Assembly: GCA_019310125.1 (NCBI GenBank)
Contig: JAFDEW010000012.1
Span: 1 to 34,357 of the forward strand
Direction of reading: 5' to 3'
Length of the DNA stretch: 34,357 nucleotides
Origin: Deltaproteobacteria bacterium
Lineage (GTDB): Bacteria; Desulfobacterota; Desulfobacteria; Desulfobacterales; UBA11574
In this document: in pieces, positions 1 to 34,357 of the stretch
How the letters are laid out: every line of letters begins with the position of its first letter
Numbering within the stretch: the first letter of the stretch is position 1
Program-made: the position numbers and the translations under genes
The notes under the pieces: generated by a model
What the model saw: the letters and a program-made list of their open reading frames with translations, nothing else
The model's database searches: none
Told to the model about the DNA's origin: nothing

Positions 1-369
1 TTTCTGTTGCCTCTGATAACCGTCAAACGGGGTTCCCCCTCCAAAGGAAAACCGCATGCCGTTACCCCGGCCTTTTCCAAACAACTCACTGAGTATATTG
101 TCAAAATCGAACCCCTTAAAGATATCTTCCTGTGAAAAACGCTGCTGGAATCCTGCGGCGCCAAACGTATCATACTGTTTGCGTTTCTCCTTGTCGCTCA
201 GAACCGCATACGCTTCACTTATTTTTTTAAATTTTTCTTCAGCGCTTTTATTCCCTTTTGTATGGTCGGGATGATACTTCATCGCAAGCTTCCGATAAGA
301 CTTCTTAATATCTTCTTTGGAAGCGTTTTTATTGACTCCCAGTATTTTATAATAATCTGTTTCAGACAT
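1..369 (-). CDS. DnaJ-domain co-chaperone (partial, C-terminus outside window)
   Basis: Only the first 123 codons are present; the gene runs off the left edge. The start at 369 is preceded by a clear Shine-Dalgarno (GAGGTGA). The translation opens with a complete J domain: helix I (DYYKILGV), helix II ([13 protein letters not shown]) with the HPD tripeptide near residue 33 that stimulates DnaK ATPase, and helix III/IV up to about residue 70. A Phe/Gly-rich linker follows, containing [16 protein letters not shown]. Whether it is a class I DnaJ with a zinc centre or a CbpA-like class II protein cannot be decided, because the C-terminal half is missing. It lies 75 bp downstream of mnmG on the same strand and is not linked to the dnaK/grpE pair 12 kb away. 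Confidence 0.93.
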
Positions 370-444
370 CTTAAAATCACCTCAATTTTATAGCATACTT
401 TTATGAGACTTCAAAATAAGTTTAAAATCATTAGGTGTCAAGGA

Positions 445-2349
445 TCATTCGATTTTTTGATTTCCGGTTTGGGATGGATATTTCTCAGCAGATTTGAGGG
501 AAATCATAATTACAGAAAGCGCAGCCGGGGTGATTCCATCTATGCGGGAAGCCTGGCCAAGTGAAGAAGGCCTTGTGGCAGAAAGTTTTTCTTTGAGTTC
601 GTTTGAAAGTCCGTGCACCGTTTTAAAATCAAAATCTTCCGGTATTTTCATCCGTTCCAGGTTCTTGAATTTTTCGATTTCCTTGAGCTGCCGCTTGATA
701 TATCCTTCGTATTTGATTTCTATTTCCACCTGCCGGGTAACAGATTCACTAAGGTTGTAAGGACTTTCGGACAGTTCTTGTGCGGCACGGTAATCAAGCT
801 CGGCCCTTTTTAGAAGCTGATCCAGATAGATGCCGCTTTTTAAAGGTCTTGTCCCATGACTGAGCAAATAATCGTTTATCTTTTTATCAGGCTTTATCAC
901 GGTTTTTTTTATTCTTTTAATCTCTCTGGCAATCTGCTTTTTTCGTTCATTTACATCTTTTAATGTGTCATGATCGATTAAGCCCAATTCATGACCGGTT
1001 TCCATTAATCTCAAATCCGCATTATCCTCCCGAAGCATCAGCCTGTATTCGGCCCGTGACGTAAACATGCGATACGGTTCGCGGGTGCCCCTTATAACAA
1101 GATCATCTATCATAACAGCCATGTACGCTTGTGACCTGTCGAGAATGAACGGCGGTCTTCCCTGGATCTTGCAAGCAGCATTGATTCCTGACCATATGCC
1201 CTGGGCAGCGGCTTCTTCATACCCCGATGTCCCGTTAATCTGACCGGCCATGTAAAGTCCTGAAACCCGCTTTGTTTCAAGGGTGGGCTTAAGCTGGACA
1301 GGATTGATGTAGTCGTATTCTATGGCATACGCAGGCCGCATGATCTCGGCAGCTTCCAACCCTTTGACGGATCTTACAAACTGAATCTGAATTTCCATGG
1401 GAAGGCTGTTCCCCAGGCCGCTGGCATAAACCTCATCCGTATCAAGGCCTTCGGGCTCAAGGATTACCTGGTGCCTTTCCTTATCAGGAAATCTGACGAT
1501 CTTATCTTCAAACGAGGGGCAGTAGCGGGCCGAAACTCCTGTTATCATGCCGCCATACAGGGCTGAGCGTTTAAGGTTTTTTTGCACAATCTGGTGGCTT
1601 TTCTGGTTGGTATGCCCGATATAGCTTGGAAGCTGGGGATTGTTAATCTTTTCGGTAAAGAATGAAAAAGGTTTTGGCTCTTCTTCCGACCCATGCTCTG
1701 TGAATTCGCTAAAATCGATACTTGCTTTGTTCAATCTGGGCGGCGTGCCTGTCTTCATTCTTCCAAGCTCAAATCCCAGCTCTCTCAGGTGCGCCGGGAG
1801 ACCATAGGATGCAAATTCGCCGGCCCTTCCGGACTGGAATGAATTGAACCCGATGTGGACCAGACCGCTTAAAAAGGTTCCTGTAGCCAACACAACGGCA
1901 TGGGCCCGATATCCAAAACCGGTTTGATCTTCCACACCGGCGATCCTGTTGTTTTCAACGACAAGTCGCTCAACCATGGCCTGTTTGAGGTCCAGGTTGG
2001 GCTGTTTTTCAATGACGGCCTTCATGGCCATATGATAACGGATCTTATCGTTTTGCGTGCGAGAGGATTGGACGGCAGGCCCTTTTTTTGTATTCAGTGT
2101 TCGATATTGAATGGCGGTTTTATCCGTGATCTTTGCCATTTCACCGCCTAAGGCATCTATCTCTTTTACAAGCTGTCCCTTTGCCATACCCCCGATAGAC
2201 GGGCTACAGGGCATTGCTGCCACCTTGTCCAGATCTATGGCCATAAGAAGGACGCGGCATCCCATTCTTGCGGCTGCAAGTGCAGCCTCACATCCGGCAT
2301 GACCGGCGCCGACAACAATAATGTCGTATTTTTTTCGGTAGAAAACCAT
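445..2349 (-). CDS. mnmG: tRNA uridine-5-carboxymethylaminomethyl(34) synthesis enzyme MnmG (GidA)
   Basis: FAD-dependent enzyme that, with the GTPase MnmE, installs the carboxymethylaminomethyl group on U34 of tRNAs reading NNA/NNG codons. The N-terminus carries the dinucleotide-binding motif [12 protein letters not shown], followed by the MnmG signatures [15 protein letters not shown] and KTGTPPRL. Later hallmarks are [16 protein letters not shown] and [17 protein letters not shown]. About 634 residues is the normal family length, so it looks intact. An ATG at 2349 gives MVFYRKKYD; an in-frame TTG two codons upstream (2355) has a slightly better spaced GGAAA, so the start is uncertain by two codons. 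It is divergent from the radical SAM gene across a 147-bp AT-rich spacer. Confidence 0.97.
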
Positions 2350-2496
2350 AAGCAACGATGTTTCCGTTAAATTATTTTACAATCTTTCTTCAAACAAGTA
2401 TATATTATAAAAATAATTATTAATTAGCCAGAAGTAATTTCACCGGAAAATTTTCTTAACCATTGGCACAAAATTTACCCTTAAGAACCCAATGAC

Positions 2497-3429
2497 ATGC
2501 ATAAAAGATATAATGATTTTAACACGTATCTAAGAAGTATCTTTGGTTGCAGAGTTCAAAAAATAACCATTGATGCGGGTTTTTCCTGCCCAAACAGAGA
2601 CGGTAAGATCTCAACCGGAGGATGTATATACTGCAACGTCCGGGGATCCGGAACCGGTGCCCATGCAAAAGGGCTTTCTGTGACCGATCAGATCATTCAA
2701 GGTAAAAAAGCGCTTTCCAAGCGGTACAAGGCAAAAAAGTTTATTGCCTATTTCCAATCATTTTCAAATACTTACGGTCCTTTTGACAGGCTTAAAAATC
2801 TTTATGCGCAGGCCCTGGCCATAGAAGATGTGGTGGGTTTATCCATCGGTACAAGACCGGACTGTGTGAATGAACCAATTCTGGAGCTGTTACAAGGGTA
2901 TGCGGAAAATTACCTTGTCTGGATCGAATACGGTCTGCAATCGGCCAATGATTCCACACTTGCCTTTATCAATCGGGGGCATGACGTTATGTGCTTTAAG
3001 CAAGCGGTTCTCGCCACGAAAAACAGAGGGATCAACATATGTGCCCATGTTATTCTCGGTCTTCCCAATGAAACAAAAGCCCACGTGCTTGAAACCGCCC
3101 GGGTGGTTTCAGACATGGAAATAGACGGCATAAAGATTCACCTTCTCTATGTTGTAAGGGGCACAGCGCTTGATAAGCTTTACTCTGCGGGTGAATATAG
3201 ATGCCTTGAGCAGCAGGAATATGCAGACCTTGTCTGTGATTTTCTGGAACATATTCCGAAAAATATGGTTATTCAGCGACTCACCGGAGATCCACACCCT
3301 GAAGAACTTGTTGCCCCCATGTGGGCCCTCAAAAAAACAGAGAATATGGCCCTGATAAAAAAAACTCTGGAAAAAAGGGATTCGTGGCAGGGAAAGCTAT
3401 GGGTTGCAAAAAATAAAACGGTCCCATAA
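2497..3429 (+). CDS. YhcC-type radical SAM protein
   Basis: A 310-residue radical SAM protein of the YhcC family (TIGR01212 type), whose biochemical reaction is not established. The cluster-binding cysteines are C31, C43 and C46 in CPNRDGKISTGGCIYC, which gives CX11CX2C rather than the common CX3CX2C; this wide spacing is usual for YhcC and Elp3 relatives. Other family-like stretches are GLSIGTRPDCVN, WIEYGLQS and HVILGLPNE. The start ATG at 2497 has no convincing Shine-Dalgarno, but the N-terminal sequence MHKRYNDFNTYLRS fits the family. It stands alone, divergent from mnmG, so genomic context gives no substrate clue. Confidence 0.88.
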   Translation: MHKRYNDFNTYLRSIFGCRVQKITIDAGFSCPNRDGKISTGGCIYCNVRGSGTGAHAKGLSVTDQIIQGKKALSKRYKAKKFIAYFQSFSNTYGPFDRLKNLYAQALAIEDVVGLSIGTRPDCVNEPILELLQGYAENYLVWIEYGLQSANDSTLAFINRGHDVMCFKQAVLATKNRGINICAHVILGLPNETKAHVLETARVVSDMEIDGIKIHLLYVVRGTALDKLYSAGEYRCLEQQEYADLVCDFLEHIPKNMVIQRLTGDPHPEELVAPMWALKKTENMALIKKTLEKRDSWQGKLWVAKNKTVP

Positions 3430-3576
3430 ATTTTATTTAATGTTATTTCAATGAGATGATTGTTTTAAAAGTAACATCTCTATAAATTATGGATTCGTGT
3501 CAATATGATTATTTCATACGCCAGAACTTATTGAGAAGTTACTTTTTAAATGCTCTGGCACATGGCTCTTTTGTAG

Positions 3577-3726
3577 CTACAACGTATACGATAAAATTTT
3601 CATCCCAAGGATTAGCGTAATAATTCCAAGCAACCTTGTGGCTTTAGATTCATTTGAATAAAGACACGCCCAAGCACCAATTCCGATCCAGACCAAACAG
3701 ATTAGACAAACAATCCAATTTTCCAT
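3577..3726 (-). CDS. 49-aa hydrophobic membrane protein, unrecognised
   Basis: A short reading frame of 49 codons plus TAG, starting at 3726 directly behind a strong Shine-Dalgarno (AAAGGAG, 7 nt spacing). The translation begins MENWIVCLICLVWIGIGAWA and has two hydrophobic segments, about residues 4-23 and 32-45. They are separated by a short polar loop (SNESKATR), consistent with a two-pass inner-membrane protein. Cysteines lie at 7, 10 and 21. I do not recognise a family. It is on the strand opposite the upstream radical SAM gene and next to a cluster of palindromic repeats. A chance ORF is possible, but ribosome-site quality and hydrophobic patterning argue for a real gene. Confidence 0.6.
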   Translation of the reverse strand: MENWIVCLICLVWIGIGAWACLYSNESKATRLLGIITLILGMKILSYTL

Positions 3727-3762
3727 CAATATTCTCCTTTATATGAGTTGGCAACTTAACTA

Positions 3763-3904
3763 GTGTCCATCCAGAAACGGCATCTTTTGGCCCCCGGCGG
3801 CGTTCTCGCTCGTTTTCAATCCTCGAAATAGCACGCTATGCCTCCGGTTGAAAACTCGCTCGGGCCTTGCCGGAAACCAAAATCTACCATTTCTGGATGG
3901 ACAC
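3763..3904. repeat. 142-bp palindromic repeat with 15-bp perfect terminal inverted repeats
   Basis: The ends are exact inverted copies: GTGTCCATCCAGAAA at 3763-3777 and its complement at 3890-3904. Pairing continues inward imperfectly through GTTTTCAATCC against GGTTGAAAAC to a central ATAGC-AC-GCTAT hairpin, so the whole unit can fold into one long hairpin. It contains no coding potential and resembles a MITE/REP-type non-autonomous element. Confidence 0.8.
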
Positions 3905-3906
3905 CC

Positions 3907-3959
3907 GTATTCCTGTGGTTAAAATTTTCGTCTTCCTTGATCTTAACGAAAAATCCTAG
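3907..3959 (-). repeat. Truncated copy of the dispersed core repeat (family copy 1)
   Basis: Read on the minus strand, 3941-3907 matches 8897-8931 at 34 of 35 positions (it starts ATCAAGGAAG and ends CACAGGAATAC). The match stops exactly beside the 142-bp palindrome at 3904, as if the palindrome had inserted into or truncated this copy. It shares its core with the fuller copies at 8864-9005 and 17197-17377. Confidence 0.75.
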
Positions 3960-4170
3960 TTTTCGTTCGGGCATTAAATATGCAAAAAGCATGCAAAATC
4001 AAATTTATTTAAATTTATATCTTAAATATTAGGGCGTTATCTTCTTTGCCTGCTGAAGATTTTTATAATATTCACAGGAAAATATATATAGTTATGGGAT
4101 AAAATACCCAAAAAAATGTGAAAACTATTACATATTTTTCTTTTAAGATTTCGGAGAGGGAAAGAGGCAG

Positions 4171-4297
4171 GGTAAACGCATTTGATTTCGGCGCAGCTCG
4201 GGCTTACGGATGCTTAAGCACAAGTTTCAGTCGGTTGGAAAGAGATAAATGCCGTCGTGGAGCGTTCTCGCTATATTGGGATTCAAATGCGTTTCCC
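4171..4297. repeat. Inverted-repeat-bounded element, about 125 bp
   Basis: AAACGCATTTGA at 4174-4185 is matched by its exact complement TCAAATGCGTTT at 4283-4294. The interior has a smaller pairing (GCTTA..TAAGC around 4202-4218). The open frame that spans it shows no protein-like composition. Together with the two elements at 3763-3959, this fills most of the 613-bp spacer between 3727 and 4339. The remainder (3960-4170) is AT-rich and shows nothing else I can name. Confidence 0.6.
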
Positions 4298-4339
4298 TTG
4301 GGAAAGGGGGATTTTAGAACCGTTTAGAGGAATTAACGC

Positions 4340-6004
4340 TTATGATAACGATCCAGCTGTTTTTGTATATCTTTGTACAATCGGATAATTTCTGCCATAA
4401 CCGAACGCCTTTGACGTTACCTTAAGGCCTGGAGCCGCCTGATATCGCTTGTATTCGTTTCTATCGACTTTAAAGATAATCTCCTCTACAATATTTTTAT
4501 CAAACCCCATTTGAACCAGATCATCGGCCCCTTTGAAGTCTTCAATATATGCTTTTAAGATAGAATCAAGGAGTTCATAAGGTGGCAGGTCGTCCTGATC
4601 GCTTTGATCGGGTTTGAGTTCAGCGGAAGGTGCTTTGGTGATAATCCGTGTTGGGATATATTCTTTTTCTCGATTTATAAAGCGAGCCAGATCATAAACG
4701 GTGGTTTTTGGAACATCTGAAATTACTGCCAGTCCTCCGGTCATATCACCATAAAGCGTACAGTAGCCCACGGCCAGCTCGGACTTATTACCCGTAGAAA
4801 GTACAAGGGAGCCCTGTTTGTTGGACAGGCCCATAAGTATTGTACCCCTGATTCTGGCCTGTATATTCTGTTCCGTAATGCCAGGTTCATTATCTTTGAA
4901 AGACGGTGAGAGGAATCTTAAAAATTCTTTAAAGATGCCGTCTATGGGAACCCGGGTAAGCACTATGCCCAGGTTTTTGGCAAGTTCCTCAGTATCTTCG
5001 AAATTTTCTTTCGAGGTATACTGAGACGGCATAAATACAACCGAAACATTATCCTGCCCTAAGGCTTTAACTGCAATACATGCTGTCAGCGCCGAATCTA
5101 TGCCTCCGCTTAACCCAATGACAACCCTTGAAAAACCACACTTTGTAACGTAGTCTCGTGTTCCCATGACAAGAGCTTTCAAGATCGATTCTGTATCCGA
5201 ATTTGAAATCGGATGGAGGTCATCTTTGGATGACTCAGGGGCTTTTGAATCAAAAACCAAAAGATCTTCATCAAAATCACATGCTCTGGCCACAATATTT
5301 CCGTTTTTATCAAAAACAGCGCTTATTCCATCGAAAAGAACACTATCATTTCCACCGACCTGGTTGGCAAATATTAAAGGAACGCCGTATTTTCGGGCCA
5401 TGGAACCAAACATATTCCATCTGAATTCTCTGGTTCCCACATAAAAAGGAGATGCGGATACATTGATAACCAGATCAGCGCCGGATTTTACAACCAGTGC
5501 CACAGGATCCGTGGCATATAGTCTTCTTTTGAAGATATCCTCATCGTTCCAGGCATCTTCACAAACGGTAAGTCCTATCCTGTGCCCCTTGTAAGGGTAT
5601 GGTACACTTTCCCGGCCGGGTTCAAAATACCGGCTTTCATCGAATATGTCGTATGTGGGCAGAAGCCTTTTATGAACTTTGTGCAATATGTTGCCGTCTT
5701 CAAAATGAACCGCCGAATTGAAAAGGGGTTTTCCTTTATTGTCAGAATTTTTATCTACAAATCCGCATATCACTCCGATACCTCGTATCGACGCCAGGAG
5801 CCTGTTTAAACAGGCAAGATTGGCATCGACAAAGTCGTTCTTTTCAAGAAGATCGCGTGGCGGATACCCCGAAATGACGAGTTCTGAAAAAACAACCATA
5901 TCACAGTTAAGTTCAATGGCCTTGTCAGCAAAACATTTAATTTTTTCAAAATTATAATTAAAGTCGCCGATAATGGGATTAATTTGTGCAATCGCTATTT
6001 TCAT
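4340..6004 (-). CDS. nadE: Glutamine-dependent NAD+ synthase
   Basis: Two-domain NAD synthetase of 554 residues that converts nicotinate adenine dinucleotide to NAD+ using glutamine-derived ammonia. The N-terminal nitrilase-type glutaminase domain has its triad: Glu in FSELVISGYPPRD (E41), Lys in VHKRLLPTYD, and Cys in LTVCEDAWND. The C-terminal NadE domain has the PP-loop SGGIDS and the signature GNKSELAVGYCTLYGDMTGG. The ATG at 6004 (MKIAIAQINPIIGDF) matches the family start; an upstream in-frame start adds 14 hydrophobic residues and is rejected. It lies in the same direction as miaA, 131 bp downstream, with a small inverted repeat in the gap. Confidence 0.97.
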   Translation of the reverse strand: MKIAIAQINPIIGDFNYNFEKIKCFADKAIELNCDMVVFSELVISGYPPRDLLEKNDFVDANLACLNRLLASIRGIGVICGFVDKNSDNKGKPLFNSAVHFEDGNILHKVHKRLLPTYDIFDESRYFEPGRESVPYPYKGHRIGLTVCEDAWNDEDIFKRRLYATDPVALVVKSGADLVINVSASPFYVGTREFRWNMFGSMARKYGVPLIFANQVGGNDSVLFDGISAVFDKNGNIVARACDFDEDLLVFDSKAPESSKDDLHPISNSDTESILKALVMGTRDYVTKCGFSRVVIGLSGGIDSALTACIAVKALGQDNVSVVFMPSQYTSKENFEDTEELAKNLGIVLTRVPIDGIFKEFLRFLSPSFKDNEPGITEQNIQARIRGTILMGLSNKQGSLVLSTGNKSELAVGYCTLYGDMTGGLAVISDVPKTTVYDLARFINREKEYIPTRIITKAPSAELKPDQSDQDDLPPYELLDSILKAYIEDFKGADDLVQMGFDKNIVEEIIFKVDRNEYKRYQAAPGLKVTSKAFGYGRNYPIVQRYTKTAGSLS

Positions 6005-6021
6005 GGCAGTCAAGATAAATA

Positions 6022-6094
6022 GGACACAGATATATACAGATAACATTGTTATTTTTTAATTTAAAATCTTGACAATCTGTGTTTATCTGTGTCC
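6022..6094. repeat. Imperfect inverted repeat between miaA and nadE
   Basis: GGACACAGATATATACAGAT (6022-6041) pairs with ATCTGTGTTTATCTGTGTCC (6075-6094), with an 11-bp perfect outer arm and mismatches inside. It also contains tandem CAGATA-like units. It may act as a transcript hairpin between the two minus-strand genes or be a repeat of the same kind as the others here. Confidence 0.55.
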
Positions 6095-6135
6095 AAAAAA
6101 GGAAACACCTATCCTATCTATTTATTGTTATATAT

Positions 6136-7071
6136 TTACTCGGCTTGCAAGAATTTTTTTATAAGCCTTTGAATTTCTCTTAGCTGTCCGGGTTCTCTCC
6201 ATATAATCTCCGGGTCGGCCTTGAACCAGGTCAACTGACGTTTTGCATATCTTCTTGTATCCCGTTTCAATGTCCGCAGGGTCTCATCCCATGAACATCG
6301 TCCTTTAATAAAATCGATCAGGTGACGATAACCGATTGACCGCATCGATTTCAGGTCGTCCGAATACCCCATATCCAGAAGTCCCTTAACCTCGTCAAGG
6401 AATCCGGAGTCGATCATTGCATCTACCCTGTGGTTAATACGATCATAGAGCACCTCCCGGTTTATGTGCAGGCCTATTTTTAATGCTCTGAACCGATGAT
6501 CTTTAAACCCGTGCTCCCGTTGAAATGCAGTAATGGGCTTTCCTGTCAATTCATATACTTCAAGGGCCCTTATAATCCTGTAAGAATCATTGGGATGTAT
6601 TCTCTCTGCCGTATCAGGATCATGTCGGCGTAACTTTTGGTAAAGAGAATCAGCGCCATAAATCCGTGCCTGTTCTTGCAAACGCTTACGCGCACGGATA
6701 TCCGCCCGCCCGGATTTAAACAGGCCGTGCACAAGTGCTTTTATGTAGAGTCCGGTCCCGCCGACCACAAAGGGGGTAACGCAGCTGGCATAAAGCTTTA
6801 TGATTTTTTCATTGGCCATTTCCGCGAACTGTCTGGCATCAAAATGCTCGTCCGGGTTGATTAAATCGATCATATGATGAGCAACGCGCGACTGCTCATC
6901 CGTGGTCGGCTTGGCAGTGCCGATATCCATATGCCTGTAAATTTGCATTGAATCGGCACCAATAATCTCGCCGTTAAAAGCCCCGGCAAGATTAATTGCC
7001 ACAGAAGTTTTGCCCAAAGCCGTTGGTCCGCAGATAATTATGATTTTCGGTTTCACATTGTCAGCACACAT
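6136..7071 (-). CDS. miaA: tRNA dimethylallyltransferase (A37 isopentenylation)
   Basis: Transfers dimethylallyl from DMAPP to N6 of A37 in tRNAs that read UNN codons. The 311-residue protein has the P-loop GPTALGKT (residues 15-22), the DSMQIYRHMDIGTAKP stretch that contacts the tRNA and carries the catalytic Asp, VGGTGLYIKAL, and the C-terminal KRDTRRYAKRQLTWF typical of MiaA. The start ATG at 7071 puts the P-loop at its usual position. hfq, which often follows miaA in proteobacteria, is absent; nadE follows instead. The 254-bp spacer on its 5' side also carries the dsrC promoter. Confidence 0.97.
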   Translation of the reverse strand: MCADNVKPKIIIICGPTALGKTSVAINLAGAFNGEIIGADSMQIYRHMDIGTAKPTTDEQSRVAHHMIDLINPDEHFDARQFAEMANEKIIKLYASCVTPFVVGGTGLYIKALVHGLFKSGRADIRARKRLQEQARIYGADSLYQKLRRHDPDTAERIHPNDSYRIIRALEVYELTGKPITAFQREHGFKDHRFRALKIGLHINREVLYDRINHRVDAMIDSGFLDEVKGLLDMGYSDDLKSMRSIGYRHLIDFIKGRCSWDETLRTLKRDTRRYAKRQLTWFKADPEIIWREPGQLREIQRLIKKFLQAE

Positions 7072-7226
7072 GATTCAATTTGCCAGTTGCTTCCGGGTTT
7101 TTACTTCCGTCCGGCGACGATCTAACGGCCTTTGCCGCATTATAAATTTTATATCAATAAAATTCAGGATACATTAGAGTATATTTAGGATCAAATTATT
7201 TTCAAAAAATATTTATATTTTTCATA

Positions 7227-7253
7227 TTGACATTAACAAATTAATCATATAGA
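7227..7253 (+). promoter_or_regulatory. Putative sigma-70 promoter for dsrC
   Basis: A perfect -35 TTGACA (7227-7232) is followed after 15 bp by TATAGA (7248-7253). The spacing is short but the sequence lies in an AT-rich spacer, and it would give a leader of about 65 nt ending in the AAAGGAGG ribosome site of dsrC. Confidence 0.55.
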
Positions 7254-7325
7254 GATTTTTAGATCATAAACAGAAGAAGGCGGCAAGGTAATAAGAATAA
7301 TTAAAATATAAAGGAGGTTTGTTCA

Positions 7326-7643
7326 ATGGCAACAGTTGAGTTTATGGGAAAGAATTTTACCGTAGATGAAGATGGCTTTATCGATGACTATACTAATTAT
7401 TGTCCAGAGTGGACGCAATGGGTAAAAAGTCAAGAAGGAATTGAAGAATTGACTGATGAGCACCATAAAGTTGTCACAGTTCTTCAGGAATACTATGAGA
7501 AAAACGGAATTGCCCCTATGGTCCGTATTCTATCAAAAGTTACCGGTTTCAAACTGAAACATATTTATGAGCTGTTTCCGTCAGGACCCGGTAAGGGAGC
7601 CTGTAAGATGGCTGGTCTTCCGAAACCGACCGGATGTGTCTAA
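7326..7643 (+). CDS. dsrC: DsrC, sulfur-carrier/trisulfide protein of dissimilatory sulfite reduction
   Basis: A 105-residue DsrC/TusE-family protein. DsrC is the substrate partner of DsrAB sulfite reductase: its two C-terminal cysteines carry sulfur as a trisulfide that is reduced at the membrane by DsrMKJOP. Both cysteines are present, C93 (GKGACKM) and the penultimate C104 (TGCV), separated by 10 residues as in true DsrC; TusE lacks the first. The start has a strong AAGGAGG. It is monocistronic, with its own promoter and a strong terminator, and is not adjacent to dsrAB, as is usual. It is the main evidence that the host respires sulfur compounds. Confidence 0.96.
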   Translation: MATVEFMGKNFTVDEDGFIDDYTNYCPEWTQWVKSQEGIEELTDEHHKVVTVLQEYYEKNGIAPMVRILSKVTGFKLKHIYELFPSGPGKGACKMAGLPKPTGCV

Positions 7644-7679
7644 TTAAAAATACTATAATTAATTTCATCAGTTTGTAAC

Positions 7680-7712
7680 AAAAAAGTCCTGCAATTAATG
7701 CAGGACTTTTTT
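7680..7712 (+). terminator. Rho-independent terminator after dsrC
   Basis: A perfect 14-bp stem (AAAAAAGTCCTGCA against TGCAGGACTTTTTT) with a 5-nt loop and a trailing T-rich run, 36 bp after the dsrC stop. The A-run on the 5' side would let it work in either direction. Confidence 0.92.
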
Positions 7713-7730
7713 GTTTTGTGGAGGGGATGT

Positions 7731-8135
7731 ATGATCTGTTCCGTTAAATCAAAAACCCGAACAGAATTGATAGACATTACTTCAAAGATTCAGGATATGG
7801 TCATGTCCGCGGGCATCGATCAGGGACTGTGCATGCTTTATGTGCCGCACACAACCGCAGCCATCACCATTAATGAAAGTGCCGATCCGAGCGTTAAAGA
7901 TGATATTCTGATGATTATAAACAAGATAATACCGTGGGAAGCCGGATATCGCCATCTTGAAGGGAATTCACCGGCTCATATAAAATCGACAATTGTTGGA
8001 GCTTCAGAGCTTATTGCCATAGATAATAATCGATTGGTGCTCGGCACGTGGCAGGGAATATTTTTCTGTGAATTTGACGGCCCCCGAACCAGAAAGGTAC
8101 AGGTTCGTATTATTAAAGAAAAGTTTCAGGAGTAA
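7731..8135 (+). CDS. YjbQ family protein (UPF0047)
   Basis: A 134-residue YjbQ-family protein; some members substitute weakly for thiamine-phosphate synthase, but the physiological role is unsettled. The signatures are PHTTAAITINESADPSV, the HLEGNSPAHIKST stretch with conserved His and Asn, and LGTWQGIFFCEFDGPR near the end. The ATG at 7731 is chosen because it follows GAGGGG at proper distance; a longer in-frame start lies inside the dsrC terminator loop and is rejected. The downstream siroheme decarboxylase gene starts 3 bp after the stop, so the two are almost certainly co-translated. Confidence 0.92.
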   Translation: MICSVKSKTRTELIDITSKIQDMVMSAGIDQGLCMLYVPHTTAAITINESADPSVKDDILMIINKIIPWEAGYRHLEGNSPAHIKSTIVGASELIAIDNNRLVLGTWQGIFFCEFDGPRTRKVQVRIIKEKFQE

Positions 8136-8138
8136 CCC

Positions 8139-8594
8139 ATGCCGCCATTAGATGATATGGACAGGGCAATCCTTAATCTGATTCAATCCGATTTTCCCAT
8201 AACCCCCCGCCCTTATCTTGCAATTGCCCAACGTCTCGGTTTTTCAGAAAATGATGTTATAAAACGACTGGATCGGCTAAAAAAAAAGGGCATTATACGC
8301 CGAATAGGCGGGAATTTTGTTCCTGAAAAGCTAGGATATATCAGTACGTTATGCGCGGCAAGGGTTCCGGAAGACAAAATCCAAAGCTTTGCCAAAGCGG
8401 TAAACCGCTATCCGGGAGTCACTCATAATTATCAGCGGGATAATAAATATAACGTCTGGTTTACCTTTATTGCTCCTTCCATGAAGGAAATAGAGGAAAA
8501 CCTTGAAAATATCTCCCGACAAACAGGGATTAAGAAAATTATCAACCTGCCGGCCACAAAGGTATTTAAGATAAGGGCGCATTTTAACCTTTGA
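8139..8594 (+). CDS. Siroheme decarboxylase subunit (AhbA/AhbB, Lrp-like)
   Basis: A 151-residue Lrp/AsnC-like protein with an N-terminal winged helix (LDDMDRAILNLIQ, then AIAQRLGFSENDVIKRLDRLKKKGIIRRIGG) and a C-terminal RAM-like domain. This is the architecture of AhbA/AhbB, which decarboxylate siroheme to didecarboxysiroheme in the alternative haem pathway of sulfate reducers. VTHNYQRDNKYNVWFTF, with the His/Arg pair, is typical of the family. The partner subunit and the radical SAM enzymes AhbC/AhbD are not in this window. The start has AGGAG within the end of yjbQ. A plain transcription regulator is the less likely alternative. The stop codon touches a palindromic repeat. Confidence 0.78.
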   Translation: MPPLDDMDRAILNLIQSDFPITPRPYLAIAQRLGFSENDVIKRLDRLKKKGIIRRIGGNFVPEKLGYISTLCAARVPEDKIQSFAKAVNRYPGVTHNYQRDNKYNVWFTFIAPSMKEIEENLENISRQTGIKKIINLPATKVFKIRAHFNL

Positions 8595-8744
8595 CACGGC
8601 TTCGTAAAAAGTCCAATTCTCGTGTTGCGCTTCATTTCGTGTTCACTGCGGCGTACATAAGTACGCCTCATTCCACAAAATTCGCGACGCCTTTTTATCC
8701 CGAGAGATTTGTTCGGGGGAACTTGAACTTTTTACTTTGCCGTC
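8593..8744. repeat. About 150-bp palindromic element abutting the ahb stop codon
   Basis: The ends are imperfect inverted repeats: GACACGGCTTCGTAAAAAGT at 8593-8612 against the complement of ACTTTTTACTTTGCCGTC at 8727-8744. The centre has a perfect hairpin, GGCGTAC-ATAA-GTACGCC (8650-8667). No protein is encoded. Its first base overlaps the TGA of the upstream gene, so it may form that transcript's 3' end. Confidence 0.7.
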
Positions 8745-8863
8745 TCAATTTTGACCTTTTACAAGTTCATCAACCTTTAACTCTTCAGGATAACAACTTT
8801 AACGATAAAAAAATACACATCTACAAACGGAAGTCGACATATTAACACAAACTTAATATGAAA

Positions 8864-9005
8864 GAGCCAGTTTCAAAATCTTCAATTTTGTCCAATATCA
8901 AGGAAGGCGAAAATTTTAACCACAGGAATACCTGGAGTATTTTGAGGATTAAAATTTGAGCCTGACGCAGAGATTGGGCAAAAGGGGGCGTTTTGAAACT
9001 GGCTC
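8864..9005 (+). repeat. 142-bp palindrome-bounded core repeat (family copy 2)
   Basis: GAGCCAGTTTCAAAA at 8864-8878 is matched by its exact complement at 8991-9005. The interior holds the family core: 8897-8931 (34/35 identical to the copy at 3907-3941) and CGCAGAGATTGGGCAAAA at 8966-8983 (identical to 17335-17352). GAAA flanks both ends (8860-8863 and 9006-9009), a possible 4-bp target duplication. The right end lies 14 bp before the nitrilase start codon. With the element at 8593-8744 it fills the 425-bp spacer; 8745-8863 shows nothing recognisable. Confidence 0.8.
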
Positions 9006-9019
9006 GAAAATCTAAAGAT

Positions 9020-9832
9020 ATGAAAGATGTTCGCATTGCACTCGTTGTCTCTAATTCACCGGTAAACAAAATAAGTAACAATCTCGAGGGGATGGTCAAA
9101 TTGATCAAGGCGTCGAAAAATCAAGGCGCCGCTATTGTTTGTTTCCCTGAGATGAATATCTCGGGGTATAGTAATCATCAGGATATAAATTTGGCAGCAG
9201 AACCCATTCCCGGACCGGCAAGTCGCTATCTTTTAAATTTGGCTCAATGTGAAAAGATTGTCATCCTGGCAGGCATGGTTGAAAGGGATGAAAAGGACCG
9301 GTTATTTGCAAGTCACCTGGTAATAAAACCTGACGGGTTTATAGGCGTCTACCGAAAGCTACACATTTCTCCGCCGGAACGTACGGTTTTAACACCCGGA
9401 AACAACATCCCTCTGTTCCATGCAGAGGGGGTGAATTTTGGTGTCCAGCTTTGTTACGATGCCCACTTTCCCGAGCTTTCCACCCGGATGGCCCTAAAAG
9501 GGGCTGACCTTATCTTCATCCCTCATGCATCTCCGAGAGGAACTCCTGAAGAAAAATACCGATCATGGATGCGTCATTTGCCTGCAAGGGCCTTTGATAA
9601 CAGCCTGTTTATTGTCGCATGCAATCAGACAGGTGAAAATGAAAAAGGGCTCGGATTTCCGGGTATCGCCGTGATCATCGGACCATCCGGCAAAGTTATT
9701 CACAAGGATTTAAGCGGAAAGGAAGGGGTATTATTAGCAACCCTGAAGGCCGAAGACCTGATCCGGGTGCGAAGTCACAGGATGCGATACTTTATCCCGA
9801 ACAGAAGACCTGAGCTTTATGACATCCCATAG
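9020..9832 (+). CDS. Carbon-nitrogen hydrolase (nitrilase superfamily)
   Basis: A 270-residue single-domain nitrilase-superfamily amidase. The catalytic triad is complete: E44 in CFPEMNISGY, K113 in YRKLHISPPE and C145 in QLCYDAHFPE. The family hydrolyses amides such as N-carbamyl amines or omega-amides; the exact substrate cannot be told from sequence or context. The ATG at 9020 (MKDVRIALVVSNSP) fits the usual family start, where beta-strand 1 begins within a few residues. An in-frame TTG at 8993 would put the first codons inside the terminal repeat of the upstream element and is rejected. It stands alone with repeats on both sides. Confidence 0.9.
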   Translation: MKDVRIALVVSNSPVNKISNNLEGMVKLIKASKNQGAAIVCFPEMNISGYSNHQDINLAAEPIPGPASRYLLNLAQCEKIVILAGMVERDEKDRLFASHLVIKPDGFIGVYRKLHISPPERTVLTPGNNIPLFHAEGVNFGVQLCYDAHFPELSTRMALKGADLIFIPHASPRGTPEEKYRSWMRHLPARAFDNSLFIVACNQTGENEKGLGFPGIAVIIGPSGKVIHKDLSGKEGVLLATLKAEDLIRVRSHRMRYFIPNRRPELYDIP

Positions 9833-9904
9833 GGTGTAAATCAAGACTGTGGGTTATTGAAATATCCGCGGCATTTCATAGCATGTCAGAATACGAGATA
9901 CTGG

Positions 9905-10034
9905 AGTAATGGAGTGTTGAGTATAAAACCGGAAAAAGATCTGTTTTTTATTCTTTTACCCTTGTTTCCTCGAATCCAATCACGAATCATATTATTCTTA
10001 TTCCATTACTCCATCACTCCAACACTCCATTACT
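9905..10034. repeat. 15-bp perfect inverted repeat in the nitrilase 3' spacer
   Basis: AGTAATGGAGTGTTG (9905-9919) and its exact complement (10020-10034) flank about 100 bp without coding features. Further ACTCC/CCATTACTCC units repeat just inside the right arm. Nothing else is visible in 9833-10101 except a 9-bp stem at 10054-10088 (TCGGGGATA/TATCCCCGA), which could be a weak 3'-end hairpin of the small minus-strand gene. Confidence 0.6.
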
Positions 10035-10101
10035 TCGGATCAGAAGCGGGACGTCGGGGATAGATTCAAAAATCATGATTATCCCCGAGCATCCCCTACC
10101 G

Positions 10102-10362
10102 TTATCCGCACAGGCGAAGTTCACGCCCGGTAAGCGCCAACATGCCGTTTGGTGTAAACTCTCCGATCATACAGGTAATTTGTTTCATACCTCTGATCAT
10201 TAAGGAACACCAGGCATCGAGCACGTCAAAATGACCGGTTTGAGTTGTAATTATCTCGACAAGATCTGCCTGAATTTTTTGTTTTATTGTTTTTCCTTCG
10301 GAATCTGCATCCCAATTCGACGGTTCTTTGCCCACAACATAAATAATTAGTCCTGATTTCAT
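10102..10362 (-). CDS. 86-aa protein under cobalamin-riboswitch control, unrecognised
   Basis: A small soluble protein beginning MKSGLIIYVVGKEPSNWDAD and ending LTGRELRLCG, with cysteines at 52, 64 and 85 and a GHFDVLDAW stretch around residues 43-51. No signal peptide or membrane segment is seen. The start at 10362 is fixed by a strong GGAGGTG; longer in-frame starts fall inside the upstream terminator hairpin. It is the only gene between a cobalamin riboswitch with attenuator and the next plus-strand gene, so B12 level should directly control it, probably repressing when B12 is abundant. I do not recognise the family; B12 scavenging or handling, or replacing a B12-dependent step, are possibilities from context only. 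Confidence 0.85.
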   Translation of the reverse strand: MKSGLIIYVVGKEPSNWDADSEGKTIKQKIQADLVEIITTQTGHFDVLDAWCSLMIRGMKQITCMIGEFTPNGMLALTGRELRLCG

Positions 10363-10421
10363 ATTTTCACCTCCTTTCATAATATTTTTAGCCCCGCCCA
10401 GGATGCGTAAGCACGCCAAAA

Positions 10422-10459
10422 TAAAAAAGCCCTTCAATCTTTAAAAAGATTGAAGGGCT
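10422..10459 (-). terminator. Attenuator terminator between riboswitch and the 86-aa gene
   Basis: A perfect 15-bp stem (10445-10459 pairing with 10428-10442) is followed on the minus strand by six T residues. It lies downstream of the riboswitch aptamer and 60 nt before the start codon, the classical place for a riboswitch-controlled terminator. An AAGGG just upstream (10478-10482) could compete for the CCCTT of the stem as an antiterminator. Confidence 0.92.
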
Positions 10460-10529
10460 GCACCCAGCTTACTTGACCCCTTTTTTATGTAACCATAACG
10501 CTCTGTAACACCGCAGAGCCACAGTTATC

Positions 10530-10692
10530 TCTAAGGCAGGTCTTCTGACTCCCGGTTCATCCTAATCTCTGCGCCTTCCCATACGGTTAAAACCAGACAG
10601 TGGCATATTGCAGATTTCGTCGCCGGTCACAGCGGCGGGACCGCTTCCGATTCTCACGGAATTCCCTATTAAGCCATGGTTATTGGCACCTT
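10530..10692 (-). ncRNA. Cobalamin riboswitch
   Basis: Read on the minus strand, the conserved blocks of the cobalamin aptamer appear in order: GGTGCC at the 5' side (10690-10685), AATAGGGAA, a GGTG-like GTGAGAATC, GAAGCGGTCCCGCCGCTGTGA, GCCACTGT, GGGAAGGC, and the B12 box-like GATGAACCGGGAGTCAGAAG ending in ACCTGCC (10541-10535). It lies directly ahead of the attenuator hairpin and the 86-aa gene on the same strand, 120 bp downstream of the ald stop, with its own promoter. Ligand binding should favour termination, so expression is expected to rise when adenosylcobalamin is scarce. Confidence 0.97.
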
Positions 10693-10699
10693 TGTAATT

Positions 10700-10728
10700 C
10701 TTTTAAAAAATTTCAAAAAGCCTGTCAA
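10700..10728 (-). promoter_or_regulatory. Putative promoter of the cobalamin riboswitch transcript
   Basis: On the minus strand a perfect TTGACA (10728-10723) is followed after 17 bp by TAAAAG (10705-10700), a 4/6 match to the -10 box. Transcription would start just before the first aptamer block, so the riboswitch gene need not be read through from ald. Confidence 0.6.
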
Positions 10729-10811
10729 GAAAAATAAACAGGGTAAACTTTTTCATAGCCTTTCTTCCATTTTTCCATTTTGATGGGTTGTGGAATTTCC
10801 GAAACGTTAAA

Positions 10812-11924
10812 TTATAACAATGAATCCAGAGGGTCATATTCCAGGCCAAAAGCTTCCGCCACACCTTTATGAGTCACTTTTCCTTTTATAATATTAATAC
10901 CTTTGGCGATGTCCTGATTTTCCCTTGCCGCTTTTTCATACCCTTTGTCAGCAAGTTCCAGTGCATAGGGTAGTGTTGCATTTGTAAGTGCTTTTGTTGA
11001 TGTATATGAAACAGCTCCCGGCATATTCGCCACACAGTAATGTATGATCCCATCGACCTCAAATATGGGTTGGTCATGGGTTGTGGGTTTTGCCGTTTCC
11101 ACACATCCTCCCTGATCAATTGCTACATCTACAATCACCGAACCTTTTTTCATTAACGGTAACATGTCGCGTGTAAGCAATTTGGGTGCCACCGCACCGG
11201 GTATAAGAACCGCACCCACAACAAGATCGGCCTCTTTCAAAATTCTTCGAATAGTCGCCGGACTGGACATGATCGGAAAGCAGTTCTTGGGCATTACATC
11301 GCTGAGATAACGAAGACGTTCAAGATTATTATCGAGCAGATAGACCTTTGCGCCAAGGCCACAAGCTATTTTGGCAGCATTGGTTCCAACGGTGCCGGCA
11401 CCGATAATTAAAACAGTGCCGGAATCTACCCCCGTTACACCACCGAGAAGAATTCCTTTACCGCCAAAAGTTTTTTCAAGGTATTTGGCCCCCTCCTGAA
11501 TAGCCATTTTGCCGGCCACTTCACTCATGGGCATAAGAAGCGGTAAAGAACCGTTCTCCCGCTCCACTGTTTCGTAAGCCACAGCTATAGATCCCGAATC
11601 CACAATCGCCCGGGTAAGTTCCAGTGATGCCGCAAAATGAAAAAATGTAAACAGAATCTGTTCATTTCGTATCATTGGATATTCAACAGGAAGTGGCTCT
11701 TTGACCTTGATTATCATTTGGCATTTCTGGTAAATTTCTTTCGGAGTGCTGCAAATTACCGCACCAGCCTTTATATATTCTCCATCAGAGAAGGCTGAAC
11801 CATCACCCGCGTGGGTTTCAACCAGAACTTCGTGCCCATGTAACCGCATTTGTTCAACACCTGCGGGTGTCAAGGCAACTCGGTTTTCTTTGGTTTTTAT
11901 CTCTTTTAAAACGCCGACTCGCAT
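10812..11924 (-). CDS. ald: Alanine dehydrogenase
   Basis: NAD-dependent enzyme that interconverts L-alanine and pyruvate plus ammonia. The 370-residue length is typical. The N-terminal half has MRVGVLKEIKTKENRVALTP, the catalytic Lys in IIKVKEPLP and the catalytic His in TFFHFAAS. The Rossmann half has VLIIGAGTVGTNAAKIA. The start ATG at 11924 follows a strong AAGGAGG. A TATAAT-like box lies upstream on the minus strand (12041-12036) without a clear -35. The 203-bp spacer toward dnaK also holds short GGTTCAG direct repeats near 11958-11977. It is co-oriented with, but separate from, the riboswitch gene downstream. Confidence 0.97.
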   Translation of the reverse strand: MRVGVLKEIKTKENRVALTPAGVEQMRLHGHEVLVETHAGDGSAFSDGEYIKAGAVICSTPKEIYQKCQMIIKVKEPLPVEYPMIRNEQILFTFFHFAASLELTRAIVDSGSIAVAYETVERENGSLPLLMPMSEVAGKMAIQEGAKYLEKTFGGKGILLGGVTGVDSGTVLIIGAGTVGTNAAKIACGLGAKVYLLDNNLERLRYLSDVMPKNCFPIMSSPATIRRILKEADLVVGAVLIPGAVAPKLLTRDMLPLMKKGSVIVDVAIDQGGCVETAKPTTHDQPIFEVDGIIHYCVANMPGAVSYTSTKALTNATLPYALELADKGYEKAARENQDIAKGINIIKGKVTHKGVAEAFGLEYDPLDSLL

Positions 11925-12069
11925 CTTATCCTCCTTATTACTATTTTGCTAACCGTTCACGGGTTCAGAGGTTCAGGGTTCAACGATTACGGAAGTTAAA
12001 GTATTTGTAACAAAATATTTAAAATTATGGAATAAATTATATAAAATTTATGCAAATTTCTATATAATA

Positions 12070-12106
12070 AAAAATCCCGCGGCACAAAAGTGCACGCGGG
12101 ATTTTT
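12070..12106 (-). terminator. Rho-independent terminator after dnaK
   Basis: An 11-bp perfect outer stem (AAAAATCCCGC/GCGGGATTTTT) is extended by an inner GCAC-AAAA-GTGC. On the minus strand it ends in a T-rich run, 22 bp after the dnaK stop. Confidence 0.9.
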
Positions 12107-12127
12107 ATTACAAAATGTCAGTTGCGG

Positions 12128-14062
12128 TTATTTTTTGTCGTCGTCTTTTACCTCTTCGAAATCAGCATCCACAACATCCTCGTCAGGCGTAGAAGGTCCC
12201 GGCTGTTCAGGTCCTCCTGCTGCATCATCGGCTCCGGCCTGCTGCTGATCTGCCTGGGAAGCCTTCTGATACATGGCCTCGGCCAATTTATGGGAAGCCT
12301 GCATCAACTCTTCGCTCAGGCGTTTGATCTCTGAAACATCATCCCCTTCCATAGCTTTCTTAAGAGGTTCAACGGCAGCTTCAACCTTGCCCTTTGTTTC
12401 AGCATCTACCTTGTCGCCGAGATCTTTTATGGATTTTTCCGTTGAATAGATCAGCGCATCGGCTGAGTTTCGAGCCTCAACCAGCTCCTTTTTCTTTTTA
12501 TCCTCTTCGGCATGAAGCTCGGCATCCTTTATCAATGTGTCGATTTCTTCCTTGGACAAGCCGCTGGAAGCCGTTATTTGTATGGATTGCTCCTTGCCCG
12601 TTGCCATATCTTTTGCCGAAACGTTCACAATTCCGTTGGCATCGATGTCAAACGCCACCTCAATTTGCGGCACACCTCTTGGCGCAGGGGGTATCCCCAC
12701 AAGTTCGAAGCGTCCCAAAGTCTTATTGCCGGTGGCCATCTCCCGCTCTCCCTGCAGCACATGAATAGAGACTGCAGGCTGGTTATCAGCAGCTGTTGAA
12801 AAAGTCTGGCTCTTTTTAGTGGGAATGGTTGTATTCTTTTCGATCAGCCGTGTCATTACACTTCCCAGAGTCTCTATACCCAGGGAAAGAGGAGTAACAT
12901 CGAGAAGAAGAACATCCTTAACGTCCCCTTTCAACACACCGCCCTGAATGGCGGCACCCACGGCAACAACCTCATCCGGGTTAACCCCCTTGTGGGGTTC
13001 CTTGCCAAAAATTTTCTTGACGCGGTCCTGAACCGCAGGCATTCTCGTCATACCACCCACAAGAATCACTTCATTAATATCATTGGTGGACAGCCCTGAA
13101 TCCTTAAGCGCAGTTCGACAGGGGTTTTCAAGTTTGTCCAGCAGGTTGCTGATAAGTCCTTCAAGTTTGGCCCGGGTTATTTTTATGTTAAGGTGCTTTG
13201 GACCGGCAGCATCAGCGGTAATAAATGGAAGATTAACATCCGTTTCCATGGAAGTGGACAGTTCCATTTTTGCTTTTTCAGCAGCTTCCTTCAGTCGCTG
13301 TAAGGCCATTTTATCGTTTCTTATATCAATCCCCTGGTCTTTTTTGAACTCATCTGCCAGGTAATCGATAAGCCGAAGATCGAAATCTTCGCCGCCGAGA
13401 TGGGTGTCACCGTTCGTAGCTTTAACTTCGAAAACCCCTTCGCCGATTTCCAGTATGGAGACATCAAATGTACCGCCACCCAAGTCAAAGACAATAATTT
13501 TTTCTTCCTTTTTCTTGTCAAGGCCATATGCAAGTGATGCGGCAGTAGGTTCATTAATGATCCGTAACACATTAAGACCGGCGATTCTTCCGGCATCTTT
13601 GGTTGCCTGTCGCTGATTGTCATCAAAATAGGCAGGCACGGTTACCACCGCATCGGTAACTTTTTCTCCGAGATATTCTTCGGCCGTGTGTTTGATGTTT
13701 GCCAAAATAAAAGATGATATCTCCGCCGGACTATTTAACTTGCCCCGCATATTTATTCTGAGATCGCCATTTTCTGCCTGTTCAATCTTATAGGGAAGTA
13801 TTTTAATATCGTCCTGTACCTCTTTGGATGAATACTTACGACCGATAAGTCTTTTTACGGCAAAAACCGTGTTCTCAGGATTGGTAATGGCTTGCCGTTT
13901 TGCGATTTGGCCAACCAATCTTTCCCCGTTGTCTGAAACGGCAACGACGGAAGGTGTCGTACGACCTCCTTCGGGATTTGTTATGACTTTTGCTTCGCTC
14001 CCTTCCATGACCGCCACACAGGAATTTGTGGTGCCCAAATCGATTCCAATGACTTTACCCAT
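12128..14062 (-). CDS. dnaK: Chaperone DnaK (Hsp70)
   Basis: ATP-dependent folding chaperone of 644 residues, full length. The nucleotide-binding domain begins [17 protein letters not shown], with [17 protein letters not shown] and [14 protein letters not shown] (phosphate loop) and the [14 protein letters not shown] adenosine motif. The interdomain linker [16 protein letters not shown] precedes the substrate-binding domain, and the C-terminus has the usual acidic tail ending [11 protein letters not shown]. The start has AGGAGG. It follows grpE by 26 bp and ends in its own terminator, so the two form a compact heat-shock operon without dnaJ or hrcA. No CIRCE operator was seen upstream. Confidence 0.99.
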
Positions 14063-14088
14063 TTGCTATCCTCCTAATTTAAAATAAT

Positions 14089-14619
14089 CTAGGTACCTTG
14101 TTCATTCTTTTTTTTCTGAGTCGAGTTTTCTTGATTTTCAGGTGCTGTTTTTTTTTTGGATACCACAACCATGGCAGGTCTGAGAAGCCTGTCGTGAATC
14201 ATATATCCTTTTTGCAGCTCTTTTGAAAGGGTCATATTGACACCTTCCACCACCGAACTGTTTTCATGTTTGTCATTAATTGAAGATTCGATGGCACGGT
14301 CCAGGTTGTCAACCACAGGGAGCATTGCTTTCACAAAACTTTCATTGGCAAATTTTCTAAAATCATTCATTTCACGTGCGGAACGCTTTTTGTAATTTTC
14401 AAACTCCGCCGCCAACCTTAACAGCTGGTCATGAGTCTCCGCAGCCTCATTCTTGAGAGATTCTGCCTTTTCCTCCATCTCTTTTAGGGGATCCATGGTC
14501 TCAGTGACATCTTTTTTGTTTGAATCGTTTTTCTCACCTTTCTTGCTTTCACTGATCTTATCTTCACCGGCGGTTTTATCAGCATTCGTATGAATTTTGA
14601 TTTTACTTTTTTTTGCCAT
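14089..14619 (-). CDS. grpE: GrpE nucleotide exchange factor with internal beta-domain deletion
   Basis: GrpE releases ADP from DnaK. The 176-residue protein has a charged N-tail, the long helix region (about 45-115, with RLAAEFENYKKRSAREM and MLPVVDNLDRAIE) and the C-terminal GYMIHDRLLRPAMVVVSK. Compared with E. coli GrpE, the stretch between the TLK motif and the M/LQKGY motif (about 44 residues, much of the DnaK-contacting beta-domain) is missing: here TLSK is followed at once by ELQKGY, around 14218-14226. The frame is open across the junction. The ATG at 14619 is preferred; an upstream in-frame start adds an implausible basic extension. AGGAG lies 13 nt upstream, somewhat far. Confidence 0.93.
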   Translation of the reverse strand: MAKKSKIKIHTNADKTAGEDKISESKKGEKNDSNKKDVTETMDPLKEMEEKAESLKNEAAETHDQLLRLAAEFENYKKRSAREMNDFRKFANESFVKAMLPVVDNLDRAIESSINDKHENSSVVEGVNMTLSKELQKGYMIHDRLLRPAMVVVSKKKTAPENQENSTQKKKNEQGT

Positions 14620-14702
14620 CAGCCGTTGTTTTCTCCTGATTTTTCTTGAATATAGAGTCACCCGATTTTTCATAAAATACGGGCTAATACCAAAATACTA
14701 AA

Positions 14703-14730
14703 AAAATAAGACGATCTATGATATTGTCAA
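14703..14730 (-). promoter_or_regulatory. Putative promoter of grpE-dnaK
   Basis: On the minus strand TTGACA (14730-14725) and TATTTT (14708-14703) are separated by 16 bp, about 85 bp ahead of the grpE start. It looks like a sigma-70 site; no convincing heat-shock sigma consensus or CIRCE element was found. Confidence 0.55.
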
Positions 14731-14855
14731 GGAAGAAAAAGGAATTTTAGATTCTAAGTTCCGGATTTAGTGATTGAATTTTATTGATTTTAAGTATGGT
14801 CGTCGAGAATGGGGGGAGCAGGTGCGGTCAATCATCAATCGTAAGTGGTAGAAAT

Positions 14856-15109
14856 GGTTGTGCACCCTCTATCGAATTTTTTCTGAAATGTAATAAGCCA
14901 AAGGCTTGACCGGGATCGATCCACGACACAGACTGCATTACTTATCGCTGCTTCCTTCCGGACCTGACGAGGTTCGTAACCGTCTGTTGCGCGGCGGCCG
15001 ATCAGATTGGCTCATAGGTTCCCAGGTTAAAACCCTTTAGAGGGGATTCAGCCCCGCATGAAGCGGATTTCGGGAAAAGGGCACCGCTAGCTCCCCGCCT
15101 AGCACAACC
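14856..15109 (-). ncRNA. ffs: Signal recognition particle RNA, long Bacillus-type with Alu domain
   Basis: Scaffold RNA of the signal recognition particle, which binds Ffh and targets membrane and secreted proteins. The minus strand has the near-invariant GTCAGGTCCGGAAGGAAGC of helix 8 (about 14967-14949). Unlike the ~110-nt 4.5S RNA of most Gram-negatives, a 5' domain closely resembles the Bacillus subtilis scRNA Alu region: TGCTAGGCGGGGAGCTAGCG, then AATCCGCT and GAATCCCC. The 3' end has the matching GGGTGCAC. The ends pair perfectly (GGTTGTGC at 15109-15102, GCACAACC at 14863-14856). The length is about 254 nt. An open frame across 15002-15229 is a by-product. Confidence 0.93.
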
Positions 15110-15118
15110 ACAACTATG

Positions 15119-15145
15119 AATATAATCGATATAAAAAAAATTCAA
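15119..15145 (-). promoter_or_regulatory. Putative promoter of the SRP RNA gene
   Basis: On the minus strand TATATT (15124-15119) lies about 9 nt ahead of the predicted RNA 5' end, with TTGAAT (15145-15140) 15 bp further upstream. The position agrees with the 5' end inferred from the terminal helix. Confidence 0.5.
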
Positions 15146-15222
15146 GTTAAAAAAGAAATCGCTTCTCCTACCACAATATAGCCTACAATTCAAACTATCA
15201 CATCTATATTCTGTATTTTTTA

Positions 15223-15249
15223 TTGACATTCATTGCTTCGTATCATAAT
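15223..15249 (+). promoter_or_regulatory. Putative promoter for the lipoprotein-tilS genes
   Basis: TTGACA (15223-15228) and CATAAT (15244-15249) with 15-bp spacing, about 90 bp before the lipoprotein start and divergent from the SRP RNA promoter. An alternative TAATCT at 17-bp spacing overlaps it. Confidence 0.45.
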
Positions 15250-15341
15250 CTTTTTTCAATTATTACAAAATTAAAAATTCGTAACATTTTAGCTTTTTGA
15301 AAAAATCATCGCTTCAGGGCGAAAAAAATGAAAGGCAAATT

Positions 15342-15734
15342 ATGATACGAAAGGCTTTGATTTTATTATTATTATCTTCTTATTTAACAATATTAGGCTG
15401 TGCCGTTTTTATCGCCGGGACAGGAGCTGGAGCAGGTGTATATACCTATGTAAACGGCGAGTTGAAAACATCTTATCAAGCAACGTTTGATGAAACGAAT
15501 CGGACATGTATTGCAGTCCTAAAAAGTCTGGAAATGGAGATAACAGAAAAAACATCAGACAGTATTAAGGCAAAAATAAAAGCCAGACAAACCGACGGAA
15601 CCCCGGTTACAATAAAAACTGCAATGAGAGCACCCGGAACTACCGAGGTTTCCGTCCGATCAGGCATCGTAGGAGTATGGGATAAAAAAGTTTCTGAGCT
15701 TATTCATGCCAGCATCGCACAAAGGCTACAATAA
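15342..15734 (+). CDS. DUF3568-like lipoprotein
   Basis: A 130-residue exported protein. The N-terminus MIRKALILLLLSSYLTILGC is a lipoprotein signal with lipobox ILGC, placing the lipidated Cys at residue 20. The mature part is small and starts with a glycine/alanine-rich stretch (AGTGAGAGVYTYVNGELK) followed by a mixed alpha/beta domain ending in a helix. The Gly-rich start plus YVNGELK followed by a compact domain is typical of DUF3568 proteins, whose function is unknown. The ATG at 15342 is chosen because it follows GAAAGG and begins right at the signal peptide. Its last 29 bp overlap the tilS start, suggesting translational coupling. Confidence 0.82.
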   Translation: MIRKALILLLLSSYLTILGCAVFIAGTGAGAGVYTYVNGELKTSYQATFDETNRTCIAVLKSLEMEITEKTSDSIKAKIKARQTDGTPVTIKTAMRAPGTTEVSVRSGIVGVWDKKVSELIHASIAQRLQ

Positions 15735-17163
15735 TAAATTATTACGTATTGTTGAACAGACTGTTACAACCTATGGAATGCTTAAACCGGGAGATTCGGT
15801 TCTTGTCGGTGTATCCGGAGGACCTGATTCAGTCGCCCTTTTTCACCTGCTTCTCACATTCGCACCCCGCTTTTCCCTCAGGTTGGGAGTTGCACATTTA
15901 AATCATTGTCTGCGCCAGAATGATTCAGATAAGGATGCTGAATTTGTTGCATCTCTTGCCGGCAGATTTGACATACCTTTTTATATGCATAAAGCGAATG
16001 TCCGTAACTATCAGCTTAAAAACAAGCTTTCCCTGGAAGAAGCGGCCAGACGCGTTCGATATACCTTTTTAAACAAAGAGGCAGAAAAAAACCGGTTTAA
16101 TAAAATCGCACTCGGTCATCATTTTGATGATAATGCAGAACTTGTATTAATGAATCTTTTTAGAGGAAGCGGTCCACTGGGCATCTCGGGTATTCCTCCG
16201 GTAAGGGACGGAAAAATTATCCGGCCGCTAATACAATCAAATCGTTCCGAAATAATCGCTTTTCTGGATCAAAATGGAATAAAATATATATCTGACGCAT
16301 CTAATAGGGACACAAGATTCCTTAGGAACAGGATACGTCACGATTTAATTCCTCTGTTAAAAACATTTTACAATCCCAAAATCAGCCAAAGCCTGAACCG
16401 CCTTGCCTCAATCATCAGCGCTGAAGAAGAATGGATTGAAAATGTCATTCACCCGCTCTTCGAAAAAGCGACGATCAACATACAGGACGCACAGATTGCC
16501 CTCTCTGTTTCAATCCTGGACCAAATTCATGTGGCGGCACAAAGACGGATAATAAGAAAGGCGATTTCAAAAATAAAAGGTAATTTAAGGCGTATCGGTT
16601 TGTCCCACATAGATTCTGCCATAGACCTTGTGGAATCCGGTCCGGTTTATGGAAATGTTGATTTGCCCGATCGTATCAGAATTCGGCGAAAAGGAGACGT
16701 TCTTCTCTTCTCAAGAGAAAAAAACAACTTGCGTAATTCGGATGCACCATCCGGCAGGGCAGAAATGTTTGCTTTTGAATACCGGATAGAAAAACCCGAA
16801 TCCCTATTTATAAAAGAAATCGGCGCTCATATTAAATTCACCGAAATGAACATAGAAGATCTTCCCGACTTATGCGGGCCTGGACAACATACCGGTTTTT
16901 TTGATAGGGATGAGTTAAGTTTTCCGCTGGTTTTGAGAAATTTTCGGCAGGGTGATCGTTTTACGCCACTGGGTATGACCGGAACACAAAAAATAAAAAA
17001 ATTTTTCATCGACAAAAAAGTTTCCAGAAAAGAACGCATCAGATGTCCCATATTGCTTTGCCGGGAAAAAATAATCTGGGTTGCCGGTTATAGAATAGAT
17101 GAATCTGTAAAAGTGACGCCCACAACCAAAAATGTGCTCTGTGTTGAACTTTCTCTTGCCTAA
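15706..17163 (+). CDS. tilS: tRNA(Ile)-lysidine synthetase
   Basis: Attaches lysine to C34 of the CAU-anticodon isoleucine tRNA, switching it to read AUA. The 485-residue protein has the N-terminal PP-loop SGGPDS (residues 37-42), the family stretches AHLNHCLR, LGHHFDDNAE and FLRNRIRHDLIPLL, a middle helical domain and a C-terminal TilS domain (RNFRQGDRFTPLGMTGTQKIKKFFID..). The ATG at 15706 overlaps the upstream lipoprotein gene; a later ATG at 15778 would leave little room before the PP-loop. A 240-bp spacer holding a dispersed repeat separates it from ftsH. Confidence 0.95.
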   Translation: MPASHKGYNNKLLRIVEQTVTTYGMLKPGDSVLVGVSGGPDSVALFHLLLTFAPRFSLRLGVAHLNHCLRQNDSDKDAEFVASLAGRFDIPFYMHKANVRNYQLKNKLSLEEAARRVRYTFLNKEAEKNRFNKIALGHHFDDNAELVLMNLFRGSGPLGISGIPPVRDGKIIRPLIQSNRSEIIAFLDQNGIKYISDASNRDTRFLRNRIRHDLIPLLKTFYNPKISQSLNRLASIISAEEEWIENVIHPLFEKATINIQDAQIALSVSILDQIHVAAQRRIIRKAISKIKGNLRRIGLSHIDSAIDLVESGPVYGNVDLPDRIRIRRKGDVLLFSREKNNLRNSDAPSGRAEMFAFEYRIEKPESLFIKEIGAHIKFTEMNIEDLPDLCGPGQHTGFFDRDELSFPLVLRNFRQGDRFTPLGMTGTQKIKKFFIDKKVSRKERIRCPILLCREKIIWVAGYRIDESVKVTPTTKNVLCVELSLA

Positions 17164-17196
17164 TTAGCAATAATGATTAATATAATTCTATAACTC

Positions 17197-17377
17197 GTGC
17201 GCATCCATAAATGAGGATTTTTGTTCAAGATCAAGGCATGCGAAAAAAATAACCGCAGGCATATATTTGATATTCCGAGGATTATTTTTTGAGCATAACC
17301 CCAGAGAAATAGGCTCCGCATTTCACAGGGCAGGCGCAGAGATTGGGCAAAAAGGCCATTTATGGCGGACACTAACT
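17197..17377 (+). repeat. Palindrome-bounded core repeat between tilS and ftsH (family copy 3)
   Basis: The ends pair as GTGCGCATCCATAAATG (17197-17213) against the complement of CATTTATGGCGGACAC (17357-17372), with 9 bp perfect and one gap. The interior follows the same order as the copy at 8864-9005: ATCAAGG, a GCGAAAA run, AACCGCAGG, GAGGATTA, TTGAGC and an identical CGCAGAGATTGGGCAAAA (17335-17352), plus about 35 extra bases before that last block. TAACT flanks the unit on both sides (17191-17195, 17373-17377). The element occupies most of the tilS-ftsH spacer. Confidence 0.75.
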
Positions 17378-17403
17378 AATCATTTTACAGGGAGTTAAGA
17401 CTT

Positions 17404-19314
17404 TTGAATCCTTTTTATAAAAATTTGGCTTTATGGATAGTCATCACACTGATGATGATCATGCTTTATAATCTTTTCAATCAACAGCAATTAGCCGAGA
17501 CAAATATAAGCTATACTGAATTTCTAACCATGGTGGATAATGGGAATATTTCCGATGTGGTTATCCAGGGGCAGGAACTCTTTCTCACGGATGTAAACCA
17601 CAATCGTTTCAAGCTATATGCACCACAGGACACCGATCTTATCAAGATCCTCCGGCAAAAAGGGGTGACCATTAGCGCCAAACCGGAATCCGATTCTCCC
17701 TGGTATATGAATGTTCTGGTTTCATGGTTTCCGATGATTGTATTAATCGGCGTATGGATCTTTTTTATGCGTCAAATGCAGGCCGGAGGCGGTAAGGCCA
17801 TGTCTTTTGGCAAAAGCCGGGCACGCCTGCAATCTGACCAGATGAAGAAAGTCACTTTTGAAGACGTTGCCGGAATCGATGAGGCCAAAGAAGAACTCGG
17901 TGAAATAATAGATTTTCTCAGAGAACCGAAGAAATTTACGCGTCTCGGCGGAAGGATACCCAAAGGTGTTCTTCTTATGGGATCACCCGGTACGGGAAAA
18001 ACCCTTTTGGCCCGCGCGATTGCAGGTGAAGCCGACGTTCCGTTTTTTAATATCAGCGGCTCGGATTTTGTGGAAATGTTTGTCGGCGTTGGAGCGTCAC
18101 GGGTTAGAGATCTGTTTGTCCAGGGTAAAAAGAATGCGCCCTGTATTATTTTCATTGATGAAATTGATGCGGTTGGAAGACACAGGGGAGCTGGACTCGG
18201 TGGCGGACATGACGAAAGAGAACAGACATTAAACCAGCTCCTGGTAGAAATGGACGGTTTTGAGTCAAACGAAGGGGTTATCCTTATTTCCGCCACAAAC
18301 CGGCCTGATGTGCTCGATCCGGCTCTTTTGAGACCCGGTCGTTTTGATCGTCAGGTTGTTGTTCCCCTGCCGGATATTTTAGGCCGTGAAAAGATTCTTA
18401 AAGTTCATATGAAAAAAACGCCGGCAGCAACCGATGTAAACCTTGTCACACTGGCAAAAGGAACTCCCGGTTTTTCCGGCGCTGATCTGGAAAATCTTGT
18501 GAACGAAGCGGCGTTGCTTGGCGCTAAAAGAAATAAAGAAAAAGTTGACATGTTTGACCTGGAGGACGCCAAAGACAAGGTCTATATGGGATTGGAACGT
18601 AAATCAAAAGTCGTCAGGGAAGAAGACAGAAAAACCACGGCATATCACGAAGCAGGACATGCCCTTGTCGCCCGCTTTCTTCCCAATACGGATGCCGTCA
18701 ACAAGATAACCATTATTCCGCGGGGACGTGCCGCCGGTATTACCTGGTTCTTGCCCGAAGAGAGCGATTTTAAATATAAAGATCAGCTTGAAAGTGAATT
18801 GTCGGTTGCCTTTGGCGGACGAGTGGCCGAAGAAATTATTTTTAACCGCATCAGTACCGGCGCCGCCAACGATATCAAACAGGCAACCGACATCGCCCAG
18901 AAAATGATACGAAACTGGGGTATGAGTGAAGAGTTAAGTCCGCTTTCTTTTGCCAAAGATGACGAGCATGTTTTCCTGGGACGCGAAATAGCACAGCACA
19001 GGGATTACTCTGAAGAAACGGCACGGAAAATTGACCAAGAAATAAATAATCTTATTAAAAAAGCTTACAATCGCGCAAAAAAGACCTTGAATGAAAATTT
19101 GGATATTCTTCATGCTCTGGCGGACCGTCTGCTAGAAAAAGAGACGGTTATGGGAAAGGAGCTTGATGAACTCATACTTTCCATGAAACCCGGATTTGAT
19201 TTTCCATCAAAGACGTCTGTGGACGAAAAAACTGATGAAAACGTTCAGGTCGAAAATGAAGAAGATACAGCAGAAATCAAAACCGAAACCGAAAGCGAGC
19301 AACCCTCATCTTAG
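17404..19314 (+). CDS. ftsH: ATP-dependent zinc metalloprotease FtsH
   Basis: Membrane-bound AAA+ protease that degrades misfolded membrane proteins and regulators. The 636-residue protein has two N-terminal membrane helices (about 8-25 and 104-122) around a periplasmic domain. The AAA domain has Walker A GSPGTGKT (193-200), Walker B IIFIDE (249-254) and the second-region-of-homology arginines in RPGRFDRQV. The zinc-protease motif HEAGH is at 415-419. A charged, Glu-rich tail ends the protein. The start is a TTG at 17404, supported by GGAG nine bases upstream and by the conserved N-terminus [10 protein letters not shown]. It begins the ftsH-folP-ybbR-coaX stretch. Confidence 0.98.
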
Positions 19315-19341
19315 TTCCTTAAAATTGAATTTTGTACATTT

Positions 19342-19434
19342 AATGGCAAAATATTTTTACCGATACAATTTTTTTATTTTAAAATAATTGAAGATTTTCG
19401 ATTGAAGATTGAATATTTAAAGAATTTTGCCATT
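19342..19434. repeat. 11-bp inverted repeat in the ftsH-folP spacer
   Basis: AATGGCAAAAT (19342-19352) is repeated inverted at 19424-19434. Between them lie direct ATTGAAGATT units (19387-19396, 19401-19410). The 211-bp spacer has no terminator that I can identify. Confidence 0.5.
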
Positions 19435-19525
19435 TTTATATGGAGAGATGGAGCGAAGCGCCCAAGAAATTGTTTATTGACGATTGCCTATAGAAATTCC
19501 GATACGTTTCACTTAACAAGCACAG

Positions 19526-20392
19526 ATGAAAACTTATAACATTGCATGGGGCAAACACAGGTTGGTTCTGGGTAAGCGTACCTGTATCGTGGGTATCTTG
19601 AATGTTACGCCGGATTCATTTTCAGATGGCGGGGAATTTTTCACATTAGATGACGCCGTGGCTCAAGGCCAAAAACTTTTTGAAGACGGGGCTGACATAC
19701 TTGATATCGGCGGGGAATCCACACGTCCCTTTTCTGATGTGGTATCTGTCGAAGAAGAAATCCGGCGGGTTATACCTGTTATTGAAAACCTTGCAGCACG
19801 TATTTCTATTCCCATTTCCATTGATACAACTAAGGCCGGTGTTGCCAGAAGGGCTATTCAAGCCGGCGCCTCCATTATAAATGATGTTTCAGCATTGCGT
19901 CTTGATCGCGGCCTCGCAGATGTTGCAGCAGAATACGACGTTCCGGTAATTTTGATGCATATGCTTGGAACCCCAAAAACCATGCAGACGGATCCTGTTT
20001 ATGATGATCTTATAAAAGAAATCAAAGGATTTCTAAAAAACGCCGTCGATTATGCTCAAAGCAAAGGAATCTCAAAATCAAAAATCATCATCGATCCGGG
20101 AATCGGTTTCGGGAAAACTGTTGAACATAATCTTTTATTAATTAAACACCTGTATGAATTTAAAACATTGGATGTTCCTATTCTGATCGGACTTTCCAGA
20201 AAAGCCTTTATACGAAAGATCCTTAAAGATACGACCGTTAAAGATATTAACCCCGACCTGCCTGTAGTGGAAACCGGGACTCAGGCTTCAGTTGCCGCCG
20301 CGGTTTTGAACGGCGCCCACATGGTCAGAGTCCACAATGTGGCCAATACACGGACAACCTTAAAAATCATTGATGCCATTAATAATGTGTAA
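19526..20392 (+). CDS. folP: Dihydropteroate synthase
   Basis: Joins p-aminobenzoate to dihydropterin pyrophosphate in folate synthesis. The 288-residue TIM-barrel protein has all expected motifs: GILNVTPDSFSDGG near residue 24, DIGGESTRPF, PISIDTTKA, IINDVSAL, VILMHMLGTPKTMQ, IIIDPGIGFGKT and GLSRKAFI (with the Arg/Lys that bind substrate). The C-terminus has RVHNV. The ATG at 19526 gives a short conserved lead-in to the first strand. In many deltaproteobacteria folP sits between ftsH and a diadenylate cyclase gene; here the next gene is a YbbR-domain protein 52 bp on, with no cyclase between. Confidence 0.97.
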   Translation: MKTYNIAWGKHRLVLGKRTCIVGILNVTPDSFSDGGEFFTLDDAVAQGQKLFEDGADILDIGGESTRPFSDVVSVEEEIRRVIPVIENLAARISIPISIDTTKAGVARRAIQAGASIINDVSALRLDRGLADVAAEYDVPVILMHMLGTPKTMQTDPVYDDLIKEIKGFLKNAVDYAQSKGISKSKIIIDPGIGFGKTVEHNLLLIKHLYEFKTLDVPILIGLSRKAFIRKILKDTTVKDINPDLPVVETGTQASVAAAVLNGAHMVRVHNVANTRTTLKIIDAINNV

Positions 20393-20444
20393 AACAGTTA
20401 ATGGTAAAACGGTTTGGCTTTTTGAAAATAGTGTTGCTTCAGGT

Positions 20445-21389
20445 ATGAATACCCATAGTCACTTATCTATGTTACATTTACGGAATTTAAAACGGTCTGT
20501 TCTGTGTTTTTTACTTGTGGTTTGCTTGTTTTTCACGGGCTCCTGCTCGTCATTACAAGAAACCGTAATTTTTATTCCGGTTGATTCCGGTCAAATTCCT
20601 GCAGGACTGACAATAACCGGTCCGTCGTTAAAAGGGATAGAGATCTACGTACGCGGCCCGAAATCGTCAGTTAGAATCCTTTCTGACCTGAAGATGCGAT
20701 ATGTGCTTGATTTATCCGGAGTTCATACCGGCATTAACTCCATCCCCATAAAAAAAGACCGTATCATCCTTCCTGAAGGGATATCCATTGTCAAAATAAA
20801 CCCAATGTTTTTGACCGTAACCATCGAAAATAAAATTAAAAAAGAGTTGCCGGTTAAAAGTTTATTTTCCGGAAAACCCGCTACAGGATTCACCGTTTCA
20901 GGCGCCGTTGCCAAACCATCATCGGTTATTCTGCAAGGACCCGAAAGCATCCTTGGCCCCATGGATAAGGTGCTGACAAAATCGATTGAGATTAAAGGGC
21001 TGTCAGAATCTTTTAAAAAAGAAGTCGCTCTGGACCTTGTTGAAGATCTTGAGATCATTTCTCCTTCGGAGATTATTTTTGCTGAAATATCCATTGAAGA
21101 AAAAATTGTTACCCAAAAATTTTCTGATATTCAGGTTGAGGGCAAAAACAGTCCGTTCAGTTACCTGATTACGCCGCCGGCAATAAATATTGAAGTTAAA
21201 GGACCTCTTAATATTATTGAAAAGCTTTATACCGAAAAATGGATTGCCGTGTATGTCGATCTTAAAGGGTTACCCCCCGGGACTTATGTTAAAAGGGCAA
21301 CCATAACGTTACCTGTTAAAACCGCTCTTATTGGCGTAACACCCGAAATGTTCACCATTAAAATAAGCTCAAATCTTAATAAAAAATGA
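20445..21389 (+). CDS. YbbR-domain (CdaR-like) putative lipoprotein
   Basis: A 314-residue exported protein made of tandem YbbR-like beta domains, recognisable by repeats such as PVKSLFSGKPATGFTVSG followed by PSSVILQGPESIL, and SFSYLITPP-type strands. CdaR, the best-known YbbR protein, regulates the membrane diadenylate cyclase CdaA. Unusually, the N-terminus has a hydrophobic stretch ending TGSC (C34), a lipobox, rather than a plain membrane anchor. No cdaA neighbour is present. The start is uncertain: ATGs at 20370, 20445 and 20469 are in frame, none with a strong ribosome site; the first would overlap folP. It overlaps by 4 bp an alternative upstream start of coaX. Confidence 0.82.
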   Translation: MNTHSHLSMLHLRNLKRSVLCFLLVVCLFFTGSCSSLQETVIFIPVDSGQIPAGLTITGPSLKGIEIYVRGPKSSVRILSDLKMRYVLDLSGVHTGINSIPIKKDRIILPEGISIVKINPMFLTVTIENKIKKELPVKSLFSGKPATGFTVSGAVAKPSSVILQGPESILGPMDKVLTKSIEIKGLSESFKKEVALDLVEDLEIISPSEIIFAEISIEEKIVTQKFSDIQVEGKNSPFSYLITPPAINIEVKGPLNIIEKLYTEKWIAVYVDLKGLPPGTYVKRATITLPVKTALIGVTPEMFTIKISSNLNKK

Positions 21390-21424
21390 TCTTGGGAGCT
21401 TGGCCCCAAAAGGAAATTCTACCT

Positions 21425-22192
21425 ATGCTTCTTGTTATCGATATTGGAAATACCAACACGGTCATCGGTGTTTACGACGGCAGGAATCTTGTTAAGGACT
21501 GGCGGATACGAACGGAAAGACGTACAACAGAAGATGAGTTTAACATCCTTGCCTCCAATCTTTTTTCCGAAGGTAATATCAGTTCCAAAAAAATCGACAA
21601 GACGATTATCTCCTGTGTGGTCCCCCCTATGGTAACCATTCTCGATTCTTTCTGTCGCAAATACTTGGGACACGCGCCCCACTGGGTCGATGCCATGTCA
21701 GCTGGTTCAACTCTGCCGATTCGTTACAAAAATCCATCAGAAGTCGGGGCAGACAGAATCGTTAATGCGGTCGCGGCATTTCAAAAATACCAAACCAGTC
21801 TTGTTGTTATAGATTTCGGGACAGCTACAACCTTTGATGCGATTTCGGAACAGGGGGAATATCTAGGCGGCGCAATCAGTCCCGGGATCATGATTGCTTC
21901 TGAAGCCCTGTTCATGAAAGCATCCAAACTTCCCAGGGTCGAAATCTTTATTCCCCCTGAAAGCGTCATCGGCAAAGATACCGCAAGCAGTATTAAATCT
22001 GGAATTATTTTCGGATATGCAGGACTTGTGGATGGAATGGTTCGGCGCATGAAAATCGAAATGCATACAACCCCAAGAGTAATCGCAACAGGCGGTCTGG
22101 CGGAACTTATGTATCAAGTGTCAGAAACCATTGAGGTTGTTGAACCGGCCTTGACCCTGGAAGGATTACGGATTATCAGCAATAGTTTGTAA
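21425..22192 (+). CDS. coaX: Type III pantothenate kinase
   Basis: First step of coenzyme A synthesis: phosphorylation of pantothenate. The 255-residue ASKHA-fold protein begins LLVIDIGNTNTVIGVYDG, the phosphate-binding motif, and has NPSEVGADRIVNAVAAF, VIDFGTATTFDAI and GGAISPGI, all typical of CoaX. The ATG at 21425 (MLLVIDIGN) matches the family start and follows AAAGGA; an earlier in-frame ATG at 21386 adds 13 atypical residues. The gene's last 27 bp overlap the convergent MBL-fold gene, so the two transcripts have complementary 3' ends. Confidence 0.97.
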   Translation: MLLVIDIGNTNTVIGVYDGRNLVKDWRIRTERRTTEDEFNILASNLFSEGNISSKKIDKTIISCVVPPMVTILDSFCRKYLGHAPHWVDAMSAGSTLPIRYKNPSEVGADRIVNAVAAFQKYQTSLVVIDFGTATTFDAISEQGEYLGGAISPGIMIASEALFMKASKLPRVEIFIPPESVIGKDTASSIKSGIIFGYAGLVDGMVRRMKIEMHTTPRVIATGGLAELMYQVSETIEVVEPALTLEGLRIISNSL

Positions 22193-23086
22193 ATAGCCTG
22201 TAAATCCTTTTATGCTGTTTTTCAGAAATCCTCTCTCCCTATGTTTTACCGCCTCGTCCATATGAAAAAACCCTTTAAGAAAAGGATCTTGCTTTAACAG
22301 CCGCTGCAAAGATCCGTTAAGGAAATCTTCGTCCTCAGCTTCACTGAAATGAACCATCTGATCCTCGATAATGTTTTTCCAGAACAAAAGTTGCTCACGG
22401 TGTGTTTTCAACATATCCAATGCATTTTTGTTAATGCCGAAATGTCCGTAACATATGACTGAGGGATCTTGGGCAATCAGAGCATCGATGCTCTTGATTG
22501 AGGTCTCCAGAAAAAAGCGGGGCGGTGTAGCAGGTCTAAGATAAAAGTCGTCGCCGAATATGTCGAGATAAACCCCCGCGGCCTCTCCCGCAAAAAGGTA
22601 TGGACCCAAAAGGTAGCTCACATGATGCGGAGCATGCCCGGGCGTCAGGATCGGTATAACGTTATCGTCTTGATATCGGGCGGCATTGTAAAGCAAATTC
22701 CGTGAAACCGGCTTAAACGGTCCATAGGCTTGTGCCGTTTGACCGAGGGTTTTGAGACTCCCTTCCCATAGACGTGACGGATCTGCAAGGTGCTGGATGC
22801 CTTTTTCGTGACAGATAATGGGAACGTCGGGAAAAGACTCGGCCAGATCTCCCGCGCCTCCGGCGTGATCAATATGGATGTGGGTCAATAGAATGGCGTC
22901 AAGATGCCGTATCCCTAAGCCTTCTAAAGATTTCAAAAGCACGGGAACGGTGGCGGCAGGTCCTACATCCACTAAAAAGGTTTTTTTGCCTTTGTAGATC
23001 CAGGACCCTATGAACGATGTAAATCCGGGAAGATTCTGGTCAAGAGGAATAAGATAAAGTTCGGGGGCAATCTCAACTATTTTCAT
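22166..23086 (-). CDS. MBL-fold metallo-hydrolase
   Basis: A 306-residue metallo-beta-lactamase-fold protein. The di-metal site is intact: HIHIDH, a later His in LTPGHAPHH, an Asp-like position in LFAGEAAGVY, and a C-terminal His in CYGHFG. Most single-domain members of this type are thioesterase- or glyoxalase II-like hydrolases, and the substrate here is not predictable. A helical extension of roughly 90 residues follows the last metal ligand. Its end overlaps coaX by 27 bp on the opposite strand. It trails the pil gene run on the minus strand after a 48-aa gene, but a functional link is not evident. Confidence 0.9.
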   Translation of the reverse strand: MKIVEIAPELYLIPLDQNLPGFTSFIGSWIYKGKKTFLVDVGPAATVPVLLKSLEGLGIRHLDAILLTHIHIDHAGGAGDLAESFPDVPIICHEKGIQHLADPSRLWEGSLKTLGQTAQAYGPFKPVSRNLLYNAARYQDDNVIPILTPGHAPHHVSYLLGPYLFAGEAAGVYLDIFGDDFYLRPATPPRFFLETSIKSIDALIAQDPSVICYGHFGINKNALDMLKTHREQLLFWKNIIEDQMVHFSEAEDEDFLNGSLQRLLKQDPFLKGFFHMDEAVKHRERGFLKNSIKGFTGYLQTIADNP

Positions 23087-23197
23087 TTTATGCGAACGGT
23101 TACTTGTATAAGTTCAACCAGGTTATATTTTATTATCAGTTGGCGGGTGAACATAACCATTTAATGCACCAGAACTTATTAGAAAATTACCTTATTT

Positions 23198-23344
23198 CTA
23201 TTCAAGCCCCATTTTTGCTTCAAGTTTTTTAATCTGCAAAAGGATGTCGCCCTTTTCCTTCTCACCAAGGCCTTCGTGCTGTAAGCGACGCTTGAGGTTC
23301 AACAGAATCATTTCAATACGATACTCGGCACACGTATATTCCAT
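23198..23344 (-). CDS. 48-aa charged helical protein, unrecognised
   Basis: A 48-codon frame starting at 23344 and ending with TAG at 23198. The translation starts MEYTCAEYRIEMILLNLKRR and continues as a Glu/Lys-rich segment with heptad-like leucines (ILLQIKKLEAKMG), so an alpha-helical hairpin or coiled coil is likely. There is no membrane segment. The ribosome site is weak. It lies between the MBL-fold gene and the zinc-ribbon/receiver gene on the same strand, with only 34 bp to the latter. The protein-like composition and position in a co-directional run support it; absence of a good Shine-Dalgarno lowers confidence. Confidence 0.6.
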   Translation of the reverse strand: MEYTCAEYRIEMILLNLKRRLQHEGLGEKEKGDILLQIKKLEAKMGLE

Positions 23345-23378
23345 GGTCTTTACGTTTAAAATAGACAATTAAAAAAGT

Positions 23379-24071
23379 TCAGATCCTGCCGGTCTTGATC
23401 AGTGACTCCTTAAAAACACGGTAGAAGGCTTTATTGTCGGCGAGACCTCGTCTCAGGATTTTTTCAATTTCATTGATGTTTTTCAGGTTAATAATGAGGT
23501 TAACGCTCTTGTTAAAGGCCGTCATATTGTCCATGGTACGAAAGCGAGTGGTTATAAGAGCCAGGAAGATATTTCGCCGGATGGACATATTGAGACGATC
23601 CAGGTATTTGAGAACACTGTTCATATCAGGATCCCTGGTGCCGAAACTCTCGTTTAGCACCACCATGTCGAAAACATGGAATCGCATCTGCTTTAGAGTA
23701 TCTTTATATGTCTGCGGCGCCGTGGTATGATATCCCATGTTATACAGAACCGTTATGATTTTTGACCGGATGGCCGGATCCGGTTCGCATAAAAGGGCCG
23801 TTTCCACGCCTTGTTCAACAAAATCAAAAGGTTTTTCCGAAGCGTCGTAAGCGCTGGAATCGACCTCCTCAATGATGGTTTTATTTCGTACAGGTTTTGG
23901 TTTGGCAGACGGGGCCGCCTTCTCTTTGGCTGACAAAGAAATATCAGCACGGGGATCAACGGTAACTTTGTTGCTACACTTGGGGCAGATTACAGAGAAT
24001 GCCTGTCCCTTGGGTACTTTTTGGCTCGGAATTTGAAACTTGCTCTGACATTTTTCGCATACCACATTCAT
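23379..24071 (-). CDS. MJ0042 zinc-ribbon / degenerate receiver-domain protein
   Basis: A 230-residue protein. The N-terminus is a zinc ribbon of the MJ0042 type: CEKCQSKFQIP followed by VICPKCSNKVTVD, two CXXC pairs. A low-complexity linker (about 45-85) leads to a receiver-like domain beginning ETALLCEPDPAIRSKI. The usual phospho-acceptor Asp position reads Asn in FDMVVLNESF, so phosphorylation is unlikely. The ATG at 24071 follows AAGGAAAG; a longer start adds 13 residues of no family character. It is 54 bp downstream of the pilU-like gene on the same strand, so it is probably co-transcribed with pilT/pilU and may regulate twitching; that is inference. Confidence 0.85.
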   Translation of the reverse strand: MNVVCEKCQSKFQIPSQKVPKGQAFSVICPKCSNKVTVDPRADISLSAKEKAAPSAKPKPVRNKTIIEEVDSSAYDASEKPFDFVEQGVETALLCEPDPAIRSKIITVLYNMGYHTTAPQTYKDTLKQMRFHVFDMVVLNESFGTRDPDMNSVLKYLDRLNMSIRRNIFLALITTRFRTMDNMTAFNKSVNLIINLKNINEIEKILRRGLADNKAFYRVFKESLIKTGRI

Positions 24072-24125
24072 GATGCTTTCCTTTTTGGGCGTTCCGTGGA
24101 CAAAGGCCAAAATGTCAGTCCACGG

Positions 24126-25292
24126 CTATATGGTCTTTCCGTAATCGCGATCCACCTTAAGATCCTTAATGTCCGTGGTAGATTCTCCCCGTGTGCTCTT
24201 GATTGAGTCGATTCCGCGCCCCACTATGCCTTTGCGGGAAGCATAAGCCATAGCCGTCTCCTCGGTAATGAGGCCCTTTTCGTATAACCCAATGATGGAA
24301 TCGTCGAAGGTCATCATACCGAAAGCTTTTCCATCATGGATGACATCATAATAAGTTTTTCCCTCAGATTCTCCGTGCAGGATCATGTCTTTGATCCTCA
24401 TGTTGGTGTGCATGATTTCAAAGGCCGCTATGCGTCCTCCTCCCACCTTGGGGAGAAGTCTTTGGCATACAATCCAACGGATTGCGTCGGCAAGTCGGGT
24501 TCGAATCTGATTTTCTTCATCAACAGGGAACATGCCGAGGATACGGTTCATTGTTTGTCCGGCATCAACGGTGTGGAGGGTGCTTAACACCAGGTGCCCG
24601 GTCTCTGCCGCACTCATGCCGATTTCCAGGGTTTCCCTGTCGCGCATTTCTCCAACCAGAATTACCTTGGGAGCCTGGCGCAGGGCTGCTCTGAGTCCAT
24701 GTGCAAATGAATCAAAATCCTCTCCCATCTCACGCTGGTTGAACGTCGCCATTTTGTGTGGATGGTCATACTCCACCGGATCCTCAAGCGTGACTACGTG
24801 GACCGCTCTGAGGTTATTAATTTCGTTAAGCACTGCGGCCAAAGAGGTTGTTTTTCCGGTACCGGTAGCTCCGGTCACCAGGATAAATCCGTTCTTTTCC
24901 TCAGCCATTTTGAGAAAGGAATCAGGAATGCCCAGCTCCTGACATGTGGGAATTTTGGTTGCAAGTTTTCTCAAGACAATGGAATAGTTACCCCTCTGGG
25001 AAAAGACGTTGACTCTGAAACGAGCCTTTCCGGGAAGATCGTAGGATGAATCGCACGATCCCTCAAGCAGGAGATTTTCGGTAAGGCGCCGGTTCTGATT
25101 TAACAGGTTTAACGAAAAGATTTCGGCCTGGAACGGAGTAATCTCGTCAAAAGAGGGATTCATGTCGACTGCGGCAAGCTCTCCCGCTGTCTCAACCTGA
25201 AATGGTTTTCCTACGGTAATATTAAGATCGGAGACATTATCGTATGCATCGAGCATTCTAGATAAAATATGATCAATTTCCTGTTTCTTCAA
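24126..25292 (-). CDS. pilU: PilT/PilU-type retraction ATPase (second copy)
   Basis: A 388-residue hexameric ATPase of the PilT family that powers type IV pilus retraction. It has Walker A GATGTGKTTS, the Asp box TLEDPVEYDHP, Walker B-type VILVGEMRDRETL and the His box HLVLSTLHT. It is more divergent from classic PilT than its neighbour and has a longer C-terminal tail, like PilU, but assignment to PilU rather than a generic PilT paralogue is tentative. The start is a TTG at 25292 supported by GAGG seven bases upstream. Only 20 bp separate it from pilT, so they form one operon. Confidence 0.88.
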   Translation of the reverse strand: MKKQEIDHILSRMLDAYDNVSDLNITVGKPFQVETAGELAAVDMNPSFDEITPFQAEIFSLNLLNQNRRLTENLLLEGSCDSSYDLPGKARFRVNVFSQRGNYSIVLRKLATKIPTCQELGIPDSFLKMAEEKNGFILVTGATGTGKTTSLAAVLNEINNLRAVHVVTLEDPVEYDHPHKMATFNQREMGEDFDSFAHGLRAALRQAPKVILVGEMRDRETLEIGMSAAETGHLVLSTLHTVDAGQTMNRILGMFPVDEENQIRTRLADAIRWIVCQRLLPKVGGGRIAAFEIMHTNMRIKDMILHGESEGKTYYDVIHDGKAFGMMTFDDSIIGLYEKGLITEETAMAYASRKGIVGRGIDSIKSTRGESTTDIKDLKVDRDYGKTI

Positions 25293-25312
25293 AACAGAAC
25301 CTCATAACATTG

Positions 25313-26395
25313 TTATGCTTCGGTGAAATCAGTGGGAGGAGTTTTCAAAAAAGGCCTGAACTTTCCCTTGTCATTTGACTTGGCATAGGCCTCATCAGCA
25401 CTTATCCATCCTTTGTTCAGCATCTCCATAATGGCATCATCTAAAAGCAGCATACCGTATTTCCTCCCGGTTTGGATCATTGAGGCAATCTGGTGGGTTT
25501 TCCCTTCCCTGACCAGATTCCGGACCGCCGGCGTTGCAATCAATATTTCAAGGGCGGGGCTGCGCCCCTTTTTATCTACTCTTTTAAACAGGACCTGTGC
25601 GATAATGGCTCGAAGTCCGTCAGACAGGGTCGAACGGATCTGGTTCTGTTGATCTGCAGGGAAAACTTCGATAATGCGATCTACGGTTTTCGCCGCACTG
25701 GATGTGTGAAGCGTGCTAAAAACAAGATGTCCGGTGGATGCGGCCTCTATGGCAAGGGATATGGTCTCAAGATCTCTCATTTCACCCACAAGAATAATAT
25801 CCGGATCCTCTCTCAGGGCACCCCTTAACGCTGCGCTGAACGACTTGGTATGGAGACCCACCTCACGGTGATTTACGATACAACTCTTGCTTTGGTGTAC
25901 AAATTCAACGGGATCTTCGATGGTAATGATATGATCCTTACGGGTACGGTTTGCCACATCAAGTATTGAGGCCAGTGTGGTGGATTTGCCGCTTCCTGTA
26001 GGGCCTGTCACCAGAACCAGGCCCCTTGGGAGTGAGGCCAGTTTGGATAATACTGCAGGAAGACCCAGTTGTTCGGCAGTCATTATTTGCTCAGGAATTT
26101 GTCTGAAAACCGCCGCCACCCCATTTTTTTGCATAAAGAAATTTGACCGGTACCTGGCAATACCGAGTATGTCATAGCCGAAATCAATATCTCCTGTTTC
26201 CTCAAACTCCTTTACCTTATGTTCGGGCGCTATTTCATAGAGCATGGTTTTGAGTTCATCATTTTCCAGGACCTTATATTTGATCCTTTCCATTTCACCC
26301 CGTATCCTTAGCACCGGCGCCTGTCCCGCCACAAGATGAAGATCTGAAGCACCCTGTTCATTCATCAATTTAAAAAACGCATCTATTTTTGCCAT
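25313..26395 (-). CDS. pilT: Twitching motility ATPase PilT
   Basis: Type IV pilus retraction motor, 360 residues. The N-terminal PAS-like domain starts IDAFFKLMNEQGASDLHL, the standard PilT opening. The ATPase domain has Walker A GPTGSGKST, Asp box IEDPVEFVH, Walker B IILVGEMRD and His box HLVFSTLHT. The conserved AIRNLIR-like C-terminal motif needed for retraction is represented by AVRNLVREGK. The start ATG at 26395 follows GGGAG. It lies 64 bp after the divIVA-like gene, on the same strand. The pilus fibre and assembly genes are not in the window. Confidence 0.96.
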   Translation of the reverse strand: MAKIDAFFKLMNEQGASDLHLVAGQAPVLRIRGEMERIKYKVLENDELKTMLYEIAPEHKVKEFEETGDIDFGYDILGIARYRSNFFMQKNGVAAVFRQIPEQIMTAEQLGLPAVLSKLASLPRGLVLVTGPTGSGKSTTLASILDVANRTRKDHIITIEDPVEFVHQSKSCIVNHREVGLHTKSFSAALRGALREDPDIILVGEMRDLETISLAIEAASTGHLVFSTLHTSSAAKTVDRIIEVFPADQQNQIRSTLSDGLRAIIAQVLFKRVDKKGRSPALEILIATPAVRNLVREGKTHQIASMIQTGRKYGMLLLDDAIMEMLNKGWISADEAYAKSNDKGKFRPFLKTPPTDFTEA

Positions 26396-26459
26396 GCTAT
26401 ACTCCCAATCTATTTAAATCGCTTGCCACACCGTTTAACAGTTTCAAAAACCTACGGGG

Positions 26460-26960
26460 TTACGATTGCTTAAACAATTTCAACTTGGCATCTTCCTCCT
26501 CACGATTTCCGGCCTCCTCCTTCCCTATTTCAAGGAGTTTGGTGTGGCTTTCGATAATTGATCGGATCTGGACCTCGATCTGCATGCGTTGCCGTTTTAG
26601 TTCTGTAATATCTTCATGAAGTTGAGCAAGCCGGTTCTGCGCTCTACTAAGCATTTTTTCCGCATTCACTTCGGCATCCGCAATGACTAATTCGGCCGAT
26701 TTGCGGGCATTTTGCTTCATCTGGTCCAATACTTTCTGAGAATTGAGCATTACCCGCTTAAACGTCTCTTCACGTCCTTTGTATCCCTGGCTTTCAATTT
26801 TAAGCCGGTTAATTTCTTCACGCAAATTTTTGTTTTCTCTTTGCAATGATTCGAAGGAATCCGCCATCTGTTCAAGAAATGCATCCACTTCCCGGACGTC
26901 GAAGCCTCTAAACCTGGTCTTGAATTGTTTTTGCTGAATATCAAGGGAGGTAATTGTCAT
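26460..26960 (-). CDS. DivIVA-domain protein
   Basis: A 166-residue coiled-coil protein. The first 60 residues form the DivIVA lipid-binding domain: TSLDIQQKQFKTRFRGFDV followed by REVDAFLEQMADSFE. Long heptad-rich helices follow to the end, with no further domain. DivIVA proteins bind curved membranes at poles and septa and recruit partners; in deltaproteobacteria the exact partner is usually unknown. It follows yggT by 23 bp and precedes pilT, and yggT/divIVA/proC are a commonly conserved neighbourhood near cell-division genes. The start ATG at 26960 has an AAGGCG-type ribosome site. Confidence 0.93.
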   Translation of the reverse strand: MTITSLDIQQKQFKTRFRGFDVREVDAFLEQMADSFESLQRENKNLREEINRLKIESQGYKGREETFKRVMLNSQKVLDQMKQNARKSAELVIADAEVNAEKMLSRAQNRLAQLHEDITELKRQRMQIEVQIRSIIESHTKLLEIGKEEAGNREEEDAKLKLFKQS

Positions 26961-26983
26961 GATGTGTCGCCTTTGGTTATGGG

Positions 26984-27283
26984 TTACATTAAAGTTGCGG
27001 ACAATCTAAAAAGGCTGGTTACAACAAAATTTTGAAGAAAAATGATGCCCAAAATAACAATAATTGGAGAAAAGTCTATGCCGCCAAAATCAAAGGGTAA
27101 TTTTCTACGGATGCGATACAGTACGGGTTCCGTAACATTGTGAATAAAACGAACGATTGGATTGTAAGGATCTGGATTCACCCAGGAAAGAACGGCCCGC
27201 GCTATAACAATCCACATGTAAAAGTGAAGAACATAGTTGAGAACTACTGCAACAGCCTTTAATAAATTACCAATGATAAACAT
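26984..27283 (-). CDS. YggT family membrane protein
   Basis: A 99-residue integral membrane protein with two hydrophobic segments (about 5-30 and 68-93). Between them is the family signature AVLSWVNPDPYNPIVRFIHNVTEPVLYRIRR-like block, here at residues 29-60. YggT/YlmG proteins influence cell-division or osmotic adaptation, but the mechanism is unclear. It heads the minus-strand run toward divIVA and is divergent from proC across a 255-bp AT-rich spacer. Its length and motif are normal, so I regard it as intact. Confidence 0.93.
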   Translation of the reverse strand: MFIIGNLLKAVAVVLNYVLHFYMWIVIARAVLSWVNPDPYNPIVRFIHNVTEPVLYRIRRKLPFDFGGIDFSPIIVILGIIFLQNFVVTSLFRLSATLM

Positions 27284-27391
27284 ATAAACAATGATCTTTC
27301 GGTTTTTGTGTTATTTTTTTAATCAATCGATTTACTACTCTGAAAATTAATTATATATTGATAATAAGTCAAGATATTTCACGCAAAATCA

Positions 27392-27419
27392 TTGACATAG
27401 TAAACATTCAAAGGATAAA
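27392..27419 (+). promoter_or_regulatory. Putative promoter of proC
   Basis: TTGACA (27392-27397) and GATAAA (27414-27419) with 16-bp spacing. A palindrome overlaps the -10 box and the expected start site, see the next entry. Confidence 0.5.
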
Positions 27420-27439
27420 AATGCATTTTATGCATTTTT
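27417..27439. promoter_or_regulatory. Palindrome at the proC promoter (possible operator)
   Basis: AAAAATGCAT-TTT-ATGCATTTTT is a perfect 10-bp inverted repeat with a 3-bp centre, placed over the -10 region and start point. A second, imperfect pair (GTTAAAATCC/GGTTTTTAAC) follows near 27455-27478. As RNA, it could alternatively be a weak terminator for a leftward or rightward transcript. Confidence 0.5.
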
Positions 27440-27538
27440 ATTGATAATTCAACCGTTAAAATCCATCCGGTTTTTAACCAATTGATATGCAAAAAAAATA
27501 ATTGTATTATTAAACGTCATTAAGGGGGAATAAAATTC

Positions 27539-28384
27539 ATGTTGAAAAACAAAAAGATCAGCCTAATCGGAACAGGAAACATGGGAGAAGCTCTTTTAAG
27601 CGGGCTCATTTCTTCGGGGTCATCCGATCCCAAAAATATTATTTGCACGGATGTTCGTGAAAATAGGCTAAAATCCATCCAAGAAAAATACGGCGTCCAT
27701 ACCACAGCAGATAACATCAAAGCGGTAGAAGCTTCAGAAATTATTATCTATGCGGTCAAACCTCAGATCATTGCGTCAGTGTTGAGGGAAACAGCAGCCT
27801 GTCTGGACATGTCCAAGCTCATCATCTCTATTGCCGCCGGTGTTCCTCTGGTTGCGATAGCGTCGTGTCTTAATAAAGAATTGCGTCTTATTCGAGTTAT
27901 GCCCAATATCGCAGCCTTCGTTAAGGAGAGTGCTTCGGTTATCGCGGCCGGAGGTAAAGCCACCAAAGAAGACATCAAACTGTCTCTGGCTATATTCGAT
28001 TCCATGGGGAAAAGCATTTTTCTTAAAGAAAATATTCTTATGGATGCAATTACCGGCTTAAGCGGCAGCGGGCCTGCCTATATCTTTTTAATTGTCGATG
28101 CCATGGCTGATGCCGGAGTAAAGGTGGGTCTATCAAGGGAAGATGCTCTTTTTCTTTCATCTCAAACGGTTTTAGGCGCAGCAAAATTATTGATTGAAAC
28201 AAAAGAACATCCCGGTAGGTTAAAGGACATGGTTACCTCTCCCGGTGGAACAGCTATCGCCGGCATTCATTCTTTGGAAAAAGGCGGACTTCGAACTACG
28301 CTTATTAACGCCGTGGAAGTCGCTACAAAACGATCCAAAGAGCTGGGTGAAATTATGATCAAAAATTTTTCAAATGAACAATAG
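27539..28384 (+). CDS. proC: Pyrroline-5-carboxylate reductase
   Basis: Last step of proline synthesis, reducing pyrroline-5-carboxylate with NAD(P)H. The 281-residue protein has the Rossmann motif LIGTGNMGEALLSGL at the N-terminus, AVKPQ near residue 78, IRVMPNIAAFV, and the C-terminal signature GLSGSGPAYIFLIVDAMADAGV-like block followed by LKDMVTSPGGTAIAGIHSLE. The ATG at 27539 follows AAGGGGG. It precedes the AOR-type gene by 27 bp and may be co-transcribed, although no metabolic link is obvious. Confidence 0.97.
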   Translation: MLKNKKISLIGTGNMGEALLSGLISSGSSDPKNIICTDVRENRLKSIQEKYGVHTTADNIKAVEASEIIIYAVKPQIIASVLRETAACLDMSKLIISIAAGVPLVAIASCLNKELRLIRVMPNIAAFVKESASVIAAGGKATKEDIKLSLAIFDSMGKSIFLKENILMDAITGLSGSGPAYIFLIVDAMADAGVKVGLSREDALFLSSQTVLGAAKLLIETKEHPGRLKDMVTSPGGTAIAGIHSLEKGGLRTTLINAVEVATKRSKELGEIMIKNFSNEQ

Positions 28385-28411
28385 ATCAATATAAGATAAG
28401 AGGTTGACATC

Positions 28412-30553
28412 ATGGCAGAATATAAAATGGAATCGCTCAAGACATTTAATTATGATCGGCCGGTTATTGAAAAGGGGTATACAAACCAGACCCTTTGTAT
28501 AGATATTTCTGATGGTGTCATTTCCATTAAGCCGGTTACTGAAAAAATGAAAAACGTCTTTATCGGCGGCAAAGGTTTTGATCTCTGGCTTCTATGGAAT
28601 GCTGTCCACGGCACAACAAAATGGAATGATCCTGAAAACGCAATATGTATCGCGTCCGGTCCTATGGGCGGGACACCCGTATATCCCGGTTCCGGCAAAA
28701 GTATTGTCACCACCATCTCGCCGTTAACAGGATCCGTAATAGACTCTAATGTGGGAGGTTATTTTGGCCCTTATCTTAAGTTCTCCGGATTTGATGCTTT
28801 GGAAGTTACGGGAAAAACATCAAAAGATGTTGTAATTTTTATTGATGGCATCGATGAGAAGGTTCAGATCTTTACGACGTCGGGACTGCCGGATGATTCC
28901 TACACGCTTTCTGCGATATTGACCGAACATTTCGCCAAGGGGAAGCCGCGTAATATTTCTGTAGTTTCTACAGGAGCCGGCGCCAAAAACACCCGGATGG
29001 GATGCCTGAACTTTACCTGGTATGATCTCAAACGAAAGCGAGCCAGATATAAACAGGCGGGACGCGGAGGGATCGGTGGTGTTTTTGCTGATAAGGGCAT
29101 CAAAGCCATTGTGGCGCGCTGGGATACGGTCACAACCAAGACAAACAATCCTGCAAATGCCAATACATTAAAAGAAGTCGGGAGAAAACACTCCAAAGAA
29201 GTTGTGGAACTTGATCCCAAACAAAACCAGATGGCACAAATCGGAACCACCCACCTGGTTCCGATTATGAATGACTTTGATCTGCTGCCCACCCATAATT
29301 TTCAGTACGGGCGACATGCAGAGGCAGACAACATCGGCCAGGAAGTTTTCAGACGCATGTTTGATCCCGGCTATGATGGGTGTTGGATGGGATGTACCCT
29401 TGCCTGCTCACATGGTGTCAAAGACTTTGTTCCTCTCACGGGTCCATACAAAGGGACCAAAGTTTTTGTAGATGGACCCGAATATGAAACCATCGCCGGC
29501 TGTGGCTCAAACCTGGGCATTTTCGACCCGCATACGATTATTGAAATGAATTTTTACTGTGACACCTACGGGCTGGATACCATCTCAGTAGGCACCTCCA
29601 CGGCCTTTGCCATGGAGTGCTTTGAGATGGGCCTGATAAACCAAACCCATACCCACGGAATGAACCTTTCATTCGGCAATCGGCTGGCCGCACTGGAGGT
29701 TGTTCATCAAATGGCCCGGGGAGAGAGTTTTGGACAAATTATCGGCAGCGGAGTTCGCCAAATGAAAATAATTTTTTCCAGAGACTATGGCGCCGACCCC
29801 GATCTTATGCAGGACATCGGTATGGAGGCAAAGGGCCTGGAGTTCTCCGAGTATATGACCAAAGAATCACTTGCCCAGCAGGGGGGGTACGGTCTTGCGC
29901 TGAAAGGCCCGCAGCACGACGAGGCATGGTTGATCTTTCTTGATATGGTGCATAATTTTATGCCGACTTTTGAACAGAAAGCAGAGGCGCTGCACTGGTT
30001 TCCCATGTTCCGAACATGGTTTGGTTTATGCGGACTGTGCAAACTCCCCTGGAATGATGTTGTCCCTGAAGATAATAAGAACATGCCGGAGCCTGCGAAG
30101 GTTATGAAACACGTAGAGTGGTATGCAGATTATTATACCGCGGTTACCGGGAGGCAGACAACCCCTGACGGCCTTATCCGAATGAGTGAAGCGGTTTACA
30201 ATTTCCAGCGTATTTTCAACCTTAAAATGGGTTTTGGGCAACGGGAACATGATAATATTCCCTATCGTGCGATGGGGCCGGTAAAAGCCGTTGAATACGA
30301 ATCACGGGCCGAGCGTTACGACAAACAGCTTGTTGAAAAGCATAACGTCGATATCACCGGAAAGACTACGGAAGAAAAAATAGTGATGTTACGTAAGTTT
30401 CGCGAAACGCTTTATGAAAAATTAAAAGATGCGGTATATAAACGCAGAGGATGGACCAACAACGGAATTCCGACGGTTGAAACCGTAACGCGGCTGGGTA
30501 TCGATTTCCCCGAAGTTCTGGAATTGCTCAGAGCCCACGGTGTTGAAGGATGA
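28412..30553 (+). CDS. Aldehyde ferredoxin oxidoreductase-family tungsten/molybdenum enzyme
   Basis: A 713-residue oxidoreductase of the AOR family, which uses a bis-pyranopterin tungsten (or Mo) centre and a [4Fe-4S] cluster, typically to interconvert aldehydes and carboxylates. The N-terminal pterin-binding domain includes VFIGGKGFDLWLLWN, ASGPMGGTPVYPGSG and DSNVGGYFGPYLKFSGFDAL. The cluster cysteines are C324, C328 and C332 (CWMGCTLAC), a CX3CX3C spacing instead of the CX2CX3C of Pyrococcus AOR, with a distal CGLC at 540-543. This places it in a divergent subfamily of unknown substrate. The next gene, a ThiS/MoaD-like carrier, overlaps its stop by 4 bp. Confidence 0.92.
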   Translation: MAEYKMESLKTFNYDRPVIEKGYTNQTLCIDISDGVISIKPVTEKMKNVFIGGKGFDLWLLWNAVHGTTKWNDPENAICIASGPMGGTPVYPGSGKSIVTTISPLTGSVIDSNVGGYFGPYLKFSGFDALEVTGKTSKDVVIFIDGIDEKVQIFTTSGLPDDSYTLSAILTEHFAKGKPRNISVVSTGAGAKNTRMGCLNFTWYDLKRKRARYKQAGRGGIGGVFADKGIKAIVARWDTVTTKTNNPANANTLKEVGRKHSKEVVELDPKQNQMAQIGTTHLVPIMNDFDLLPTHNFQYGRHAEADNIGQEVFRRMFDPGYDGCWMGCTLACSHGVKDFVPLTGPYKGTKVFVDGPEYETIAGCGSNLGIFDPHTIIEMNFYCDTYGLDTISVGTSTAFAMECFEMGLINQTHTHGMNLSFGNRLAALEVVHQMARGESFGQIIGSGVRQMKIIFSRDYGADPDLMQDIGMEAKGLEFSEYMTKESLAQQGGYGLALKGPQHDEAWLIFLDMVHNFMPTFEQKAEALHWFPMFRTWFGLCGLCKLPWNDVVPEDNKNMPEPAKVMKHVEWYADYYTAVTGRQTTPDGLIRMSEAVYNFQRIFNLKMGFGQREHDNIPYRAMGPVKAVEYESRAERYDKQLVEKHNVDITGKTTEEKIVMLRKFRETLYEKLKDAVYKRRGWTNNGIPTVETVTRLGIDFPEVLELLRAHGVEG

Positions 30554-30747
30554 TCAAGATAAACGGAAAAGAGCATTCCTGGTACGAGGGAATGACCATT
30601 AAAGATCTTCTCAAAAATCTTAACAATGCCCATCTTTATGCGGTGGTGCGTATCAATGAGAAACACATCTCTATGCCTTATTTTGAAAAAACCCTGGTTC
30701 CCGATAACTCAGAAGTGTTTTTGATACCCATGATTGCAGGGGGGTAA
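30550..30747 (+). CDS. ThiS/MoaD-like ubiquitin-fold sulfur carrier
   Basis: A 65-residue beta-grasp protein ending in AGG, the diglycine tail that is adenylated and thiocarboxylated in this family. The first strand MIKINGKEHSWYEGMTIKDLL is ThiS-like. Because the start codon overlaps the AOR stop (ATGA), it is translated with that enzyme, so a role in making the enzyme's pyranopterin dithiolene (MoaD-type) is more likely than thiamine synthesis. No partner MoaE, ThiF or ThiG is in the window. The next gene, ccdA, begins 12 bp later. Confidence 0.9.
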   Translation: MIKINGKEHSWYEGMTIKDLLKNLNNAHLYAVVRINEKHISMPYFEKTLVPDNSEVFLIPMIAGG

Positions 30748-30759
30748 CCAAGGAAAAAC

Positions 30760-31458
30760 ATGTTTTCCGAAGCAGTCTCATTTCCTGCAGCCTTTCTTGC
30801 GGGATTTCTCTCTTTTTTATCCCCGTGTGTGCTACCGCTCATACCCGCATATTTTACCTTTATTACGGGTTTTTCCCTGGAAGAATTGACCGAAAACCGT
30901 AATTCGGAAATAAGGAAAAAAGTTGTTTTTTCAACCGTTTCGTTTGTCTGCGGATTTTCCCTGGTCTTCATCCTCATGGGCGCATCCGCTTCTTATCTCG
31001 GGGGCTTAATTTATAACTATCGGGAAATCATAAGGATTATCGGCGGTATGTTGATTATCCTTATGGGTGTCCATTTAACCGGTATCATCCGTATTCCCGG
31101 TCTGGATGTTGAAAAACGGATTCATATGGAAAAAAAGCCCTTACATTTTTTAGGAGTTTTTATCATCGGCATGGCGTTTGGCGCCGGCTGGAGTCCTTGT
31201 ATAGGTCCTTTACTGGGATCGATTCTTATCATTGCCGGCAGTCAAGAAACGGTCCGGCAAGGGATTGTGCTTCTTGCCATTTATTCGGCCGGACTGGCCT
31301 TGCCTTTTATTATCCTGTCCGTTTTTATCCATCTCCTCCTGATGGTTATTAAAAAGGCTTCCCGTTTCTTACAATATGTCAACGCGGCCGCGGGTATCCT
31401 GCTGATTATTGCGGGGCTGATTCTTGTGACGAATAAGCTGTATGTGTTGATCGGCTGA
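30760..31458 (+). CDS. ccdA: CcdA-type thiol-disulfide transporter
   Basis: A 232-residue membrane protein of the CcdA/DsbD-beta family, which carries reducing equivalents from cytoplasmic thioredoxin to periplasmic thiol proteins, e.g. for cytochrome c maturation. About six membrane helices are visible. The redox cysteines lie in matching positions of the two halves: C23 in FLSPCVLPLIPAY and C147 in GWSPCIGPLLGS. It has no thioredoxin domain of its own. It is close behind the sulfur-carrier gene (12 bp), so it belongs to the AOR operon, and ends 24 bp from a convergent gene. Confidence 0.95.
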   Translation: MFSEAVSFPAAFLAGFLSFLSPCVLPLIPAYFTFITGFSLEELTENRNSEIRKKVVFSTVSFVCGFSLVFILMGASASYLGGLIYNYREIIRIIGGMLIILMGVHLTGIIRIPGLDVEKRIHMEKKPLHFLGVFIIGMAFGAGWSPCIGPLLGSILIIAGSQETVRQGIVLLAIYSAGLALPFIILSVFIHLLLMVIKKASRFLQYVNAAAGILLIIAGLILVTNKLYVLIG

Positions 31459-31482
31459 CCTGAATTGTCATGAAAAAGTTAT

Positions 31483-31740
31483 CTATTTTGAAAACCGGCG
31501 GGAATATCTTTTGATCAGGCGGATTGTTGTGGAAATAATAACAGCTCCGCTCATCAGAACAAGAAGGACAGGCACCCAAACATACTCATGATACGCTATG
31601 TTTTCGCGTGTAGCCGAAATACCCGCAAAACCAAATAAGAACACAAGGACCATAAAAAAAATTACAATATAACATGCCGATTCAGAGTCATACCAGGGAA
31701 CGATTACTTTTCTAAATAGAGGATTTTGATCGATACGCAT
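31483..31740 (-). CDS. 85-aa two-pass membrane protein, function unknown
   Basis: A small protein with two hydrophobic segments, about residues 24-43 (YIVIFFMVLVFLFGFAGIS) and 54-72 (VWVPVLLVLMSGAVIISTT). A basic tail (RLIKRYSRR) suggests the C-terminus is cytoplasmic. The N-terminal part carries FRKVIVPWYDSESACY before the first helix. I recognise no named family. It follows nrdJ by 40 bp on the same strand and has no clear ribosome site, so it may be translated by read-through from nrdJ. It is convergent with ccdA, 24 bp apart. Confidence 0.8.
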   Translation of the reverse strand: MRIDQNPLFRKVIVPWYDSESACYIVIFFMVLVFLFGFAGISATRENIAYHEYVWVPVLLVLMSGAVIISTTIRLIKRYSRRFSK

Positions 31741-31780
31741 GATTGTACGAGTTTAAAGCGTTAGTCCGGGTCAGATATTA

Positions 31781-34267
31781 TTATCCGCATTTGGTAAAAC
31801 CGCAGAAATGACACATCATACAGCCCTCTTCAAAACTGACGGTATTCCCGCATTCCGGACAGGTTTCTCCAAGGAGGCTGTTGCCGTATCCGTGCTTTTT
31901 ATAAGATCCGTCTTTCAAATACCTTTTCTCAAGGACTCTGCCAATGGCATCCGGTATTGACAAAACCAGGCCTCCTTTTTGAAAAACAGGATGCTCCCCG
32001 CCGATACCTTTTAGTTGTTCTACAACTTTTTCTACCCGAACTCCGGATCTGAAGGCCAGCGAAACCAGCCTGCCGATGGCTTCGGTCTTTGCTGTGGTGG
32101 ACCGCCCGGATTTACCGATGGTGGCAAACACCTCAAAAGGATGTCCGTCCAATTCGGTTACTGTAACATAAAGCTGGCCCATTCCCGTATTCATTTTGGA
32201 AGTGAACCCTTCAAGTATTTCCGGACGTTCTTTGACCGTGGTATTCGAGGTGTCGCCAATCTTGTCCGCTCCGGCAACCGAAAGCACCTGATTTTCCTTA
32301 CTTCCATCCCTGTATATGGTAACGCCTTTGCAACCTAGCTCGTAAGCCAGATTATAAATCTTTAATACATCGTCCACGGTGGCATCACTGGGCAGGTTGA
32401 CCGTCTTAGAAACCGCATTATCGGTGTGGTTCTGAAAAGCGGCCTGCATCCGGATATGGCATTCAGGAGATATATCATGGGCCGTTACAAAGACCTTGCG
32501 AATATCCTCCGGTATTTCGTCAATATGCTGAATACCCCCTTCAAGGGCAATGGTATCCATCAACTCAGTGCTATAAAACCCTTTTTCTCTCGCCACTTTT
32601 TCAAAATATTGATTTACTTCTAATAATTTGTCATTATCCATAACGTTTCTAACAAAACTCAAGGCAAAAAGCGGTTCCACGCCGCTGGAACAGTTCGCAA
32701 TTATACTCAATGTGCCGGTCGGTGCAATGGTGGTTGTGGAGGCATTTCGATAGGTACATCCTTTCCGGTTACTAAAAATGCTCTTATCAAAATTTTCAAA
32801 AACCCCTCTTTTTTCAGCCAGACATTTTGAGGCTTCGTGGGATTCTTTTTGAATGAAACCCATCACTTCTTCGGCCAGTTCAAAGGCCCTTTCCGAGTTA
32901 TAAGGAATTTTCAACTGATAAAGCAAATCTGCAAAACCCATAACCCCTAACCCAATTTTACGGTTACCTCTAACCATTTCGCCGATTTCAGCAAGGGGGT
33001 ATTTGGACATATCAATCGTATTGTCCAAAAAGCGGACACTCCAAAATACAACATCCTTTAAGACCTCGTAGTCGACGGCCGGTTCTCCGTCGGTATACGT
33101 AACAAATTTGGCCAGATTAATAGAGCCCAAGTTGCATGCTTCCATTGGAAGCAACGGTTGTTCTCCACAAGGATTGGTGCTCTCTATTTCTCCCAATGCA
33201 GGGGTTGGATTATCCCTGTTAAGTTTGTCTAAAAATACGACGCCGGGATCTCCGTTTTTCCAGGCCTGCTCCACCAACGCCTGGTAAGTTTCTGCGGCAT
33301 TCAACTCTCCGACCTTTTTGTTTTCACGGGGGTCTATCAGGTCGTAGTTACTCTCTTTTGCAACCGCTTTCATGAACACATTCGTGACACCCACCGAAAT
33401 ATTAAAGTTGTTCAATTCGTTATTATTTTTCTTGCTGTAAATAAAATCCATGACATCCGGATGATCTACCTTTAAAATGGCCATGTTGGCCCCTCGGCGG
33501 GTTCCTCCCTGTTTAACCTGTTCTGTTGCCGTGTTAAAGATTTTCATAAACGAAACCGGTCCGGAGGCAATTCCGCCGGTTGTTCCCACCCTGCTGTCTT
33601 TGGGTCGCAGACGTGAAAAGGAAAACCCCGTACCTCCGCCCGATTTATGGATAATGGCGGCATTTTTTAAAGAATCAAAAATCCCGTCAATACTGTCCTC
33701 AATGGGAAGAACAAAACAAGCCGCCAGTTGACCCAGCCTACGTCCCGCATTCATCAGCGTCGGTGAATTTGGCAGAAATTTAAGCTCAGTCATCATATTG
33801 TAAAAAATGTTTTCCATTTTTTCCACATCGGCATCGCTACCATAGTTTTTTTCGGCCTTTGCGATGTGCCGGGCCACCCTTTTGAACATTCTTTCGGAAG
33901 TTTCGATGACCCTTCCCTTGTTGTCCTTTTTAAGATATCTTCTTTTCAATACATTTCTTGCATTTTCTGAAAGTTTCAGACCATTTTTTATAAACATGGA
34001 CTTATCCAGACAAATGGGCGAGATATTTTTGAGTCCGTATTCCAGCAATTTGGTCTGAATAATTTTATCTATGACCGGCATGGTAATGGTATGATTTTTC
34101 ATACTGTCGATTTCTTCTCTCAGAAATCGGCTGATATCCATGGCCTGGTTGGTTTCAATGGGGTTTTCTTTAGTAAGACTGTCTGAAAACAAATGATCAT
34201 CCCACTTGTAGCTCGTTAAATCGAAAGTTCCCTGTTCCGTAACTAAAATTTTACCTTTTAAACCCAT
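31781..34267 (-). CDS. nrdJ: Adenosylcobalamin-dependent ribonucleotide reductase (class II)
   Basis: Reduces ribonucleotides to deoxyribonucleotides with adenosylcobalamin as radical source and no oxygen, fitting an anaerobe. The 828-residue protein has a partial N-terminal ATP-cone-like helical region (to about 95), then NrdJ motifs: FLPNSPTLMNAGRR, KSGGGTGFSFSRLRP, GTRRGANMAILKVDHPD, the active-site NPCGEQPLLPMEACNLGSINL block and TTTIAPTGTLSIIANCSSGVEP. The C-terminal extension carries a zinc-ribbon CPECG...CHFCG, plus the terminal cysteines used for thioredoxin reduction. The start at 34267 follows AGGAGAAGG. Only 90 bp upstream are in the window, so a riboswitch there cannot be excluded or shown. 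Confidence 0.97.
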   Translation of the reverse strand: MGLKGKILVTEQGTFDLTSYKWDDHLFSDSLTKENPIETNQAMDISRFLREEIDSMKNHTITMPVIDKIIQTKLLEYGLKNISPICLDKSMFIKNGLKLSENARNVLKRRYLKKDNKGRVIETSERMFKRVARHIAKAEKNYGSDADVEKMENIFYNMMTELKFLPNSPTLMNAGRRLGQLAACFVLPIEDSIDGIFDSLKNAAIIHKSGGGTGFSFSRLRPKDSRVGTTGGIASGPVSFMKIFNTATEQVKQGGTRRGANMAILKVDHPDVMDFIYSKKNNNELNNFNISVGVTNVFMKAVAKESNYDLIDPRENKKVGELNAAETYQALVEQAWKNGDPGVVFLDKLNRDNPTPALGEIESTNPCGEQPLLPMEACNLGSINLAKFVTYTDGEPAVDYEVLKDVVFWSVRFLDNTIDMSKYPLAEIGEMVRGNRKIGLGVMGFADLLYQLKIPYNSERAFELAEEVMGFIQKESHEASKCLAEKRGVFENFDKSIFSNRKGCTYRNASTTTIAPTGTLSIIANCSSGVEPLFALSFVRNVMDNDKLLEVNQYFEKVAREKGFYSTELMDTIALEGGIQHIDEIPEDIRKVFVTAHDISPECHIRMQAAFQNHTDNAVSKTVNLPSDATVDDVLKIYNLAYELGCKGVTIYRDGSKENQVLSVAGADKIGDTSNTTVKERPEILEGFTSKMNTGMGQLYVTVTELDGHPFEVFATIGKSGRSTTAKTEAIGRLVSLAFRSGVRVEKVVEQLKGIGGEHPVFQKGGLVLSIPDAIGRVLEKRYLKDGSYKKHGYGNSLLGETCPECGNTVSFEEGCMMCHFCGFTKCG

Positions 34268-34357
34268 TGCCCTTCTCCTGTGTGGTTATTATCAGAATCT
34301 TGTGGAAGTTATCTTGATCAATACCATTTGTATAAAAAATGCAAATAAATTGTTTTG

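Follow-up and report, generated by a model that had tools for sequence, protein, structure and literature searches.

Linkage of cobalamin riboswitches to a family of small, probably CbiX/CfbA-related proteins in Desulfobacterota

Cobalamin riboswitches almost always mark genes for the supply or use of vitamin B12. Which such function is served by an 86-amino acid (aa) protein that is encoded alone behind a complete cobalamin riboswitch in the 34,357-nucleotide stretch of Deltaproteobacteria bacterium DNA analysed here (the window)? As cobalamin riboswitches mark B12 genes, an unnamed protein family tied to them in almost every copy located indicates a gap in the known biology of B12. The best reading of the evidence is a B12-repressed, non-catalytic cytosolic protein for the acquisition or handling of corrinoids, which, taken as the whole explanation, we hold at somewhat below even probability.

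The leader RNA and transcription unit

Judged by its sequence, the minus strand of the window has a complete B12-attenuator transcription unit, the features of which are given in Table 1. The first-pass annotation had read at this site a cobalamin aptamer, an attenuator, a strong ribosome site and a separate promoter, together serving one gene, and all of these were borne out. The aptamer aligns to the Rfam cobalamin model over its full length with a high, rather than a poor, covariance score, the gathering score being 31.5. The terminator, a 14-pair stem followed by TTTTTATTTT, lies between the aptamer and the start codon, so that the predicted expression platform is present, and strong ribosome sites similar to that of the window are found in relatives. 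The promoter was absent from the list returned by a strict sigma-70 consensus scan, but TTGACA precedes the aptamer at the equivalent position in 19 of 20 related loci, where it is mostly followed, ~17 nt on, by a TTTAGAAAA-like sequence. With the ATG and the end of the stop codon placed as in Table 1, the length of 86 aa is correct. The next gene downstream, encoding a nitrilase, is convergent to the small gene, which is therefore the only gene of the unit; a convergent gene is also present in 8 of the 10 near relatives checked.

As an RNA, the leader is ordinary. It resembles known RF00174 systems with a transcription attenuator in having a full aptamer, a B12 box and a terminator before the start codon, and its novelty, relative to these, is the gene that it serves. 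Adenosylcobalamin or a related cobamide would bind the nascent leader RNA and the ligand-bound leader would form the terminator, so that the 86-aa protein would be made only under B12 shortage.

Table 1. Predicted features of the small-gene transcription unit in the window
Feature	Position	Strand	Basis or detail
Promoter	10700..10728	(-)	TTGACA 10728-10723, 17-nt spacer, weak -10 TAAAAG 10705-10700; sequence reading
Cobalamin riboswitch aptamer	10518..10708	(-)	RF00174, model positions 1-189, 115.5 bits, E 1.6e-28
B12 box within the aptamer	10550-10535	(-)	AGTCAGAAGACCTGCC
Intrinsic terminator of the expression platform	10418..10459	(-)	stem 10459-10428, T tail to 10418
Ribosome-binding site	10368..10377	(-)	AAAGGAGGTG, near-perfect
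Gene for the 86-aa CbiX-like small protein	10102..10362	(-)	ATG at 10362 to TAA

Riboswitch linkage and conservation of the small protein

Whole-genome RF00174 scans and scans of individual loci provided 101 copies of the small gene with enough upstream sequence for linkage to be counted. In 87 of these, a same-strand cobalamin aptamer ends no more than 430 nt upstream (median 162 nt), one of the 87 (in genome G003) being a truncated copy that abuts the aptamer. Eleven further copies are positioned 0.8-2.4 kb behind a cobalamin riboswitch, 8 of them with a CbiK gene between, and linkage overall is thus 98/101. Two of the three exceptions are N-terminally truncated; in the third, the B12 box is intact but no aptamer exceeds the gathering score. 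Genomes have 4.6 riboswitches on average, from which the chance of such an upstream aptamer at a random point is ~2.6e-4; the 101 copies span the phylum and, being related by descent, are not independent trials. Of the relatives whose B12 box matches exactly, 32 of 34 have a terminator between the box and the start codon, and transcription attenuation is therefore probably general in the family. The linkage that had been noted at a single locus accordingly recurs among homologues, and regulation of the family by B12 is well supported.

Tandem cobalamin riboswitches precede the small gene at G036:C68, G104:C241, G187:C1, G203:C40, G167:C15 and G690:C238, which suggests a steeper control of its expression at these sites. 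N-terminally truncated copies, at loci L020 (G003:C205), L102 (G121) and L108 (G279), have the appearance of genes in decay or of errors in assembly; the L020 copy abuts its aptamer directly, with no terminator, and those at L102 and L108 have no riboswitch.

Within the window's family, 17 of 24 genomes have the small gene, as do 66 of 389 genomes of the order and 35 of 395 drawn from the phylum Desulfobacterota, across which its distribution is patchy; the carriers are sulfate reducers and bacteria related to them. A seeded scan of GTDB contigs, which detects close relatives only, returned matches solely from Desulfobacterales or Deltaproteobacteria, and no relatives were found in plasmids and viral contigs. 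A congener of the window's genome has a 30%-identical paralogue with its own riboswitch, adjoining genes that, on reading their sequences, were named as encoding a periplasmic binding protein and an ABC ATPase.

A short ORF that is usually the first after a riboswitch might be a leader peptide or a chance ORF, a reading to which we give almost no credence as it is contradicted by selection on the protein. Values of dN/dS range from 0.06 to 0.28 across 12 near pairs, consistent with purifying selection, the reading frame is kept in 97 aligned members with lengths of 81-91 aa, the predicted fold is confident and, in near relatives, the gene forms single-gene units. The most conserved positions in the 97 members are K2, G4, I6, Y8, W51 (93/97), G58 (97/97) and L84, and the GHFDVLDAW...LTGRELRLCG pattern, previously described as conserved-looking, is indeed one of the best conserved stretches of the family. 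Of the three cysteines singled out in the same description, C64 (79/97) and C85 (68/97) are conserved and the position of C52 is usually occupied by W. Tyr8, Trp51 and Asp46/Asp49 are conserved, without a catalytic set. The 9.5-kDa protein has a GRAVY value of 0.04 and is predicted to be soluble.

Similarity to CbiX/CfbA chelatases

Pfam and NCBIfam searches gave no curated family match for the 86-aa protein and no consistent match for 36 diverse relatives, among which there are weak, scattered NCBIfam matches, for example to 3-mercaptopyruvate sulfurtransferase (8 members, best E 0.003). A PDB sequence search returned nothing significant. Neither Pfam nor NCBIfam matched the protein to BtuB, BtuC, BtuD or BtuF, in keeping with the initial view that it belongs to no known B12 transport family. 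That view had also held the protein to be unplaceable, which is correct for curated families but not beyond them, as profiles and predicted folds point to kinship with CbiX/CfbA, minus the metal ligands.

Alignment by hhalign of the 97 members with 20 CbiX proteins (PF01903) gave a probability of 80%, a pairwise E of 1.3e-5 and a score of 32.5, with residues 1-65 covered in register from residue 1 and the first strand aligned onto the first strand. The score was 30.2 against a Pfam-bounded CbiX set, for which the maximum over 60 column shuffles was 14.4 and the reversed profile gave 14.1; the highest score among 38 control profiles, drawn from neighbouring genes, was 20.4 once the small-protein family and a cluster with CbiX-CbiC fusions were set aside. 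Two separate subsets of the family keep the signal (26.1 and 31.3, with shuffles at or below 17.1), it is marginal in a small third subset and there is none in the Desulfovibrio-like subset alone. HMMER gave no match of the small protein to PF01903, the similarity being below Pfam reporting. The CbiC cluster scored 29.4, because it includes CbiX-CbiC fusions; CbiC alone scored 14.4. CbiK (PF06180) was considered as the closest relative and dropped in favour of CbiX, since there was no Pfam match and its profile score of 17.4 was reached by 4 of 60 shuffles.

AlphaFold modelled the 86-aa protein with a pLDDT of 83.5 (pTM 0.75), and a second model had a pLDDT of 85.0. Among the aligned chains, CfbA and CbiXS tied as the closest to the first model (Z 5.3, rmsd 4.0-4.4, 71-73 residues aligned) and CfbA was closest to the second (Z 5.0, rmsd 3.9, 71 aligned), although a Z of about 5 is low, overlaps unrelated folds and does not suffice by itself to establish the fold. 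Foldseek gave a TMq of 0.56 to CfbA with E above 0.1; on its own it returned no match below E 0.001, and its top rows were mostly ketosynthases aligned over a small part of the target. Domains of histidyl-tRNA synthetase and of pyruvate kinase were also tied in the structure ranking, and these ties, together with the lack of a curated family match, would fit a likeness to CbiX that is a mere common alpha/beta arrangement. The low-B12 role of the protein would then be unrelated to tetrapyrroles, for example in B12-independent metabolism, and cobalamin riboswitches do also control B12-independent isozymes such as NrdDG (PMC545781). We regard this as unlikely, as the profile similarity singles out CbiX from about 38 controls and greatly exceeds that of the shuffles, and the partners of the small gene are uptake and cobalt genes, not isozyme genes.

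The metal ligands of class II chelatases are His9, Glu42 and His75 in CfbA numbering (PMC11301274), and these are not kept in the small protein. The His9 position is occupied by V, T or A, the Glu42 position is variable, no His column in the family is conserved above 52/97 and none is conserved later in the protein. The small protein resembles CbiX, CbiXS and CfbA in its profile and B12 context, with CfbA and CbiXS nearest to its predicted fold among the chains aligned, and differs from them in its length (86 versus about 120 aa), in the missing ligands, because of which it is not filed as a chelatase, and in the near-constant riboswitch linkage of its genes. It is probably a truncated CbiX/CfbA relative without metal ligands, an assignment that profiles and models support and do not prove. 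If true, an enzyme subunit has been turned into a binding or regulatory protein.

Operon partners, host genomes and possible role

The small gene had been called an orphan, as it is in the window; elsewhere, it is found in operons with CbiK and corrinoid importer genes. The 55 same-strand, directly downstream genes include 16 encoding CbiK, 8 TonB receptors, 6 FecCD permeases, 4 periplasmic binding proteins and 3 CbiZ. The small gene is usually first after the riboswitch, the genes behind it vary and many carriers have no adjacent B12 gene. In several genomes the order is small gene, CbiK, permease, ATPase. At L083, L085, L089, L126, L113 and L159, a signal-peptide-like CbiK is encoded beside FecCD permease and ABC ATPase genes, as if it were the periplasmic part of an importer.

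CbiK, the commonest neighbour and one that often shares the riboswitch, is present in 30 of 35 carrier genomes versus 162 of 360 non-carriers (P 3.7e-6, uncorrected for descent), and three genomes have a CbiK stop codon that overlaps with the start codon of the small gene. Such an association would be consistent with a small protein that, as a subunit, assists or regulates either the insertion of cobalt by CbiK or the delivery of cobalt. However, nearly all CbiK proteins encoded near the small gene have, when judged by eye, a signal-peptide-like start, also a feature of the CbiK^P type of Desulfovibrio (PMC11124144), whereas the small protein does not, and the two are therefore predicted to be in different compartments. 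CbiK and CbiK^P also differ from the small protein in being two-domain enzymes, with a profile score not above shuffles. Furthermore, the window's own genome and most of its family keep the small gene without CbiK, CbiX or CbiC, and a role in the service of CbiK is, in our estimate, distinctly unlikely.

The window's own genome is 93% complete and has the adenosyltransferase BtuR, and searches of it for CbiC, CbiK and CbiX found none. The class II NrdJ reported previously was recovered as an NrdJ-type reductase at 31784-34267 of the window. In the family, CbiC is present in 5 of 24 genomes, 4 of which also carry the small gene, and most genomes lack corrin-synthesis markers, although single gene absences are weak evidence in these draft MAGs. 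Retention of the small gene without CbiC, CbiK and CbiX argues that its role is not tied to cobalt insertion alone, and the case for a cobalt-insertion helper as the sole role is weakened. In Candidatus Desulfatibia vada (L026), a member of the family that makes corrins, CbiK starts 36 nt after the small gene, which suggests that other members lost CbiK and kept the small gene. Loss of cobalamin synthesis has been reported in the Seep-SRB1a partners of ANME-2a, and Seep-SRB1a forms one family with Eth-SRB1 (PMC10553843). A congener of the window's genome is the MAG Eth-SRB2.

In the preferred reading, of a protein for corrinoid acquisition or handling, the product would be a cytosolic beta-alpha-beta-alpha-beta-beta protein, kin to one subunit of a CbiX/CfbA class II chelatase, that would not insert cobalt because it is truncated and lacks the metal-binding His and Glu. 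The first-pass annotation had suggested that it may bind, recycle or sense corrinoids. In our reading, it would most likely bind a corrinoid or corrinoid precursor as an acceptor or chaperone, take part in B12 acquisition within the cytosol, downstream of BtuB/BtuCDF and CbiK-type components, and serve B12 makers and B12 scavengers alike. We infer this biochemical role, with its ligand and chaperone function, and likewise repression by B12 in this organism. Survival of the small gene where B12 synthesis seems to have been lost could help explain how these bacteria live on the imported vitamin. On a broader and more doubtful view, the family would be a new class of cytosolic corrinoid carriers that arose from a chelatase subunit by loss of the metal site. 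Across Desulfobacterota, these carriers would be induced when B12 is short, and they would have been retained by bacteria that gave up B12 synthesis and depend on corrinoid import, in a family that stands close to the bacterial partners of archaea oxidising methane and ethane.

Alternatively, the dead chelatase-like domain may be a sensor or adaptor, with a corrinoid, sirohydrochlorin or cobalt as its ligand, that alters the activity of another protein under B12 shortage, for example to steer sirohydrochlorin among the siroheme, heme and corrin branches. The position of the small gene, first in line with varying genes behind it, is as expected for a general effector, its conserved residues form no catalytic set and, in the window's family, a gene for a siroheme decarboxylase-like protein is close by. 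Neither a DNA-binding nor a signalling domain is present in the protein, however, and steering towards corrins would be senseless in genomes without corrin synthesis, so that we consider this alternative rather improbable.

In the delta-proteobacterial B12 regulon study (Rodionov 2004, PMC545781), B12 elements are described before cbiK-cbiL, btuCDF and nrdDG and the predicted cbtX encodes a transmembrane protein; no small protein of the present kind is mentioned in the passages covered here. Nor was one described in the open-access literature searched, which did not extend to supplementary regulon tables, so that the protein may already have been listed there as hypothetical.

Two other cobalamin riboswitches are present in the window's own genome. 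One, at 1478-1663 of L002 (G000:C1), precedes a DUF6125 gene at 1955-2533 (PF19620, E 4.4e-22), a second riboswitch-linked protein of an uncharacterised family in this genome. The other, at 1501-1709 (-) of L003 (G000:C457), precedes a zinc-type alcohol dehydrogenase gene at 409-1470 (-), after which there is, by eye, a TrpD-like ORF. Within the window, positions 8139-8594 (+) encode the siroheme decarboxylase-like protein, with a NirdL-like HTH and an AsnC domain, and this gene stays near the small gene, on the opposite strand, in most near relatives. The window also encodes a large bacterial SRP RNA (RF01854, 149.3 bits) at 14858-15107 (-).
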